Shown in pieces: positions 1-64,000 of a stretch of DNA of 64,000 nt. The notes under the pieces are model-generated. The model saw only the letters and a list, made by a program, of their open reading frames with translations, was not told where the DNA came from and ran no database searches. The stretch is taken from assembly GCF_000243095.1 (NCBI RefSeq), contig NZ_AHJE01000053.1, forward strand, positions 62,001 through 126,000, in the 5' to 3' direction. Source of the stretch: Cupriavidus basilensis OR16. Its GTDB lineage: Bacteria; Pseudomonadota; Gammaproteobacteria; Burkholderiales; Burkholderiaceae. The first letter of the stretch is position 1, and each line of letters starts with the position of its first letter. Both the position numbers and the translations under genes were made by a program.

Positions 1-882
1 GTCCACCTGGCTCTCCCCGTTGCCTTCGATCACGTGAAAGACCGCGCTGGCGGAGTTGAGCGGTGCCTGCCAGGCCTGGCCCGGGGCTAGCATCATGGCG
101 GTGAAGCCCAGCATCGGCAGGCAACTATCGCCGGTTTCCGGATTCACATACTCGAGTGCCGCACCCTCGTCCTGGCCGGCGACATCGGCCAGTCGGAGCA
201 GCGCCGCCCTGGCCGCTCGCCACGGGTAACGCAGCATCGGGTAAGGATTGGCGCGACGGCAGGCCACCGCCGGCCGGAAGCCCTGGCGCTGAAAATCCGA
301 GGTCAGCGTCATCAGCGGATCCTCGTCGTTGCAACCTGGGATGCCAGCCTCGGCATAGGCGGACTCGGCCGCCGTGAAGACGGGCAGGTCCAGCACATCG
401 AGCCAGGTGACGGGCTCCGTGCCATCGTGCCCGTGGTCATGCCACTGGCCGCCGGGCGTCAGAATGACGTCACCAGCCTCCATCTCGCAGCGATGCCCGT
501 TGACAACAGTAAAGCCGCCCCGCCCTTCAATGACGATCCGCGCGGCGCTCGGCGAATGGCGATGCGTGGGTGCGGTTTCGCCAGGCAGCAGCAACTGGAT
601 GCCGGCATAGAGGGTGCCCGTCGCCGACATGGCATCCGCACCGCGCCCCGGGTCGCTCAGCACTAGCACCCGGCGCTCCGCCTTCTCGACGGGAACCAGG
701 CGGCCGGCATCCAACAGCAGCGGTCGGACGTCCGCATAGCGCCAACGGTGCGGACGGGTCACGCCGGCCGGACGGCCGTGCGGCAACACGCCCTTGAGAA
801 AGTCCCAGAGCGGTGCCAGCGCGCGCTCGCGCAACACGGCCCGGAATTCGGCAGGCAAGGGGTTGCCTTCAGGTTCATTCAT
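1..882 (-). CDS. gtdA: gentisate 1,2-dioxygenase, C-terminus cut by window edge
   Basis: Non-haem iron cupin enzyme that opens gentisate to maleylpyruvate. The ATG at 882 follows AAGGAACCTGAC, and 294 codons stay open to base 1. The family is usually about 340-350 residues, so roughly the last 50 are outside the window. The first cupin motif is visible as THRHS (His107, His109) and WHDH (from residue 147), the usual iron ligands. It is transcribed away from a MarR gene across a perfect palindrome at 917-935, the usual arrangement for MarR-controlled gentisate genes. A related salicylate or hydroxynaphthoate dioxygenase is possible, but the N-terminal RALAPLWDFLKG-type sequence fits gentisate enzymes best. 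Confidence 0.88.
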   Translation of the reverse strand, partial: MNEPEGNPLPAEFRAVLRERALAPLWDFLKGVLPHGRPAGVTRPHRWRYADVRPLLLDAGRLVPVEKAERRVLVLSDPGRGADAMSATGTLYAGIQLLLPGETAPTHRHSPSAARIVIEGRGGFTVVNGHRCEMEAGDVILTPGGQWHDHGHDGTEPVTWLDVLDLPVFTAAESAYAEAGIPGCNDEDPLMTLTSDFQRQGFRPAVACRRANPYPMLRYPWRAARAALLRLADVAGQDEGAALEYVNPETGDSCLPMLGFTAMMLAPGQAWQAPLNSASAVFHVIEGNGESQVD

Positions 883-916
883 GTCAGGTTCCTTCTGTTG
901 TCGCAACCTTAGATCC

Positions 917-935
917 ATATCGAATCATTCGATAT
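917..935. promoter_or_regulatory. MarR operator palindrome
   Basis: ATATCGAAT, one base, ATTCGATAT: a perfect 9-1-9 inverted repeat between the divergent gentisate dioxygenase and MarR genes, 35 bases upstream of the dioxygenase start. Size and symmetry fit a MarR dimer site. Control of both genes is inferred. Confidence 0.75.
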
Positions 936-1038
936 CGAATGAGTTGTCGTATGATAGTCAGCGTGCTGCTTATATCTACTAGGGTATACGTCAGGTACTT
1001 ACAGATCCCCTCGCCCGACACCCACCTCCCCCCTCAAG

Positions 1039-1545
1039 ATGGATGAAACGAACCTCGACCGCCTCATTTACAACAAGCCAGGCCACCTCATACGGCGGCT
1101 ACATCAGATCGCCACCACTGTCTTCCTAGAAGAAACGGAAGGATTCGACACGACGCCAGTGCAATACGGCGCGCTGGCAGCGGTTCGCGCCTACCCCGGC
1201 ATCGACCAGTTGCGCCTGGCCAACGCCATCGGCTTTGACAGAACCACCATCGCCGGTGTCGTGGAAAGGCTGGAAGGCAAGGGACTGGTCTCGCGCTCGC
1301 CGGGCATTGCCGACCGACGCACAAAGCTGCTGTTTCTCACAGACAAAGGCGAGGCATTGCTCATGGCCATCTTTCCTGGCACCGAACGTGCACAGGGCCG
1401 ATCGCTGATCGGATTGAACGATGCGGAGAAAGTCGCGTTCGTGGAAATGCTCCAGCGCGTGGTCGCGGCCAACAATGAAGTCAGCCGCGTGCCGATTTCC
1501 TCGCCACCGCCGCGCCTGACGTCTTCGAGGCGCCCCCCGGCGTAG
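1039..1545 (+). CDS. MarR-family transcriptional regulator
   Basis: 168 residues with the MarR winged-helix core. The recognition-helix region reads DQLRLANAIGFDRTTIAGVV and is followed by the wing sequence SRSPGIADRRTKLLFLT, a typical DxR wing. MarR proteins of this type bind as dimers and are released by phenolic ligands. The divergent gentisate dioxygenase gene and the palindrome at 917-935 make it the likely local repressor, with gentisate or a precursor as effector (inference). The C-terminus is basic and low in complexity (about residues 150-168), which is not conserved in the family. The ATG at 1039 lies about 100 bases past the palindrome. Confidence 0.9.
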   Translation: MDETNLDRLIYNKPGHLIRRLHQIATTVFLEETEGFDTTPVQYGALAAVRAYPGIDQLRLANAIGFDRTTIAGVVERLEGKGLVSRSPGIADRRTKLLFLTDKGEALLMAIFPGTERAQGRSLIGLNDAEKVAFVEMLQRVVAANNEVSRVPISSPPPRLTSSRRPPA

Positions 1546-1859
1546 CGCCAACGGCGCTGCCGGCCCGCACAGCTGCGTTCAGCGCGCCTGCGTGAACATT
1601 GGCAGCCGTTGGGCGATGGATGCGGGACGCAACTGCTTACGCTCGTTGCTGACAACAAGCGGCCCGGTGGCCAGCAAGGATGCCTGCCAATCGGCGTCGC
1701 GCAGCAGGGCGTCCCCGAATGCCTCGCTCGCGGCGAATTCGGGGTGCCAGCGATATTCACGATCTGGTGCTGACATCCGACCAGGCAGACAATGCAGCCC
1801 AGAAGCCCACCCGCCATTTCCACGCGGTTGCGCAGGCCATACTCGCGGTATGCCTGCCA

Positions 1860-2110
1860 CGATGCTCATGCCGCGTGAGCGCAACGGGTTCAGCATGGCT
1901 GAGGATCTCCTTGGCGATACGGGGCGCGAAGCCGATGGTCAGTTCGTCCATGATCAGCGGGTCCGGTTGCAGCAGTAGCGCGTGGGCGATTGCGACCATC
2001 TGCTGCTGTCCGCCGGACAGCAAGCCCACCTCCGAGTTCGCACGCTCGCGCAGGATGTCAAAGAGGCCGAGACTTCATCCAGCGAGAAGCGCTGCGTCCC
2101 GGGTCCGCGC
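1860..2110 (-). pseudogene. livF: livF-like ABC transporter ATPase remnant
   Basis: A broken piece of a branched-chain amino-acid/aromatic-acid ABC ATPase. Read on the minus strand, a start-side segment ending LDEV is followed in another frame by LRERANSEVGLLSGGQQQMV (signature motif) and then LLLQPDPLIMDELTIGFAPR (Walker B). Homology stops near AKEIL. The N-terminal half with Walker A is missing and frames shift at least once. The 300 bases between here and the marR gene hold a further open stretch on the minus strand (1579-1896) that I cannot assign. Confidence 0.75.
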
Positions 2111-2375
2111 CTGCCGGCCCGCTCAGCGAGCCGCAAAGCGCCCCAAGCACCACGCCGTAGACCGAACGCGCCCCGGCAACCACCGGCGCCAGCAGGAAGA
2201 CAATGGAACGCTCCACGGTGAAGCTCTGCACGTTGACGAACGACACATAGTGCATAAAGAGCGAGCCTGCCAGCGAACCGAGCATGGCCGACGGAACGAA
2301 CATGGTGATCCTGATGCCGTGCATGTCGATACCCAGCACCTCGGCCGCCGGCACGGCGTCGCGCATGGCCAGGCC
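2105..2375 (-). pseudogene. livM: livM-like ABC transporter permease remnant
   Basis: About 85 codons of a LivM-type permease survive, including RDAVPAAEVLGIDMHGIRI, which corresponds to the cytoplasmic loop conserved in LivM, and a following hydrophobic stretch up to VYGVVLGAL. No start region and no C-terminus remain, and the downstream end runs into the livF remnant out of frame. Together with livF this is the trace of a lost LivHMGF importer, a type often placed beside aromatic catabolic genes. Confidence 0.75.
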
Positions 2376-2417
2376 CGGGCGTCCTTGACCAGGCTGGCGG
2401 CCAGCCCCCCTCCACTT

Positions 2418-2642
2418 TCAAACATTCCGATGCAGAGATGCAGACAAGAAAATGAACGCAGGGAGGGCGGGAGAAACCGCAGGCCGCGGCGCGCCTGCGG
2501 CTTCGAGCGTGTCGAGGCTGAACCGATGAAGTGCCAAACGGGCGTATTCCTCCAAGGAATAGCCTGCCGCAATCGCCGCCGCATCCAACTGTGCGTGGTC
2601 GGCGCGATGCAACTGCAATTCGAGCCTCGTGTGCTCAGTCAT
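2418..2642 (-). CDS. small hypothetical protein
   Basis: 74 residues starting 33 bases after the stop of the AceE-like gene on the same strand, with GAGAAG before the ATG. Residues 1-45 look like a folded unit: a short strand (RLELQL) and two amphipathic helices, reminiscent of ribbon-helix-helix proteins. After residue 50 the sequence becomes proline- and alanine-rich and is probably new sequence created where the livM remnant joins. I do not recognise a family. It may be the truncated distal gene of the AceE transcript. Confidence 0.4.
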   Translation of the reverse strand: MTEHTRLELQLHRADHAQLDAAAIAAGYSLEEYARLALHRFSLDTLEAAGAPRPAVSPALPAFIFLSASLHRNV

Positions 2643-2674
2643 TGTCTTCTCATTGAAACGCTACGAACCACTAG

Positions 2675-5350
2675 TCACCGCGTCCACGGCGCTGCCGGAG
2701 ACGGCTCGATTCCGTACCGCTTCAGCGCCTGGAGCTGCAGCTCCGGAGCTACGGATTGTATTGCCGCAACGGCGATGTGATAGCGGTCTATCTCGAAGAA
2801 ACGACGCAAGGATGCACGATTGTCGCTACGCCCAAAGCCGTCGGTGCCAAGAGCGGTGAACGGTGCATCGACATAGGACGCGATCAACTGGGGGTAAGCA
2901 CGCACGTAATCCGTTGCCGCAACCACCGGCGTTTCACCCTCCAAGCATCGCGACACATGACTGCGTCGGTTGCCGCCTGCCATAAACAGCCGTTCTCGCT
3001 CAGCCTCTTGCGCGTCGCGAGCCAGTTCGGAGAAGCTGGTAACACTCCAGATCTCGCTCGGAATATGCCAATCGTTCGCCAGCAATTCTGCGGCTGCTAT
3101 GACTTCGCGAAGGATGGAGCCGGACCCCAGCAGCCGCACCGCGGCCGGCTTGTCCGCCGCGCCCCGGGCGCCGTACCGATACATCCCTTTGATCACCGCC
3201 TCACGCGCGTCGGTCGGAACCGGGCTGTGAACGTAGTTCTCATTGGTCACCGTCAAGTAGTAGAACTCATCCCGCTGCTCCTCCAGCATGCGGCGCGCGC
3301 CGTGATCGATGATGATGGCCGCTTCGCTGATGAAGGCGGGATCATAAGCCCTGCAGTTCGGTACTGTTGAGGCAACGAGATGACTCGAACCGTCCTGATG
3401 CTGCAGCCCCTCGCCGGAAAGCGTGGTCCGGCCGGCCGTGGCACCGATGAGGAAGCCTCTTGCGCGCTGGTCGGCGGCGGCCCAGATCAGGTCGCCCACT
3501 CGCTGGAAACCGAACATCGAGTAATAGATGTAGAACGGCAGCATTGCGATGCCGTTCACGCTGTACGAGGTGGCCGCGGCGGTCCAGGACGAAAGCGCCC
3601 CTGCCTCCGTGATCCCTTCCTCCAGCAACTGGCCATCCCGGGTTTCCTTATAGTAGAGCATCGAGCCGGCATCCTCGGGCTCATAGAGTTGGCCCGCCGG
3701 TGAGTAGATGCCAATCTGCCGGAAGAGGTTTGCCATGCCGAACGTGCGTGCCTCGTCGGCAACGATGGGCACCACACGGGGACCGACCGCCTTGTCCTTG
3801 ATGAGATTCGTGAAGAGTCTGACGACCCCTGTAGTCGTGGACACCTCACGTCCATCCGGTGCCATGGCGAATTGCCCGTAGCTTTCGAGTGGCGGCACGC
3901 TGACTGCGGGAGCTACCTGGCTGCGCCTGGGCATATAGCCTCCGAGGGCCTCGCGGCGGGAATACAGATACTGCATCTCGGGACTATCGCTTGCCGGCTT
4001 GTAGAACCGCATCTCGGCAACGGCCTCATCGTCCAGGGGAAGCGAGAAGCGGTCGCGAAATGACTTCAAGGCCTCGACGTCCAGCTTTTTCTGCTGATGC
4101 GCGGTCATTCGCGATTCGCCGGCATTGCCCATGCCGAAGCCTTTCTTGGTCTTGGCAAGGATCACGGTCGGGCGCCCCTTGTGGTCCGTCGCCGCCTGGA
4201 AGGCAGCATGCAGCTTCTTGAAATCATGACCGCCGCGCCGCAGGTTGTTGATCTCGGTGGCGCTCATGTGAGCTACTAGTGCCTTGAGTTCCGGATCAAG
4301 GTTGAAGAAATGGGCGAGGTTGTAATCGCCGTCGTTGGCGCCCAAAGTTTGATACTCGCCATCGACCATGCCGGCAAAGCGCCGCAGCAGTGCATGATTC
4401 TTGTCGCGCGCAAAGAGAGGATCCCAGTCGGAGCCCCATACCACTTTCACGACATTCCACCCCGCCCCCGAGAACAGTGCCTCGAGCTCCTGGATGATCT
4501 GCCCATTGCCCCGGACCGGCCCGTCCAATCGCTGAAGGTTGCAATTGATGATGAAAGTCAGGTTGTCCAGTTTCTCGCGCGCGGCAAGCGAAAGCGCTGC
4601 GATCGACTCCGGCTCATCCATTTCGCCATCGCCAAATACGCCCCATACACGGCGAGACGCCGTATCCGCAATCTTCCGGTGTTCGAGATAGCGAAGAAAC
4701 CTCGCCTGATAGATCGCGCTGATAGGTCCAATACCCATCGAACCCGTAGGAAACTGCCAGAAATCCGGCATCAACCATGGATGGGGATAGGAACAGAGAC
4801 CTCCTCCATCGACCTCCTGGCGGTACCTGGCGAGCTGAGCCTCCGAGAGCCGTCCCTCCAGGAAGGCGCGCGCATAGACACCAGGGGCGGAATGAGGCTG
4901 GTAGTAAACCAGGTCGCCCTTGGCGTCGGCCGTGTCGGCCTCAAAAAAGTGATTGAAGCCAACCTCGAAGATCTCGGCGGCGGATGCATAGCTGGCGATA
5001 TGGCCGCCGAGCTCCCCGTAGGCCTTGTTGGCTCGGACCACCATTGCCAGCGCGTTCCAGCGAATGACCGACGTCAGCTTTTCTTCAAGCGTCAGGTCAC
5101 CCGGGTAGCGTGGCTGGTCCGCGACGCCGATCGTGTTCTGGTAGACAGAGTAGGGATTGCTCCTTGCGCCAACGCCGAGATGGCTTGCATGTTCCGCAAG
5201 CCGCTGCAGCAGGAAGTGCGCGCGCGAGTTGCCCGCCGAGCGCACGACACCCTCCAAGGCGTCGAGCCACTCCCTCGTCTCTTCGCCGTCCTCATCGATT
5301 CCTACATGCTCAGCCAGGTTTGCCAGCACGATCTCGCTCTCTCTCATCAT
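2675..5350 (-). CDS. AceE-type 2-oxoacid dehydrogenase E1 (stand-alone)
   Basis: Homodimeric pyruvate-dehydrogenase E1-type enzyme of 891 residues, about the length of AceE. Thiamine diphosphate binding is seen as GDGEMDEPES from residue 240 followed by NCN; HPWLMPDFWQFPTGSMG is intact; the C-terminal domain has TDGFGRSDNRASLRRFFEID. I chose the ATG at 5350, which has AAGGAG six bases upstream, over an upstream ATG at 5383 without one. No E2 or E3 gene is nearby, so it must borrow them or act on another substrate. Pseudomonas MdeB, a 2-oxobutyrate dehydrogenase E1, is a known precedent for such lone AceE paralogues. A broken paralogue lies at 56.7-59.3 kb. Confidence 0.9.
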   Translation of the reverse strand: MMRESEIVLANLAEHVGIDEDGEETREWLDALEGVVRSAGNSRAHFLLQRLAEHASHLGVGARSNPYSVYQNTIGVADQPRYPGDLTLEEKLTSVIRWNALAMVVRANKAYGELGGHIASYASAAEIFEVGFNHFFEADTADAKGDLVYYQPHSAPGVYARAFLEGRLSEAQLARYRQEVDGGGLCSYPHPWLMPDFWQFPTGSMGIGPISAIYQARFLRYLEHRKIADTASRRVWGVFGDGEMDEPESIAALSLAAREKLDNLTFIINCNLQRLDGPVRGNGQIIQELEALFSGAGWNVVKVVWGSDWDPLFARDKNHALLRRFAGMVDGEYQTLGANDGDYNLAHFFNLDPELKALVAHMSATEINNLRRGGHDFKKLHAAFQAATDHKGRPTVILAKTKKGFGMGNAGESRMTAHQQKKLDVEALKSFRDRFSLPLDDEAVAEMRFYKPASDSPEMQYLYSRREALGGYMPRRSQVAPAVSVPPLESYGQFAMAPDGREVSTTTGVVRLFTNLIKDKAVGPRVVPIVADEARTFGMANLFRQIGIYSPAGQLYEPEDAGSMLYYKETRDGQLLEEGITEAGALSSWTAAATSYSVNGIAMLPFYIYYSMFGFQRVGDLIWAAADQRARGFLIGATAGRTTLSGEGLQHQDGSSHLVASTVPNCRAYDPAFISEAAIIIDHGARRMLEEQRDEFYYLTVTNENYVHSPVPTDAREAVIKGMYRYGARGAADKPAAVRLLGSGSILREVIAAAELLANDWHIPSEIWSVTSFSELARDAQEAERERLFMAGGNRRSHVSRCLEGETPVVAATDYVRAYPQLIASYVDAPFTALGTDGFGRSDNRASLRRFFEIDRYHIAVAAIQSVAPELQLQALKRYGIEPSPAAPWTR

Positions 5351-5395
5351 TTCATTCTCCTTCTCAGCATGTCTTTGTGCCACCGTGCCCGTCGC

Positions 5396-5940
5396 TTAAT
5401 CAACCGAGACACCGAACAGCATATCGGTCAGTCCGTGCCCAGAGCGAACCATGGGCCAGACGTTCTCCATTGCGTCCGCATGGAAGTCCATGAACGCGGT
5501 GCGGTCCTTGGGCGAGAGCGCTTCTCGGATGGCCGGCTCCATGTCGGCTGCCGTTTCGAAGCGAAGCCCGACATGACCATAGGCCCGCGCAAGAGCCGGA
5601 AAATCCGGTAGCGCCTCCATATAGGACTGTGAATATCGGCTCTGATATTCAACATGCTGCAGCTGCCGCACCGTTGACTGGTACGCCGGATCACCTCCGC
5701 CGCGTGCTGGATCTGACCGAAATGACCTTCGACCACGGGCGGGTAAGAGCGGATCTCCACACTGTCGGATATGCGAACGGCGCGCTGGCAGGTGCCACGT
5801 CATTCGGGATATCCACCACGACCGGGCCCGGGCGCCCCGTTCTTGCAATGTGAAATGCTTTCTTGATCATCAGTGCAAGACTGGAGACATGGCTAACCAG
5901 GAAGGTGAGATGGCAGGCATCGACCAATTTCATTGATTCA
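5396..5940 (-). pseudogene. ilvB: acetolactate synthase large subunit remnant
   Basis: Three pieces of IlvB in different minus-strand frames. The first has [20 protein letters not shown], the second [16 protein letters not shown], the third SRYSQSYMEALPDF continuing to ENVWPMVRSGHGLTDMLFG at the natural C-terminus. The N-terminal domain and some 300 central residues with the catalytic core are absent, so this cannot be an enzyme. It ends 45 bases before the AceE-like gene. Acetohydroxyacid synthase and an AceE paralogue both use pyruvate or 2-oxobutyrate, so the pair may once have been functional neighbours (inference). Confidence 0.8.
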
Positions 5941-5951
5941 GTGAAACTGAG

Positions 5952-6176
5952 TTAGTGTTTGATCCCTTTGTCCAGTATACGAAGGGCCTTGCAGAAGAGG
6001 TTGCCGTAGTAACTGGAAACTCCCCCGGCATGAGCACACTCGCACACACTTTGGCGGCTTCGCCTTCCCTGAATGCTGCTCCGCTTCGGGATCGCCATTC
6101 GGGCGACCCCCCAAGGGACCCGCACGGAAAAACCAACTGGACCTACCCTTACGATCAGCACCTCTGTCTCTGCCAC
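5952..6176 (-). pseudogene. possible FAD-dependent monooxygenase N-terminal stub
   Basis: The first residues, AETEVLIVRVGPVG, match the start of flavoprotein aromatic hydroxylases, where the motif is normally VLIVGAGPVG. The first glycine of the dinucleotide-binding GxGxxG is arginine here. Homology is lost after about 16 residues, and the remaining open frame does not resemble the family. If real, it is the stump of a phenol- or hydroxyphenylpropionate-type hydroxylase gene. The match is short and could be chance. Confidence 0.3.
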
Positions 6177-6653
6177 CCGATCACTCCCTCCTCTATCTGT
6201 TTATCTCACGTGCCCGTCTAAATTTCATATAGCGGACACTATGTTTCATTTTTGTAAACTTTAGCCACCACCTCCAACCTTGTCAAGCTGCAACAAAAAT
6301 CTCCCAACAAATCAACAGCCGCGGGCCAGTTCCGCTGCGCGCGGCGGTGACCACTTCCCAGTCGTTGCGCCATTACCTGGGATCCATGCAGCAGCCATTG
6401 TTCCTCCCCGGGAACTACGGCGTTCTGCAATCCAAGGCTTCCGCCAGAGGGTAGAGAAAGCTATGCTCGAAGGCGCGCGCAGCCGCTTTGGAGTTGGCAG
6501 CATGCCCGCCGCAGGAACACGCATGCAGAGCCGGTTTCCGCTCTCCGCTGGCCCACGCTGCCGTCGCTGTGGCAGTGGCGACGCGGCAATGGGCGGCGGG
6601 CATCAGCCGGCCATAGAGGTTTGGTAACCTAGGCAGGTCAATCAGAAAGAACC

Positions 6654-7148
6654 ATGAGCAATGTAGAGACCGACAACGCTCCGTCGCTATCGCGCGTTTG
6701 CCCGCATTGTCCTGGGCGGCCAGTGGTGGTACGCATTGTGACGCACGCTGCGCAGATTGGAGACGGCTCATCCCGGCATGGATCAAACCGAGTTAATCAG
6801 ACCGTCGTTCAGGTTATCCATATTCTTCGTGACAGACGCCGATCTTTATGTATTTCTATTCCGAAGATTAATAGTCGTGGTTGCGGAAAGAAAATTCGTC
6901 TGCAAGCTGGAGCGTGCCTCTACTGCGGTGAACGTAAGCCCGACGCGATCCACGAAAATGACGTGCCAAACGAATTGACTGCACGAGTTAAGCATGGATA
7001 TATGCTAGCTGTCGCCTTTCCAGTTGGTGGAATTGTCTCCGGGATATCTCTTTTAGCAAGAAGGCAGGACCACGGCATTGGTGTCATCGTTTTCTCAATG
7101 TTCATGATGTATTTTTATGCCAGCTTCCATTCAATTTTAATGCCTTGA
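6654..7148 (+). CDS. zinc-ribbon membrane protein, probably degraded
   Basis: The second half looks like a real small protein: a zinc ribbon GCGKKIRLQAGACLYCGE (about residues 76-93; one CxxC is intact, the first knuckle has lost a cysteine) followed by two hydrophobic segments (near residues 113-132 and 140-162) that would span the membrane. Zinc-ribbon proteins starting MALI-CPxC have this build. The first 75 residues are arginine-rich without pattern and may not be translated. It lies in A+T-rich sequence unlike its neighbours, suggesting transfer. Function unknown. Confidence 0.35.
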   Translation: MSNVETDNAPSLSRVCPHCPGRPVVVRIVTHAAQIGDGSSRHGSNRVNQTVVQVIHILRDRRRSLCISIPKINSRGCGKKIRLQAGACLYCGERKPDAIHENDVPNELTARVKHGYMLAVAFPVGGIVSGISLLARRQDHGIGVIVFSMFMMYFYASFHSILMP

Positions 7149-7644
7149 TTATTAGGCGATCGGCTTCTAATCCGAAGGTGAAACAGGGATATTGAATGGA
7201 CTTTGTTGGCTGGCTTGCCCTCTGAAGCATCGCGCCGAATACTTCCAGCGGGCAGTGAAACGCATGGGTAGCGCGTGGCTGCCGGATCAGGCTATCAGCA
7301 ATGGAGTGGAGTTCGGCCTGGCTGTCGACCGACAGACCGGCTCCTTCCCTTGGGCAGATACCGGCGCCAGCAGACAGTTGGTGAGCTCGCACGTGCCGCG
7401 CCGCCTTGGCAGTCACCCGTCCATCTTGCCTAACCACCGTTGTCGCCGTGGCAAGCTCGCCCACAATCGGCGCAGCCGTTGCCGAATCAGTCGCTTGTAA
7501 TCGCGAGGCAGTTCATGCGATTCGGCCTCTGCCATCGCGTCGGACGCCGTGCCGCGCAAAGCCGAAGCCATGCCCTGCCTGCTGCTCACGGTTTGCACCG
7601 GCAGCCTAGTATCGAATGACCTCGTCGCGGTAATTCACGTCCAC

Positions 7645-7830
7645 CTACTCTGGCGCAGGTGCCTCCTGTACCGGCATCGACGCCGGCACGAGTATCGGCA
7701 GAACCACCGCGACACTTGCTGGCCTTGATGAAACGCCTGGTGCTGGATGGAGCGTGGCGCGGTGCAAGCTGGGTTGGCTCGTGAGACAGCTCGCCACCGC
7801 CCAAAATAGGCAGCCTCCCCAAAGGATCAT
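7645..7830 (-). CDS. possible small exported protein
   Basis: 61 residues with a signal-like N-terminus (MILWGGCLFWAVASCL) followed by a proline- and alanine-rich tail. Cys15 could be a lipobox-like cysteine but the preceding residues are not typical. A weak CGAGG lies upstream of the ATG. No homologue is recognised. It may be chance, as it sits in the low-coding region. Confidence 0.2.
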   Translation of the reverse strand: MILWGGCLFWAVASCLTSQPSLHRATLHPAPGVSSRPASVAVVLPILVPASMPVQEAPAPE

Positions 7831-7945
7831 GAGCGTAACCTCGGTGCGCGTAACCTCTTGCCCGCACGCCTTAGCGAGTTCGACGAGGCAAGGGATAGTT
7901 GGTTACCGAATCCGCTACGCCGCCATTCATGTTTGGCGCCCCTCC

Positions 7946-8395
7946 TCAGCGACAACTCTCGCTCTGCTTGCTCAGCCATGGGTAGCGCTCCACGTCATTG
8001 CCCCCGTAGTCCGGGTCCAGATAGACATAGCAGCGCTGTATCCGGAAGTCACGGATCTCGAACACGTCGCACCAGCGACCAGCATGGGTAACCCCCGCGC
8101 GCCATGTCTCGCCGTTCTTCAGGCTTCCGCTGGATGTGCCCTCGACCACCAATAGATCGCCCTGCTGTATGACGTTTGCATGGGCGATATCGTGACTAAC
8201 CGATGCCAGAATGCCCATCAAATCTTGGAACAGGCGCTCGATCTGCGCGTGCCCTTGCGCTACACCCCACTTGGGAAAATAGAACTCGGCGTGGTCGTCA
8301 AACAGGTCGAGGACGCTCTCGCCCCTGTCCATACGCCTGAAATACTCCAGCGCAATTGCCTTGCGCTGCTCATCCGTCATTGCTTTTGTTTCCAT
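7946..8395 (-). CDS. SnoaL-like / NTF2-fold protein
   Basis: 149 residues with the alpha+beta barrel pattern of the SnoaL-like family: an N-terminal helix EQRKAIALEYFRRMDRGES, a strand pair around DDHAEFYFPKWG, and a C-terminal sheet ending IRDFRIQRCYVYLDPDYGG. These small proteins act as ketosteroid-isomerase-like enzymes, cyclases or binding proteins. The ATG at 8395 follows GGGTGAGTGATC; a GTG two codons earlier is the alternative. It lies between the decay zone and the DUF1329 operon in the same orientation. Substrate unknown. Confidence 0.75.
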   Translation of the reverse strand: METKAMTDEQRKAIALEYFRRMDRGESVLDLFDDHAEFYFPKWGVAQGHAQIERLFQDLMGILASVSHDIAHANVIQQGDLLVVEGTSSGSLKNGETWRAGVTHAGRWCDVFEIRDFRIQRCYVYLDPDYGGNDVERYPWLSKQSESCR

Positions 8396-8428
8396 GATCA
8401 CTCACCCGGCTTCGGATACTTGTCGTTG

Positions 8429-8821
8429 TCAGAGCGCGCCCAGCCACGCGTCCGCCTGCGCGACGCTCGCGAACGCTTCCTTTCGGATGCCCGAGCTGCG
8501 GGAAAACTGGTCCGCGCTCATCTTCGCGGTCGCGCTGGCGAATACTTCCGTACTGGCAGCCAATCCCCTTGCCGCACACAGCTTTTTAGCCTGTTGATGC
8601 AAGACGGCAACGTCGCCTGTGGCCACCTTCATCGTGGTCAGGTCGGCGACAATGGCGAACGCACGTGCGAGCAAGCCAATGGCTTGCTAGAGTTCGCGAA
8701 GGTAATCGGGCACTGCCGACGGTGAGGGCCAGTATCCTTTGATCTTCAGGTACATTCCGTTCCGCGTCACATCCACGGCAATCTCATAGTAGTCTTTGTT
8801 GCTTGCGACCTGTTTGCGCAT
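8429..8821 (-). pseudogene. STAS/SpoIIAA-like small protein gene with internal stop
   Basis: Starting at the ATG at 8821 the frame encodes 44 residues (beginning MRKQVASNKDYYEI), then TAG at 8687-8689, then continues in the same frame for about 82 codons to QADAWLGAL. Both halves read as one protein of about 130 residues. The ending pattern VADLTTMKV and FASVAQADAWL resembles small STAS-like proteins related to the anti-sigma-antagonist fold. The base after the TAG is in register, so a single C-to-T change (CAG to TAG) or read-through explains the break. No RNA signal for suppression is evident. Confidence 0.6.
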
Positions 8822-8902
8822 CGCTTGCCCTCAGAGGTTGGTTGGCGCACTATGGCTGCAAAGGTGTCCAATGCGCGCGCGCCCATGGACACCTTCCCTG
8901 TG

Positions 8903-10159
8903 TTACTTGGCGATAGATTCCAGCGCGCTATAGGTCATATCGCTTTCCTTGATCTTCGCCTCGTTTAGCTTGTAACCGCGGAAGAGATAGATGGAGGCGT
9001 GGCGTGCCTTGAAGTCGATGATGTCGCCCTGGATCGATGACGAGTACTTCGTGCCATCTTCACCCACAGACGGCGTCATGTGGAAGTTAATGAATTTCCA
9101 GAATTCCCCCTTCTTGTCATAGGCTTCTCCCATATAGACGCGCGGATAATTCACGTCCATGTAGACCACCTTCTTGCCATAAGGATGTTCTGTCGGGGGT
9201 GTGCCTTCGATAACCCAGACCTCACGCGGCTGCCACGTCTGCACCGGGTTCCAGTACGGTGGCTCCTTTAAGTCCACTGTTTTCCACTCTTCCGGTGTTC
9301 CTTTCTTCGACGGTGTGTAGCCGAGCTTGGCATCCGATATCGCCAGGATCCAACGCCGACTCACCAACTTAATCTTCGGATACCACGAGGGCCTGGCGTT
9401 CCATACATAGATATCGTCATTCAGGACAACAAACCCCCCAAACCGATCCATCCATGCGCCGCCAGAAAGGCGACGGGTACGCCGCGCCGATTTGATATAG
9501 GCCCAGCTGTCCTCCAGCTTCGGATCGTCGTAGCGGATGGTGAAGGTGCCCACTCCCTTGATGTCCTCGGGTGCCGTCGCTACAAACAGCGTCTTGCTGA
9601 GAACGCCACCATCGCCCAGCACTGGCTTGTCGCCACTAAGCCGTCCCTTCATGTAGTACCGCTGAAACAGCCAGTCCTGCGTCGACTCCAGACCCTTCTC
9701 GCCGCTGATCATCAGGAAGGTCGCCTTGTTGTTGATGACGTCGCCCTCCGGTGAGGCGTAGTAAAAATTCCAGATCAGCTTGTCGCCCGCAGACGGGTCA
9801 CTCTGGCTGACTTCGGGGAAGGGGATGCCGGCCACCCAGCCGGTGACCTCCCGCGTCTTCTCATCGAATTGCGCCTTGCCGGCATTCTTCTTGGTGGCCT
9901 CGAGGTACTTTGGGTCGAGCTGCACGGGCTTGGCATGGCCGAGCGGAATCTTCAAGCCGGTATTGCGAATCTGCCACTCGAGCTTCTCGGTCAACAGGCT
10001 CGCGATGGTGTGACCGTCGAACGTATCGTTCTTGACCTTATCGATGTTGGCCTTGTCGATCACGGTGCCGGCGGGCAACTCCGCGGCAAGCGTTGCTGTG
10101 GCGCCGGCGCTAAATGCCGCAAACATGCACAGGGCGAGTGTCTTCTTGATGCGATACAT
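8903..10159 (-). CDS. DUF1329-family periplasmic/outer-membrane-associated protein
   Basis: 418 residues with a signal peptide (cleavage expected after LAA near residue 26) and the DUF1329 fold, which is related to LolB-like lipid-carrier barrels. Conserved segments such as WNFYYASPEGDV and RRTRRLSGG are present. It is the last of four co-directional genes (YCF48-like, RND/MMPL, DUF1302, DUF1329), 16 bases after the DUF1302 stop, with GGAGAC before its ATG. The four gene families recur together beside catabolic clusters of Pseudomonas and Burkholderiales and are thought to move hydrophobic compounds across the envelope; the biochemical role is not established. Confidence 0.85.
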   Translation of the reverse strand: MYRIKKTLALCMFAAFSAGATATLAAELPAGTVIDKANIDKVKNDTFDGHTIASLLTEKLEWQIRNTGLKIPLGHAKPVQLDPKYLEATKKNAGKAQFDEKTREVTGWVAGIPFPEVSQSDPSAGDKLIWNFYYASPEGDVINNKATFLMISGEKGLESTQDWLFQRYYMKGRLSGDKPVLGDGGVLSKTLFVATAPEDIKGVGTFTIRYDDPKLEDSWAYIKSARRTRRLSGGAWMDRFGGFVVLNDDIYVWNARPSWYPKIKLVSRRWILAISDAKLGYTPSKKGTPEEWKTVDLKEPPYWNPVQTWQPREVWVIEGTPPTEHPYGKKVVYMDVNYPRVYMGEAYDKKGEFWKFINFHMTPSVGEDGTKYSSSIQGDIIDFKARHASIYLFRGYKLNEAKIKESDMTYSALESIAK

Positions 10160-10175
10160 GGTTTATGTCTCCTGC

Positions 10176-11653
10176 TTAGAATTGTCGTGTCAAACGGGCA
10201 ATGAACTGGTCATTGTTGGCAAAGGAACCGAACAGACGCGTTGAGCCTTCCACCTGGCCGGGCGATCGTTGGTTCTTCGAGAAAAATAAGTCCGCCTCCA
10301 GCACCAGGCGCCAGTGGTTGCCGTAGACGAACTCCACGCTGGGGATCAGAAAGCCGCCGCGGCCCTGCAGGTCCACACCTGCGGCTAGCTGGGGATTGAT
10401 CTTGTCGTTCTTGTAGTTCAGGCCAAGAATCACCGTGGCGATGGTGGAGTGTTCCTTCGCCGCGGCGCCGTAGCCGACCATGTTGACGATGTCGTCCGAC
10501 GGCTTGTAGTTCTGAATCCACTTATCGAACACCTGGACCGAGAAGAACGATGGCCGGCTTGTGCCGAGCAGCCTGGTCAGGTTCAGGTTCTTGTCAATTC
10601 GGACCATGGTGGTGACCAGATCCTTCTTGATGATGCCGCCGAATCCAGGAAGAGCCCCGCCAAAGAAGTTGGTACCGACGTTGTAAGGTGCATTGCGCGT
10701 GTAAACGAGCTCCGTGCTCAGTACGGAATCGATGGCCGGAACATAGCCGCTAACGGTCGCACCGAACAGGTCGATCTTCGGGAAGATGAAATCGCCCAGC
10801 GCGCCTGTTGGTGCGGTGCCGGAGGGCGCGAAGGCTGAGTTCACGACCGGATCGTTGCTGAAGGTCTTCAGATACGCCAACGAATAGTTGACCGGCCCGG
10901 CGATACCTTCCCAACGGACGCCACCCGTCTTGTCCTGCACATTGGCGCCAGGCTGCCGATAGTTGTAGTTCAGCGCGCCGGGAGCAAGGAAGTCCACGCC
11001 CTTGTAAGGCTGTCCCGCCCAGCGGCCGCCATAGAGGTCGTAGCTATTTCCTACGTCCCGATTACGGTCAATACCGGGGCGGAAGAGAAGCTGCAGGCTG
11101 CCGTCCGCCTCCGGAACATTGATCTTGGTCTTGATCAGGAAAAGCGGCTTGCGCAGTTCGTCGCCCTCGCGCTCCAGGAAGGACCGCCAGCGGTAGTCGA
11201 AGCCGTTGACCAGATCGAGCGCGCGGAAGAAGTCCGTTTCGCCCCAGACGACCTGCTGCTTGCCGATGCGGAGATTTATGCGGTCTACCGGCGAGAAATC
11301 TGCGTAGTATTCGCGCAGGTCCGCCCGATTGTATTGGTCCATCAGCCGGCTACCCGGCCCACCTGGCGAATGCTCCTGGTTCAGCCGCTCAAGATCCTTA
11401 AGATAGGGCGTCTTATACTCCTGGTCCGCCCGCCCTACGACCTTCCATGTAATCGGGCCGGTCTTCGCATCAGCATCGAGCAGCAGCGAACCCCGCACCA
11501 TGGATGGCGAATACCTGTCGTTCTTGCTCGTCTCCGGCGGATTCTGCAGATTGAAGGAGGCCCACGCCCGGGCGTATCCGCGGCTAGAAAAGCCAGCGCC
11601 AGACCAGCCGCACCGGATTTCATGCCGAGTTCGTGCCAAGAATTCAATTTCAC
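10176..11653 (-). CDS. DUF1302 outer-membrane protein, frameshift in signal peptide
   Basis: A beta-barrel-type protein with alternating aromatic/polar strands and a C-terminal RQF, the terminal phenylalanine used for outer-membrane assembly. RIGKQQVVWGETDFFRALD is a DUF1302 hallmark. The long frame has no proper start. The expected start lies in another frame at the GTG at 11653 (GGAGGAGACG upstream) with a good signal peptide, GMKSGAAGLALAFLAA. Adding one G near 11580 joins the frames as LAAGYARAWASF. It is either a real one-base deletion that abolishes export or an assembly error. Same operon as the DUF1329 and RND genes. Confidence 0.82.
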
Positions 11654-11703
11654 CGTCTCCTCCTGTTAATGTTCTCTTATTGTTTTTTCACCGAAGCGAG
11701 GGC

Positions 11704-14097
11704 CTAGACCTCAGGCACCGCGCTCATTGCGACGTTGTGGATTCCCGGCGTCACCCCCTTGCCGGCCGTCTTCACAATGAATGCCGGCCGGAACACCAGC
11801 ACCATCGCGGGCATGATGAACAGGGCGCTCAGCGCCGATACGAACAACCAGATCGCCATCAGCACACCCATGTCAGCCTGGAATCGAAGCGACGAGGCAC
11901 ACCAAAGCACCACGCTGGTAGTCAGTGTCAGCGCGGTCACCACCACGCCACGGCCAGCACCATGCAGCGAGGCGACCGTGGCTGCCGGGAGGTCCTTGCC
12001 TTCGCTGAGTTTCTCCTTGATGCCGTCGACAATGTAAAAGGCGTAGTCCACCCCCAAGCCGATTCCCAGCGCCGCCACCGGCAGCGTGCTCAGGTTCATG
12101 CCGATGCCTTTCCACGCCATATAGCTGAACGTGATGGTGTTGGAGAGAATCACAGGCACCATGAAGAAGATGCCGGCCGTCACGGAGCGGTAGGCCACCG
12201 CGCAGCAAATCACAAGCACCAGCAGCGCAAGCGCGATACTCTCGATCTGCCCTGCGAGAATCACCTCGTTGACCGCCGCCAGCACGCCGACCAGGCCACC
12301 CGCCAACCGGTAGGTTCCTTCGGCAAGGGGATGGGCATCCACGTATGCCTTGAGCCGTGCCATTGCCGTGCGAATGCTCTCGCCCTGGTGATCGCGGAAG
12401 TAGAACGTCACCGATGCGTTCTGCGATTGCGCGTCGGTAAAGCGGGCCATGTCGCCTGGATCGGACCCGGAGACGAACATGTACATCAACTCCCCGTTTT
12501 CTTGCGCGGTACGGCCCAGTTCCTGGTAGCGCGGATTGTTCTCGTTCAGGACGCGCCTCACCATGGGGATGACATCCGCGACGGAGGCGCTGCCGCCGAT
12601 CTCAGGCTGAGCGGCCATGTAGCGCTGCAGTCCCGTAATGCTCTCGAGCACCTTGGGTTCCTTCACAGCATTCGGCTTGCTTCCCGAAAACACCGCGTAC
12701 AGCCGGTCGGCGCCCTGGAACTGCTGATTGATCGCTGCCGCATCGCGGTTGTACGAAGAGTTCTGCCAGAGAATGGGCGAGCCGGGCTGCGCATCCCCCA
12801 CCTGAATACGGGTGGCATACCATGCGGAGACGCCAAACACAGCGACCGCGGACGCGAGCACTGCATAGCGCCACCGAGAGGTAGCGCTCCGTACGCAGAC
12901 ACTCAGGATGCGATCGAGGTAACGCCCGAGATCCAGGCGGTGGGCGTACCCGCGCGGATAGCGAACCCACGAGAGAAGTACCGGCGTCATGACGCAGGCA
13001 CTTAGCGCGATCGTCATCACCCACATCGTGCCGATGATGGACACCTTGTGCATCAGCGGAATCGGGGTCAGCACCACGACGACCATGCAGCCGGCGTCCG
13101 CAATCACGCCCAGCATGCCCGGCTTGAAAAGCTGCAGCATGCTTGCCTTCGCCGCCGCCTTCGTGGTGATCGCGCCTGCGGCAATCTCCTCATCGAAGCG
13201 AGACACAAGTTGCACGGAATGCGAGATGGCCCTGGCTGTAATCAGGAACGCGATCACAATCACCAGCGGGTCCAGATTGAAGCCCAACAGACGCGCGACG
13301 CCGAGTGCCCAGATGGCGCTGCTCAGTCCTGCCAGAAGCGGCAGCAGGGTTCCGCGCCAGGTACGGGCAATGATGAAGAGCAGCAGCACGAGGCAGCCGA
13401 TCGTGAACAGGAAGATATGCAGCGTCTCTGGCAGGAAGTGCTTCACCCAGCCGTAGAGGATGGGTTCGCCAGTCACGCGCACCCGCACACCGTTGCCGCG
13501 CGCCGCGTCGGCAACGGCCATCACCTGCGGGAAGATCTTGTTGTAGTCGGCCGCATTTTCGTAGAAGTCCACCGTGACCAAGGCAGCCTTAAGGTCTTTC
13601 GAGACGTAGGCGCCATAGACGAGTGGATTTTTCAGCACGGTTTGCTTCAAGGCCTCCAATCCTGCCTGGTTTTGCGGCACGTCCGGCCACATCAGCGGGC
13701 TCGACTCGATGGCCTCGGTCGAGCCACGAATCTCCTTGAGTTTGCGGGATGCCAGCGAAACAATCTGAAACTGATTGGCGCCATCGACCTGCTGCAAGGC
13801 AGAAGTGACCGTCTTGACCTTGGTCAGGAATGCAGTGTTGAAGATGTCCCCCTTCTCGGCCTCGAGCACAATGCTGACCACGTTCGAGCCGCCGAACGCT
13901 TGCTTGTATTGCTCGTGAACCTGGATATAGGGGTGGCTGCGCGGCAGCAGGTCCTCGAAAACGGTCCTGACTTCCACCCTCAAGGCGGCAGCCAGCATTA
14001 CGGCCGTCACCAGAAAGAAGATACCGGTCACGTAAGCTCGCCGGTGTATGCAGTGCTCGACAAAGCGTTCGAGCCTGCCTCGATCCATCGTATTCAT
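11704..14097 (-). CDS. RND/MMPL-superfamily transporter
   Basis: 797 residues, two copies of a module with one N-terminal membrane helix, a large periplasmic loop and a block of five helices: helix 1 near residues 20-40, a loop with EVRTVFEDLLPRSHP, then helices from about residue 220; the second copy begins after YAVLASAVAVFGVSAWYATR. This is the architecture of hydrophobe/lipid exporters (MMPL, HpnN). The ATG at 14097 has GGAGGAGAAC in front; the frame is open further upstream but that part overlaps the preceding gene. It is the inner-membrane, proton-driven part of the four-gene envelope module. Direction of transport is unknown. Confidence 0.88.
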   Translation of the reverse strand: MNTMDRGRLERFVEHCIHRRAYVTGIFFLVTAVMLAAALRVEVRTVFEDLLPRSHPYIQVHEQYKQAFGGSNVVSIVLEAEKGDIFNTAFLTKVKTVTSALQQVDGANQFQIVSLASRKLKEIRGSTEAIESSPLMWPDVPQNQAGLEALKQTVLKNPLVYGAYVSKDLKAALVTVDFYENAADYNKIFPQVMAVADAARGNGVRVRVTGEPILYGWVKHFLPETLHIFLFTIGCLVLLLFIIARTWRGTLLPLLAGLSSAIWALGVARLLGFNLDPLVIVIAFLITARAISHSVQLVSRFDEEIAAGAITTKAAAKASMLQLFKPGMLGVIADAGCMVVVVLTPIPLMHKVSIIGTMWVMTIALSACVMTPVLLSWVRYPRGYAHRLDLGRYLDRILSVCVRSATSRWRYAVLASAVAVFGVSAWYATRIQVGDAQPGSPILWQNSSYNRDAAAINQQFQGADRLYAVFSGSKPNAVKEPKVLESITGLQRYMAAQPEIGGSASVADVIPMVRRVLNENNPRYQELGRTAQENGELMYMFVSGSDPGDMARFTDAQSQNASVTFYFRDHQGESIRTAMARLKAYVDAHPLAEGTYRLAGGLVGVLAAVNEVILAGQIESIALALLVLVICCAVAYRSVTAGIFFMVPVILSNTITFSYMAWKGIGMNLSTLPVAALGIGLGVDYAFYIVDGIKEKLSEGKDLPAATVASLHGAGRGVVVTALTLTTSVVLWCASSLRFQADMGVLMAIWLFVSALSALFIMPAMVLVFRPAFIVKTAGKGVTPGIHNVAMSAVPEV

Positions 14098-14126
14098 GTT
14101 CTCCTCCAAATGCGCTATGTGCGGCC

Positions 14127-15092
14127 TTAAAGAGCGGCCGCGTCCTTGACAGCGAGGCGTGAGCCGGCGACGTAGTACTTTCCACCCCGTGCCTGTACCC
14201 TGGTGTACCAACCGCGGTCGTGTGGTGCGAAGCGGGTCAGCCGCCATTTGCCGGCATCCTCCCGGGCCACCAGGACGACACCCTTGTCGCCCACTGCAAT
14301 CCATTGGTTGCCATCCCAGGCGACGTCCAGGAGATCTTCTTCCGTCGCCTTGCCGGCCTGCGTCCAGCTCGCGCCACCGTTGTCGCTTACCAGGACCGTA
14401 CCGCTCAAGCCAACGGCAACAGCGTGGCTGGCATCCCTGAACCTGACCGACATCAGGCTGTGCTTGACCGGACTGGAGACGCTCGTCCAACTCTCACCGG
14501 CGTCACTGGAGACTCGGATGCGACCAAACTCGCCCACTACGCATCCGCGCTGGCCGTCAAAGTCGATACCGTTCCAGGCTGCGTCCTCGCCCTGGGCCGC
14601 GGATTGCCAGCTCTTGCCATAATCGCGGGAGCGCAGCAGTACGCCGCCACTGCCGACGGCCCAGGCGCTGCCGTCCTGACTGACGTGGACGCGCATCAAC
14701 TTGTTGCTGATGGCCGACTTCGGCGCCTGCGCCGGCGTCCATGTGAGCCCAGCGTCTTCCGTGGTCAGAACAACGCCCTCGTTGCCTACGGCAACGGCCC
14801 GGCGCGCGTCCCAGGCGGCGATATCCTGCAGCGTCTCTTGGCTGGCCGCACTTTGCTTGCGCCAGTTCTGCCCCGCATCGTCGCTGTACAAGATCTTTCC
14901 ATTTGTACCAACCGCCCACATGGGGCCGTTGGGCAGGGCGGCGATGCCGTAGAAGGCATCGCCTCGTTCGACGAGCGGCTGCTCGACAGCCTTGCCGACC
15001 GGTGTGGGCTTCACAAAGAGGCCCGCATAGAGAAGTCCCCCAACGACGGCTAGGGGCACTCCCGACAGGATGATGCGTTTGATACGTTCCAT
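14127..15092 (-). CDS. YCF48-like beta-propeller protein, membrane-anchored
   Basis: 321 residues. An N-terminal hydrophobic helix (about residues 9-26) serves as signal or anchor. Then come about six repeats with the Asp-box-like pattern S-x-D-x-G-x-x-W (SDDAGQNWRK, TEDAGLTWTP, SRDYGKSWQS, SSDAGESWTS, SDNGGASWTQ), as in the photosystem II assembly factor YCF48 and BNR propellers. In this gene family cluster it is probably a periplasmic scaffold joining the RND transporter to the DUF1302 and DUF1329 proteins (inference). First gene of the four-gene run; 29 bases separate it from the RND gene. Confidence 0.85.
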   Translation of the reverse strand: MERIKRIILSGVPLAVVGGLLYAGLFVKPTPVGKAVEQPLVERGDAFYGIAALPNGPMWAVGTNGKILYSDDAGQNWRKQSAASQETLQDIAAWDARRAVAVGNEGVVLTTEDAGLTWTPAQAPKSAISNKLMRVHVSQDGSAWAVGSGGVLLRSRDYGKSWQSAAQGEDAAWNGIDFDGQRGCVVGEFGRIRVSSDAGESWTSVSSPVKHSLMSVRFRDASHAVAVGLSGTVLVSDNGGASWTQAGKATEEDLLDVAWDGNQWIAVGDKGVVLVAREDAGKWRLTRFAPHDRGWYTRVQARGGKYYVAGSRLAVKDAAAL

Positions 15093-15321
15093 GGCTCACG
15101 TCTTCTTTCTGAAAAGGACATCAAAAGGCGAATGGCTGCTTGTATGGGCGGCACGCGGGACGGCCTAACAATGCACCCCGCTGCTTGCCATCGCGTGCGC
15201 ACACGCCTGCCGTGGGCAAATGCTGCCCTGCAGGGTTTCACTGCGCTTTCTTGCTTGAACTGGTGAAAGAGCGCCCGCGGCGTTGCAGGCCTGGAATGTC
15301 GCCGCTGCGCCTAAACGAACG

Positions 15322-15486
15322 CTACGAAGCGCCGGGGCTCGGCACCCGCGCCGGGTACGTGAAGTCGATTGACATGGGGTCTCCTAGACCTGGATTCTGC
15401 AGCGGATGCGCGTGCGCCCTGCCGTCTCGTTCGGTCTCTGTCTTTTTGCCGCGCGATGCGAACCAGCCCAGCACCGCGCCTGCCAT
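15322..15486 (-). CDS. possible 54-residue small protein
   Basis: Starts with an ATG three bases after the YciI stop (TGAGGATG), so translational coupling is possible. It begins MAGAVLGWFASRGKK and ends YPARVPSPGAS. An internal ATG preceded by AGGAGA (near 15375) could make an even shorter product. No family is recognised. The remaining bases to the YCF48 gene (15093-15321) hold no gene and probably carry the promoter or leader of the envelope module. Confidence 0.3.
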   Translation of the reverse strand: MAGAVLGWFASRGKKTETERDGRAHAHPLQNPGLGDPMSIDFTYPARVPSPGAS

Positions 15487-15488
15487 CC

Positions 15489-15833
15489 TCAGCTCGTCGC
15501 GGAGGCGGCGGTTTCCAGCGCTCGCTCCAACTCCTCATGCAGGATGCGCGCATTCGCGTGAGGGACAAACTGATTGAAGCGGTCTACCTCAATCCGCTCG
15601 AACAGACCTGCGCGGCAGTACGGCTCGTCCGCGATAAACTCTCCCGCCTGCGCTCTCTCGGCACAGTTGATGGCAAGAAACAAGCCCTGCGGTTGTTGAT
15701 CCTCCCCGCACAATGCACCGGCGCAGACAATCTCGGGCAGCCTGGAAATGACATAGCGGATATGCGCCGGCCGGATCTTCAGACGCGTTTGCGCCGAGCC
15801 GGGGCGGAAATAGCAACGAATGATGTATGACAT
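15489..15833 (-). CDS. YciI-family protein
   Basis: 114 residues of the dimeric alpha-beta YciI/muconolactone-isomerase-like fold: an initial strand SYIIRCYFRPG, then RPAHIRYVISRL and later FIADEPYCRAGLFERIEVDRF, matching the family pattern of a buried Asp-Pro-Tyr segment. YciI-like proteins in chlorophenol and hydroquinone clusters are suspected accessory isomerases or hydrolases of the ring-cleavage product. It lies 31 bases after the maleylacetate reductase gene. A second YciI domain occurs in the other maleylacetate module of this window (33.2-34.4 kb). Confidence 0.8.
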   Translation of the reverse strand: MSYIIRCYFRPGSAQTRLKIRPAHIRYVISRLPEIVCAGALCGEDQQPQGLFLAINCAERAQAGEFIADEPYCRAGLFERIEVDRFNQFVPHANARILHEELERALETAASATS

Positions 15834-15864
15834 GGATTTCCCTCTATTCTCCATTGGTGCGCCC

Positions 15865-16923
15865 TCAAGCCAGTTCGGCACCTTCATATGCACGCTGCAG
15901 CAGTTCAAGAATCGGCCCTCGCTCGATCCGGCGCGGATTGGGATAAGGTGTTTCCACCACCAGATCGGCGGCTCGATCAAGACCATCGGCGGGCATGCCG
16001 ATTTCGCGCAACGAGCGAGGCGCAGCAAGCGATTCACCGAGTTCACGCAATCCAGCCGGTCCGCTCTCGCGCCCCAGTGCCTTCGCAATACGCACCATCG
16101 CCTGGGGCGCCGCGTCGGCGTTATAGGCGAGCGCATAAGGCAAAATCACCGTGTGCACTTCTGCGTGCGGCAGGTTAAAGCTGCCACCCAGGGTATGACA
16201 CAGTTTGTGGTGCACGCCCATCTGCACGTTGCCTAGCACCGTGCCGCACAGCCAGGCACCGTACAGTGCGTCGCTGCGGGCATCGATGTCAGCGGATGCG
16301 CGTCTCAGGCGCGGCAGTGCACCGGCGAGCGCACGAATGCCTTCCTCGGCCATCAGGCTATAGATTGGATTTCCGTCGCGGGCATACAGGGCTTCGGCAG
16401 CGTGTGCGATGGCATTCATCCCACTGGTCATACTCAGGGCCACGGGCAGCGTCAACGTCAACTCGGGGTCATAAATTACACCGCGAGGCATTACCCGCCA
16501 GTCCCGCCCTGCCTTCTTGAGTCCCGCGTCAGTGATTCCATATAGCGGCGTCATTTCCGAGCCAGCGTAGGTCGTTGGCAAAGCAATGATCGGCAAATCC
16601 GATTCGAGCGCGATCGCTTTGGCAAGCCCGATGGTCGATCCCCCGCCGGCAGCAACGCATCCGTCAGCACCCAAGGTCCGCGCTGTATCGATGGCGCTGC
16701 GCGCGACGTCGGCAGGCACGTGCATCACTGCCTTGGCGTACACGCCAACACAACGTTCCTCTAAGATGCCCGCAATCTGTTGGCCAAGTTCGACCTGCTC
16801 AGGAGTGGTCAGCACCAATACGCGGTGCATCCCAAGTTGCTCGAGTTCGCGCGGCAGGAACTGGCGCGCCCCGCCGCCAAAGACAACGCGGGCTCCGTGG
16901 GTTTCGTGCACAAATGGCTGCAT
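15865..16923 (-). CDS. maleylacetate reductase
   Basis: NAD(P)H-dependent reduction of maleylacetate to 3-oxoadipate, the last step of hydroquinone/hydroxyquinol lower pathways. 352 residues, the size of the family (TfdF, PcpE, LinF). Seen: the dinucleotide segment AAGGGSTIGLAKAIAL, PTTYAGSEMTPLYGITD, and HHKLCHTLGGSFNLPHAEVH, which carries the conserved histidines. These enzymes are iron-alcohol-dehydrogenase homologues. It overlaps nothing but is one base from the upstream hydrolase stop, so the two are one operon. Intact, unlike the homologue at 42.5-43.7 kb. Confidence 0.93.
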   Translation of the reverse strand: MQPFVHETHGARVVFGGGARQFLPRELEQLGMHRVLVLTTPEQVELGQQIAGILEERCVGVYAKAVMHVPADVARSAIDTARTLGADGCVAAGGGSTIGLAKAIALESDLPIIALPTTYAGSEMTPLYGITDAGLKKAGRDWRVMPRGVIYDPELTLTLPVALSMTSGMNAIAHAAEALYARDGNPIYSLMAEEGIRALAGALPRLRRASADIDARSDALYGAWLCGTVLGNVQMGVHHKLCHTLGGSFNLPHAEVHTVILPYALAYNADAAPQAMVRIAKALGRESGPAGLRELGESLAAPRSLREIGMPADGLDRAADLVVETPYPNPRRIERGPILELLQRAYEGAELA

Positions 16924-16924
16924 G

Positions 16925-17608
16925 CTAACGGCTCCGGGCGGAACTTAAGTGGACTTGCGACGCGCTATGGTCCAGGGTGGCCCTGGCATAGCCGATTTCG
17001 GCATCGCGGATGCCATGCTCCGTGCCAGCCTCCACCTTCAAAGTCACGTCAGCACCCACCGTTTGGAATAGTGCGGCTGATTCCCGCACACTCTTCGCAG
17101 GCACGAACGGGTCCTGCTCCCAGGTTGAAAACAGCACGGGCATTCCTTGAAAATTGCGATGCGAAGTGTCGCGTAGCATGCCCTGCGGGCCGATCAGTCC
17201 GCCGGTGAATGCGACTAACGCGCGGTAACGTCGTCGTTGACGCCAGACAAACTCGCTGCAAAGACACGCGCCCTGCGAAAACCCCATCAGAATCTGGGAC
17301 TCGTATGGGAAACCAAGCATCCGCAGTTCCTCCGACAGCGTATCCAAGCGCTCAAGCGCCTGCGAAAGCAGCGGCTCATTGACCTCAAGTGGTTCAATGA
17401 AACGCTCCGGGTACCAGGAGTTTTCCGCCGCCAACGGTGCAAGCCAAGCGATGTCTGGCCGCGCGAAACGGCTGACCACCATCTCGTGCATCAACGCGGG
17501 CGACTGGCCGCGGCCATGCACAAGGATGACAGCAAGCGCCGCATCGCGCGCCGTGGCTGCTCCGAAGGTACTTACCGGTTGATGCAGATGAGGATTGGCG
17601 TATGGCAT
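16925..17608 (-). CDS. phospholipase/carboxylesterase-type alpha/beta hydrolase
   Basis: 227 residues of the alpha/beta-hydrolase 2 family. The oxyanion segment is VILVHGRGQSP, the nucleophile elbow is GFSQGA (Ser about 122), and the catalytic Asp and His are in EQDPFVP and TEHGI. Small esterases of this family cleave carboxyl esters and, in catabolic clusters, can act as dienelactone-hydrolase substitutes. Its place between the hydroquinone dioxygenase and maleylacetate reductase genes suggests it hydrolyses a ring-cleavage product or an ester substrate before ring cleavage (inference). Confidence 0.85.
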   Translation of the reverse strand: MPYANPHLHQPVSTFGAATARDAALAVILVHGRGQSPALMHEMVVSRFARPDIAWLAPLAAENSWYPERFIEPLEVNEPLLSQALERLDTLSEELRMLGFPYESQILMGFSQGACLCSEFVWRQRRRYRALVAFTGGLIGPQGMLRDTSHRNFQGMPVLFSTWEQDPFVPAKSVRESAALFQTVGADVTLKVEAGTEHGIRDAEIGYARATLDHSASQVHLSSARSR

Positions 17609-17671
17609 GTGGCGTTGCGCGAGGTGTTCCAGTAGCGTACAGTCGGACGCAGCTTGTGCGCCCGTTCGGAC

Positions 17672-18631
17672 TCAGTACTTCAAGGTCTCTAGCGATTCCA
17701 TGATCGTTGCACGTTGGCTTTCGAACTGGGGTGCGATCTGTAGTTCGGTGCCGAGCTTCTCGTACGGTTCGTCTATCAGGAATCCTTCGGGCTTGGATAC
17801 CGTGGCCTCGAACATTGCGCCGCTGGGCGTGCGCACGTAAATCGATTCGAAGTACCCGCGGTCCTTGCGCTCGGAGGTGTCGGTCAAACCCATGCCCTCG
17901 AGCCTGGCCTTGACCAAGTCCTGGACAACATGGTCCGCCACCTGGAACGCGCAGTGATGCACGGTACCCTCGCCATAGGTCCAGCTCGCCTGGGGCATGC
18001 TCGTTTCCAGGGAAAAGTCGACGAACTTGCCGGAGCCGCCCTCGCCGAATGCATAGCGAGCGTACTTGCCGTCTCGCGCCACCTCGCGGGCAGACCAGCC
18101 GTCCTGCATAAACTCCTGCGAAGGTTCCATCTCCCGCACGTTCACTGCGATGGTGTGCAAGCCGCGGATTGCTAACTCGGCCGGCACCTCGCCATTGGAG
18201 TAAGGCTTGCGCGCGTCGTCAGCGATGCCGATCAGCTCGTACTCGATGCCACAGGGATGCGCGAACGTTAGAACGTGCTCGCCAAAACGCTCGGAGCGAC
18301 GAACCTCAAAGCCGTGATTGGCCAGACGCTTCTCCCAGAACGGAATGGCTGACGCCGGCACCGACAGCGCCAAGTTGCCGATCTGCCCGGCCCCACGCTT
18401 GCCCTTCCGGCCGAAATGAGCTACCGGGAAGCAGGTGATCAGCGTGCTCTCCTCGCCAAGGTCGTTGCCGTAGTAAAGGTGGTAGAAGGGCGTACCGCCA
18501 TCGTAGATCAGGGTCTTCTTGACGCTCTTGAGCGAGAGCACCTTGGTGTGGAAGTCATAGTCTTCCTGGGCCGTGCCGACATTCAGGGTGATATGGTGAT
18601 GGCGCTGAATGGATTGATTTGCTTGAGTCAT
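17672..18631 (-). CDS. PcpA/LinE-type hydroquinone 1,2-dioxygenase
   Basis: Fe(II) ring-cleavage dioxygenase of the VOC (glyoxalase) superfamily, 319 residues, the same length class as PcpA. Two VOC modules are visible: the first starts RHHHITLNVGTAQEDYDFH and the second follows GLHTIAVNVRE. The metal ligands fit: an N-terminal His (11-13), the His pair in GTVHHCAFQV and the Glu in GAMFEATVSKPEG. RDRGYFESIYVRTPSG-type sequence is shared with PcpA and LinE, which cleave (chloro)hydroquinone to an acyl chloride or semialdehyde that becomes maleylacetate. The neighbouring maleylacetate reductase supports this. The precise substituent is unknown. Confidence 0.88.
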   Translation of the reverse strand: MTQANQSIQRHHHITLNVGTAQEDYDFHTKVLSLKSVKKTLIYDGGTPFYHLYYGNDLGEESTLITCFPVAHFGRKGKRGAGQIGNLALSVPASAIPFWEKRLANHGFEVRRSERFGEHVLTFAHPCGIEYELIGIADDARKPYSNGEVPAELAIRGLHTIAVNVREMEPSQEFMQDGWSAREVARDGKYARYAFGEGGSGKFVDFSLETSMPQASWTYGEGTVHHCAFQVADHVVQDLVKARLEGMGLTDTSERKDRGYFESIYVRTPSGAMFEATVSKPEGFLIDEPYEKLGTELQIAPQFESQRATIMESLETLKY

Positions 18632-18704
18632 TCTTGTCTCCTCCTGCTGCGGATGGGGGGTGGTATGAAAAATCGGAAAGACTTCGCGTGCCGTTTGGGG
18701 ACGG

Positions 18705-19484
18705 TCAGTCCGCCAAATACTCTGGCGTCATCGCGCCGTCGACCAGATCCCAGATGAATCGCCCGGAAGGCTCGCGTTGTTCTTCGGCGATATGAGCGAT
18801 CAAGCCGGCCGCACGGCTGAGGACAGCGAAGCCGCGCATAAGCGCTGCGGGGATGCCGATATCGCCCAGGATGGCGGCGATTGCACCCGTTGCATTGATC
18901 GTTATGTGACGTCCGGCTGCAGCGTCTATCTCGGCAGCCAGTTGCTCCAGCGCGGCACAATGTGGTCCGTGAGTGCCGACTTCGCGCGCCAGCTTCAATA
19001 GCGCAATAGCACGCGGGTCGTCTGGCCGATGCAGATGATGGCCAAAGCCTGGCACCGCCTCCCGCCGCGTGCGGAAGTCCTGGGCAATGCGTTGTGCTTC
19101 GGTCGGCCCTTGGTTACCGGCATCCACGATGCGACCCAGGAGCTCGGCTGCCGGCTCCATCGTACCGACGAAGCGGCTGGCTACGGCCAGCAGGCCAGCT
19201 GCGACGCCAGCCTGGAGATTTTCCGGCGAACTCGCGTAGATCATGCGCGTAGCGATCGCGCTAGGCGTCATACCGTGCTCCATCAGCGTCACGAGCACGG
19301 CTTCGACAATCCGGCGCTGCGCCGCTGTCGGCACCATGCCAAAGGTCTGCTTCATGAAGACATCAACGAAGCTGACCTGGCCGAGCAGGTCGCCGACCAG
19401 ATCATCGTCGCCATAGTAGACGGCCTGCGTCGTGTAGTGGCAGAGCTTCGTGCGTGCTGCTTTGGCTTCGTTCGGATTGGTCAT
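18705..19484 (-). CDS. citryl-CoA lyase-like (citrate-synthase family) protein
   Basis: 259 residues, much shorter than citrate synthase (about 430) and lacking most of its N-terminal part, like citryl-CoA lyases and the CitE-independent lyase domain of ATP-citrate lyase. The family signature PGFGHHLHRPDDPRA carries the conserved His and Asp. The reaction class is reversible C-C cleavage of a CoA thioester. The ATG at 19484 overlaps the stop of the CoA ligase gene by one base, so the ligase product is a likely substrate source. A retro-Claisen/aldol step on an aryl- or ring-cleavage-derived CoA ester is inferred, not shown. Confidence 0.8.
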   Translation of the reverse strand: MTNPNEAKAARTKLCHYTTQAVYYGDDDLVGDLLGQVSFVDVFMKQTFGMVPTAAQRRIVEAVLVTLMEHGMTPSAIATRMIYASSPENLQAGVAAGLLAVASRFVGTMEPAAELLGRIVDAGNQGPTEAQRIAQDFRTRREAVPGFGHHLHRPDDPRAIALLKLAREVGTHGPHCAALEQLAAEIDAAAGRHITINATGAIAAILGDIGIPAALMRGFAVLSRAAGLIAHIAEEQREPSGRFIWDLVDGAMTPEYLAD

Positions 19485-20980
19485 CAATGGCTCCGAATGC
19501 TCAGGATGGTCTCGCGAACCGCAGGCTTTAGTACCTTGCCGACTGAACTACGCGGCAGCGCCTCGAACAGATGTACGTGCTTGGGCGTCTTGACCGAGCC
19601 GAGTTCGCGCTTGACAAGAGCGACGAGTTCATTGGTGTCGACGCTCATTCCCGGACGCAATTGCACGGCAGCATGGACGGCCTCTCCCCACTTCGCGTCC
19701 GGGATGCCGACCACCGAACAATCCGCGACTGCCGGGTGGGCCGACAGCACCACCTCGACATCGCTGGGATAAACATTGAAGCCACCGGTGATGATCACGT
19801 CGCGAATGCGGTCCCGCAGGAATAGGAAACCGCGCTCGTCGAAGATCCCGGCATCGCCTGTACGCAGCCAGCCATTGACCAGTGTCTTGCGTGTTTCTTC
19901 TTCCGCCTTCAGGTAGCCGCTCATCACCAGATCCCCGCGTACCGCAATTTCGCCCTCTTCCCCGGCTTTAAGCGGGGTACCGTTCTTGTCGACGATGGCC
20001 ACCCGGGTGAGCAGCGATGGTTTCCCCACGGAGGCCAGGTTCTCACCGGCCATGTCAGCGGGCGGGAGGAATGTGATGATCTGGGGCGCCTCGGTCTGGC
20101 CAAACGAGGTGCACAGGACGGAGCCGAACACAGACTGAGCGTCGCGGATCTGCTCCGGTCGCATCGGCGCGCCGCCGTATACGAGATAGCGCAAGGCGCG
20201 CAGTGGACGGGGCGAGCGGCGCTGCTCCTCCACCAGCGAAAGAATCAGTGTGGGCGGCGCGAAGAACAAGGTCGCGTCGTGCGTACTTGCGGCGTCGAGC
20301 AGCGCAGAGGCTTTGGCGTACTCCGGAAATATCAGCGCTCCGCCAGCACCCAGAACAGGGAGCATGTATGTGGAAGTGCCATGCGTAATCGGAGCGGCGA
20401 CCAGATATCGATCTTCCGCAATCAGGCCGAGTTCGTGGACCTGGGTCGCGATATTGGTGTTCCAGGCGCGCAGGGGCTGGATAACCCCCTTCGGGTAGCC
20501 GGTGGTGCCCCCGGTAAACTTGATGGCCTGCGGCTCATCAAGACCAATCCCGCCACGCGAGTGCGGGCCCATCATCACAGCAGCTGTCTCACCCTGACAG
20601 CGCATCAATTCCTCAAGCGGCCGCAGGCGCGCGGAGATGCCAGCCAACCGTTCTGCCATGTCGGCATCGGCAAGCACGAGCGACGGCTCGACAAACTCGA
20701 CGATGCGGTGCAATTCAGGGTCGCCATTGCGCGGGTTCAGCGGCACCCATACCTTACCTGCAGCCAGAATGGCCAGGATGCCCACCAAATGATCCACGGT
20801 GTTTGCCGCCCCTACGCAGACAAGGCTGCGAGGAGCCGGGTCGATGGCCGTGAGTGCGGCCGCCCGCTCGAGCACCATACGCGCCAGTTCACGGAAGGAA
20901 AGTTCGCCAGCAGGACTGATGATGGCCACCCGGTTTGGATGCCGGTCAACGGCGCGCCACAGGAAGTCGATGGGGTACAT
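19484..20980 (-). CDS. AMP-forming acyl/aryl-CoA ligase
   Basis: 498 residues of the ANL superfamily. Motifs: P-loop FTGGTTGYPKG near residue 175, the adenine-binding TSFGQTEAPQ, LRTGDAGIFDERGFLFLRDR and the C-terminal catalytic lysine in SSVGKVLKP. It activates a carboxylic acid as its CoA thioester. As the first gene of the long minus-strand run, divergent from a GntR/UTRA regulator, it probably defines the entry substrate of the pathway. Fatty, cinnamic-type or alicyclic acids are all possible. Confidence 0.9.
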   Translation of the reverse strand: MYPIDFLWRAVDRHPNRVAIISPAGELSFRELARMVLERAAALTAIDPAPRSLVCVGAANTVDHLVGILAILAAGKVWVPLNPRNGDPELHRIVEFVEPSLVLADADMAERLAGISARLRPLEELMRCQGETAAVMMGPHSRGGIGLDEPQAIKFTGGTTGYPKGVIQPLRAWNTNIATQVHELGLIAEDRYLVAAPITHGTSTYMLPVLGAGGALIFPEYAKASALLDAASTHDATLFFAPPTLILSLVEEQRRSPRPLRALRYLVYGGAPMRPEQIRDAQSVFGSVLCTSFGQTEAPQIITFLPPADMAGENLASVGKPSLLTRVAIVDKNGTPLKAGEEGEIAVRGDLVMSGYLKAEEETRKTLVNGWLRTGDAGIFDERGFLFLRDRIRDVIITGGFNVYPSDVEVVLSAHPAVADCSVVGIPDAKWGEAVHAAVQLRPGMSVDTNELVALVKRELGSVKTPKHVHLFEALPRSSVGKVLKPAVRETILSIRSH

Positions 20981-21067
20981 GCTCGGGGTATCTCCAGTAA
21001 ACGAAGGCGACGGGATGCGGGACGAACCGACCCGTCATCGCATCGATGGTCGAACTATAGAAGTTTG

Positions 21068-21081
21068 TTCGAACATTCGAA
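21068..21081. promoter_or_regulatory. candidate GntR operator
   Basis: TTCGAA, two bases, TTCGAA: two copies of the same six-base palindrome between the CoA ligase and the GntR gene. It lies 88 bases upstream of the ligase start and about 110 bases before the regulator. UTRA-type GntR proteins often bind such short symmetrical elements. No footprint data; assignment is inferred from position. Confidence 0.5.
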
Positions 21082-21189
21082 TATTAGGAATAACCCTGCC
21101 TACCATGGTAAGATTTGTGACCCTCAGAGCAGGCAGTTAGCCATCCGCTCCGCGACGACAAGCCGAAAACATCCATCGCTTTGAACGCC

Positions 21190-21960
21190 ATGCAAGACGA
21201 AATCGAAGCCTATTCAACCGCCCTCGCTACCACAGCTCCCCGCCACCTTGATCTGGCGCGCACCCTGATGCAGGACATCCACAACGGCCATCCTGCCGTG
21301 GGTGAACTGCTCCCGACGGAAGCTGAACTGTGCGAAAAGTGGAATTTAAGCCGCTACGCTGTGCGACAGGCGGTGCAGAAATTGTGCAGCCTCGGCTTGG
21401 TTACCCGGCAGGCCGGAGTCGGTACGCGCGTTGTCTCCGACCGCCCCCAGAGTCGCTTCCTGCAGGTAATGGACTCGCCTGCCGACCTCGTCGGCTACGC
21501 CAAAGGTACAACGCTGCGCAAGTCGGCCTACGAACGCATAGAAGCCGACGAGACCCAAGCAGCCTTGCTGCGCTGCGCGCCTGGGGCAAGTTGGTTGCAC
21601 ATTGCCGGCACGCGATATGGCGGCGCCCCCGCAGACGAAGCGATCGCACTTGTTGATATCTACGTCGACGGGGCTTTCAGTGAACTGCCCCCGCTAGGAG
21701 AAACTCTGGCCGTTCCCGTGTACACGATGGTCGAAAAGCAATACGGCATCAAAGTAACGCGAGTCGAGCAGGAAGTGCAGGGATTGCTGATCGAACGCAC
21801 GCAAGCCGATGTCCTGCAAGTACCGGAAAAATCTGCTGGGTTGCGCATCATCCGGACCTATTTCTTACGTGACAAGGTGATCGCCGTAACGACGGGGGTT
21901 CACCCGGCGAGCCGCTTCAGCTATTCAACGACGTATCAGCTGACGCAGACTGTCGGATAG
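21190..21960 (+). CDS. GntR-family regulator with UTRA domain
   Basis: About 256 residues. Winged helix in the first 80 residues: LPTEAELCEKWNLSRYAVRQ is the GntR signature, followed by QAGVGTRV at the wing. The C-terminal domain, with EQEVQGLLIERTQADVLQV and the terminal strand AVTTGVHPASRF, is the UTRA ligand-binding fold of the HutC subfamily. A TTG three codons upstream of the ATG at 21190 is an alternative start. Divergent from the CoA ligase; the likely repressor of the 12-gene run that ends at 8.9 kb. Confidence 0.88.
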   Translation: MQDEIEAYSTALATTAPRHLDLARTLMQDIHNGHPAVGELLPTEAELCEKWNLSRYAVRQAVQKLCSLGLVTRQAGVGTRVVSDRPQSRFLQVMDSPADLVGYAKGTTLRKSAYERIEADETQAALLRCAPGASWLHIAGTRYGGAPADEAIALVDIYVDGAFSELPPLGETLAVPVYTMVEKQYGIKVTRVEQEVQGLLIERTQADVLQVPEKSAGLRIIRTYFLRDKVIAVTTGVHPASRFSYSTTYQLTQTVG

Positions 21961-22037
21961 GCTGGCGAACAGTACACTGGAGCCGGCGGTGTTCTGAAAT
22001 CGGCAATGCAAGCCGGTTTCGGAGCAACTCATTCCGG

Positions 22038-22568
22038 GTGGCCGAGGGTGTGGCCAGGTTCCGTACGGACTGGATCGACGACATCCGTGCGATGATTTCC
22101 GACAAGAAGCTGGAACCCGAACGCGTAGCCCAGCTTTTATTGGCACTGGACGAGTCAAAAGAGACTTGGGCAATCGTGCACAACTTCGGCGAGCTCATCG
22201 ATGAGGCCTACTGGAAACGAAAGCACTCCTTCGCCATCGTTGGGGGTGCCGACGATTTGTTGTTTGCGATTGACAAGTACATTTCGTGCGGGCGGCCCAT
22301 GGCGGCCATCGAGGCACCGCATCGCCGACTTGGTGATGTGCCCTCGCGCCGGCTCATGCAGTTGCTCCTGGTCGCGACACCAGAAATCAATGCTCTAAGA
22401 GGTAATGGCGGAACGATGTCCGTCTACTACATAGAGCAGATCTTCGACGAGCTTGAGAACCGCTCGGATATTCCTGCGGAAGAACTCGCGAAGATGGAGT
22501 TCGCCTATCGGCCCCTGACAGTGTGTGGAACCTCAGCAGTCGTACGGATCTGCGCGTTCCCTGACTAA
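22038..22568 (+). pseudogene. fragment of an unrecognised large protein
   Basis: 176 open codons rich in helices (DWIDDIRAMISDKKLEPERV, VEQ-like YYIEQIFDELENRSDI). The frame is open upstream of the GTG at 22038 back to about 21980 without a convincing start, and the last 12 residues differ in character from the rest, so both ends look truncated. Its stop overlaps the ATG of the tniQ remnant (TAATG), suggesting the two were co-translated in a mobile element. I do not recognise the family; an accessory or regulatory protein of a transposon or defence locus is possible. Confidence 0.45.
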
Positions 22569-22726
22569 TGCTGTATTTCCCGAAGCCCTATCCGGATGAA
22601 ATCATAAGCAGCCTGCTTATCCGTGCATGCAGGCACACCGGATATTGCTACCACACACTTCTAGGCAAACTTGGCTCGCCTCGGCACTATCAGGAATCAC
22701 CGTTCTTGACTAGGAGACGTCCGTAA
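22568..22726 (+). pseudogene. tniQ: TniQ/TnsD N-terminal remnant
   Basis: 52 residues starting MLYFPKPYPDEIISSLLIRA, the typical opening of TniQ/TnsD target-site selectors (FPxPYPDE followed by a helix with CRHTG). Full TniQ proteins are several hundred residues; here homology stops at HYQES and a stop follows within ten codons. The zinc-finger and DNA-binding parts are gone. Because TniQ acts only in Tn7-like or Tn5053-like transposition, this marks the scar of such an element. The end overlaps the 3' end of the GNAT gene by 30 bases. Confidence 0.75.
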
Positions 22727-23077
22727 CTCCGGCGGTAAGGCAGCAAGCTCGACCGGCGCGAACCCAAGACGCGAGAAGTAGCCCGCAGAGGTATCCGTAC
22801 TGACTACCAGGGACTCGATGCCGCGTAGCCGAACGTCGGAAAGCAGCAGCCCGGCCAACCCCGCGCGCCTGGCGCGCTTTGCCACGGCGAGGCCTCTGAC
22901 CAGGGCAACGTTGCCGCCTAATTCCTCGATGCCTGCGCACCCAAGGAGTCCCTGCTTGTCCCTGCTGACATGAAATTGCACCGATTGACGATGGGTGCCC
23001 CCGGCAGGTAGCGAGCAAGACTGAAGTAGCGCCTCCACATCGGACAAATCGGTCGTGGTTGCTTGACGGGGCCGCAT
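22697..23077 (-). CDS. GNAT acetyltransferase, ArsN2-like, possibly 3'-truncated
   Basis: 126 residues from the ATG at 23077. The acetyl-CoA-binding motif appears as VRGLAVAKRARRAGLAGLLL, and the last strand-helix as SLVVSTDTSAGYFSRLGF. It resembles the small GNAT proteins of arsenic islands (ArsN2), which begin IRPATxxDLPAVEALL; here the start is RQATTTDLSDVEALL. The family normally continues some 15 residues after ELRTS, where this one runs into the tniQ remnant, so the end is probably new. Substrate unknown; no other arsenic gene is visible. Confidence 0.65.
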   Translation of the reverse strand: MRPRQATTTDLSDVEALLQSCSLPAGGTHRQSVQFHVSRDKQGLLGCAGIEELGGNVALVRGLAVAKRARRAGLAGLLLSDVRLRGIESLVVSTDTSAGYFSRLGFAPVELAALPPELRTSPSQER

Positions 23078-23190
23078 GGTGCTACCTGGAAATCCAATGA
23101 CGATGAGGAGTGGAGGACAGCGAGCGCTGCGGCATGCGTCCGTTATGCGCCTGTTGGCCGATGCCGGCCCACGTCGTTCGAGCCAGCAAG

Positions 23191-23223
23191 CAAAACAAAA
23201 GAGCCACCCCTTCAGGATGGCTC
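23191..23223 (-). terminator. hairpin followed by T-rich tract
   Basis: Read on the minus strand: GAGCCATCC, loop, GGTGGCTC, then TTTTGTTTTG. It has the form of a rho-independent terminator for a transcript coming from higher coordinates, but only short unassigned frames lie between it and the gene at 23526. The 450 bases from 23078 to 23525 otherwise hold nothing I recognise. Confidence 0.55.
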
Positions 23224-23525
23224 CGACAACCCCGCGACAATACGTCCACCGAACATGGCACCTGCAGCCGAACGCTCTCTTGACATCCGTGCCGCCTTGA
23301 AAAGATGCCATTGCGGGACGTGCAATCAAATCGGCGTATGGCCCACCCCAATGGTCCATACGCAAAAATGCTTTTCAGATTTCTTTAGCTGCGACTTGAT
23401 ACGGGCAAATGATAGAGCCCTCTTGTTGCAACATTAAGACACTGCCGAAAACAATATTTGTGCAACCGCGCGAACTGCATGGTCACGCACACGCAGCTGA
23501 CTACTGACTATTGTCATGCTCCAGG

Positions 23526-24419
23526 CTAATGCAGCAGCGCATCCTCAAAGGCGATCTGCTCCACCGTATCAAACAGCGCCCCGAGGCTGGCCGCGCCCGC
23601 TGCTGCCATCCCGCCATCACAGCCGCCGCGCGCCGCCCCGATGGCGTCCAGGCTTCGCCGCATCCCGGCCACCGCCGCGCCCGGCAACAACGTCGTCAGG
23701 CTTGCCCGGCGAACGCCCAGCTCACGCAGCCGTTCCAGCGGCACATTCGCGGCCGACGGGCTAGGCGCCAGCCCGGTCCCGGCGCTCAGTGTCACCGGGA
23801 TATCCAGTGCGCGCACCAGCCGGGCGATATCGTCCTCGGTGCGCGGCGCAATGGGCAACAGCATGTCGGCGCCCGCCGCCTGATACGCCCTTGCCCGGAG
23901 GATGACCTGCTCGGTGGTCTCGCAGGCAAACGCGTCCGTGCGGGCAATGATCATGAAGTTGCCATCGCGCCTGGCGCGCTGCGCCGCATCGATCTTGGCG
24001 AGCATCTCGCCAAGCGGCACCACTTCCTTGGCCACCGCCGAGCCCCAACGCCTTGGCACGACCTGGTCCTCGATGTTCAGGCCCGCCGCGCCGGCCTCCT
24101 CGAACAGCTCCACGGCATAGTGGACGCCGCGCGGGTTGCCATAGCCCGCGTCCGCATCGGCGGTAATGGGAATGGATGAGGCTCGGGTCAGCCGCCGGCA
24201 GTGCTCCACGCATTCCGTCAGCGTGAGCAGGCCGATATCCGGGACGCCCAGCAGGCTGTACGACAGCATGGCGCCGCTGATGCACGCGCTCTGGTAGCCC
24301 GCCTGCTCCACCAGCCGCAGGCTGAAGATATCGTGGACGGCGGGCGCGACCACAAACGATTCCCGTTGCAGCAGGGTGCGCAGGGATGCGGTCTTTTGAA
24401 CCGGGGCAATGCGTTGCAT
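23526..24419 (-). CDS. isocitrate lyase/PEP mutase family enzyme
   Basis: 297 residues with the TIM-barrel core: SGAMLSYSLLGVPDIG, the metal-binding TADADAGYGNP (Asp pair), the NIEDQ motif and IIARTDAF. The family splits or forms C-C or P-C bonds (2-methylisocitrate lyase, oxaloacetate decarboxylase, carboxyphosphonoenolpyruvate mutase). The KKCGH catalytic loop of true isocitrate lyases is replaced by VVPRRWGS, so this is not AceA/PrpB proper; oxaloacetate-decarboxylase or dimethylmalate-lyase-like activity is more likely. Forty-two bases after the Bug receptor gene, one operon. Confidence 0.85.
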   Translation of the reverse strand: MQRIAPVQKTASLRTLLQRESFVVAPAVHDIFSLRLVEQAGYQSACISGAMLSYSLLGVPDIGLLTLTECVEHCRRLTRASSIPITADADAGYGNPRGVHYAVELFEEAGAAGLNIEDQVVPRRWGSAVAKEVVPLGEMLAKIDAAQRARRDGNFMIIARTDAFACETTEQVILRARAYQAAGADMLLPIAPRTEDDIARLVRALDIPVTLSAGTGLAPSPSAANVPLERLRELGVRRASLTTLLPGAAVAGMRRSLDAIGAARGGCDGGMAAAGAASLGALFDTVEQIAFEDALLH

Positions 24420-24461
24420 GGACTTAGGCTCGCGAGGATGGGTGGGAAGTCATGGGGCTTG

Positions 24462-25460
24462 TCACTCCTTCGGCATGCTGTCGGCCAGCTTGCGCATCAT
24501 GGGCTTGCGCGCGGCGATTTCCCGGGCCCAGTCGTCCCCTGGCAGGTAGGCCAGCACCGGCGCATCGTTGCCTGCCTTCTTCAGGTATTCCGGATCCTTG
24601 AGGGTCGCCCTGACGGCCGCGCGCAGCTTCTCCACAATGGCCGGCGGCACGCCTGCGGGCACCGCAATCCCCCGCTCGGCCGGCATCACGTCGTCAAAAC
24701 CTTGCTCCCGGGCCGTCGGCACATCGGGCAGCGAAGCGGCCCGCTTCTCCCCCATCTGCGCGATAATCTTCAGCGGCACGGCCTCCTTGCTCGCATCCTG
24801 CAGCTCGCCCGTCGTGACCGCCGCAAAATCGATATGCCCGCCAAACAAAGCCGTCTTGGATTGCGCCGTCCCGTTGTAGGGGATGTCGTTGGCCTTCACG
24901 CCCGCCACGTTCTGCAATTGCAGTAACGCCAGGTGCCCGTTCGTCCCGACCCCGTTGTGGCCGAAAGACAGCGACGCTGGCTTCTTCTTCAACGCCGCCA
25001 CCACGTCCTTCAGGTTGTTGTACGGGCTATCCTTGCGCGCCACCAGGATGGTCGGGTCGCTCAGCACCCGGGCAACCAGTTGCAGCGCGGCGGGATCGAA
25101 GCTGGTCTTCCGGTACAGCGGCGAGAACGCCATGGCCGGCAGGTTGACCACGCCAACGGTGTAGCCGTCCGGGGCCGCGCGCATCAGGCTGAGATTGGAA
25201 ATCTCGCCGGCGGCGCCGGGCTTGTTCTGCACCACCAGGCTCGCGTTCGCGCCAAGGTAGCGCTGGATGAACGGCGCCATCGTGCGCGCCATGGTATCGG
25301 TGCCACCGCCGGCGGCAAACCCGACGTAGACCTGGATGGGATGATCGCTGGGCCACTCCGCCCTGGCAGGGGTCGCCGCCATGCCCGTTGCGAACAGAAG
25401 CCACACGCCAAGCGTGTTGATTGCGTAGTGCGTCTTGAAAGCCTTGAGCCCGTACCGCAT
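24462..25460 (-). CDS. Bug/TctC-family periplasmic receptor
   Basis: 332 residues; signal peptide with cleavage after ARA near residue 34. The mature part starts with EWPSDHPIQVYVGFAAGGGT, the glycine-rich loop that grips the carboxylate of ligands, and has the family segment NKPGAAGEISN. These extracytoplasmic receptors bind di- and tricarboxylates, aromatic acids or amino acids and deliver to a TctAB permease, which is not in the window. Paired with the isocitrate-lyase-family gene and divergent from LysR at 25616, so ligand and enzyme substrate may be the same acid. Confidence 0.92.
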   Translation of the reverse strand: MRYGLKAFKTHYAINTLGVWLLFATGMAATPARAEWPSDHPIQVYVGFAAGGGTDTMARTMAPFIQRYLGANASLVVQNKPGAAGEISNLSLMRAAPDGYTVGVVNLPAMAFSPLYRKTSFDPAALQLVARVLSDPTILVARKDSPYNNLKDVVAALKKKPASLSFGHNGVGTNGHLALLQLQNVAGVKANDIPYNGTAQSKTALFGGHIDFAAVTTGELQDASKEAVPLKIIAQMGEKRAASLPDVPTAREQGFDDVMPAERGIAVPAGVPPAIVEKLRAAVRATLKDPEYLKKAGNDAPVLAYLPGDDWAREIAARKPMMRKLADSMPKE

Positions 25461-25615
25461 GATCTTTCCTCCTCCCAGCCAATATTGACGATGGCCAGAC
25501 GATACGTACCTCCCGCACTGGAAGAAAGCGACAAATCCTCACGGCCCCCGGTGAGATTCTGGAATGACCGCGCGCGGGCGGGGCATCAAGCGCTTCGCCA
25601 GGCCAAGGCCTCGCC

Positions 25616-26524
25616 ATGACACTCAAGCAGCTGGAAGCGTTCTACTGGGCCGCGAAACTCGGCAGTTTTTCCGTAGCCGCCGCGCGCCTGCATGTCACGC
25701 AGTCATCGCTATCAAAGCGCATCGCCGAGCTGGAAGACGATCTGGGAAAGGCGTTGTTCGACCGTACCGGGCAACGCTCGGTGATCACCGACGCGGGCGA
25801 ACGCCTGCTTGAGCATGCTGCCCAGATCCTTGACATAGAAAGCCGCATCCGTTCGGACCTGGACATGGCTGGCGCGCTGCGCGGGAGCTGCCGGTTCGGC
25901 ATCAGCGAGCTGGTTGCGTCCACCTGGTTCCCGCGCCTGGTCGCGCGGGTGCGCGAGCTACATCCCAATCTGGTGCTGGAGCCGCAGGTGGATCTGACGC
26001 GCAACCTGGAGCGCAAGCTGGAACGCGGCGAGCTGGACTTCGCGATCATTCCCGGCCCCTCCACCTCGCCCAACCTGTCACAGGAAAAAGTCGGTGAGCT
26101 GGCCTACAAGTGGATGGCGTCGCCGCAGCGGCTGGCGTGCGGCACAGTCCTCACGCCCCGGCATTTCGCCGAGCATCCGGTGATCATGCTCAGCGCCGAA
26201 GCCGGCCTGACATTGGCCTTCGAAAGATGGGCGGCGGAGCAAAATCTCGAGATCCCAAGGGCGCTGGTTTGCAACAGCCTGTCGGCATTGATTGCCATGG
26301 TGATGGCGGGCGTGGGGATCAGCCTTTTCCCGCAGTCCTACGTGGCGCCGTTTGTGCGCGCGGGCAAGCTGGCAGAGCTGGCGAGCAAGCCGGCGCCGCA
26401 CAACCTGTCTTACGTGAAGGCGGTCACGATGGAGGAGGCGGATTTTTCGGTGAGTTCACCGTTGTGGCCGGAGGCCACAACGGTGAACGGAAAAGGCAAA
26501 GCGAAAACCGCGAGGGGAAAATAA
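25616..26524 (+). CDS. LysR-family regulator
   Basis: 302 residues. The N-terminal helix-turn-helix reads QLEAFYWAAKLGSFSVAAAR followed by LHVTQSSLSKRIAELEDDLG; the effector domain follows. It is divergent from the Bug receptor gene (155-base spacer), the classic LysR arrangement. The last 20 residues are basic and atypical (GKGKAKTARGK) and are encoded after a perfect inverted repeat at 26455-26487. Confidence 0.92.
   Translation: MTLKQLEAFYWAAKLGSFSVAAARLHVTQSSLSKRIAELEDDLGKALFDRTGQRSVITDAGERLLEHAAQILDIESRIRSDLDMAGALRGSCRFGISELVASTWFPRLVARVRELHPNLVLEPQVDLTRNLERKLERGELDFAIIPGPSTSPNLSQEKVGELAYKWMASPQRLACGTVLTPRHFAEHPVIMLSAEAGLTLAFERWAAEQNLEIPRALVCNSLSALIAMVMAGVGISLFPQSYVAPFVRAGKLAELASKPAPHNLSYVKAVTMEEADFSVSSPLWPEATTVNGKGKAKTARGK
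26455..26487. repeat. perfect 15-bp inverted repeat
   Basis: TTCACCGTTGTGGCC, three bases, GGCCACAACGGTGAA. The stem lies inside the 3' end of the lysR gene, about 45 bases before the convergent stop of the enolase-superfamily gene. RNA from either strand would fold into the same strong hairpin. There is no adjoining T-run on either side, so a simple rho-independent terminator is unlikely. Confidence 0.8.
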
Positions 26525-26531
26525 CCCCCCT

Positions 26532-27641
26532 CTAGTTCACCCGGTACCGTTTCACCATATCCCAGTCAAGCTGGATATCGAATCCTGGCCCTTGCGGAAT
26601 CGCCATGATGCCATCCTTGATGGCGGGCGGATTTACCCACATGCCGGGGAAGATCGGGTCGCGGTCCGGGTCGGGGAAGCACTCCACGCAGATCCCGTGC
26701 GGCATCGCGCCTAGCATGTGCGAGGCGATCTGCGGCTCCTCGTGGTGGGCCATGCGCACGCCAACCAACGCGCAAGCTGCCGCGGCGCGCCGCCACTCGG
26801 TGATGCCGCCGCCTTCCGATGCGTCGAAGTTGATGATGTCCACGGCCCCGGCATCCAGCAGCCGGCGCACGCCCGCCGCGCTGACTTCGCTCTGGCCTGC
26901 GTTGATGGGAATCGATGTGGCGCGACGCACGGCCGCCATGCCGCGCGCATCGTCATGCCAGTGGCAGGGTTCCTCGAACCAGGCAATGTCGTAGGGCTCG
27001 ATCAACCGTGCAAAGCGGGTCGCATCCTGGATGCTCCAGCCGCGGTTGGCGTCCACCGCAATCAGGAAATCGTCGCCGCCGCCCTGCCGCGCGTACTTCA
27101 CGCGCTCGGCATCTTCCTCGGGCGATACGCCGCCCACCTTGACCTTGCAGCCCGCCATGCCTACCGATTTCAGCCATGCCATTTCGGCAGCGAGGTCGGA
27201 GAGGGTCTTACCCGGCAGGTAGTAGCCGGCGATGGCAATGATCGGGATCTCCTGGCGATAGCCGCCAAGCAGCCGGCACACGTTGATGCCCAGCGACTTG
27301 CCCACCAGGTCCCACACGGCCGTATCCACGCAGGCGATTGCGTTCATCACCAAGGGGCGGTCGGGCGCCGCGATGGTAAGCCGAAACAGTTTCTCCCAGA
27401 TGCGTTCGCAAGCGTAAATGGATTCGCCCACCAGCAGCGGCGCCATGTCCTGCTCGATCATGCGGGCGATCTCCGGGCCGTGTTCGCGGGGGTCGCCGTT
27501 GTACACCTCGCTGACCAGCCCCGAACTGGTGTGGATGCGCGTGATCACGGTCGCGCGGCTGGTGACACGGTAGGAGCTGCCGGAGAACACTTTGTTGAGC
27601 GGGATGCTGACGGCGATAGCCTCGACGCGTTCGATCTTCAT
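26532..27641 (-). CDS. enolase-superfamily enzyme (mandelate racemase subgroup)
   Basis: 369 residues. The barrel carries the KxK acid/base motif in GCKVKVGG, metal ligands in VDANRGW (Asp), WFEEP (Glu) and INAGQSE (Glu), and a conserved His in MAHHEEP, as in mandelate racemase and sugar-acid dehydratases. The reaction starts with proton removal next to a carboxylate; racemisation or dehydration cannot be distinguished by eye. ATG at 27641; a longer frame upstream has no homology. Downstream of a Bug receptor and a fumarase-type lyase in the same direction, so it may act on the acid imported by that system. Confidence 0.88.
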   Translation of the reverse strand: MKIERVEAIAVSIPLNKVFSGSSYRVTSRATVITRIHTSSGLVSEVYNGDPREHGPEIARMIEQDMAPLLVGESIYACERIWEKLFRLTIAAPDRPLVMNAIACVDTAVWDLVGKSLGINVCRLLGGYRQEIPIIAIAGYYLPGKTLSDLAAEMAWLKSVGMAGCKVKVGGVSPEEDAERVKYARQGGGDDFLIAVDANRGWSIQDATRFARLIEPYDIAWFEEPCHWHDDARGMAAVRRATSIPINAGQSEVSAAGVRRLLDAGAVDIINFDASEGGGITEWRRAAAACALVGVRMAHHEEPQIASHMLGAMPHGICVECFPDPDRDPIFPGMWVNPPAIKDGIMAIPQGPGFDIQLDWDMVKRYRVN

Positions 27642-27700
27642 GATTGCGGTCTTCCTGTTTGCAGCGTTGTGTGAAGCGGTGGTGACTGGCTCAACCCCGG

Positions 27701-28690
27701 CTAGTCGATGGTGGCGCCCGAGCGCTTGACGATGGCCGCCCACTTCGAGCTCTCGGACGTGATGTAGGCACCCAGCGCCTCCGGCGTGGAGCCCACCGGC
27801 ACGATGCCGTCAATCAGGAAGCGGCGGCGCAGCTCCGAGTCCTTGATCAGGCCGGCAATCTCGTTACTGAGCCGCGTGACGATGGGGCGCGGCGTGCCGC
27901 GGGGCGCCAGCAGCGCATACCAGACGTTCGATTCGTAGCCGGGCACGCCGGCCTCGGCAATGGTGGGCACGTCCGGCATCGAGACCGCCCGCTGCGCCGT
28001 GGACACGGCCAGCACGCGCAGCTTGCCCGCCTTGATCTGCTGGGACGCCACGCCGTAGCTGGCAAACATCACGTTCACCTGGCCGGCCAGCAGCGCGGGC
28101 ATGGCCGGGCCGGTGCCCTTGAAGGGCACGTGAACGAGGTCGAGCCCCGCCATCGATTTGAGCAACTCCATCGACAGGTGCGGGCCGCTGCCATTCCCGG
28201 ACGAGCCATAGGTGTACTTGCCGGGGTTCGCCTTGACCAGCTTGATGAACTCGGCGAGGTTCCTGGCGGGCACGGACGGATGCACCACCAGGAAGTAAGG
28301 CGCCGAAGCCACCAGGGACACCGGCTCGAAATCCTTGATCGGGTCGTATGGCAGATTGCGATAAAGACTCTGGTTCACCGCCAGTTGCGAGGTCAGCGCC
28401 AGCGCCAGCGTGTAGCCGTCGTTGGGCGCCTTGGCGACCATATCCATGCCGATGTTGCCGTTGGCCCCGCCGTGGTTGTCCACGATGATGCGCTGACCCA
28501 TCCGCTCCGACAGGTACAAGGTGAGCGGACGCGCGACGGTATCGCCACCGCCGCCGACCGGGTATGGCACGACCACGCGAACGGGCCGGTTGGGATAAGT
28601 ATCGGTGGGCGCGGCGGCTGCTACGGCGGCGGTCACGCAAAGCAATGCCGTTGCAACAACGCGGCCAAGCTGCTGGGCGATTCGGTCCAT
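27701..28690 (-). CDS. Bug/TctC-family periplasmic receptor
   Basis: 329 residues with a signal peptide (cleavage after AAA about residue 27) and the mature start TYPNRPVRVVVPYPVGGGGD containing the ligand-binding glycine-rich loop; GGANGNIGMDMVAKAPNDGY is a family hallmark. It lies between the fumarase-superfamily lyase (41 bases) and the enolase-superfamily gene (59 bases), all minus strand. No permease genes accompany it. Ligand unknown. Confidence 0.92.
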   Translation of the reverse strand: MDRIAQQLGRVVATALLCVTAAVAAAAPTDTYPNRPVRVVVPYPVGGGGDTVARPLTLYLSERMGQRIIVDNHGGANGNIGMDMVAKAPNDGYTLALALTSQLAVNQSLYRNLPYDPIKDFEPVSLVASAPYFLVVHPSVPARNLAEFIKLVKANPGKYTYGSSGNGSGPHLSMELLKSMAGLDLVHVPFKGTGPAMPALLAGQVNVMFASYGVASQQIKAGKLRVLAVSTAQRAVSMPDVPTIAEAGVPGYESNVWYALLAPRGTPRPIVTRLSNEIAGLIKDSELRRRFLIDGIVPVGSTPEALGAYITSESSKWAAIVKRSGATID

Positions 28691-28731
28691 GACGGTGTCT
28701 CCTTTCGTTATAGGTATGTGCTTGCCGGCTT

Positions 28732-29973
28732 TCAGTCCAGCCAGCCGCTTGCCCGTATCTTGTCGAGCAAGCTCTCGACAATCTCAGGCGCCAGGCCGAC
28801 GTAGGTGGCGGGATCGAGCAGTTGCTTGAGCGTGGCGGGGTCCAGCGCTTCGCAAATGGTGGCATTGCGCTGCAGCGCCTGCTCGAAGGTGATGCCCCCT
28901 TCCATGCCCTGCATGGCGGCGGCGTAGACCAGTTCATGCGCGGTCTGCTTTCCGACCTTCTCGGAGAGCGCGAACATCACGCGCTCCACCGCCTTCCACT
29001 CCATGCGCACCGCCGCCACGTCACGCTCGTGCTCCGCCATCTGCGCGTCGTGCATCATCGCCACGCTGTAGCGGATGGCGCGGCTGAGCGTCACCACCGT
29101 CTCCACCACGGCGGGGTTGCGCTTGTGCGGCATGGTGGATGACCCGACCTTGCCTTCGTTGAACGGCTCCGCCAGTTCGCCGACCTCGTCGGCCTCGAGG
29201 TTCATGATGGCATTGGCGATCTTTCCCAGCGTGGCGCCGATCAGACCGAGCACGCTCACGTACTCGCCAAGGCGGTCGCGCGCGGGCTGCCAGCTGATGT
29301 CGGCCACGTTCAGGCCCAGCCGCGCCATCAATCGCGCCTCCAGCGCCATGGCGTGCGGGCCGAACGAGGCCTTGGTGCCCACCGCGCCCACCATCTGGCC
29401 AACGAAGGTGCGCGCCTCCAGCGCCTGCATCCGCTCGTGGTGGCGGCCAAGCTCCGACAACCAGACCGCGCACTTATGGCCAAAGGTGATCGGCAAAGCC
29501 TGCACCGAATGGGTCCGTCCGGCCATCGGCGTGTGCTTGTGCGCATCCGCCAGCCGATACAGTTCGCGCGAAGCCGCGGTCAGGTCGCGCATCAGGATGC
29601 TGTGCGCCTCGCGCACCTGCAGCATCATGCCGGTGTCGTACACGTCCTGCGAAGTCGGTCCGAAATGCACGAACTCGCCCAGCGCGCCCGCGCACTGGCG
29701 CTGCAGCGCGCGCACCGCGGGCACCAGCGGATGCTTCACACGGCGTGTTTCGCGGGCGAGCGCCGCCATGTCGATATCGGCGACGTTGGCCCGCGCCGCG
29801 ATCTCGCCGGCCGCAGCCGAGGGAATGATGTCCAGCGCCGCTTGCTCAAGTGCCAGTGCCGCCTCGAAATCGAACCACTTCTGTACCCGGTTCTCCTCCG
29901 AGAACACGGCACGCATCTCATCCGTGCTCCACATATGCTGCTGCAGGGGCTGGTCGAACACACTGGAAGTCAT
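28732..29973 (-). CDS. fumarase/adenylosuccinate lyase-superfamily lyase
   Basis: 413 residues, all-helical. The signature loop GSSTMPHKRNP near residue 285 is intact, and GRTHSVQALPITFG carries the catalytic-histidine segment. Family reactions release fumarate or cyclise 3-carboxymuconate (PcaB). The length suits adenylosuccinate-lyase-like or PcaB-like enzymes; context with Bug receptors and an enolase-superfamily enzyme points to catabolism, not purine synthesis. GTG at 29976 is an alternative start. Divergent from lysR at 30078, which is the likely regulator. Confidence 0.85.
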   Translation of the reverse strand: MTSSVFDQPLQQHMWSTDEMRAVFSEENRVQKWFDFEAALALEQAALDIIPSAAAGEIAARANVADIDMAALARETRRVKHPLVPAVRALQRQCAGALGEFVHFGPTSQDVYDTGMMLQVREAHSILMRDLTAASRELYRLADAHKHTPMAGRTHSVQALPITFGHKCAVWLSELGRHHERMQALEARTFVGQMVGAVGTKASFGPHAMALEARLMARLGLNVADISWQPARDRLGEYVSVLGLIGATLGKIANAIMNLEADEVGELAEPFNEGKVGSSTMPHKRNPAVVETVVTLSRAIRYSVAMMHDAQMAEHERDVAAVRMEWKAVERVMFALSEKVGKQTAHELVYAAAMQGMEGGITFEQALQRNATICEALDPATLKQLLDPATYVGLAPEIVESLLDKIRASGWLD

Positions 29974-30060
29974 CACAGAGGCCTTTTACGCTGGGAGAAG
30001 ATGTGGCGATTCTCTGCTTCCCATATCTTTCTGTAAAATGACATGTTTGTAGACAATCAT

Positions 30061-30073
30061 TGCCATAATGGCA
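30061..30073. promoter_or_regulatory. candidate LysR operator
   Basis: TGCCAT, A, ATGGCA: a perfect 6-1-6 palindrome just upstream of the lysR start (30078) in the 100-base spacer to the divergent lyase gene. Its position next to the regulator start fits autorepression. Confidence 0.5.
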
Positions 30074-30077
30074 TGAT

Positions 30078-31019
30078 ATGACCCTCCAACAACTTCGCTG
30101 CATCCAGGCTGTGATCGCCAGCAACCTCAGCGTGTCCCGCGCCGCGGATGCGCTGCACACGACCCAGCCCGCGGTGAGCAAACTCATCCGGTCGCTGGAA
30201 AACGAGATTGGCGTGGAGCTGTTCGTGCGCCGCGGCAACCGGCTGGTGGCGCTGACCGATGCGGGACAGGAAGCAGCGGCGCTGTCCCGCCGGGTGCTGA
30301 ACGACACGCGCGCGCTGACCAACCTGGCGCAAGCCAACCTTGCCGCGAGCAGGGGCACCTTGTGTGTGGGCACCACGCATATCCACGCCCGCTACGCCCT
30401 GCTCGACGTGATCCGGCGCTTCACCGCCGCGCATCCGGCCGTCAACCTGGAGTTGCTGCAAGGCACGCCCGCCCAGATCGTGCAGTGGGTGGCCGAAGGC
30501 GCGGTGGAACTCGGCGTCTCGACGCTGCCGCCGAAGACGCCGGAGGGCATCCTCACGCTGGAGGCCTATCCCATCCCGCGCTGCCTGATCGTGCCCAGGC
30601 GGCATCCGCTGCTCAAGCTCAAGAAGGTCACGATCGAAGATATCGCGCAGTATCCGCTCGTGACCTATGACGAGCACTTCAATTCCGGGTGGGTGGTGAC
30701 ACGGGAGTTCCAGCGCAAAGGGCTGTCGCCGCGGGTCGTGGTGCGGGCCACCGACGCGAATGTGATCAAGGCTTATGTGGCGGCGGGGCTGGGGGTGGCT
30801 GTGATCCAGCAGATGGCGCTTGAGCCGGCGCGGGATGTTGACCTGGCGGTGATCGATACCGGGGGGATCTTTCCCGCATCCATGGCGGCCATCAGCTTGC
30901 GGGACGACCAGTATGTACGCGGCTATATGCAAGACTTCATCGGCATGATCTCGCCGAAGGGGGCGGCGCAGGTACTGGGGTTGGCCGCCGGAGCGGCACG
31001 GGCCGGCTCCGGGGCATAG
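30078..31019 (+). CDS. LysR-family regulator, CysB-like subgroup
   Basis: 313 residues. N-terminus MTLQQLRCIQAVIASNLSVS with helix-turn-helix ALHTTQPAVSKLIRSLENEI, the form seen in CysB/Cbl. The effector-domain segment VTYDEHFNSGWVVTREFQRKG also follows CysB. Divergent from the fumarase-superfamily lyase gene. Because the module has no sulfur-assimilation genes, a catabolic role is more likely than cysteine control; known CysB-like proteins bind small sulfur metabolites, so the effector is open. Confidence 0.9.
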   Translation: MTLQQLRCIQAVIASNLSVSRAADALHTTQPAVSKLIRSLENEIGVELFVRRGNRLVALTDAGQEAAALSRRVLNDTRALTNLAQANLAASRGTLCVGTTHIHARYALLDVIRRFTAAHPAVNLELLQGTPAQIVQWVAEGAVELGVSTLPPKTPEGILTLEAYPIPRCLIVPRRHPLLKLKKVTIEDIAQYPLVTYDEHFNSGWVVTREFQRKGLSPRVVVRATDANVIKAYVAAGLGVAVIQQMALEPARDVDLAVIDTGGIFPASMAAISLRDDQYVRGYMQDFIGMISPKGAAQVLGLAAGAARAGSGA

Positions 31020-31067
31020 GGCTTGGGCACATCCCTTCGCCCGCTAGCGGGGTCAGGGAAGCATGCC

Positions 31068-32630
31068 TCAATCCAGCGGCCGCCCAGGCCTGAACCCATC
31101 CCGCAGTTCCCGCTTGAGCACCTTCCCGATGGCACTGCGCGGCAGCACCTCCACCAGCTCCAGCACGGCAAGCCGCTGCGTCTTGCCAACCTGCTCGTTG
31201 GTCCACGCCATCAAGGCGTCATCGGACACCGTGGCACCATCGCGCCGAACCACAAATGCCACCGGCGTTTCACCCCATCGCTGCGAGGGCACGCCAACCA
31301 CCGCGCAATCGAGCACGTCGGGATGCTGCTGCAGGACCCCTTCCAGGTCGCTGGGATAGATATTGAAGCCCCCGCTGATGATCATGTCCTTCTTGCGGTC
31401 CATCAGCGTGAGAAAGCCGTCTTCGTCAAAGCGGCCAACGTCGCCGGTGCGGATGAAGAGCTTGCCGGTGGCGTCGCGCCATTCGGCGGCGGCGGTCTTC
31501 TCCGGCTGCTTGTGGTAGCCGGCCATGATGGCGTTGGAGTGGCCGACGACTTCACCGATTTCGCCCACGGGCACTTCATTGCCGTCGTCGTCGATCAGGC
31601 GGATGTCGTGTCCTTCCATGGGCTTGCCCACGGTGTGGAGCTTGGTGGGGAATTCGTGCGCGGCCAGCACGCAGCTGCCGCCGCCTTCTGTCATGCCGTA
31701 GTACTCGACCAGGCCACCGGGCCAGCGCTTGAGGACCTCGGCTTTGAGCGCGGCGGAGAGCGGCGCGCTGGTGGAGAATTTCATCCGGTACGAGGACAGG
31801 TCGTAGTCATCGAAGTCGGCGCGCGCCAGCAGGCGCTGGTATTGCACGGGCACCAGCATGCTGTGCGTGACGCGGTGCTGCGCAGCCAGTTGCAGATAGC
31901 GCTGCGCGTCGAACTTGGGCATCAGCACCGCGGTGCCGCCGAGCGCCAGCGTGGGAATGAAGCTGACCAGCGTGGTGTTGGAGTACAGCGGCGTGGAGAT
32001 CAGCGTGACGGCATCCGGGCCGTAGCCGCCGGATTCCTGGACGCGGCGGATCTGGTTCCAGCGCAGGGCGTGGGTGTGCACGATGCCCTTGGGCGTGCCG
32101 GTGGTGCCCGAGGAATAGATGATGTTGAAGACCTGTTGCGGTGCAACAGGATGGGCTTGCGGGCGGCTGCCCTGGCGCGCCAGCCAGGCTTCGAAGGCGA
32201 GGCCGGTGGGCGCATCGGCCAGCCCGATGAGCCGGGCCTGGATGCTGTCCTTGACGTCTGCGATCTCGCGCAGGACGTCCGCGTCGACAAAGAACAGCCG
32301 GGCGTCGGAGTCTTCGACCATGCCAGCCAGGCTGGCCGGCGTGGAGGACGGCGCCAGCGGCACCAGGGCCACGCCTGCGCGCAGGCCGCCGATGAGGATG
32401 GCGGCGTATTCGTTTGACGCTGCCGCGCAGATGGCGAGCGAGGCGCCGGGCTGCAGGCCATCGCGCTGCAAGGCGGCGGCGACGCGGTCGGCCAGCGCGT
32501 CGAATTCGGCATAGGTGAGCGAGCCGCGGCTGTCGACGACCGCGACCTGCTGAGGCCGCTCGGCGGCGTGCAGGCGGACGCAGTCCGCGAGGTTGCCAAT
32601 CGGCTGTGCCAGAAGTTCTGTGATGCCCAT
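31068..32630 (-). CDS. AMP-forming acyl/aryl-CoA ligase
   Basis: 520 residues of the ANL superfamily: P-loop YSSGTTGTPKG near residue 180, EYYGMTEGGG, IRTGDVGRFDEDGFLTLMDR, GGFNIYPSDLE and the lysine in SAIGKVLKREL. It is the last gene of the minus-strand hydroxyquinol module. It resembles 4-coumarate/cyclohexanecarboxylate/long-chain ligases equally by eye. Not a close duplicate of the ligase at 19.5-21.0 kb, although both sit at an end of a maleylacetate pathway cluster. Confidence 0.9.
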   Translation of the reverse strand: MGITELLAQPIGNLADCVRLHAAERPQQVAVVDSRGSLTYAEFDALADRVAAALQRDGLQPGASLAICAAASNEYAAILIGGLRAGVALVPLAPSSTPASLAGMVEDSDARLFFVDADVLREIADVKDSIQARLIGLADAPTGLAFEAWLARQGSRPQAHPVAPQQVFNIIYSSGTTGTPKGIVHTHALRWNQIRRVQESGGYGPDAVTLISTPLYSNTTLVSFIPTLALGGTAVLMPKFDAQRYLQLAAQHRVTHSMLVPVQYQRLLARADFDDYDLSSYRMKFSTSAPLSAALKAEVLKRWPGGLVEYYGMTEGGGSCVLAAHEFPTKLHTVGKPMEGHDIRLIDDDGNEVPVGEIGEVVGHSNAIMAGYHKQPEKTAAAEWRDATGKLFIRTGDVGRFDEDGFLTLMDRKKDMIISGGFNIYPSDLEGVLQQHPDVLDCAVVGVPSQRWGETPVAFVVRRDGATVSDDALMAWTNEQVGKTQRLAVLELVEVLPRSAIGKVLKRELRDGFRPGRPLD

Positions 32631-32814
32631 AGGGTTGTCCTGTCTCCACTTGGCGTCGCGAGAGACGGGTCCGGGGAGAACTGTCTGGCGCGCGCGAATT
32701 ATCGTTTTGAACGGCCGGGCATCCGGCGTTCATCCCACCGGCCCGCCGGTATTGCCGCAGGCCAGTGGAGATTTTCGCACGGCCGCGGCAAGGCTGCCCG
32801 CGGCCGCTGGATAT

Positions 32815-33126
32815 TCACGCAGACGGCTCGTAGTCCACCTGGTGCCGTGCGATGCGCAAGTCGCCAAGCTCTTCCTTCACGCGCAGGTGCTCCGGGTGGC
32901 TGGCATAGCCCTCTAGCGCCTTTTGCGATTCGAACTCGGAGTACAGGACCACGTCGCAGGCGTAGTTGACCTTGCTCGAGTCCACGCCCACCTCCAGGTG
33001 GCGCATTCCGGGAATCCGGCCGCGAAGCCCTTCGAACGCAAGCTTGAGCCGGGACACGGCGTCTTGCTTGTCGACTTCGGTCTCTCCGCGCAGGTTCCAC
33101 ATCACGATGTGTTTGACGATGGACAC
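32815..33126 (-). CDS. Dabb-family (stress-responsive A/B barrel) protein
   Basis: 103 residues: IVKHIVMWNLRGETEVDKQD start, GLRGRIPGMRHLEVGVD, YSEFESQKALEGYASHPEHL, the regular ferredoxin-like repeat of dimeric A/B-barrel proteins. Family members include small aromatic-polyketide cyclases and accessory proteins in catabolic operons. The spacer in front of it contains 10-bp tandem repeats (33137-33186). Expected to be cytoplasmic; function in the pathway unknown. Confidence 0.85.
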   Translation of the reverse strand: MSIVKHIVMWNLRGETEVDKQDAVSRLKLAFEGLRGRIPGMRHLEVGVDSSKVNYACDVVLYSEFESQKALEGYASHPEHLRVKEELGDLRIARHQVDYEPSA

Positions 33127-33136
33127 GATTTCTCCC

Positions 33137-33186
33137 TTTGCCGACTTTGGCCGATCTTGGCCGATCTTCCTGATATTCCTGACATT
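33137..33186. repeat. 10-bp tandem repeats upstream of Dabb gene
   Basis: About five degenerate copies, the central two being identical TTGGCCGATC, flanked by TTTGCCGAC and TTCCTGATAT/TCCTGACAT. They fill the 69-base spacer between the dioxygenase and Dabb genes, just upstream of the Dabb start. Confidence 0.7.
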
Positions 33187-33195
33187 GAGCCAACG

Positions 33196-34410
33196 TTAAG
33201 CTGGCGGGAAACCGACCTTCTGCGGCCACAGGTTGCTAAAGGCATGCACGCTCGACTGCCCGTAGACGCCGGCCCGCGTGAAGGGCTCGCCGGCCAGCCA
33301 GACCTTGGCCTCGCCGAGCGACGGGAAATCGATCACCAGCAGGCTGCCGACCATGCTGGTGCCGTCCTCGCCCAGCAGCGGGCCAGCAAAGGCAATGCTG
33401 CCGGCCTTGGCGCCGAGGTAGACCTTGTGCTCCGGGCGCACGCGGGCGCGCAGTTCGCTGGTGCCGGGCTTGTCGAGAAGATGGAATACAAACAGCATGG
33501 GGCTTACCTCCTGGACGGCGCCGGTGCTGCCGGTGCCGGGTTGAGAATGAAATCGAAGTCCAGCGTGCCAATCGAAGTCCAGCGTGTAGAACGGCGTGGC
33601 CGATGGCGTGCCGTCCGGGGCGGTGCCGGCTTCGTGCTGCACCCAGTCCGCGATCAGGGAGCTGCGCACGCCGAAGACCGTGTCGGACTCCAGGTATTCG
33701 CCGCCTTCGCGGAACACATGGGTGATGAGCGTTTCGTAGCCAGGCGCGGAGATCATGAAGTGCAGGTGCGCGGGGCGCCACGGATGGCGGCCCATGGCAT
33801 CGAGCATGCGGCCCACCGGCCCGTCGTGCGGGATCGGGTAGCACTCGGCCACGATCGACTTGAAGTGAAAGCCGCCGCTCTCGTCGGCCGTCAGCGTGCC
33901 GCGGCCCTGGCGGCCATCGAGGCCCGCTTGCTGTACGTCATAGAGGCCTTCCGAATCTGCCTGCCAGACTTCCAGCCGCGCGTTCGGCACCGCCTCGCCC
34001 GTCACGCTCTTGACCTTGCCGCTGACATAGCACGGCTCACCGGTCATGCCGTTGCCTACGTCGGCGCCCAGTTCGTACTCTGGCGCGTCATCGACGTAGA
34101 ACGGCCCGAATACCGTGGCCTCGGTGCAGCCGCGCGGCTTCTTGTGGTTCTGCGCGGTGACCAGCGTGGACAGGCCCAGGGTGTCGGACAGCAGGATGAA
34201 CTCCTGCCGGCTGCCGGTGCAGGTGTGGCCGACTTCAGTCAGGAACTTGATGCCTTCGGCCCATTCGCCTTCCGTGAGCTGCACCTCGCGGGCGAAGGCG
34301 TGGAGATGCTGGACCAGGCTGGTCATGATCTCCTTGAGCCGCCCGTTGGGCATGTCGGCATGCCGCGCCAGCACGGCCTGAGTGATGGTCTCTTCGTCTA
34401 GATTGCGCAT
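33196..34410 (-). CDS. hydroxyquinol 1,2-dioxygenase fused to YciI domain
   Basis: 404 residues from the ATG at 34410. Residues 1 to about 290 are an intradiol dioxygenase: GLYDVQ and CYPIPHDG supply the two tyrosines, RPAHLHF the two histidines of the Fe(III) site; the helical dimerisation domain lies N-terminal. The last 100 residues (from MLFVFHLLDKPG) are a complete YciI protein. The fusion is caused by a 19-base duplication at 33551-33586: removing it restores an ending LDFDFILNP... and a TAA, followed by AGGAGG and the YciI ATG. Ring cleavage of hydroxyquinol gives maleylacetate. The 30-residue linker is out-of-frame sequence. Confidence 0.85.
   Translation of the reverse strand: MRNLDEETITQAVLARHADMPNGRLKEIMTSLVQHLHAFAREVQLTEGEWAEGIKFLTEVGHTCTGSRQEFILLSDTLGLSTLVTAQNHKKPRGCTEATVFGPFYVDDAPEYELGADVGNGMTGEPCYVSGKVKSVTGEAVPNARLEVWQADSEGLYDVQQAGLDGRQGRGTLTADESGGFHFKSIVAECYPIPHDGPVGRMLDAMGRHPWRPAHLHFMISAPGYETLITHVFREGGEYLESDTVFGVRSSLIADWVQHEAGTAPDGTPSATPFYTLDFDWHAGLRFHSQPGTGSTGAVQEVSPMLFVFHLLDKPGTSELRARVRPEHKVYLGAKAGSIAFAGPLLGEDGTSMVGSLLVIDFPSLGEAKVWLAGEPFTRAGVYGQSSVHAFSNLWPQKVGFPPA
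33551..33586. repeat. 17-bp direct repeat, period 19 (gene-fusing duplication)
   Basis: AATCGAAGTCCAGCGTG occurs at 33551-33567 and again at 33570-33586, two bases apart. The 19-base period is not a multiple of three, so it shifts the dioxygenase frame past its old stop and into the YciI gene. Confidence 0.9.
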
Positions 34411-34444
34411 GATGTGTGCTCTCTTGTGGTCGTTCTTGATGACA

Positions 34445-35410
34445 TTAGGCCTTGGTGGCATCTTCCCAGCGCGGGCAGGTGCGCTTGCTCACCGGGATGT
34501 CGATCGACTGGTAGTTGGTCTTGTCCACCACCGTGGCCGGCAGCACGATGCTCTGCGTGACCGGCATGCCGCGCAGCTTGCGGATGGCGGCGATCGTGCC
34601 CAGGCACCCCTGCGCAAAACCATTGTAGTCACCGGTGGCGAGCAAGGTGCCTGCCTTGATTGCGTCGATGGCCTCCTGCGTGCCGTTGATGCCGGACACC
34701 AGCGCCTTGCGGTTGGCGCCTTGCAGCGCCTCGATCGCGCCGATGGCCATGGCATCGTTGGCGGCAAAGATGCCGTCGATCTGCGGGTAGGACTGCATCA
34801 GGTTTTCCATGACCTGCAGGGCTTGCAGGCGCTGGTAATTGGCCGGCTGCGAGGCCACCAGCTTGACGTTGGGAAACGCCTTGAGTGCGTCGTGCATGCC
34901 TTTGACGCGGTCGATATTGGTCAGCGAGCCCTTGATGCCTTCCAGCAGCACCACGTTGCCCTTGCCGCCCATGGCCTTGAACAGGTGCGTGGCGGTCTTC
35001 AGCCCCAGGTCATAGTCGCTGGCGCCGACGAAGGAGACAAAGTTGCCGACCTCGCTCTTGTCGGTCACGTTGACCACCGGGATATTGGCCGCGTTGATCT
35101 TCTTCACGCCCGGACCCATGGCCTTGTAGTCCACCGGGACAAAGACGATGGCGTCGGTCTTCTTGACGATCACGTCCTCGATCTGGCTCATCTGCTCGGG
35201 GATGCTGTCCGGCTTGGTGGGGATGTAGTGGGTGACGCGCGCGTTCATGCTCTTGGCCGCCGCGTCCGCGCCCTGGCGCACCACCTGGAAGAACGGGTTG
35301 GTCTGGTTCTTGGTGAACACCGCGATGCGCTCGCCGTCCGCGTGGGCCGGTGCGGCCAGGATGCCGAGGGCCAGCACGGCGGCCAGTTGCTGCAGGTTAC
35401 GTACGTTCAT
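34445..35410 (-). CDS. RbsB-type ABC transporter substrate-binding protein
   Basis: 321 residues with a signal peptide (cleavage after AHA near residue 24) and the type-I periplasmic-binding fold: IAVFTKNQTNPFFQVVRQGA, VPVDYKAMGPGVKK, FVGASDYDLG, GIFAANDAMAIGAIEAL, all as in ribose- and other sugar-binding proteins. It forms a full importer with the two permeases and the ATPase upstream in the same direction. Lying between transporter and hydroxyquinol dioxygenase genes, it may bind a glycosylated or polar aromatic or heterocyclic compound rather than a sugar (inference). Confidence 0.92.
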   Translation of the reverse strand: MNVRNLQQLAAVLALGILAAPAHADGERIAVFTKNQTNPFFQVVRQGADAAAKSMNARVTHYIPTKPDSIPEQMSQIEDVIVKKTDAIVFVPVDYKAMGPGVKKINAANIPVVNVTDKSEVGNFVSFVGASDYDLGLKTATHLFKAMGGKGNVVLLEGIKGSLTNIDRVKGMHDALKAFPNVKLVASQPANYQRLQALQVMENLMQSYPQIDGIFAANDAMAIGAIEALQGANRKALVSGINGTQEAIDAIKAGTLLATGDYNGFAQGCLGTIAAIRKLRGMPVTQSIVLPATVVDKTNYQSIDIPVSKRTCPRWEDATKA

Positions 35411-35445
35411 GTTGTCTCCTTTGTCTCTGATGAAAAGCTTGCGGC

Positions 35446-35510
35446 CTTGATTGACGATCTTGATTGACGACCTCGAGTGACGACCTTGATTGACGACCCT
35501 GAGCTAAGAC
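35446..35510. repeat. 13-bp tandem repeats between permease and binding-protein genes
   Basis: Five copies of a 13-base unit: CTTGATTGACGAT, CTTGATTGACGAC, CTCGAGTGACGAC, CTTGATTGACGAC, CCTGAGCTAAGAC. The last copy includes the permease stop. They fill the 93-base spacer ahead of the binding-protein start at 35410. Confidence 0.85.
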
Positions 35511-36472
35511 CTCACGCCTAGCCGCTTGCGCGACAACGTATCCAGGAAGACCGCCAGCACCACGATCACGCCCGTCACCAGCGGCTGCCAGTTGGCGCTG
35601 ACGGTGAGCAGGTTCATGCCGTTGAGCACCAGCGTGAGGATGATGGCGCCCACCAGCGTGCCGGATACGCGGCCCACGCCGCCGAACAGCGAGGTGCCGC
35701 CGATCAACACCGCAGCGATGGCGGGCAGCGTCAGCGCCTCGCCAATATCGCCTTCGGCCGAGTTCAGCCGCGCCAGGAACACCAGGCTGGCGATGCCGGC
35801 CATGGCGCCACTCACCAGGTACACCAGCACCAGCCGCCGCTTCACCGGCACGCCGGAGAGCCGCGCCGCCACGGGATTGGCGCCGATGGCGTAGATCTCC
35901 TGGCCATAGGTGGTCTTTTGCGACATGGCGGTGCCCGCCACCAGGAACGCCAGCATCAGGTAGACCGGAATGGGCACGCCCCACAGGTAGCCGCTGCCGA
36001 TCGCCCGGAACGCCGGCGGGAAGCCGTGGATGGTCTCGCCCGCCATGAACCAATAGGTGACGCCGTGCAGCACCCACAACATGCCGTAGGTGGCGATGAA
36101 TGGCGGGATGCGCAGCATGGCCACCAGCAGGCCGTTGGCCAGCCCGATCAGCGCGCCGGTGCCCAGACCCGCGCTCACGCCGAGCATGGTGGAGCCGGTG
36201 GCCTTCATCACGGTCGCCGCCACGCAGGCCGACATGGCCACGTTGGCGCCCACCGACAAGTCCAGGCCGCCGGTCAGGATCACCAGCGTCACGCCCGATG
36301 CCAGCAGGAACAGCAGGCTGGCCTGGCGCAGCACGTTGAGGATATTGCCCAGCGTCAGGAACGCGTCCGACGCCACCGCGAGCAGCAGGCACAGCAGGCC
36401 CAGCGCGAACAGCCGGTAGGCAAACGAGCGGGCATCCGCCGAGAGTGGCGGGAACAGAGTCGCCGTGTTCAT
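35504..36472 (-). CDS. RbsC-type ABC transporter permease
   Basis: 322 residues with 8-10 hydrophobic segments. VTLVILTGGLDLSVGANVAM and YAIGANPVAARLSGVPV (the EAA-like coupling loop) are RbsC/AraH hallmarks. The ATG at 36472 follows GGGGAAAGC and overlaps the stop of the first permease gene; an upstream open frame is a shadow of that gene. Second of two permeases, so the channel is probably a heterodimer. Confidence 0.92.
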   Translation of the reverse strand: MNTATLFPPLSADARSFAYRLFALGLLCLLLAVASDAFLTLGNILNVLRQASLLFLLASGVTLVILTGGLDLSVGANVAMSACVAATVMKATGSTMLGVSAGLGTGALIGLANGLLVAMLRIPPFIATYGMLWVLHGVTYWFMAGETIHGFPPAFRAIGSGYLWGVPIPVYLMLAFLVAGTAMSQKTTYGQEIYAIGANPVAARLSGVPVKRRLVLVYLVSGAMAGIASLVFLARLNSAEGDIGEALTLPAIAAVLIGGTSLFGGVGRVSGTLVGAIILTLVLNGMNLLTVSANWQPLVTGVIVVLAVFLDTLSRKRLGVRS

Positions 36473-37425
36473 GCTTTCCCCTTGAACGATTCGATCAGCA
36501 GCACCACCAGCACCAGCAGTCCGATGGCCGCTACCTGCACCGATGACTGCACGCCAACCAGGTTGAGCCCGTTGCGCAGCACGCCCACCGCCAGCACGCC
36601 CAGCACCGTGCCGGGCAGCCAGCCGTTGCCGCGCTCGAAGGTGGTGCCGCCCACCGCCACCGCGGCGATGGCATCGAACTCCAACCCGATGGCCGCCGTG
36701 GGGTGCCCGGCATTCATGCGCGCCGTGAGCAGCAACGCGGCCAGCCCGGCCATCAGCCCGCCCAGCGCATAGACCGCGATGAGATACACATTGATGCGCA
36801 CGCCGGAGAACTTGAGCGCCTCGCGGTTGCCGCCCAGCGCGAACACATAGGCGCCAAAGCGGGTGTGGTAGAGCAGCCAGTGGAACAGGCCGTAGAACAC
36901 CACCGCGATCCAGATCGGGAACGGCACGCCCAGCAGTTGCCCGGCGTAGATCAGCGGAATCGTGTCGCCGATGCCTGTCACGCTCTGGCCATCGGTCGCC
37001 ACCAGCGCCAGCCCCTGCGCGACGCCCAGCGTGCCGAGCGTGGCCACGAAAGGCGGGATCTCCAGCCACGACACCAGCGCCCCGTTGAGCAGGCCGAACG
37101 CCAGCCCGGTAAGCAGCGCGGCGCCCAGAGCAAGAGGCAGCGACTCCGTGGACACCATCACCATCGCCAGCACCACGCCGCACAAGGTCAGCACGGCGCC
37201 CATCGACAGGTCCAGCCCTTCGGTCATGATGATCAGCGTCATGGGCAAGGCGATCAGCAGCAGGATGGTGGATTGCGTGCCGATGTTCAGCAGGTTCTCC
37301 ACGCTCAGGAAGCCCGAGCCCGTCACGCTGAAGCCCAGCGAAAGCAGCAGCAGCACCCAGACCGATCCGGGCACCTTGCCAATGGAAAGGCTAAGCGGAC
37401 GCGGTAGTGCGTTGGTATCAAGCAT
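36469..37425 (-). CDS. RbsC-type ABC transporter permease
   Basis: 318 residues, the same fold as the next gene: MTLIIMTEGLDLSMGAVLTL and FALGGNREALKFSGVRI. The start overlaps the ATPase 3' end by eight bases, so the transporter genes are translationally coupled. Confidence 0.92.
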   Translation of the reverse strand: MLDTNALPRPLSLSIGKVPGSVWVLLLLSLGFSVTGSGFLSVENLLNIGTQSTILLLIALPMTLIIMTEGLDLSMGAVLTLCGVVLAMVMVSTESLPLALGAALLTGLAFGLLNGALVSWLEIPPFVATLGTLGVAQGLALVATDGQSVTGIGDTIPLIYAGQLLGVPFPIWIAVVFYGLFHWLLYHTRFGAYVFALGGNREALKFSGVRINVYLIAVYALGGLMAGLAALLLTARMNAGHPTAAIGLEFDAIAAVAVGGTTFERGNGWLPGTVLGVLAVGVLRNGLNLVGVQSSVQVAAIGLLVLVVLLIESFKGKA

Positions 37426-38926
37426 CGTTCATCCCCAGTTGCAGAATGCGTTCTTCGGTCATCTCGCCATGGGCGACTTCGCCGGCGATGCGCCCGCCGC
37501 GCATGACATAGGTGCGGTCGCAGACATTGATGATTTCCGGCAGTTCGGAGCTGATCAGCAGGACGCCAGCGCCCTGCTTCACCAGGCTGTCGATCAAGGC
37601 AAAGATCTCGGCCTTGGCGCCTACGTCGATGCCGCGCGTGGGCTCGTCGAAGATAAACAGCTTCGCTTCGGCGACCAGCCATTTGCCGATCACGATCTTT
37701 TGCTGGTTGCCACCGGAGAGGAACTGCGCGAGCTGGTTGCCGTTGGGCGTGGCAATGCGCAGCCGCGCGATCTCGCGCTCGGCCAGCGCCTCGGCCTTGT
37801 CTGCGCGATACCAGCGTGCGGGAAAGGCGCGGCGCAAGCCGGCCAGCAGCAGGTTGTCGCGCACCGTGCGGATCAGCGCCAGCCCCTCCGACTTGCGGCT
37901 TTCCGGAATCAGCGCGGCGCCCAGTTCGCGGGCCCGGTCCGGCCCGCCGGTGAGGCGTTTGCCAAAGATGCGGATTTCGCCCTGGCGGACCAGATCCGCG
38001 CCAAACACGGCGCGCGCCACCTCGCTGCGGCCCGAGCCCACCAGCCCGGCCAGGCCCACGATCTCGCCGGCGCGCACCTGCAGGTTGATGTCGGTGATGC
38101 CGTTGTCGGCGCTGACGTTGTGCACATCCAGCGCCACTTCGCCCAGTTGCGCGCTGCGCTCGCGGCTATAGCTCATGTCGACCTTGCGCCCGACCATGCG
38201 CGCCACCAGTTCGTCCGGCGTGGCGTCGCCGGGCAGGCAGGCGCCTACCTTGCGGCCATCGCGCAGGATGGTGATGCGGTCGCCCAGCGCAAAGACCTCC
38301 GCCATGCGGTGCGAGATATAGATCATCGAGACGCCATCGGCCTTGAGCCGCGCGATCACGGCGAACAACTTCTCGGTCTCGCGGTCGGACAGCGCGGCGG
38401 TAGGCTCGTCCAGCACCAGGATGCGTGCGTTCTGCGACAGCGCCTTGGCGATTTCCACCATCTGCTGCTGGGCCACGCCCAGCGCATGCACCGGCGTGCG
38501 GGTGCTCACCTCCATGCCCAGGATATCGAGGATGCGGCGTGCTTCGGCGTGCATCCTGGCGGCGTCGACGGAGCCGGGAATGCGCCCGCGCGGCTCGCGG
38601 CCCAGGAAAATGTTCTGCGCGATGTCAAGGTATGGCACCAGCGAGAACTCCTGGAAGATCACCGCGATGCCCAGGCGCATGGTGTCGGCCGGGCTGGTGA
38701 TCGCCACCGGGGCGCCATCGTGATAGAACTCGCCGGCATCGGCCACGTAGACGCCGCACAGCACCTTCATCAGCGACGATTTGCCGGCGCCGTTCTCGCC
38801 CAGCAGCATGTGCACCTCGCCGGGGTAGATGGCGAACGACACATCGTCCAGCGCCTTCACGCCGGGAAAGCCCTTGCAGATGCCGCGCATCTCGAACAGC
38901 GGCGTGACTTCGGTGATTGCGTTCAT
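37418..38926 (-). CDS. RbsA-type sugar ABC transporter ATPase (two cassettes)
   Basis: 502 residues with two nucleotide-binding domains. The first has Walker A LLGENGAGKSSLMK (near residue 40), an LGVAQQQMVEIAKAL signature and Walker B ILVLDEPTAALSD. The second has the degenerate Walker A AGLVGSGRSEVAR, as usual in this family, FLSGGNQQKIVIGKWL and LFIFDEPTRGIDVGAK. It powers the importer encoded downstream. It begins 117 bases after the amidohydrolase gene in the same direction. Confidence 0.94.
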   Translation of the reverse strand: MNAITEVTPLFEMRGICKGFPGVKALDDVSFAIYPGEVHMLLGENGAGKSSLMKVLCGVYVADAGEFYHDGAPVAITSPADTMRLGIAVIFQEFSLVPYLDIAQNIFLGREPRGRIPGSVDAARMHAEARRILDILGMEVSTRTPVHALGVAQQQMVEIAKALSQNARILVLDEPTAALSDRETEKLFAVIARLKADGVSMIYISHRMAEVFALGDRITILRDGRKVGACLPGDATPDELVARMVGRKVDMSYSRERSAQLGEVALDVHNVSADNGITDINLQVRAGEIVGLAGLVGSGRSEVARAVFGADLVRQGEIRIFGKRLTGGPDRARELGAALIPESRKSEGLALIRTVRDNLLLAGLRRAFPARWYRADKAEALAEREIARLRIATPNGNQLAQFLSGGNQQKIVIGKWLVAEAKLFIFDEPTRGIDVGAKAEIFALIDSLVKQGAGVLLISSELPEIINVCDRTYVMRGGRIAGEVAHGEMTEERILQLGMNDA

Positions 38927-39043
38927 GATGCGAGCCTGAAGATCTTGCCGGCGCCGATGCCGTGCGGAGCGGGTTGTCGATGCATGGTCTCCTCCTTATC
39001 GTTGGTGTTTTTCTAGCGCTGACGGCCGATTGATACGCCCGCC

Positions 39044-40378
39044 CTACCGCCCCGCCGCCAGGCGTTCGCCCGATTCGCGCAGGGCGTCGAGCTTGCCCGG
39101 CAGCCCGTCCACCAGCAGCCGGCCGTGACGCTTGCGCGCCTTGCCCGCCACGAACACGCTGTCGATATTGGCCAGGCTGGCCTGCATCACGATGGCGCTG
39201 ACCGGGTCGTGCAGCGGCATCATGTTGAGCTTGCGGGCGTCGATCATCACCAGGTCGGCCTGCTTGCCCACGGCCAGCGAGCCGATGCGGTCTTGCATGC
39301 CGAGCATCCGCGCGCCGGCCAGCGTGATCCAGTCCAGCGCATCACGGCAGCTCACCGCATGCGCGGGCGCGATCTCGCCGTGCAGCTGGCGGTACTCGGC
39401 ATGGTCCAGCGCGCGCTGGATGCCCAGCGCCATGCGCGCGGCGATGAACATCTCGCCGGACAAGCCCGACTCCAGGTCCACGCCGAGCGACGGCGCGGTA
39501 CCCAGGCGCGTCAGGCGGCCGGTGATGGGCATGCCATGGCCCTGCGTCAGTTCGTTCTCCGGCGTGACGGAGAAGCTCATGCCCAAGCCGACGAAGCGCG
39601 CAAGCTGCGCATCCGTGAGGTTGTTGCCATGGACGATATTGATATGGGGACCGAGCAGCCCTGCCTGCTCCAGCCGCTCCCACCCTTGCGGCGTGCGCGC
39701 GCTGCCGCCACCCTGGTGCATGCTGGCCAGCAGGCCAAACTCGCGCGCCAGGGCGAAATCGTGCAGCGCCACGTCCAGCGTCGAGTAATGGGGCCCGAGG
39801 ATGGCCAGGCCGAGGCTTAGCAAGGACGATCCTTGCAGCCGCCTGGACAGGCGCTCCACTTCGCCGCGCGGGTGCGGCGTCTCCCAGAACGGCAGGGCGC
39901 CGGGCTTGGGATCGGGCTTGGGCGAGCCGTGCAGGAACGCCGCGCGGATGCCGGATTGCGCCAGCGCGTCCAGCGCGGCATCGCTGTGCGCTGGCGTGGG
40001 GTTGTTGTGGCACCAGTCCACCAGCGTGGTGGTACCGCAATCGAGCTGGTTCCAGGCGCCGACGAGCGTGGCGATGCCGATATCGCCGGGCGTGAACCGC
40101 GTGGCCAGCCCGGCATGCATCTGCCGGAAATATTCGGTCAGTGTCCAGCCGGAGGCAACGCCGCGCAGCGCGGTCTGCCAGGTGTGCATGTGCGCATTGA
40201 CAAAACCGGGGGCGACGATGAAGCCGCGGGCGTCGATCAGCTCAGCGCCGGGCGCGTCCTTCACGTCGAGATGCGGCGCGATGGCGGCAATGCGTTCGCC
40301 GTCTATCAGCAGGTCGCCGGTGAACTCGCCGAGGGCGGGTTCCATGGTGACCAGGGTGGCCCCGCGTACCAGGATCAT
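39044..40378 (-). CDS. amidohydrolase (TrzN/AtzB/SAH-deaminase-like)
   Basis: 444 residues of the metal-dependent amidohydrolase superfamily: GFVNAHMHTWQ supplies the first two metal histidines, SMHQGGG the next, HGNNLTD the fourth, and GVDLESGLSGEMF the aspartate. These enzymes deaminate or dechlorinate purines, pyrimidines and s-triazines. The ATG at 40378 is chosen because the longer frame upstream shows no homology. Divergent from lysR at 40588 and first in the run amidohydrolase, ABC importer, dioxygenase-YciI, Dabb, CoA ligase. It probably acts on the imported substrate; the nature of the ring is not shown. Confidence 0.9.
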   Translation of the reverse strand: MILVRGATLVTMEPALGEFTGDLLIDGERIAAIAPHLDVKDAPGAELIDARGFIVAPGFVNAHMHTWQTALRGVASGWTLTEYFRQMHAGLATRFTPGDIGIATLVGAWNQLDCGTTTLVDWCHNNPTPAHSDAALDALAQSGIRAAFLHGSPKPDPKPGALPFWETPHPRGEVERLSRRLQGSSLLSLGLAILGPHYSTLDVALHDFALAREFGLLASMHQGGGSARTPQGWERLEQAGLLGPHINIVHGNNLTDAQLARFVGLGMSFSVTPENELTQGHGMPITGRLTRLGTAPSLGVDLESGLSGEMFIAARMALGIQRALDHAEYRQLHGEIAPAHAVSCRDALDWITLAGARMLGMQDRIGSLAVGKQADLVMIDARKLNMMPLHDPVSAIVMQASLANIDSVFVAGKARKRHGRLLVDGLPGKLDALRESGERLAAGR

Positions 40379-40587
40379 GGGTGTGTCTCCGTTGCCTGGC
40401 AGCGCTGCCTGTGCCGGCGCGCCGCTCTGGGTCTTGTGGGCGCCATGTCGTGCCTGACATGCGCTGGAACAAACTCTATACTCCCGGCAAGTGGAAAAAA
40501 ACGACGGGTAAGGAAATCTTCTTTCCACCAGGCGAGAGAATCAAACCTGGCGCCAGGCGGACTAAAGAGAACACGGGGAGACAAGAC

Positions 40588-41502
40588 ATGGACCGTTGGA
40601 CCGAATTCGAACTCTTCGTCCAGATCGCGGAGCTGGGCAGCATCACCAAGGCCGCCGAGAGCCTGGACATTTCCAATGCGGCGGCGAGCCGCTACCTCAC
40701 CTCGCTGGAGCAGCGGCTATCGGCACGGCTGATCGAGCGCAACACGCGCCGGCTTTACCTGACCGATGTGGGGCATGAGTTTTTCCGGCGCTGCAAGGGC
40801 GTGCTGGCGGAAATGAAGGAGGCGGAGGCGGCGGTTAACGCCAATGTGCTGGAGCCGGGCGGCACGCTGACGGTCACCGCGTCCATGTCGTTCTCCATGA
40901 AGCACCTCGCGCCCCTGCTGCCGGATTTCACCAGCCTCTACCCCAAGGTGGACGTGAATATCCTCACGGCCAACCGCTACTACGACATCATGGACAGCGG
41001 CATCGACCTGGCCATCCGCACGCGCGAGTTCGAGCCGGATTCCGCCCTGACCGTGCGCCGGCTGGCCGAGACCCGCCGCATCCTGGCCGCCTCGCCGCGC
41101 TACCTGGACCGCATGGGCACGCCGCGCGAGGTCGACGACCTGCTGCGCCACCACATGCTGATCTACTCGTACGCCAACCGGCCGCACGAGCTGGCCTTCA
41201 CCCGCCATGGCGAAGAAAAAACGGTCACGGTGCGCAGCAAGCTGGAGTCCAACGACGGCCAGGTGATCCGCGCGGCCGCGCTGGAGGGCCTGGGCATCCT
41301 GGTGCAGCCCAAGTACATCGTCTACGACGACATCGTGGCGGGCCGGCTGATCCCGGTGCTGGACGACTGGGACCTGCCCCGGCTCACCATCAACATCGCC
41401 TTCCAGAGCCGGCGCTACCTGGCCGCCAAGGTGCGCCTGTTCATCGACTACCTGGTGGCGCACTTCGAGCGCATGGACTACGAGCGCAAGTGGACCTCGT
41501 GA
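40588..41502 (+). CDS. LysR-family regulator
   Basis: 304 residues from the ATG at 40588 (GGGGAGACAAGAC upstream; the longer open frame is non-coding). N-terminus WTEFELFVQIAELGSITKAA, helix-turn-helix ESLDISNAAASRYLTSLEQR, in the CrgA/DmlR-type subgroup. Divergent from the amidohydrolase gene across 209 bases containing GTGGAAA...TTTCCAC (40491-40528), a loose inverted repeat. It is the likely activator of the hydroxyquinol module. Confidence 0.93.
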   Translation: MDRWTEFELFVQIAELGSITKAAESLDISNAAASRYLTSLEQRLSARLIERNTRRLYLTDVGHEFFRRCKGVLAEMKEAEAAVNANVLEPGGTLTVTASMSFSMKHLAPLLPDFTSLYPKVDVNILTANRYYDIMDSGIDLAIRTREFEPDSALTVRRLAETRRILAASPRYLDRMGTPREVDDLLRHHMLIYSYANRPHELAFTRHGEEKTVTVRSKLESNDGQVIRAAALEGLGILVQPKYIVYDDIVAGRLIPVLDDWDLPRLTINIAFQSRRYLAAKVRLFIDYLVAHFERMDYERKWTS

Positions 41503-41532
41503 GGATGCCCGCAGGTCCGGTCCGGGTTCCGG

Positions 41533-42411
41533 CTAGCCGTTGACCGACGGCAACCCGGCGGCCAGCCGCGCGGACTTGATCACCGCGGCGTAGTCGTCGC
41601 CGGCCATGCCCTGCGCGGCGGCGCCCTGCAGCATCTGGCCCAGCAGCGCCGTGAGCGACAGCGGCACGCGCAGGTCGGCGCCCGCATCCAGGATCAGCCC
41701 CACGTCCTTGAGCATCTGGTCCACGGTGAAGGTGGGCGTGTAGTCGTTCTCGGCCAGTTGCGCGGACTTGGCCTTGACGATGGGCGCGGCGACCGCGCTG
41801 GCGGTGATCACGGACCACATATCCTGCCATTTGAGGCCGCCCTTGGCGCCGAGTGCCAGCGCTTCGGCCAGCATGCCGGAGGTCAGGCCGATCATCAGGT
41901 TCACCACCAGCTTCATCAGGCGCGCTTGCTCGGCTTCGCCCAGGTAGAACCGGGCCGGCCCGAGCGCGGCCAGCAGCGGCTTTGCCACTTCATAGGCGGC
42001 CGCCGGGCCGGACACCAGGGCGGTCAGTTGCGCCGCCTCGGCCATCTTGTTGTTGCCGGAGACGGTGATGCGCAAGTACGGGATATCGCGCCTGGCCAGC
42101 ACGGCGGCCACGCGGGCGGACGCTTGCGGCGACACGGTGCTGGTGTCGATATACAGCGTGCCCGGCGCGGCCAGCTCTGCCAGTTGCGCGGCCACGGCTT
42201 CGAAGGCCGCGTCGTGCGGCAGGGAGCTGAACACAACGTCCTTGCCGGCGGTTGCCGCCGCCAGCGAACCGGCGGTCTTCAGCCCGGCCTCGCGCGCCGC
42301 CTCAAGCACCGCGGGCGACAGGTCAAAGCCCTCGACCGAATGCCCGGCCGCGGCCAGGTGACGTGCCATGGGCAAGCCCATCTTGCCGATTCCGATAAAG
42401 CCGATCTGCAT
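41533..42411 (-). CDS. 3-hydroxyisobutyrate-dehydrogenase-like NAD(P) oxidoreductase
   Basis: 292 residues. Rossmann motif GFIGIGKMGLPMARHL at the start, STVSP substrate loop, and KLVVNLMIG with the catalytic lysine near residue 170. The family reduces or oxidises short beta-hydroxyacids or semialdehydes (HIBADH, tartronate semialdehyde reductase, GLYR). The ATG at 42411 lies just after heptanucleotide repeats (42424-42469), and the gene follows the broken maleylacetate reductase. Convergent with lysR. It may process a semialdehyde in the same pathway. Confidence 0.9.
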   Translation of the reverse strand: MQIGFIGIGKMGLPMARHLAAAGHSVEGFDLSPAVLEAAREAGLKTAGSLAAATAGKDVVFSSLPHDAAFEAVAAQLAELAAPGTLYIDTSTVSPQASARVAAVLARRDIPYLRITVSGNNKMAEAAQLTALVSGPAAAYEVAKPLLAALGPARFYLGEAEQARLMKLVVNLMIGLTSGMLAEALALGAKGGLKWQDMWSVITASAVAAPIVKAKSAQLAENDYTPTFTVDQMLKDVGLILDAGADLRVPLSLTALLGQMLQGAAAQGMAGDDYAAVIKSARLAAGLPSVNG

Positions 42412-42423
42412 TGTTTGTCTCCT

Positions 42424-42469
42424 GTGTGTTGTGTGTTGTGTGTTGTGTGTTGTGTGCATGTTGTGTGTT
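42424..42469. repeat. heptanucleotide tandem repeat GTGTGTT
   Basis: Four perfect GTGTGTT copies (42424-42451), an imperfect stretch, and a further copy at 42463-42469. It lies 13 bases upstream of the start of the HIBADH-like gene (minus strand), within the likely leader. Confidence 0.9.
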
Positions 42470-42479
42470 GGCGCGTCGC

Positions 42480-43732
42480 TCAATCCGGGCGCACGCCTTC
42501 AAAGGCGGCCTGCAGCAATTCGCGAATCGGCGCGCGCTCGATCGGGCGCGGATTCCAGTAAGGGTTGGCCAGGGCGATATCCGCGGCGCGGTCCAGGTCC
42601 TCGGCCTTCATGCCGATATCGCGCAGCGCTGTGGCCGCGCCGTGGCGGGCGGCCAGGTCGTAAAGCGCGGCGGCGGCGGAGATGCCCTCGCCGCCCATGG
42701 CGCGGCGGATCCGCGCCATGGCATCCGGCGCGGCCATGGCGTTATAGGCCATGGCGTGCGGCAGCACCGCCGTGTGCGTCTCGGCCGCGATGTCGAAATC
42801 GTCATCCTTGCCTGCACCGAATTGCCCTTGCTCCTGCCGCAGGCGGAAATGCGCTGTGCCAACGGCCGCGTCATCACGCTGATCGACCCGACGGATGTGC
42901 TGGCAAGACACTGCGTCGCCTGCGCGATGGGCGACGCCAAGCCCAATCCTTGAGATTGCACGCCGGTGCCGCTCGGCAGGTTGAAGCTGCCGCCCAGCGT
43001 GTGGCACAGCTTGTGGTGCAGCGCCATGCCGACGCTGCCCAGCACCGAGCCGCACAGCCATGCGCCGTAGAGGCAATCGGCGCGCGCATCCAGGTCGGTG
43101 GGCGCGGCGAACACGCGGGGAATGCCGCTGGCCAGCGCCCGGATGCCCTCCTCCGCCATCAGCGACGTCACCGGGTTGGCGTCCTGCGCGTACAAGCCCT
43201 CGGCGGCGTGGGCAATGGCGTTCAGGCCGCTGGTCACGCTCAAGGACACCGGCAGGCCCACGGTCAGCGCCGGATCGTAAATCACGGTGCGCGGCAGCAC
43301 GCGCGGGTCGCGGCCGGTTTTCTTCAGGCCCGCATCGGTAAGGCCATAGATCGGCGTCATCTCCGAGCCGGCGTACGTTGTGGGAATCGCCAGGATCGGC
43401 AAGCCCGAGGTCAGCGCGATGGCCTTGCCCAGCCCGGTGGTCGAGCCACCGCCAAGGGCGATCATGCAGTCCGCGCCCACCGCCTGCGCGTGCGCCACGG
43501 CCGCACGGGCGGTTTCCAGCGGCACGTGCATCACGGCGCCGGGATAGATGCCGGCGGACAACGGCCCGAGCGCGTCGGACAGCCGCGTTGCGTCCTCGGC
43601 CTGGTTAGGCGTGCACAGCACCAGCGCCCGCTTGGCGCCCAGCCGCTCCAGCTCCTGCCCTGCCTGGCTCAGGCTGCCCGCGCCAAACAGCACGCGCATG
43701 GGCTGGGCCACGTATAAAAATGATGTTGGCAT
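42480..43732 (-). pseudogene. maleylacetate reductase interrupted by inserted DNA
   Basis: The ATG at 43732 has GGAGGAAG upstream. The first 250 codons are intact and closely parallel the enzyme at 15.9-16.9 kb (IALGGGSTTGLGKAIAL, PTTYAGSEMTPIYGLTD, HHKLCHTLGGSFNLP). There the frame enters foreign sequence of about 185 bases. The remainder, AETHTAVLPHAMAYNAMAAP to FEGVRPD, resumes in a different frame. Removing bases 42788-42972 restores one 355-codon gene. The encoded protein would lose its metal-binding C-terminal half, so activity is not expected. Confidence 0.88.
42788..42972 (+). other. inserted Asp/Glu racemase gene fragment
   Basis: On the plus strand this insert encodes the C-terminal piece of an aspartate/glutamate racemase-family protein: VEIVILACTELPLLL carries the second catalytic cysteine context (ACTELP), then RVITLIDPTDVLA, ending at a TGA at 42951-42953. 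Only about 54 codons are present. No inverted repeats or target duplication are obvious, so it looks like an illegitimate insertion rather than transposition. The host gene is the maleylacetate reductase on the opposite strand. Confidence 0.75.
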
Positions 43733-43901
43733 CGCTTTGTCTTCCTCCGCATGGGTCGGGATCCGTGCCCACTTGTCGTGTGTCTTGTCCGGCGCTTGTG
43801 GCCTTGCGCAGCCATAGGCCAAAGCCAGCGGACGCGTGATTGCACGTTAGCCTTCCACCGGGCGGAAAGAAATGCCGGGATGGGAAAACACTCTTGACGC
43901 A

Positions 43902-43927
43902 TGCGGAAGAATTCACGCCTTTCCGCA
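43902..43927. promoter_or_regulatory. inverted repeat upstream of maleylacetate reductase remnant
   Basis: TGCGGAA, 12 bases, TTCCGCA between the divergent maleylacetate reductase (43732) and hydrolase (44072) genes. The spacing and size suit a dimeric regulator. The rest of this 339-base spacer holds no gene. Confidence 0.4.
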
Positions 43928-44071
43928 AACCAAGCCTTCCACAAGCGGATGTCGCGCGGTGGCGGATTCGGTGCTAGCTTGCGGGCTGGACTAGCGCACT
44001 TTTCGATTCAATCCCGGTAGCGCAGTCCCTTCCACTATTCCACCCCTTGCGCAAAGCGAATACCGAATACC

Positions 44072-45064
44072 GTGAAACTTCGAACCGCCACGCTCGCCGT
44101 CTCCGCCATACTCTTCGTGGTGCTCCTGGCCTTTGCCGCGGCACTGGCCGCAGGTGGCCCGGCTCGGCCAAAGCCGATGCTGAGCATTAGCGATCCGTTC
44201 AAGGACGTGGATTTCTCCGCGCTTGCGGCCCCCGCCCATTACGCGGCACGCGACGGCGCGCAGCTCGCCTATCGCCGCTACGTCCCTGCCGGCGGCCAGC
44301 CCAGCCGGGGCAGCGTGGTCTTGGTGCATGGCTCCTCAGCCAACAGCCAGAGCATGCATCCGCTTGCGCTGCGCTTCGCGCAGGCCGGCTTCACGGTCTA
44401 TGCGCTGGATATGCGCGGCCACGGGGCCTCGGGCCCGCGTGGCGACATTGCCTACATCGGGCAGCTCGATGACGACCTGGAGGACTTTGTGAGCGCCGTT
44501 CAGCCCGCCGGCCCGAAGACGCTGGTGGGATTTTCATCGGGCGGCGGCTTTGCGCTGCGCGTGGCCGGCGGTGCGCGGCAGGCCATGTTTGACAACTACC
44601 TGTTCATGGCGCCCTATACGAACCGCCGGGCGCCCACTTTCCGCCCCGACGCCGGCGGCTGGGTCTCGGTCGGCGTGCCGCGCGTGATCGCGCTCACGCT
44701 GCTGAACCGGATCGGCATCACCGCCTTCAACCACTTGCCCGTACTGGCCTTTGCCATCAACGACGCGCCGCGCGCCGAATTAACGGCGTCGTATTCCTAT
44801 GCGCTGGCGACGAATTTCCAGCCCGATGAGGACTACCAGCGCAATATTCGCGAGATTCACAAGCCAGCGGCGGTGCTGGCCGGGCAGGACGATGAAGTAT
44901 TTGTCGCCGCAAAGTTCGCACAGGTGTTCGCCGATGCGGGCCGCCCCGATATCCCGGTGACGCTGGTGCCCGATACGGGCCACATCAAGCTCACGCTGTC
45001 ACCGGCCGCCCGCGCGGCAGCGGTGCAGGCCGTGGAGCGGCTGGATGGTTTGGCCGGGAGATGA
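44072..45064 (+). CDS. alpha/beta hydrolase (lysophospholipase-like), membrane-anchored or exported
   Basis: 330 residues from a GTG. A hydrophobic N-terminus (about residues 6-27, LAVSAILFVVLLAFAAALAA) suggests a signal anchor. The hydrolase part has VLVHGSSANSQS (oxyanion), ALDMRGHGASGPRG, the nucleophile elbow GFSSGGG and the catalytic His in DTGHIKL, typical of monoglyceride-lipase/lysophospholipase proteins. No adjacent partner genes are co-directional with it apart from the reductase at 45.7 kb, and the physiological substrate is unknown. Confidence 0.82.
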   Translation: MKLRTATLAVSAILFVVLLAFAAALAAGGPARPKPMLSISDPFKDVDFSALAAPAHYAARDGAQLAYRRYVPAGGQPSRGSVVLVHGSSANSQSMHPLALRFAQAGFTVYALDMRGHGASGPRGDIAYIGQLDDDLEDFVSAVQPAGPKTLVGFSSGGGFALRVAGGARQAMFDNYLFMAPYTNRRAPTFRPDAGGWVSVGVPRVIALTLLNRIGITAFNHLPVLAFAINDAPRAELTASYSYALATNFQPDEDYQRNIREIHKPAAVLAGQDDEVFVAAKFAQVFADAGRPDIPVTLVPDTGHIKLTLSPAARAAAVQAVERLDGLAGR

Positions 45065-45173
45065 CTGGCGCGGCGGCGCCGGGCCGCGAGGCGAAGAATG
45101 CGACTGGCGGCGATGGATTCCAGATTCCATCGCTTGCTCTATGTGAGTTGATAGGGAATCCGCACACCAGGCC

Positions 45174-45224
45174 GATTCCGTTCAAGTGATCGATCAGGAT
45201 GTTGGTGTCGAAGAGCGCGTTCAC
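45174..45224 (-). pseudogene. vapC: VapC (PIN-domain toxin) N-terminal stub
   Basis: A GTG at 45224 overlaps the antitoxin stop. It starts NALFDTNILIDHLNG, the PIN-domain opening with the first catalytic aspartate (DTN). After about 17 residues the family resemblance ends and the frame reads unrelated, serine- and proline-rich sequence. The remaining three acidic residues are missing, so no nuclease is made. Confidence 0.7.
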
Positions 45225-45439
45225 CACTCCTCCCGCAGCTTTTCCTGATACGCAAGGCCATCCACCTTGCGGTTCTTCCAAAGCCCGAAGGTGTCAGAGG
45301 CCAGGCCAGGCTTGCGCTGCGCGATGTACGCTTGAATTGCCTCGCGGATAACTACCGCCCGAGGGCGCTGTTCTGCCTCGACAATGGCTGTCAGCTCTTG
45401 AAGCTGCTCCTCCGTGAGGTCGACCAGGATGCGACTCAT
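45221..45439 (-). CDS. vapB: VapB-like ribbon-helix-helix antitoxin
   Basis: 72 residues from the ATG at 45439. The N-terminal strand SRILVDLTEEQLQELTAIVE and helix PRAVVIREAIQAYI form the ribbon-helix-helix DNA-binding fold of CopG/Arc-type antitoxins; the tail FGLWKNRKVDGLAYQEKLRE would wrap the toxin. The classic overlap with the toxin start is kept although the toxin is a stub. The gene is divergent from the nitrite/sulfite reductase. Confidence 0.8.
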   Translation of the reverse strand: MSRILVDLTEEQLQELTAIVEAEQRPRAVVIREAIQAYIAQRKPGLASDTFGLWKNRKVDGLAYQEKLREEW

Positions 45440-45678
45440 GATGGACTTAAAAATGATTTGTGATATGCGCACCGTATATCACCACATTCTTAATGGCAAG
45501 GGACCCACCCGTTGCGGCGTGCCTGTTGGCGCCCGGCGAGGCATCTGCTCCGGCCCGAACAGGCACCATCTGCTCCTGTTCGGCGCGCGCAAGGGGCGCT
45601 AGCCTCATGGCTACCCACAAGCCCCTCGCCGGCGGGCTAGCGTTCCCCTTCCCCGCACGGCACACCTGGAAGTGCTCC

Positions 45679-47418
45679 ATGTATGTGTATGACACCGTCG
45701 ACCAGCAACTGGTCGACCAGCGCGTAGCGCAGTTCAGCGGCCAGACCGAACGGTTTCTCACCGGCCAGCTCACCGAGGACGAGTTCCGCGTGCTGCGGTT
45801 GCAGAACGGCCTCTATATCCAGCGGCATGCGCCCATGCTGCGCGTGGCGATTCCCTACGGCATGCTGGTGTCGCGGCAACTGCGCAAGCTGGCCGAGATA
45901 GCGCGGCGCTGGGACCGCGGCTACGGGCACTTCAGCACGCGGCAGAACATGCAGTTCAACTGGCCGCGCCTGGAAGACGCCCCCGCCATCCTGGCGGAAC
46001 TGGCGACCGTGCAGATGCACGCCATCCAGACCAGCGGCAATTGCATCCGCAACACCACCACCGACCACTTCGCCGGGCTGGCGCCGGATGAGATCGTGAA
46101 CCCGCTGGTGTGGTGCGAGATCATCCGCCAGTGGTCGATGCTGCATCCGGAGTTTGCCTTCCTGCCGCGCAAGTTCAAGATCGCGGTGAGCGGCGCCACC
46201 ACGGACCGCGCGGCGGTGGGCGTGCACGATATCGGCCTGCAGGCCGTGGAGCGCGATGGCGAGCTTGGCTTCCGGGTGTGGGTGGGCGGCGGCATGGGCC
46301 GCACCCCCATGGTCGGCAAGCTGATCAACGCCTTTGTGCACTGGTCCGACCTGCTCACCTACCTGCAGGCCACGCTGCGGGTCTACAACCTGCACGGGCG
46401 GCGCGACAACAAGTACAAGGCGCGCATCAAGATCCTGGTCAAGGACCTGACGCCGGGCGTGTTCGCGCAGCAGGTGGACGAGCAATGGCAGCGGATCCGC
46501 GGCGGCCCGGACACGGTCAGCGCGGACTTCGTCAGAGGCGTGGCGAGCCGCTTCACCATGCCGGACCATGATCCCGCGGCGGCGCACGAGGCCGGCCCCG
46601 ACCCCAAGCTGGCGGCGGCGCATCCGCGCTTTGCCCGCTGGCTGCGCAGCAACGTGCATGCGCATCGCGTGCCCGGCTACGCCGCCGTGACCGTCTCGCT
46701 GAAGGCCACCGGCATGCCGCCTGGCGACATCACCGCCGACCAGATGGATGCGGTGGCGGACCTGGCGGAGCGCTTCGGCTTTGGCGAGCTGCGCGTCTCG
46801 CACGAGCAGAACCTGATCCTGGCCGATGTGCGCCGCGGCGCGCTGTTCGCGCTCTGGCAGGCGCTGGAAGCGCTGAACCTGGCCACGGCGAACATCGGCC
46901 TGCTCACCAACATCATTGCCTGCCCGGGCGGGGATTTCTGCTCGCTGGCCAACGCGGTGTCGATCCCGCTGGCCGAGGCCATCCAGCGCCGCTTCGACGA
47001 CCTGGACTACCTGTTCGAGATTGGCGAGCTGGACCTGAACATCTCCGGTTGCATCAACTCCTGCGGGCACCACCACGTTGGCCATATCGGCATCCTTGGC
47101 GTGGACAAGGCCGGCGAGGCGTGGTACCAGGTGACCATCGGCGGGCGCCAAAACGGCGCGGCCGGCCACGCCCTGCTGGACCAGCACAAGGGCGGCGGCG
47201 CAGCGATCGGCCGCATCATCGGCCCGTCGTTCGCGCGCGATGAAATCCCCGATGTGGTGGCGCTGCTGATCGATACCTACCTGTCCCTGCGCGACAGCGA
47301 GGCAGAGCGGTTTATCGACGTGGTCGAGCGGGTTGGCCTGGAGCCCTTCAAGCAGGCGGTCTACCAGGACCCGAGGATCGTCGCGCGGCGCCAGCAAGCG
47401 GAGCAAGCCCGTGTCTGA
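45679..47418 (+). CDS. cysI: nitrite/sulfite reductase (siroheme) CysI-like
   Basis: Assimilatory sulfite reductase haemoprotein of 579 residues. The 4Fe-4S/siroheme cysteines appear as IACPGGDFC near residue 415 and GCINSCGHHHVG near residue 460. FSTRQNMQFNWPRLEDAPAIL and TSGNCIRNTTTDHFAG line the siroheme pocket. I use the ATG at 45679 (GGAAG upstream); the frame is open for another 73 codons. Overlaps the start of the DUF934 gene by eight bases, the usual pair in beta-proteobacteria. Supplies sulfide for cysteine; ferredoxin or a flavoprotein would donate electrons. Confidence 0.92.
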   Translation: MYVYDTVDQQLVDQRVAQFSGQTERFLTGQLTEDEFRVLRLQNGLYIQRHAPMLRVAIPYGMLVSRQLRKLAEIARRWDRGYGHFSTRQNMQFNWPRLEDAPAILAELATVQMHAIQTSGNCIRNTTTDHFAGLAPDEIVNPLVWCEIIRQWSMLHPEFAFLPRKFKIAVSGATTDRAAVGVHDIGLQAVERDGELGFRVWVGGGMGRTPMVGKLINAFVHWSDLLTYLQATLRVYNLHGRRDNKYKARIKILVKDLTPGVFAQQVDEQWQRIRGGPDTVSADFVRGVASRFTMPDHDPAAAHEAGPDPKLAAAHPRFARWLRSNVHAHRVPGYAAVTVSLKATGMPPGDITADQMDAVADLAERFGFGELRVSHEQNLILADVRRGALFALWQALEALNLATANIGLLTNIIACPGGDFCSLANAVSIPLAEAIQRRFDDLDYLFEIGELDLNISGCINSCGHHHVGHIGILGVDKAGEAWYQVTIGGRQNGAAGHALLDQHKGGGAAIGRIIGPSFARDEIPDVVALLIDTYLSLRDSEAERFIDVVERVGLEPFKQAVYQDPRIVARRQQAEQARV

Positions 47419-47992
47419 TCACCAATCCAAGGCACCGCTGAACAATGTGATTCGCAACGGGCAGCTTGAAGCAGACATCTGGCGCGCCTTCGTGCCGCAC
47501 GAGAATGCGCCTGTCTCGGCCACGCAAGCGCTGCCGCCAGACGAGAACGGCTGGCTGGTCACCCTTGGCACGTGGCGGGCGGCACGGGACGCGCTACGCC
47601 TGCGCCGCCACCCGGTGGCCGTGTACCTGGGCCCGGATGCGGACCCCGAAGGCCTGCTTGAAGCGGGCGCGGCCACCATCGATGCCACCGGCATCGCGCA
47701 CCTGGCGATCGACTTCCCGGTCTATACGGACGGGCGCGGCTACTCGCTGGCGCAGATGCTGCGCACGCAGTATGGCTGGGACGGCGAGCTGCGCGCGGTG
47801 GGCGACGTGATGATCGATACCGTGCACTACATGGCGCGTTGCGGCTTTGACGCCTTCGCCGTCAAGCCGAGCCACGACCCGCAGGCTGCGCTTGCGGCGC
47901 TGGGCACGTTCACGGTGCATTACCAGAGGACGTACCCGGCGGCGGCGGCGGCGCCGGCTATTTCGGCAACCAGCCATCCAGCAGTGCGTTGA
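47411..47992 (+). CDS. DUF934 protein, partner of sulfite reductase
   Basis: 193 residues from a GTG that overlaps the reductase stop. The core FPVYTDGRGYSLAQMLRTQYGWDGELR is the DUF934 signature. The family is found almost only downstream of CysI and is thought to assist sulfite reductase, although its biochemistry is not settled. The C-terminus (residues about 178-193) is alanine-rich and overlaps the opposite-strand hydrolase gene by 35 bases. Confidence 0.88.
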   Translation: MSDHQSKAPLNNVIRNGQLEADIWRAFVPHENAPVSATQALPPDENGWLVTLGTWRAARDALRLRRHPVAVYLGPDADPEGLLEAGAATIDATGIAHLAIDFPVYTDGRGYSLAQMLRTQYGWDGELRAVGDVMIDTVHYMARCGFDAFAVKPSHDPQAALAALGTFTVHYQRTYPAAAAAPAISATSHPAVR

Positions 47993-48818
47993 CTGGCGCG
48001 TGCGCTTCGTACTGGACCCAGTGGCCCGCGTTGGTAATGACACGGCCTTCGCGGCGCGGGTTGCCCTGGGTCATGGCCGCGATGGCCGGGACGGGATCCG
48101 CCGTCACGTCGTGCTCGCCCCAGGCCAGCAGCACCTCGCCGCCGAAGCGGTCCAGCGCGTCGCGCAGGTCGCCCGAGCGGGAGATGTTCTTGCTGCGAAA
48201 GCGCGTGAGGCGGCATGACTCGGTGTGCGCGTACATTGCCATGGCATCGACCTTGGCCGCATCGGCAATCATGAACGCCTCCAGGTTGTAGCGCATCGCC
48301 CCCGCCAGGGCCTCGGCGTCGCGCGCCTGGCGCCAGTCCAGCAGCGCGCGCTGCTGGCGGCGGATGCCGCCATGGCCGCCGGAGCCCAGCAGCGCCAGCC
48401 GGCTCGCGGTGCCCAGCGATGCGGCCACGTTGGCCGCCACCAGCCCGCCGAAGGAGAAGCCAGCCAGGCTGACCGCCCCGTCGCAGCCGGGCAACTGCCT
48501 GATGCCCTTGACGAGCGTGCCGGTCATCACGGAAAGATCGCTGGCGATATCGTCCGACTCGCCAAACCCCGGCATGTCCGGCGCCCACACCGCGCGGTGC
48601 GCGGCCAGCACTTCGATATTGCGCACCCAGTGCAGCCAGCTGCCATGCCCGCCATGCAACAGGACCACGGGTTGGCCCTCGCCAAAGCGGCGCCACACCA
48701 CGCGGCAGCCGTCGACATCGGTGACGATCCGTTCCGCCCGATGTGCCAGGGCGGCCGCCTGCGCTTCGGGTGGGGCTGTGGTGACAGGGGCCTTGCTGTT
48801 TATCCGGGTCATTGGCAT
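47958..48818 (-). CDS. alpha/beta hydrolase (MhpC-like)
   Basis: 286 residues. VVLLHGGHGSWLHWVRN oxyanion loop, MPGFGESDD, nucleophile elbow LAGFSFGG (Ser about 145), LAWGEHDV with the acid residue and NAGHW with the catalytic His. Resembles C-C-bond hydrolases of meta-cleavage pathways and related esterases. It is on the minus strand ahead of nothing obvious, downstream of the mandelate-type remnants, and its 3' end overlaps the DUF934 gene tail to tail. Confidence 0.85.
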   Translation of the reverse strand: MPMTRINSKAPVTTAPPEAQAAALAHRAERIVTDVDGCRVVWRRFGEGQPVVLLHGGHGSWLHWVRNIEVLAAHRAVWAPDMPGFGESDDIASDLSVMTGTLVKGIRQLPGCDGAVSLAGFSFGGLVAANVAASLGTASRLALLGSGGHGGIRRQQRALLDWRQARDAEALAGAMRYNLEAFMIADAAKVDAMAMYAHTESCRLTRFRSKNISRSGDLRDALDRFGGEVLLAWGEHDVTADPVPAIAAMTQGNPRREGRVITNAGHWVQYEAHAPVNALLDGWLPK

Positions 48819-48907
48819 GGGCGCGCGCCGCCTGGCCTCCGGGCGCGGCTATCTGCCTTGGCGCACCTGGGGATGCCGGCCGCGCGCAAGACGGTTCCGA
48901 TCCCGGA

Positions 48908-49893
48908 TCATAGCGAATTCCGGATGTACCGTCCCTGGCCAAGCGAGACGACGTCCGGACAACCAAGCAGGGCCAGGGTCCGGTCGATGTCGGCCACGAA
49001 CATGGCCAGCACTTCGTCCACGCCGGCCTCGCCACGCGCGGCAAGGCCGTAGAGCAAGGGCCTGCCGAGCATGACGGCGTGTGCCCCTAGCGCCAGCGCC
49101 TTGACGACATCCCTGCCGTTGCGAAAGCCGCTGTCAACCAGCGTCTGCGCGCCGCCGACGGCCGCCACCACCTCGGGCAAGACGGAGACCGGCGCCGCAA
49201 GATCCGCGAGTTGCCGCCCGCCATGATTCGACACGATGACGCCGTCCGCGCCGAGTGCGACGCAGCGCGCGGCGTCGCGGGCATTCAGGATGCCCTTGAC
49301 GTATAGCTTGCGCGGCCACATGTCGCGCAACGCGGCAAGATCGTCCCAGGAGAAGCTGGCGTCCATGCGGCGCTGGAGCAATGCAGCCTGGGCATCGGCA
49401 CCAGCACCGGCACCGGCACCGCCATCCACGTTAGGCAGCGTCGGCAAGCCATGGCGGCATTGCCGGATCGTCCACGCGGGATGCAACGCCGCATCCGCCA
49501 CGATGCGCGGCGTCAGGCGGTACGGCACCGCGAAGCCGTTGCGCAGGTCGCGCTCGCGCCGTCCGTTCACGGTCACGTCCGTGGTCAGCACCAGGGCCTC
49601 ATAGCCGGCGGACAACGCGCCCCCTGACCAGCGCGCGGGCGTGCTCGCGCTGCACCACATAGAGCTGGAACCACAGCCTGCCGCCGGCACGTCGCGCCAC
49701 CTCCGCCAGCGCCACGTTGGACGCGGTGGACAGCGTGAACGGAATGCCGGCGCGCGCGGCGGCGCGCCGGATCCAGCAACAGGGCATCGAGCGCATCGCG
49801 ATTGCGCCGGATCCCGGACTCGTCATCCGCGCCGCCTTCGATGTAGTCGAACACGATGCGGGGCAGCCGGCGTTGCGCCAGGCGCCGGTACGC
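48908..49893 (-). pseudogene. FMN-dependent alpha-hydroxyacid dehydrogenase remnant (mandelate/lactate type)
   Basis: Three pieces in three frames. Piece 1 has RRLAQRRLPRIVFDYIEGGA (N-terminal FMN-binding region), piece 2 IPFTLSTASNVALAEVARR and FQLYVVQREHARALVRG, piece 3 is the longest with YEALVLTTDVTVNGRRERDL, VSNHGGRQL (catalytic His-Gly-Gly-Arg) and the FMN-phosphate region DSGFRNGRDVVKALALGA. Part of the segment between pieces 1 and 2 is missing. The neighbouring benzoylformate decarboxylase suggests it was the mandelate dehydrogenase of the pathway (MdlB-like). No start codon remains. Confidence 0.85.
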
Positions 49894-51263
49894 AGGACCG
49901 CGTCGCCGCTGGCCGGCCTACGCGCCAGCTTCGGGATATGCCCCTTGACCGCAAGCAGCGCTACCAGCACGGCGGCCATCGCCGCGCCAAGCATGCCGAG
50001 GTAGGACGACGCGCCGCCCGCGGTGATCACCGCCGCGCCCGCGAAGGCGCTGAGAATGGCCCCGAGGCGGCCAAAGGCCAGCGCCGATGCCGTGCCCGTG
50101 GCCCGCACTGCCGTGGGGTACACGAAGGCACACAGCGCGTACATGGTCGACTGGACCGCATTGACGAACATGCCGTGCACGCCCAGGCCAAAGATCAGCA
50201 ACCCCGTGCTGTGGCGCACGTCCACGCCTTGCAGCAGCAGCGCGCTGGCCGCCCCGCCGGCGCAACAGATCGCCAGCGGCCAGCGCGAGCCGAAGCGCGC
50301 GATGGCCACCGCGCAGCACAGCGCGCCAATAACGCCGCCGAGGTTGTAGGCGGTCAGGCCGGAGCCCGCGACCGCCACGTTCAAGCCCTCCGACGCCAGC
50401 ATGGTCGGCAGCCAGCTAAAGGCGCTGTAGACGGCCAGCAGGCACATGAAGAACGCGCACCAGATTGCCAGCGTGTCGCGCGCCTGCCCGGGCGCGAACA
50501 GCGCGCCGAAGCCCTTGCGGCTCTGTGCGCCGCGCTCGGCCAGGTCGGTGAAGACCGCATCCGCCGGCAGCGGCCTGGACATGCGGCCGAGCAACCGGCG
50601 CAATTCATCCCAGCGGGCCGGACAGCGCACCAGGAAGCGCGGCGACTCGGGCAGGACCAGCATCAGCAGCACGCCCAGGCCCAGCGGCAGGGCGCCGCCG
50701 ATAAAGAACAAGCCGCGCCAGCCATAGGCCGGCAGGACCACGCTCGCAAACAGGCCGGCCAGCATGCCGCCAAGCGGCACGCAGACGATGGTGGCCGTCA
50801 CCGCCAGCGTGCGGCAACGTGCCGGGGTGAATTCCGCCGTCATGGTGGTGGAGCTTGGCAGTGCGCCGCCGATGCCGAGGCCGGCGATCAGGCGCAGCAC
50901 GGCGATCGTCGTCGTGTCCGGGGCGAAGCCGATGGCGCAGGTGGCCGCGCCGAACAGGAAGACGCTGCCGATCACGGCCCACCTGCGGCCGAAGCGATCC
51001 GCAAACAGGCCCGCGCACGCGCTGCCGATGCCCATGCCCACCAGCCCGGCCGCCACCGCTGGCGCGAAGGCGCTGCGGGTGATGCCCCATTCCTTGATCA
51101 GCACGGGAATCGCGAAGCCGATCAACTGGCCATCGAAGCCGTCCATCACGATGGACAACGCCGCCAGCATCACGACGATCTTCTGCATGGTCGTGTACGG
51201 GCCGTCGTCGAGCGCGCTACCCACGTCAACCGGCGCGCCGGCTTGTAGCCGGTTCGCGCTCAT
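49599..51263 (-). CDS. MFS transporter (AAHS-type), C-terminus fused to dehydrogenase remnant
   Basis: Aromatic-acid:H+ symporter-like major facilitator. Residues 1 to about 455 contain the 12 hydrophobic segments, with the DRFGRR loop motif after helix 2 and GDFDGQ-like start IVMDGFDGQLIGFAIPV typical of aromatic-acid porters. After HIPKLARRP (about 49895) the frame continues without a stop into the hydroxyacid dehydrogenase remnant, adding about 99 unrelated residues. The natural C-terminal tail and the start of the next gene were probably lost in one deletion. Likely imports mandelate or a similar acid. Its ATG overlaps a 37-codon gene. Confidence 0.85.
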   Translation of the reverse strand: MSANRLQAGAPVDVGSALDDGPYTTMQKIVVMLAALSIVMDGFDGQLIGFAIPVLIKEWGITRSAFAPAVAAGLVGMGIGSACAGLFADRFGRRWAVIGSVFLFGAATCAIGFAPDTTTIAVLRLIAGLGIGGALPSSTTMTAEFTPARCRTLAVTATIVCVPLGGMLAGLFASVVLPAYGWRGLFFIGGALPLGLGVLLMLVLPESPRFLVRCPARWDELRRLLGRMSRPLPADAVFTDLAERGAQSRKGFGALFAPGQARDTLAIWCAFFMCLLAVYSAFSWLPTMLASEGLNVAVAGSGLTAYNLGGVIGALCCAVAIARFGSRWPLAICCAGGAASALLLQGVDVRHSTGLLIFGLGVHGMFVNAVQSTMYALCAFVYPTAVRATGTASALAFGRLGAILSAFAGAAVITAGGASSYLGMLGAAMAAVLVALLAVKGHIPKLARRPASGDAVLRTGAWRNAGCPASCSTTSKAARMTSPGSGAIAMRSMPCCWIRRAAARAGIPFTLSTASNVALAEVARRAGGRLWFQLYVVQREHARALVRGRVVRRL

Positions 51264-51373
51264 GCTGGCGCTCCATGGCGATGCGCGCCGGCCCGGATCG
51301 TGGCAAGACGGCGCTTGCGCCGCGCGATGGAAATGCGGCGCGCGGCAATGGCGCGGAATAGATAGTTATTCAT
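51260..51373 (-). CDS. 37-residue basic small protein overlapping MFS start
   Basis: The ATG at 51373 has a strong GGAGACACGC upstream. The product starts MNNYLFRAIAARRISIARRK and is strongly basic with an amphipathic character. Its stop TGA overlaps the ATG of the transporter (ATGA), as in translationally coupled genes. It could be a leader peptide that couples translation of the transporter or an accessory small protein. No homologue is recognised. Confidence 0.45.
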   Translation of the reverse strand: MNNYLFRAIAARRISIARRKRRLATIRAGAHRHGAPA

Positions 51374-51423
51374 GCGTGTCTCCTGTCGATGGGCGCTTTG
51401 GCCGGGGCCAGCGCTTTTATGTA

Positions 51424-51472
51424 TTGCGTCTTGCGTCTTGCGTCTTGCGTACTGCGTATTGCACCTTACGTC
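51424..51472. repeat. heptanucleotide tandem repeat TTGCGTC
   Basis: Seven copies of a seven-base unit, three perfect TTGCGTC (51424-51444) then TTGCGTA, CTGCGTA, TTGCACC, TTACGTC. It sits in the spacer between the ketopantoate-reductase-like gene and the small gene at 51373 (minus strand). Confidence 0.85.
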
Positions 51473-51495
51473 TTGTGGCCACGACGGGCCGGAAC

Positions 51496-52455
51496 TCAGT
51501 GCTGCCGGAGCGGACTGGCGCCCTGTCCGCCGCTTGCCGCCCGGGCTTCGATCAGCCGGACGAGTTGCAGCAGGCTCTCGGTGCACGGCACCGGCACCCC
51601 GTGGCGCCGCGCCGCAGCCACCACGGCGCCGTTGATCGCATCGATCTCGGTGCGCCGGGCGGCAAGGATGTCCTGCAGCATGGAAGGCTTGTGGCCGATG
51701 TGGTGGCCGATGGCGTGCAGCACGTTGGCGCCGACCTTGTCCGCGTCGACCGCCACGCCATGACTCCTGGCCACGGCCAGCACCTCGGCCACCACGGAGA
51801 AAGCTAGCGCCGGGCCATCCGGGATGTTGCCCAACTGGTCCACGGTGCTGCCGGTGACCGCGCACAGGGGGTTCAGCGCGGCGTTGAATGCCACCTTTTC
51901 CCAGATCGCGGCCCACACATCCGCGTCGGCGCGGCAGTGCAGCCCGGCGCGCTCCAGCGCCGTGACCGTCCCCGCCACGGCGGGCCGGTCCACGCCATCG
52001 GCGCTCATCATCCGCACCACGCCCTCGCCGTGCGAATGCACGTGCCCGGGGCCAGCCAGGTCGGCCGGCCATGTGGTGACGCCGATCAGGAGCCGCTGCG
52101 CCGGCACGAACTCGCTGATCGCATCGACGCTGCCCAGGCCGTTCTGCAACGTCAGCACAATGGTGTCCGGCCCCAGCAGATGGCGCACGCCTGCCATCGC
52201 GGCGCCGGTGTGCATGGATTTGGTGAAGACGATCAGCAGATCGGGGATGGCGTCCGCCTGTTCCGGGCGCAGCGCCCGCATGCCGTGGACCCGCCGGTCC
52301 GTCTCATCGGTCTGCAGGCGCAAGCCAGACCGGCGGATCGCGTCGAGATGCGCGTCGTTGATATCGAGCAAGGTGACGGCATGGCCCGCTTCGGCAAGGC
52401 GTCCGCCGAACAGCGAGCCCATGGCCCCGGCCCCGAGAATTGCGATCTTGATCAT
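51496..52455 (-). CDS. ketopantoate reductase (PanE/ApbA)-family protein
   Basis: 319 residues from the ATG at 52455 with the Rossmann motif AILGAGAMGSLFGGRLAEAG, the LQNGLG segment and catalytic-lysine region AAIWEKVAFNAALNPL. The family reduces 2-oxoacids such as ketopantoate; here the mandelate-type neighbours suggest another 2-oxoacid. It lies between the aldehyde dehydrogenase and transporter genes, in the same direction. Not likely the housekeeping PanE. Confidence 0.88.
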   Translation of the reverse strand: MIKIAILGAGAMGSLFGGRLAEAGHAVTLLDINDAHLDAIRRSGLRLQTDETDRRVHGMRALRPEQADAIPDLLIVFTKSMHTGAAMAGVRHLLGPDTIVLTLQNGLGSVDAISEFVPAQRLLIGVTTWPADLAGPGHVHSHGEGVVRMMSADGVDRPAVAGTVTALERAGLHCRADADVWAAIWEKVAFNAALNPLCAVTGSTVDQLGNIPDGPALAFSVVAEVLAVARSHGVAVDADKVGANVLHAIGHHIGHKPSMLQDILAARRTEIDAINGAVVAAARRHGVPVPCTESLLQLVRLIEARAASGGQGASPLRQH

Positions 52456-52526
52456 AGGCCTCGCCGCGATCCGGCGCTGGTTGGATGGAGTTGTCTGGGC
52501 GTGGCGGCAACCCGGCCGCCTGCGGC

Positions 52527-53978
52527 CTAGAACGGGTAGTGGCGCGGCGTCGTCTGCACGGTGACCCAGCGCAGGTCGGTGAACTCGGCAATGCCGGCCT
52601 GCCCGCCAAAGTGGCCAAACCCGCTGCCCTTCACGCCGCCAAAGGGCATCTGCGCCTCGTCGTGCACCGTCGGGCCATTGATATGGCAGATGCCGGATTG
52701 AATGCGCCTGGCCACGTTCATGGCCCGCGCCACGTCGCGGCTGAACACCGCCGCCGACAGCCCGTACTCGTTGTCGTTGGCGCAGGCGATGGCTTCGGCT
52801 TCGCCGCTGACGCGCACGATGGGCTTGACCGGGCCGAACGACTCTTGCGCATAGATCCGCATCCGCGGCGTGACGTGATCGAGCAGCGTGGCCGGCATCA
52901 GCGTGCTGTCCGCCTTGCCGCCGCACAACAGCTTCGCGCCCTTGGCCAGGGCGTCGTCGATCAGGGCGTTGCAGCGCGCAACGGTGCTCATGTCGACCAC
53001 GGAGCCCAGCACCACCGGCCCCTTGCGCGGATCGCCCAGCGGCAGCGCGCTGGCCTTGGCCGCCAGTTGCGCGACAAAGGCGTCGGCGATCTTGTTGTCG
53101 ACGATGATGCGCTCGGTCGACATGCAGATCTGGCCCGAATTGGCGAACGCGCCAAAGGCGGCGCCGGCGACGGCGGCGTCGATATCGGCGTCGTCCAGCA
53201 CCAGCAACGGGGCCTTGCCGCCCAACTCGAGCACCACCGGCTTCAAGTGCCTGGCACAGCTAGCGGCGATGACCTTGCCCACGCGGGTGGAGCCGGTGAA
53301 GTTCACGCGCCGTACCGCCGGATGGGCGATCATGGCCTCCACGAGCTCGCCCGCATCGGCCGGCGCATTGGTGACGAAATTCACCACGCCCCTGGGCAGG
53401 CCGGCTTCCTGCAAGGCCTCGATAATCAACCCGTGCGTGGCCGGACAGATCTCCGAGCCCTTCAGCACGACGGTGTTGCCGCAGGCCAGCGGCAAGGCGA
53501 TGGCGCGCACGGCCAGGATGACCGGGGCGTTCCAGGGCGCCATGCCGAGCACCACGCCGGCCGGCTGGCGCACGCCCATGGCCAGGCTGCCCGGCACGTC
53601 CGACGGAATGACCTCGCCATGGATCTGCGTGGTCAGGCAGGCCGCTTCAAGCAGGCCGGCCGCGGCCAGGTGCACGTTGAAGCCGGCCCACATGGCCGAC
53701 GCGCCGGTCTCGGCGGCCATTGCGGCGGCAAAGGCTTCGCCCCTGGCCTCCAGCGCATGCGCGGCCTTGGTCAGCAGCGCGCGGCGCTCGCTCGGGCCGA
53801 TGGCGGCCCAGGCCTCGAAGGCCGCGGCGGCGGCGTCCACCGCCGACAGCGCATCGGCTACGGTCGCGGCCGGGGCCACGGTGGCTACCTCGCCGTCCAG
53901 CGGATTGCGGCGCTCGAAGGTGGCGCCATTGCCGGCCTGGCGTTGTTGGCCGTCGATCAGCAGCGAAATCTTCTGCAT
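52527..53978 (-). CDS. aldehyde dehydrogenase (benzaldehyde/salicylaldehyde type)
   Basis: 483 residues from the ATG at 53978, with GGAGAC upstream. VLELGGKAPLLVLDDADID contains the general-base Glu, and FGAFANSGQICMSTER the catalytic Cys near residue 285. The end, FGGVKGSGFGHFGGQAGIAEFTD, is usual for the vanillin/salicylaldehyde/benzaldehyde group. It oxidises the aldehyde made by the benzoylformate decarboxylase encoded directly upstream, giving benzoate or an analogue (inference from context). Confidence 0.92.
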   Translation of the reverse strand: MQKISLLIDGQQRQAGNGATFERRNPLDGEVATVAPAATVADALSAVDAAAAAFEAWAAIGPSERRALLTKAAHALEARGEAFAAAMAAETGASAMWAGFNVHLAAAGLLEAACLTTQIHGEVIPSDVPGSLAMGVRQPAGVVLGMAPWNAPVILAVRAIALPLACGNTVVLKGSEICPATHGLIIEALQEAGLPRGVVNFVTNAPADAGELVEAMIAHPAVRRVNFTGSTRVGKVIAASCARHLKPVVLELGGKAPLLVLDDADIDAAVAGAAFGAFANSGQICMSTERIIVDNKIADAFVAQLAAKASALPLGDPRKGPVVLGSVVDMSTVARCNALIDDALAKGAKLLCGGKADSTLMPATLLDHVTPRMRIYAQESFGPVKPIVRVSGEAEAIACANDNEYGLSAAVFSRDVARAMNVARRIQSGICHINGPTVHDEAQMPFGGVKGSGFGHFGGQAGIAEFTDLRWVTVQTTPRHYPF

Positions 53979-54002
53979 CCTTGTCTCCTTTGTTTGTTTC
54001 CC

Positions 54003-54032
54003 CGCGGTTTGCTTCCGCGCGGTTTGCTTTCC
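54003..54032. repeat. 15-bp imperfect tandem repeat
   Basis: GCGGTTTGCTTCC (54004-54016) recurs as GCGGTTTGCTTTCC (54019-54032), preceded by the related TTTGTTTGTTTCCCC. It lies 25 bases upstream of the aldehyde dehydrogenase start on the minus strand, inside the spacer to the decarboxylase gene. Confidence 0.7.
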
Positions 54033-54051
54033 TGCGGCCCAGGTTCGCGTC

Positions 54052-55665
54052 TCAGGCAACCTCGACCTCAACCAGCCTCGGTACCGCCGAGCGCAGCCCG
54101 TCGGCCAGCGCATCGCGCAGCCGTGCCGCGTCCCGCACGCGCACGCCTTCGCAACCCATGCCATTCGCCAGCGCCACGAAATCGATCCCCGGCAGGTCCG
54201 TGCCCTGCACCGTATCGGCCGGGGCAAAGCCGAACTCCGGCGCGAAATCCTGCAGCGCGGCGTAGCGCGCGTTGTTGAGGATCACGAAGGTGATCGGCAG
54301 CTTGAGCTGGACCGCGCTCCAGATGGCCTGGATCGAGTACATGCTGGAGCCGTCGCCAATCAGCGCGATGACCCGCGCCGCCGGCCGCGCCAGCGCCACG
54401 CCAACGGCTGCGGGCATGCCGTAGCCCAGACCGCCGCTGTCCATGGTGTAGAAGGTGCCGCTTTGCGTGAACGGCAGGTAGCCCTGCATGACGGGCCGCG
54501 CGCTGGGCGCTTCTTCCACCACGATGTCGGCGGCGTCGCGCACCTCGGCCAAGGTCTGGAGCACATAGGCGGTGGACATCAGCCGCGCCGGCTCGGCATG
54601 CGCACGCGGCTGGCGCGGGGCAGGCAACGGGCGTGCCCTGGGCGCGGGACGCGCCAGCAGGTCGAGCACGCCGAGCCGGATATTGCCCACCACCGATGCG
54701 CCCACCGGCGTCCAGGCCGCGATGGCGGGATCGTCGATCAGCTGATACAGCGTGGCGCCCTCCGGCACGTGGGGGCCGGCGCCTTCCACATGGTAGGTAA
54801 AGGCCGGCGCGCCCAGCACCAGGATCAGGTCGTGCCCGCCCAGCAGCCCGACGATCTTCTCGCGCATGGCGGGCAGGAATCCGGCGAACAGGCGATGGTC
54901 CTCCGGGAAGCCGCAGCGCCCGGACATGGGCGCCACGTAGACGCGCGCATTGTGCGTCTCGGCCAGGCGCACCACCTCGTCCCACGCACCGGCGCGATCG
55001 ACCGCGCCGCCGATGACAAAGGCCGGCCGCTCGCAGGCATCCAGCGCGGCGCCAACGCACCCGATCGCCGCCGGATCGGGCCGCACCCCGGTGCTGACGG
55101 CGCGCGCGGCCACCTGTTCGGCCGGCTGGTCCCAGTCGTCCACCGGGATCGAGACCAGCACGGGGCCGCGCGGCTCCTGCATCGCCACGTAATAGGCCCG
55201 TGCGATGGCCAGCGGCACATCGGCGGCGCGCGCCGGCTCGATACTCCACTTGACGTACGGCTTGGCCAGCTCGGTGGCCTGCGTGGACGACAGGAAGGGA
55301 TCGAACGGCAGGATCGAGCGGGCCTGCTGGCCCGCCGTGACGATCATCGGCGTGCGGTTCTTGAACGCGGTAAAGATATTGCCCATGGCGTTGCCGACGC
55401 CAGCCGCCGAATGCAGGTTGACCAGCGACGCATTGCGGCTGGCCTGCGCGAAACCGTCGGCCATGCCCACCACCACCGCCTCCTGCAACCCGAGCACGTA
55501 GCGGAAGTCGGCGGGGAAATCCCGGAACATCGGCAACTCGGTCGAGCCGGGATTGGCAAACACCGTGGTGATGCCAAACTGGCGCAGCAGGTCGATCACG
55601 GCGTCGCGCACGGTGATGGTTGCGTTGCGCGCGGCGCCCGCCACGGTTGTCGTGCTACCGGTCAT
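54052..55665 (-). CDS. mdlC: benzoylformate decarboxylase (ThDP)
   Basis: 537 residues of the ThDP-decarboxylase superfamily. Active-site residues of the Pseudomonas enzyme are in place: Ser in FANPGSTELP, Glu in LGLQEAVV, His in VNLHSAAGVGNAMGN, and a second His in GAPAFTYHVEG. ThDP-binding GDGSSMYSIQAIWSAVQ near residue 435. It converts benzoylformate or a substituted analogue to the aldehyde and CO2. First gene of the mandelate-type operon (decarboxylase, aldehyde dehydrogenase, PanE-like, MFS, dehydrogenase remnant), divergent from a LysR gene. Confidence 0.93.
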   Translation of the reverse strand: MTGSTTTVAGAARNATITVRDAVIDLLRQFGITTVFANPGSTELPMFRDFPADFRYVLGLQEAVVVGMADGFAQASRNASLVNLHSAAGVGNAMGNIFTAFKNRTPMIVTAGQQARSILPFDPFLSSTQATELAKPYVKWSIEPARAADVPLAIARAYYVAMQEPRGPVLVSIPVDDWDQPAEQVAARAVSTGVRPDPAAIGCVGAALDACERPAFVIGGAVDRAGAWDEVVRLAETHNARVYVAPMSGRCGFPEDHRLFAGFLPAMREKIVGLLGGHDLILVLGAPAFTYHVEGAGPHVPEGATLYQLIDDPAIAAWTPVGASVVGNIRLGVLDLLARPAPRARPLPAPRQPRAHAEPARLMSTAYVLQTLAEVRDAADIVVEEAPSARPVMQGYLPFTQSGTFYTMDSGGLGYGMPAAVGVALARPAARVIALIGDGSSMYSIQAIWSAVQLKLPITFVILNNARYAALQDFAPEFGFAPADTVQGTDLPGIDFVALANGMGCEGVRVRDAARLRDALADGLRSAVPRLVEVEVA

Positions 55666-55796
55666 GCCAATCTCTCCCGTCGATGAATTCGGTTGGCCGC
55701 CTGGCCCATGCCCGGCGCGTGTTTAGTGCGCAAAGTATGGGAGCCACACCCTTGATTGAATATTGCCTTTTTGGTCAGAAGGCATTACTTTTGAGC

Positions 55797-56698
55797 ATGA
55801 CTTTCGACCTGCGCCAACTCAAGGCCTTCACCACCATCGTCGCCAGCGGCAGCCTGGCCGGGCGGCCGACGCGCTGCATGTGACCCAGCCTGCCCTGAGC
55901 CGCACCATCAAGCGCCTGGAGGACGAGCTTGGCGCGCCGCTGTTCGAGCGGCACGCCAAGGGCATGCAGCTCACCGCGGTGGGCAGCGCCCTGCTCCCCC
56001 ATGCCACCCTGCTGCAACGCGAGGCCGAGCACGCGCGCGAAGAGATCGATGCCATGCGCGGCCTGGCCAAGGGCACCATCAAGGTGGGCGCGGTGGGCAG
56101 CATCGCCAGCCTGGTGCTGCCGCTGGCGGTTGGCCGGGTCACCAAGGCGTGGCCGAACCTGCGGGTGGAGATTACCGAGGGCGTGTGGGATCGGCTGGCG
56201 GAAAGCCTGGTCCGGCATGAGATCGACCTGGCGCTCAGCATCTGCGCGCCGGATACGGACGAGATCGAGGCCATTGCCGACTGCCGCTGGGAGGACAGCA
56301 GCTATGTGGTGGCGGCGCCGGGCCACCCGCTGCGGCGCAAGCCGGCACTGACCCTGGCCGATACCCTGGACCAGCAATGGGCAGTCCCACCCCGGGGCAC
56401 CGGGCCGTTCGAGCACATGCGGCAGGTGTTCGCGGCACAGGGGCTGGGCCTGCCGAACATCGTCGTGCAGACGCGTTCGGTGACCGCCTTGAAGAGCCTG
56501 GTCGCGCAATCCGGCTTTCTGAGCTGGATGGCCGAGCCGATGGTCGAAGCCGAGCGCAAGGCCGGCGTGATCGACATCCTGGACATTCCCGGTGGGGTCG
56601 GCACGCGTACGCTAACGGCCTTCCGGCGGCGCCAGGGCATCCTGCCCGGCCCTGCGGTCAAGCTGCTGGAAGCGCTGCGCCAGCTGACCGCGGCGTGA
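55797..56698 (+). pseudogene. LysR-family regulator with one-base frameshift
   Basis: From the ATG at 55797 the product starts TFDLRQLKAFTTIVASGSLA and then hits a stop after 28 codons. The rest of a complete LysR protein follows in the next frame: ADALHVTQPALSRTIKRLED through to the effector domain and a stop at 56698. Restoring one C near 55859 (GCCCGGGCG instead of GCCGGGCG) gives SLARAADALHVTQ, an exact helix-turn-helix. It would be the activator of the divergent mandelate-type operon. A sequencing error is possible. Confidence 0.88.
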
Positions 56699-56720
56699 CG
56701 AGGCCTGTGCCTCATCGCCA

Positions 56721-56753
56721 GCTATATAGCCAGCTATATAGCCGGCTATATCG
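56721..56753. repeat. palindromic 12-bp tandem repeat
   Basis: GCTATATAGC, a perfect 10-base palindrome, at 56721-56730 and 56733-56742, and a third imperfect copy GGCTATATCG at 56744-56753. They fill the space between the convergent lysR stop and the stop of the AceE-like gene (which is inside the third copy). Confidence 0.8.
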
Positions 56754-59254
56754 ACGCCAGCGAAATCACCTCGGCGAGGTGCCTCTTTTCGCAAGCCAGT
56801 TCCCCCGCGACAATCTCCGCCACCGCGGCCAGGCTTGCCTGGACGATGGCTGCGGCATCGACCTCGAAATAGCGGCGCAGTGCCGCCCGCGAATCGCTTC
56901 GCCCGAAGCCATCGGTGCCCAGCGTCACATAGCGGCGCCCCGGCGGGATGAAGGCACGCACCAGTTCCGGCAGTGCACGGACATAGTCGGTGGCCGCGAC
57001 AATCGGGCCGCCGCCCGCCTCGAGCTGCCGCCCGAACCAGCTATCGATTGCCGCAATGTCGCCGTGGCGCCATAGGCGTTCGCGCTCCACCCCCTTCGCG
57101 CGCCAGCTCGATGTAGCTGGTCACGCTCCAGACATCGGCGGCAATGCCGTGCTCCCGCTCGAGCTGGCGCGCTGCCTTCAGGACTTCACCCATGATCGCC
57201 CCGCTGCCGAACAACTGCACGCGGTGGTCGAATGTCCCGCCGCGGCGCAGCAGGTACATGCCCCGCACCACGCCTTCGTGCGCTTCGGCCGGCAGGCTCG
57301 GATTCTCGACGCTTTCATTGGTGACGGTGACGTAGTAGAACTCGTCGGCCTGTTCACTGACCATGCGCCGCATGCCATGGTCGACGATGACCGCCAGTTC
57401 CCCGGCGAAGGCCGGATCGTAGGCGCGGCAGTTGGGAATGGTCGAGGCCGCCAGGTGGCTAGTGCCGTCCTGGTGCTGCAGGCCCTCGCCCCCGAGCGTG
57501 GTCCGTCCCGAGGTGGCGCCGATCAGGAATCCGCGTGCCCGCTGGTCGGCAGCGGCCCAGATCAGGTCGCCCACGCGCTGGAAGCCGAACATGCTGTAGT
57601 AGATATAGAACGGCAGCATGGCGGTGCCGTGCGTCGAGTAACTGGTGGCCGCCGCGGTCCACGAGGACAGCGCGCCGGCTTCCGTGATGCCCTCCTCCAG
57701 GATCTGGCCATCCTTGACTTCCCGGTACGACAGCATCGAAGCCGCATCTTCCGGCTGGTAAAGCTGGCCGAACGGCGCGTAGATACCCACCTGGCGGAAC
57801 AGGTTCGCCATGCCGAAGGTCCGCGCCTCGTCGGCGACGATCGGCACGATCCGCGGGCCCAACACGGGATCCTTGAGCAAGGCGCCCAGGTAGCGCACCA
57901 AGGCCATGGTGGAGCTCATGGCCTTGCCATCGGCGTGCAGGGCGAACGCGGCGGTCTTGTCCAGCCCTGGCACCGGCAACCGCTCGGCGCCAGGATGGCG
58001 TGCAGGAAGATAGCCGCCGAGGGCGGCGCGCCTGGCCTGCAGGTAGCGGATCTCCGGGCTGTCCTGCGCTGGCCGGTAGAACGCGGCCTGAGCCACCTGT
58101 TCGTCGGTCAGCGGCAACTGGAACCGATCCCTGAACGCGAGCAGATCGTCCGGGCCGAGCTTTTTTGCTGGTGCGTGGTCATGCGGCCTTGCGCAATGGC
58201 GCCCATGCCGTAGCCCTTCATGGTCTTGGCCAGCACGACGCAGGGACGCCCAAAGCGCTTCGCGGCTTCGGCAAATGCCGCGTAGATCTTCGCCGGATCG
58301 TGCCCGCCCCGGCGCAGGCGGTCGATCTCGTCGTTGGAGAGATGCGCCACCAGCGCGCGCAGCGCCGGCGTCTTGCTGAAGAAGTTCTCGCGATTGAATG
58401 CGCCATCGTTGGCCGAGAGCGTCTGGAATTCTCCGTCCACGGTCTGCGCGAACGCACGGCTGATGGCGTGATCATGGTCACGCGCCAGCAGCGCGTCCCA
58501 CTCCGACCCCCACAGGCACTTGACGACATGCCATCCCGCCCCCGCGAACAGCGCCTCGAGCTCATCGACAATGCGCCCGTTGCCGCGCACCGGCCCGTCC
58601 AGGCGCTGGAGATTGCAGTTGATGACGAACGTACAGTTGTCCAGCTTTTCCCGGGCGGCCAGCGTCAGCGCCGCAATCGACTCTGGCTCGTCCATCTCGC
58701 CATCGCCGGGCAACGATCTCTTGCCGGTAGTGGCAAAGCGAGGCTTCGTCCAGCCGGCCTTCCAGGAAGGCACGCGCATAGACGCCGGGCGCCGAATGCG
58801 GCTGGAAAAAGACGAGATCCCCGCCCTGCGCGGCACCGGGGCCGCGAAAGAAATGCTGGTAGCCCACCTCGAACAGATCGGCCGCCGAGGCATAGCTCGC
58901 GATGTGGCCGCCGAGTTCGCCATGTGCCTGGTTGGCGCGCACCACCATGGCAAGCGCGTTCCAGCGCAGGATCGCTGACAGGCGCTGCTCCATCGCCAGG
59001 TCGCCGGGATAGGCCGGTTGCGCTTCGACCGGCACGGTGTTGAGGTAAGGCGTGACCTGCTCCGGCCGCCACTGCAGCCGGTGTTTCCTGGCATGCGCCA
59101 GCAGCGCATCCAGGATGGCGCAGGCGCGCTCCTTGCCCTGCTGCTGGCCCCAGGCCGACAGCACGCCGTCGAGCGCGTCGCACCATTCCTGAAGCTCCTG
59201 CGGATCGGTCTGATCGATCGCGAGGGTAGAACCGAATCGGTCACGCGCTGCCAT
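56746..59254 (-). pseudogene. second AceE-type 2-oxoacid dehydrogenase E1, multiply broken
   Basis: Paralogue of the gene at 2.7-5.4 kb. From the ATG at 59254 (GGAGAG upstream) it runs to CHYRQEI; about 60 residues, including the HPWLMPDFWQFPTGSMG segment, are deleted at 58708-58716, and the frame then continues from GDGEMDEPES. A missing A in the six-A run near 58161-58166 breaks TTHQQK..., and an extra G in the run at 57090-57094 breaks the join to RERLWRHGD. The last piece ends EVISLASI. The deletion alone inactivates it. It follows a Bug receptor and acdS in the same direction. Confidence 0.9.
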
Positions 59255-59285
59255 CTTGATACTCTCCCGCCGGCACCTGCCCGGC

Positions 59286-60281
59286 TCAATTTGCCTGGAT
59301 GCTGGCCTTCTGGGCAATGGCCCGCATGCGCGGCAGGTCCTTGTCGATCATGGCCACGACTTGTTCCGGCGTGGCATAGGACGGCTCCAGGCCGTTAGCC
59401 ACGAGTTTTTCCTGGATATCCTGGTCTTTCATGGTCTGCGCCAGGGCCTTCTCGAGCCGTGACTTGACCTCGGGAGGCAGGCCGCGCGGGGCCGCGATCG
59501 CCACCCACGAATCCGCATCGAAACCGGGGAAGCCGGATTCCGCGACGGTCGGCACCTCCGGCAGCAGGGTCGCGCGCCTGGCGCCGGTCACTGCGATGCC
59601 CTTGATCTTGCCGCTCTTGATATGCGGCAGGGATGCGGCAACGGTGTCGACCGAGAAGGGAATCTGCCCGCCGATCAGGTCGGCAATGGCCGGGGCGCTA
59701 CCCTTGTAGGGAATGTGCTGGAGCTTCATGCCGGTGGCGCCCAAGACCATCTCGCCAGCGAAATGGCCGGTCGTGCCATTGCCGAACGAGCCGTAGGCAT
59801 ATTTGCCCGGCGCTGCCTTCACCGCCGCCATCATCTGCTTGAGGTTGTCCGCCGGGACATCGCGATTGGCCAGCAAGATCAAGGGCACACGTGCAACCAG
59901 GCCAATCGGCTCGAAGCTCTTCACCGGATCGTAGGGCAGGTTGGCGTTGATGGCGGGATTGACCGTGAAGGTCGAGCCTGAACTGATGAACAGCGTGTAG
60001 CCGTCGGGCGCGGACTTTGCCACATAACCGGCGCCAACGATCGTGCCGGCGCCCGCGCGGTTCTCGATGACCACGGCCTGGCCGAGACGATCGCCCAGCT
60101 TCTTGCCAACCAGGCGTCCAATGATGTCGACCGCCCCGCCGGGCGGAAACGGTACCACCAGCACGACTGGCTTGGCGGGATAGCCCGGACCCTGCGCCTG
60201 CACATGCGCAGCGCACACGGCTATTGCCAGCAGCGACAGCGCCTTTACCGCCATCGAAATGCTTCGTGGAACCACGTTCAT
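59286..60281 (-). CDS. Bug/TctC-family periplasmic receptor
   Basis: 331 residues; signal peptide with cleavage after VQA about residue 29; mature start GYPAKPVVLVVPFPPGGAVD with the ligand loop, followed by GAGTIVGAGYVAKSAPDGYT. Third Bug receptor of the window. It lies between acdS (135 bases upstream) and the broken AceE paralogue (31 bases downstream), all minus strand, so it may import ACC or a related small acid (inference). Confidence 0.92.
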   Translation of the reverse strand: MNVVPRSISMAVKALSLLAIAVCAAHVQAQGPGYPAKPVVLVVPFPPGGAVDIIGRLVGKKLGDRLGQAVVIENRAGAGTIVGAGYVAKSAPDGYTLFISSGSTFTVNPAINANLPYDPVKSFEPIGLVARVPLILLANRDVPADNLKQMMAAVKAAPGKYAYGSFGNGTTGHFAGEMVLGATGMKLQHIPYKGSAPAIADLIGGQIPFSVDTVAASLPHIKSGKIKGIAVTGARRATLLPEVPTVAESGFPGFDADSWVAIAAPRGLPPEVKSRLEKALAQTMKDQDIQEKLVANGLEPSYATPEQVVAMIDKDLPRMRAIAQKASIQAN

Positions 60282-60416
60282 TCGCTACTCCTGTGATTGA
60301 GAGACGGGGGGGCAGACGGGGAGAAAGCTGAGACCAGGGGCTTTGCTGATCAAGTGCCCCTTGATGCCGGCATTGCACTACCGGCGTCGAGGGGACAGTC
60401 AGGTGCGCAGGCGGGA

Positions 60417-61433
60417 TCAGCCGTTCCTGAACAGGAAGCTATAGGCGCTCAGCGCCGGGGCGCCACCCAGGTGGGCGTAGAGCACCTTGGAGCCTTCCGG
60501 GAATTCGCCGCGGCGGACCATGTCGATCATGCCCTGCATCGATTTCCCTTCATAGACCGGGTCGGTCATCATGCCCTCGAACTTGGCGCTCAGCCGGATG
60601 GCTTCGAGCGTATCCTCGGACGGCAAGCCATACTCCGGCCCGCCGTAGCGCGTGTCGAGCACCACGTCTTCGTCGGTGATATCGCGGCCGAGGTCGACCA
60701 GGTGCGCCGTGTTGCGGGCAATGCGCAGGATCTGCGCCCGGGTCTGCTCCGGCTTGGCCGATGCGTCGATACCGATCACGCGGTTAGCCCGGCCATCGGC
60801 GGCGAAGCCAACCACCATGCCAGCCTGCGTGCTGCCGGTCACCGAGCAGACCACGACGTAGTCGAACTTGAAACCGAGTTCGGCTTCCTGCGCGCGCACT
60901 TCTTCCGCGAAGCCCACAAAACCCAGGCCGCCCAGCGGATGCTCGGAGCACCCCGCCGGAATCGGGTATGGCTTGCCGCCGGCCCGGCGCACGCTCTCCA
61001 TGGCCTCTTCCCAGCTCTTGCGGATCCCGATATCAAAACCGTCGCTGACCAGGCGCACGTCGGCGCCCATGATGCGAGACATCTGGATATTGCCAACGCG
61101 GTCATAGACGGCGTCGGAGTAGTTCACCCAGTCCTCCTGCACCAGCACGCACTTCAGGCCAAGATGCGCCGCCACGGCAGCCACCTGGCGCGTCTGGTTC
61201 GACTGGATGCCGCCGATGGAGACGAGCGTGTCGCACCCTTGGGCGAGCGCGTCCGGAATGATGTACTCGAGCTTGCGCGTCTTGTTGCCGCCGAACGCCA
61301 GGCCGCTGTTGCAGTCCTCGCGCTTGGCATAGAGGTCGACCTTGCCGCCGAGATGCGCGCTCAGGCGTTTCAGCGGCTGGATGGGCGTGGGTCCGAACGT
61401 TAGTTGGTGGCGGGGAAAGCGTTTGAGGTTCAT
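60417..61433 (-). CDS. acdS: 1-aminocyclopropane-1-carboxylate deaminase
   Basis: PLP enzyme of 338 residues splitting ACC to 2-oxobutyrate and ammonia. The PLP lysine is in [12 protein letters not shown] (about residue 51). Residues that separate true ACC deaminases from D-cysteine desulfhydrases are the deaminase forms: Glu in DPVYEGKSM and Leu in YAHLGG. Length and the C-terminal SFLFRNG match AcdS. The ATG at 61433 is preferred over upstream non-homologous sequence. Divergent from acdR across an A+T-rich spacer. ACC deaminase lowers plant ethylene, suggesting a plant-associated or soil host. Confidence 0.95.
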
Positions 61434-61579
61434 GGTGGCAACTCCTGGGCTTCGTGGGTTAGGTCGGTTAGGGGCGGGGATCCAGGCATCAACACTGGCG
61501 AAGAACACAGGCATGTGGAACCACCTTCCGTTGATGCTGCGATGGACTCAATCCTAGAAAAAAACACACGAAACGTGGT

Positions 61580-61603
61580 TGCAAATATTCATCAATTTAT
61601 GCA
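61580..61603. promoter_or_regulatory. candidate AcdR (Lrp-type) operator
   Basis: TGCAAATATT, four bases, AATTTATGCA: near-perfect 10-4-10 inverted repeat in the A+T-rich spacer between acdS and acdR. Lrp-family proteins bind such A+T-rich dyads, and AcdR is known to control acdS in several proteobacteria. Confidence 0.6.
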
Positions 61604-61656
61604 CTATAAAAAATAGAAAATAACTTTTTTGTACTGTTTATTTTTTACGATCGACA

Positions 61657-62166
61657 ATGAACGAAACAAAATTGCGCACCAAATCCGAGCATCCCGTGCC
61701 ACTTTCCGAGGCATTGGACCGCACCGATAAAGCCATCCTGCGCGCACTTCAGCGCGACGCGTCCATCTCGAACGTGGCGCTGGCCGCCAAGGTCAGCCTG
61801 AGCCCGCCGGCCTGCCTGCGGCGTGTGGAGCGGCTCAAGGAACTCGGTCTGATCCGCGGCATCGTGGCGCTGCTGAACCCGGCCGCGCTGGACGCGGGCA
61901 TGCTGGTGATGATCGGCGTGGTGCTGGACAGGTCCACGCCGGAATCCTTCTCGGCGTTCGAGAAGGCCGCCCAGAAGGTCTCCGGATGCATGGAGTGCCA
62001 CGTGGTGACGGGCGAGTTCGACTACTTCATGATGCTGCGCACCAAGGACAGCGAGAGCTTCAATCGTCTCCACGCGGAGCAGTTGCTTTATCTGCCGGGG
62101 GTCCGGCAGATTCGCTCGTTCATGGTGCTCAAGCAGGTGCTGTCGACGACGCAGTTTCCGATCTGA
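61657..62166 (+). CDS. acdR: Lrp/AsnC-family regulator AcdR
   Basis: 169 residues. Helix-turn-helix in LQRDASISNVALAAKVSLSP followed by the RxxxLxxxG turn and the C-terminal effector (RAM) domain, ending FMVLKQVLSTTQFPI. Directly divergent from acdS, the standard acdR position. It is thought to activate acdS in response to ACC. Its 3' end overlaps the M20 peptidase 3' end by 38 bases on the opposite strand. Confidence 0.92.
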   Translation: MNETKLRTKSEHPVPLSEALDRTDKAILRALQRDASISNVALAAKVSLSPPACLRRVERLKELGLIRGIVALLNPAALDAGMLVMIGVVLDRSTPESFSAFEKAAQKVSGCMECHVVTGEFDYFMMLRTKDSESFNRLHAEQLLYLPGVRQIRSFMVLKQVLSTTQFPI

Positions 62167-63589
62167 AGCCGCGGGCGTGGCGGGGTGCGCGCCGGCTGCC
62201 GGCAATGGCGGCGCCGTCTTCGGCGAGGTCCCAGAACACGCCCGCCATGACCTGCAGCGCCTGCCTGGCGACGCTGCCCAGCAGGTGCTCGTTGGGGGCA
62301 TGCTGGCTGCAGGCCGGATACGAATGCGGGAACCAGAGCGTCGGCAAGGCCAGCACATCCGCGAAGACATCGTTGGGCAGCGACCCGCCAAAGTTCGGCA
62401 GTAACGCCGGCGGCTCGCCCGTGGTGCGCTGCACGGATGCCAGGGCCCACCGCACCCAGGCATCGTCCGGGTCCAGGCGGGTGGCCTGCATCGGTTCGCC
62501 GTCCGGCAGGACCTCCACGTCATGGAAGCCATGGGCATCCAGGTGCTCGCGCAGATGGCGCATGAAGTTGGCGCTGTCGCTGCCCACCACAAAGCGGATC
62601 TGGCACAGGGCGAACGCGTGGCCGGGTATCGCCCCCACCGGGGCGTCGGGATTCCCGGTCTTGAAGGCAAGCACCTCGAACGTGTTCCATCCGTACACGC
62701 GCTCGGTGGGCGACAAGCCGGGCTCGCCCCAGCCGGGATCGATCTGGGGATCGGCCGGGCCGCCGCCGACCTCGATGGTGCTCAGCGCCGCACGGACGTT
62801 GGCCGGCAGCCCGTCGGGCAACAGCCCGCGGACCAGCACCCTGCCCCTGGCATCCACCACACTGGCGATCGCATGCGCCAGGCGCGTGCCGGCGTTGCTC
62901 AGCAGCCCGCCCCAGTTGCCAGAGTGATGCGCGCCCTCGCGCAGGTTGACGCCAAGCCTGACGTTGCGGATCCCGCGCGACCCCAGGAAAATCGTCGGCC
63001 GCCCGGCCGCCACGCGCGGCCCGTCCGAGGCGATGAACACATCCGCAGCCAGTTCGTCCGCGTACTTCACGCACACTTCCCGCAAGCCCGGCGAACCGGT
63101 TTCCTCTCCCATCTCGAGGATCATCTTGACGTCGTAGCCCAGCCGGCCCTTGCGCAGCGCCAGCACCTGGGTCAGCGCAGCCAGGTTGATGGTGTGCTGG
63201 CCCTTGTTGTCGGCCGTGCCGCGGCCATACCAACGGTCGCCGTCAAGCGTCACCTCCCAGGGGGCAAGGCCCGGCCGCCATTGCGCATCCTGCCCGCGCA
63301 CCACATCGCCGTGTCCGTAAGTCAGTACCGTGAAGGCGGCCTCGGGTTCCAGCCGTTGCGCCAGCATGAACGGCCCACCACCGGCGATGGGATTGTCGAC
63401 GAGCCGCCAGGTAAATCCCAGGGCATCCAGCTGCGGCCCGATGGCATCGGTCAGATAGGCCCTGAGGATGGCGGCGCCGGCGGGATTCTGGCTCTCCGTG
63501 CGCATTGCCACGCGCTGCCGGAGCACCTGCTCGAAGCTGCCGTCGTCAAAGTAGCGGGCCGCGAGTTCGATGGCTTGTGTGCGACTCAT
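62129..63589 (-). CDS. M20-family metallopeptidase
   Basis: 486 residues of the ArgE/DapE/carnosinase-like family. Metal ligands: TYGHGDVV (His), RGTADNKGQH (Asp), EMGEETGSPG (Glu pair). A lid/dimerisation domain follows from about residue 200. The size suits dipeptidases or N-acyl-amino-acid hydrolases. It follows the DppD-like gene in the same direction, an arrangement often seen with peptide importers. Substrate unknown. Confidence 0.9.
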   Translation of the reverse strand: MSRTQAIELAARYFDDGSFEQVLRQRVAMRTESQNPAGAAILRAYLTDAIGPQLDALGFTWRLVDNPIAGGGPFMLAQRLEPEAAFTVLTYGHGDVVRGQDAQWRPGLAPWEVTLDGDRWYGRGTADNKGQHTINLAALTQVLALRKGRLGYDVKMILEMGEETGSPGLREVCVKYADELAADVFIASDGPRVAAGRPTIFLGSRGIRNVRLGVNLREGAHHSGNWGGLLSNAGTRLAHAIASVVDARGRVLVRGLLPDGLPANVRAALSTIEVGGGPADPQIDPGWGEPGLSPTERVYGWNTFEVLAFKTGNPDAPVGAIPGHAFALCQIRFVVGSDSANFMRHLREHLDAHGFHDVEVLPDGEPMQATRLDPDDAWVRWALASVQRTTGEPPALLPNFGGSLPNDVFADVLALPTLWFPHSYPACSQHAPNEHLLGSVARQALQVMAGVFWDLAEDGAAIAGSRRAPRHARGFRSETASSTAPA

Positions 63590-63640
63590 GTCTCTGCTTT
63601 CCTTTTTCAGGTTGCGTGAATTGTCCGGCGGGGTACCTTC

Positions 63641-64000
63641 TCAGGCGGCAAGCGTTTCGAAGTCCCGCTTGATATCGGGGATGCCGAGCCCGGGCTCCGG
63701 GGTGAGCGCGGACGACAGCAGCATGCGCGTATAGGGATGGGCGGGCGCCGAGAAAATCGCCTCGCGCGATGCCTGCTCCACGATGCTGCCGCGATACATC
63801 ACGGCAACGCGATCCGCCAGATGCTCCACCACCCCGATGAGAACCTGCGGGCGCAGCATCAAGGCGCGCGCAATGGCCACGCGCTGCCGCTGCCCACCGG
63901 ACAACTGCGCGGGGTACTGGCCGTGAGTTCGCTTGGGCATGCCCACCAGGTCCAGCATCTCGACGACCTTGGCCGCCTGCCCGGCAGCGCTGCCCAGGCC
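63641..64000 (-). CDS. oligopeptide ABC transporter ATPase (DppD/OppD-like), internal deletion, partial
   Basis: The C-terminal 119 codons of a peptide-transporter ATPase; the start is outside the window. [16 protein letters not shown] (signature) is present but Walker B (usually ADEPTSALD) and the switch histidine are absent: LMLRPQVLI passes directly, in frame, to [10 protein letters not shown]. About 35 residues are missing (junction near 63835). The C-terminal oligopeptide-binding segment [17 protein letters not shown] is intact. Such a protein should not hydrolyse ATP. Adjacent to the M20 peptidase gene. Confidence 0.85.

Follow-up and report, generated by a model that had tools for sequence, protein, structure and literature searches.

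A frame-changing short repeat that joins hydroxyquinol dioxygenase and YciI genes in the Cupriavidus basilensis OR16 draft genome is probably an assembly error

The window, a stretch of 64,000 nucleotides from Cupriavidus basilensis OR16 (GCF_000243095.1, contig NZ_AHJE01000053.1, positions 62,001 to 126,000), contains an apparent fused gene in which a hydroxyquinol 1,2-dioxygenase runs into a YciI protein across a short tandem repeat. The second copy of this repeat is very likely an error of the assembly, and the true locus probably consists of two ordinary genes for the degradation of aromatics that lie close together. Assembly is the best cause because exact copies have been inserted in this genome regardless of the reading frame, in one draft only, and none of this kind was found in the sampled relatives.

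The sequence AATCGAAGTCCAGCGTG is present exactly twice in the window, at 33551–33567 and at 33570–33586 of the plus strand, with a period of 19. The two copies are separated by a filler of two bases (33568–33569, CC on the plus strand) matching neither flank of the repeat. These 17 identical bases recurring with a period of 19 are those described in the original prediction. Its further description as a 19-base tandem duplication was correct for the period but, since only 17 positions match and the two CC bases remain unmatched, the duplication is not a perfect one. The repeat exceeds chance: in 30 simulated windows (third-order Markov) the longest such run, at periods of 4–60, was 16 and a run of 17 was never reached, and longer runs in the real window occurred only inside the short-unit arrays at 42423 and 51424. 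Alignment of the window with the relatives G003, G006 and G040 revealed exactly 19 extra bases at the repeat site.

Because of the 17-base repeat with its two filler bases, the dioxygenase frame continues without a stop into YciI. As a result, the minus strand is open from the ATG at 34410 to the stop codon at 33196–33198, giving an apparent frame of 404 codons (33196–34410, stop codon included). An alternative ATG upstream, at 34461 of the same strand, would give 421 codons; most aligned homologues begin with MRNLDEET or a similar sequence, which is equivalent to the start at 34410. On this minus strand, residues 1–280 (33571–34410) correspond to the dioxygenase, residues 281–304 (33499–33570) are out of the old frame, replace the conserved dioxygenase end and are mostly predicted to be disordered, and YciI has an ATG of its own (33196–33498). 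When the sequence is read with a single copy of the repeat, the dioxygenase ends at a TAA (33504–33506) that abuts the AGGAGG at 33507–33512, a putative ribosome-binding sequence for YciI, 8 bases ahead of the YciI ATG at 33498. G003 and G006 share this single-copy layout, with TAG in the place of TAA. The proposed account of the frames, a fusion of 404 residues and, with a single copy, a normal dioxygenase end at a TAA followed by a YciI gene with its own start, was thereby borne out.

Both parts of the long frame were recognizable at protein level. The dioxygenase part matched PF04444 (Dioxygenase_N) and PF00775 (Dioxygenase_C) above cut-off, and the hydroxyquinol 1,2-dioxygenase of known structure (1TMX) aligned end to end with residues 6–280 (E 1.3e-82). 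Tyr157, Tyr191, His215 and His217, at the positions that we take to be those of the Tyr, Tyr, His and His iron ligands of 1TMX, were invariant in all 32 rows of the alignment. In contrast to 1TMX, the C-terminal end is exchanged in the long frame: the conserved DF(V/I)LNP end is missing, and residue 281, Phe in 30 of 31 unfused homologues, is Trp here. This end would be present if one copy of the repeat is an artefact. The YciI part matched PF03795 above cut-off over the whole domain, and its D9 and H24 were invariant in 25 of 25 rows. Thus, the predicted 404-residue fusion keeping the dioxygenase ligands and a whole YciI domain was confirmed in sequence, domains and alignments. The predicted model of the fused chain was of middling quality (mean pLDDT 72.4, pTM 0.63), its alignment covering YciI by just three rows besides the query, and the linker between the domains fell below pLDDT 50 at residues 288–307 and 309–325. 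One alignment that combined dioxygenase with YciI sequences came out misaligned and was left out of the results.

Among natural proteins of known structure, the YciI part was closest to TftG, the 5-chloro-2-hydroxyhydroquinone dehydrochlorinase (4LBH, E 2.2e-8), which is outscored by repetitive designed proteins through many short matches. The likeness to TftG and to HI0828 (1MWQ) extends over the whole YciI domain and includes one invariant Asp and one invariant His, whereas the sequences are remote and YciI stands alone in relatives. According to the accessible part of one report (PMC3975901), the TftG step shortly precedes benzenetriol 1,2-dioxygenase in the breakdown of 2,4,5-trichlorophenol. 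Since the natural protein of known structure most like the YciI part is an enzyme acting shortly before such a dioxygenase, the products of the two genes may well cooperate as separate proteins.

The search covered 60 genomes of the genus; among the loci retrieved from them, 14 relatives had both genes and none had the fusion. In 10 of the 14, YciI directly follows the dioxygenase gene, its ATG lying 8–17 bases beyond the stop codon and every pair being separate, and in the other four another gene lies between them. Outside the genus, the two genes are adjacent and unfused at L038 and L039. The fused frame was also absent among the tested loci of the 38 obtained from a contig scan, from which very near records may have been omitted, and a search of a plasmid collection gave six partial matches, none with 80% query coverage. 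The accessible literature, including the available part of PMC10304115, held no dioxygenase-YciI fusion, most subscription papers lying outside this search, and fusions of YciI to other domains have been reported, as seen in part of another paper (PMC7641849).

Some other arrangements of the locus were observed. In G040, G052 and G019 (L003, L004 and L005) both genes share a reading frame, in which one TAA and a few codons separate them, and readthrough of this stop codon would yield a natural fusion. In another group of the genus (L011, L014, L016 and L017) the intervening gene resembles in sequence the Dabb gene of the window and YciI is much diverged (32–36% identical). In a Variovorax MAG (L068, 4001–4299) YciI matches as two pieces in different frames.

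The differences between the window and its close relatives were counted from the start of the second copy to the YciI ATG. G006 differs at five positions: read in the dioxygenase's old frame, three of these are silent, one replaces stop by stop and one lies behind the stop. Up to and including the old stop, none of the four differences therefore alters the old protein, and in the fused frame each of the five leads to another amino acid. For G003 seven differences were counted, which in the old frame comprise three silent changes, two amino-acid changes, one replacement of stop by stop and one position behind the stop; six of the seven lead to another amino acid in the fused frame and one is silent in it, and the two old-frame amino-acid changes and this silent one speak against the artefact. 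The substitutions thus show that the sequences diverged while the genes were unfused, and the repeat is either very young or not real. No evidence of selection on the fused frame, or of its evolution relative to G006, was obtained from this comparison.

The OR16 draft assembly comprises 416 contigs with a total of 8.55 Mb, a completeness of 99.44 and a contamination of 5.1%. In a first sample of 371,602 bases, window included, several exact repeats with periods of 16–23 were out of step with the triplet code. The sample was later widened to 1,169,910 bases, and 1,595,004 bases of four relatives (G006, G003, G052 and G040) were taken for comparison. With a run of at least 16 and a period of at least 15, limits that were fixed after part of the sample had been inspected, this genome gave 25 exact short tandem repeats (periods modulo three 10:10:5), 15 of them frame-changing. 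The relatives gave six, three in G006, two in G003, one in G052 and none in G040, all with periods that are multiples of three. The contrast of 15 frame-changing repeats with none is significant (binomial p 2.5e-6), the compared stretches being non-orthologous sets and a few of the listed repeats belonging to longer arrays instead of being two-copy. Under looser limits, 19 of 37 repeats were frame-changing here versus 8 of 28 in the relatives. The last-added 399,946 bases of this genome contained 12 repeats of which four were frame-changing, so that frame-neutral periods prevail there (8:4:0), and the 437,002 bases of G052 and G040 held no frame-changing repeat. The repeat sites lie in the G000 stretches L075–L090, L137–L156 and L197–L216, and their periods are mostly 16–27, with one of 40. 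The copies match exactly, mostly with no filler between them, the period minus the run being 0 at 12 of the 25 sites.

Several of these repeats interrupt genes. A frame test based on codon usage was readable at 10 of the 25 sites (14 were unreadable and one was too near an end), and indicated a frame jump equal to the repeat length at six, a kept frame at three and another jump at one. Random positions gave a frame jump at 93 of 1,665 readable places. The dioxygenase-YciI site is among the three where the frame is kept, because there the shift puts two genes into one frame. When eight pairs of flanking frames were scanned with Pfam, five carried successive parts of one architecture in different frames: a molybdopterin oxidoreductase (profile positions 1–182 and 173–352), an ABC-transporter ATPase (ABC_tran 1–25, just below cut-off, and 17–137), a TctC protein (2–49 and 38–273), a LysR regulator (HTH_1 followed by LysR_substrate from 36) and a gene of the phosphoesterase family. 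Two other pairs had no match on one side, and a racemase pair had matches on both sides that were not one split profile.

Six repeat sites were also queried for length in five relatives and, at four of them, full-length matches in relatives were shorter by exactly the repeat. This deficit was found in all five genomes at a 20-base site and at the 40-base site, in four of five at a first 23-base site, where the fifth matched in part only, and in one of five at a second 23-base site, where the other four gave partial matches only. In alignments at the first two of these sites (20 and 23 bases), the missing bases fell inside the repeat in three of five and in four of four relatives, respectively; at the first site, the two most distant relatives scatter the same net deficit across several gaps. 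Of the remaining two sites, one differed in length by +50 in two relatives and the other had no full-length match.

As in an artefactual tandem expansion, the extra adjacent copy at 33570–33586 is absent in the close relatives and such copies recur in the assembly above the background of the relatives, irrespective of genes. A precedent is the genome of Vibrio fischeri ES114, in which, according to the accessible part of the report (PMC2330054), fourteen regions of 318–1264 bases were wrongly present twice, the likely cause being the tandem misassembly of imperfect contig ends. As far as that part describes them, both cases have neighbouring sequence doubled in tandem at many sites, extra or truncated frames and some odd bases where the expansions begin or end. 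In contrast, the V. fischeri regions were far longer and were confirmed by PCR and resequencing, whereas those described here are mostly of 16–27 bases, with one of 40, and are read from the draft assembly. By analogy, we infer that two pieces of the OR16 locus with an overlap of about 17 bases may have been set in tandem and not merged, as elsewhere in this assembly, and that the two bases left between them are wrong or uncertain. If so, the dioxygenase gene of the strain itself would stop at its own TAA and YciI would start 8 bases later behind the AGGAGG, and two separate proteins would be made from neighbouring, presumably translationally coupled genes of a cluster for degradation by hydroxyquinol ring cleavage.

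Features of the sequence around the repeats were considered too. Loss of coverage through high G+C content or hairpins as the cause of broken contigs was unsupported, as the G+C content of the repeat sites was not higher than that of random places (p 0.56) and the sites were less structured than these (p 0.008). Eleven contig ends compared with each other had no 14-mers in common, and no clearly overlapping neighbour emerged when 20-mers from three contig ends were searched for.

The original prediction left open whether this is a gene fusion caught at birth or an assembly artefact. The fusion does exist in the sequence, and the relatives indicate an unfused ancestry, but the artefact is favoured over a birth because frame-changing repeats recur in the assembly, with none found in the four relatives, other genes are split by five or more of them and the G006 differences fit the unfused frame. 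A real and very recent duplication in the strain, arising by slippage or by end joining with two filler bases and giving rise to a 404-residue dioxygenase-YciI protein, is in our opinion unlikely. Both copies are exact, the frame is open, both domains are complete, a low-confidence linker lies between them in the model, and the genes at 32.8–38.9 kb have no other frame-changing coding difference common to both close relatives, all of which such an event would accommodate; YciI may then also still be produced from its own ATG behind the AGGAGG. However, the same assembly has other frame-changing exact repeats splitting conserved genes, the DF(V/I)LNP end is lost, and the fused frame bears no sign of having evolved relative to G006.

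The excess of exact repeats with little filler would equally be produced if short tandem duplications had truly arisen in a burst across the genome, through a mutator-like process, the present repeat being one instance. Nevertheless, this would leave many genes broken, as the sample, about 14% of the genome, has 15 frame-changing sites, and error is the simpler source because the assembly consists of 416 contigs with 5.1% contamination; we consider such a burst improbable. A real burst of exact 16–40-base duplications that broke several genes and, in one place, made a fusion joining a TftG-like step to ring cleavage is to be regarded as just as improbable. Finally, a selected metabolic fusion, with dioxygenase and YciI acting on successive steps and the substrate being channelled, would find some support in the nearness of the YciI part to TftG (4LBH) and in the order of the steps given in the accessible text of PMC3975901. 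Neither an independent fused genome nor selection was found, all 10 adjacent pairs being unfused and the G006 substitutions fitting the old frame. With no fused relative at the examined loci, no signal of evolution in the fused frame and an artefact being likely, this explanation was rejected as extremely improbable. If the fusion were true, it would offer a rare view of the birth of a two-domain enzyme. If, as we prefer, the second copy is an assembly error, further false frameshifts are probable in this assembly, and its split or fused genes are suspect without reads. Comparing repeat periods modulo three with those of relatives offers an inexpensive way to look for errors of this type in other draft genomes.

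The dioxygenase gene is surrounded, at 28732–38926 of the window, by a PcaB/adenylosuccinate-lyase-like gene, a LysR regulator, an AMP-binding ligase, a Dabb gene and a sugar-type ABC transporter, a composition that suggests a degradation pathway. At 35445–35512, between the genes for a periplasmic binding protein and a permease, about 4.5 copies of the 13-base unit CCTTGATTGACGA were identified. Two arrays of 7-base units were also present in the window, one of TGTGTGT (4.9 copies) at 42423–42456 and the other of TTGCGTC (7.4 copies) at 51424–51475.
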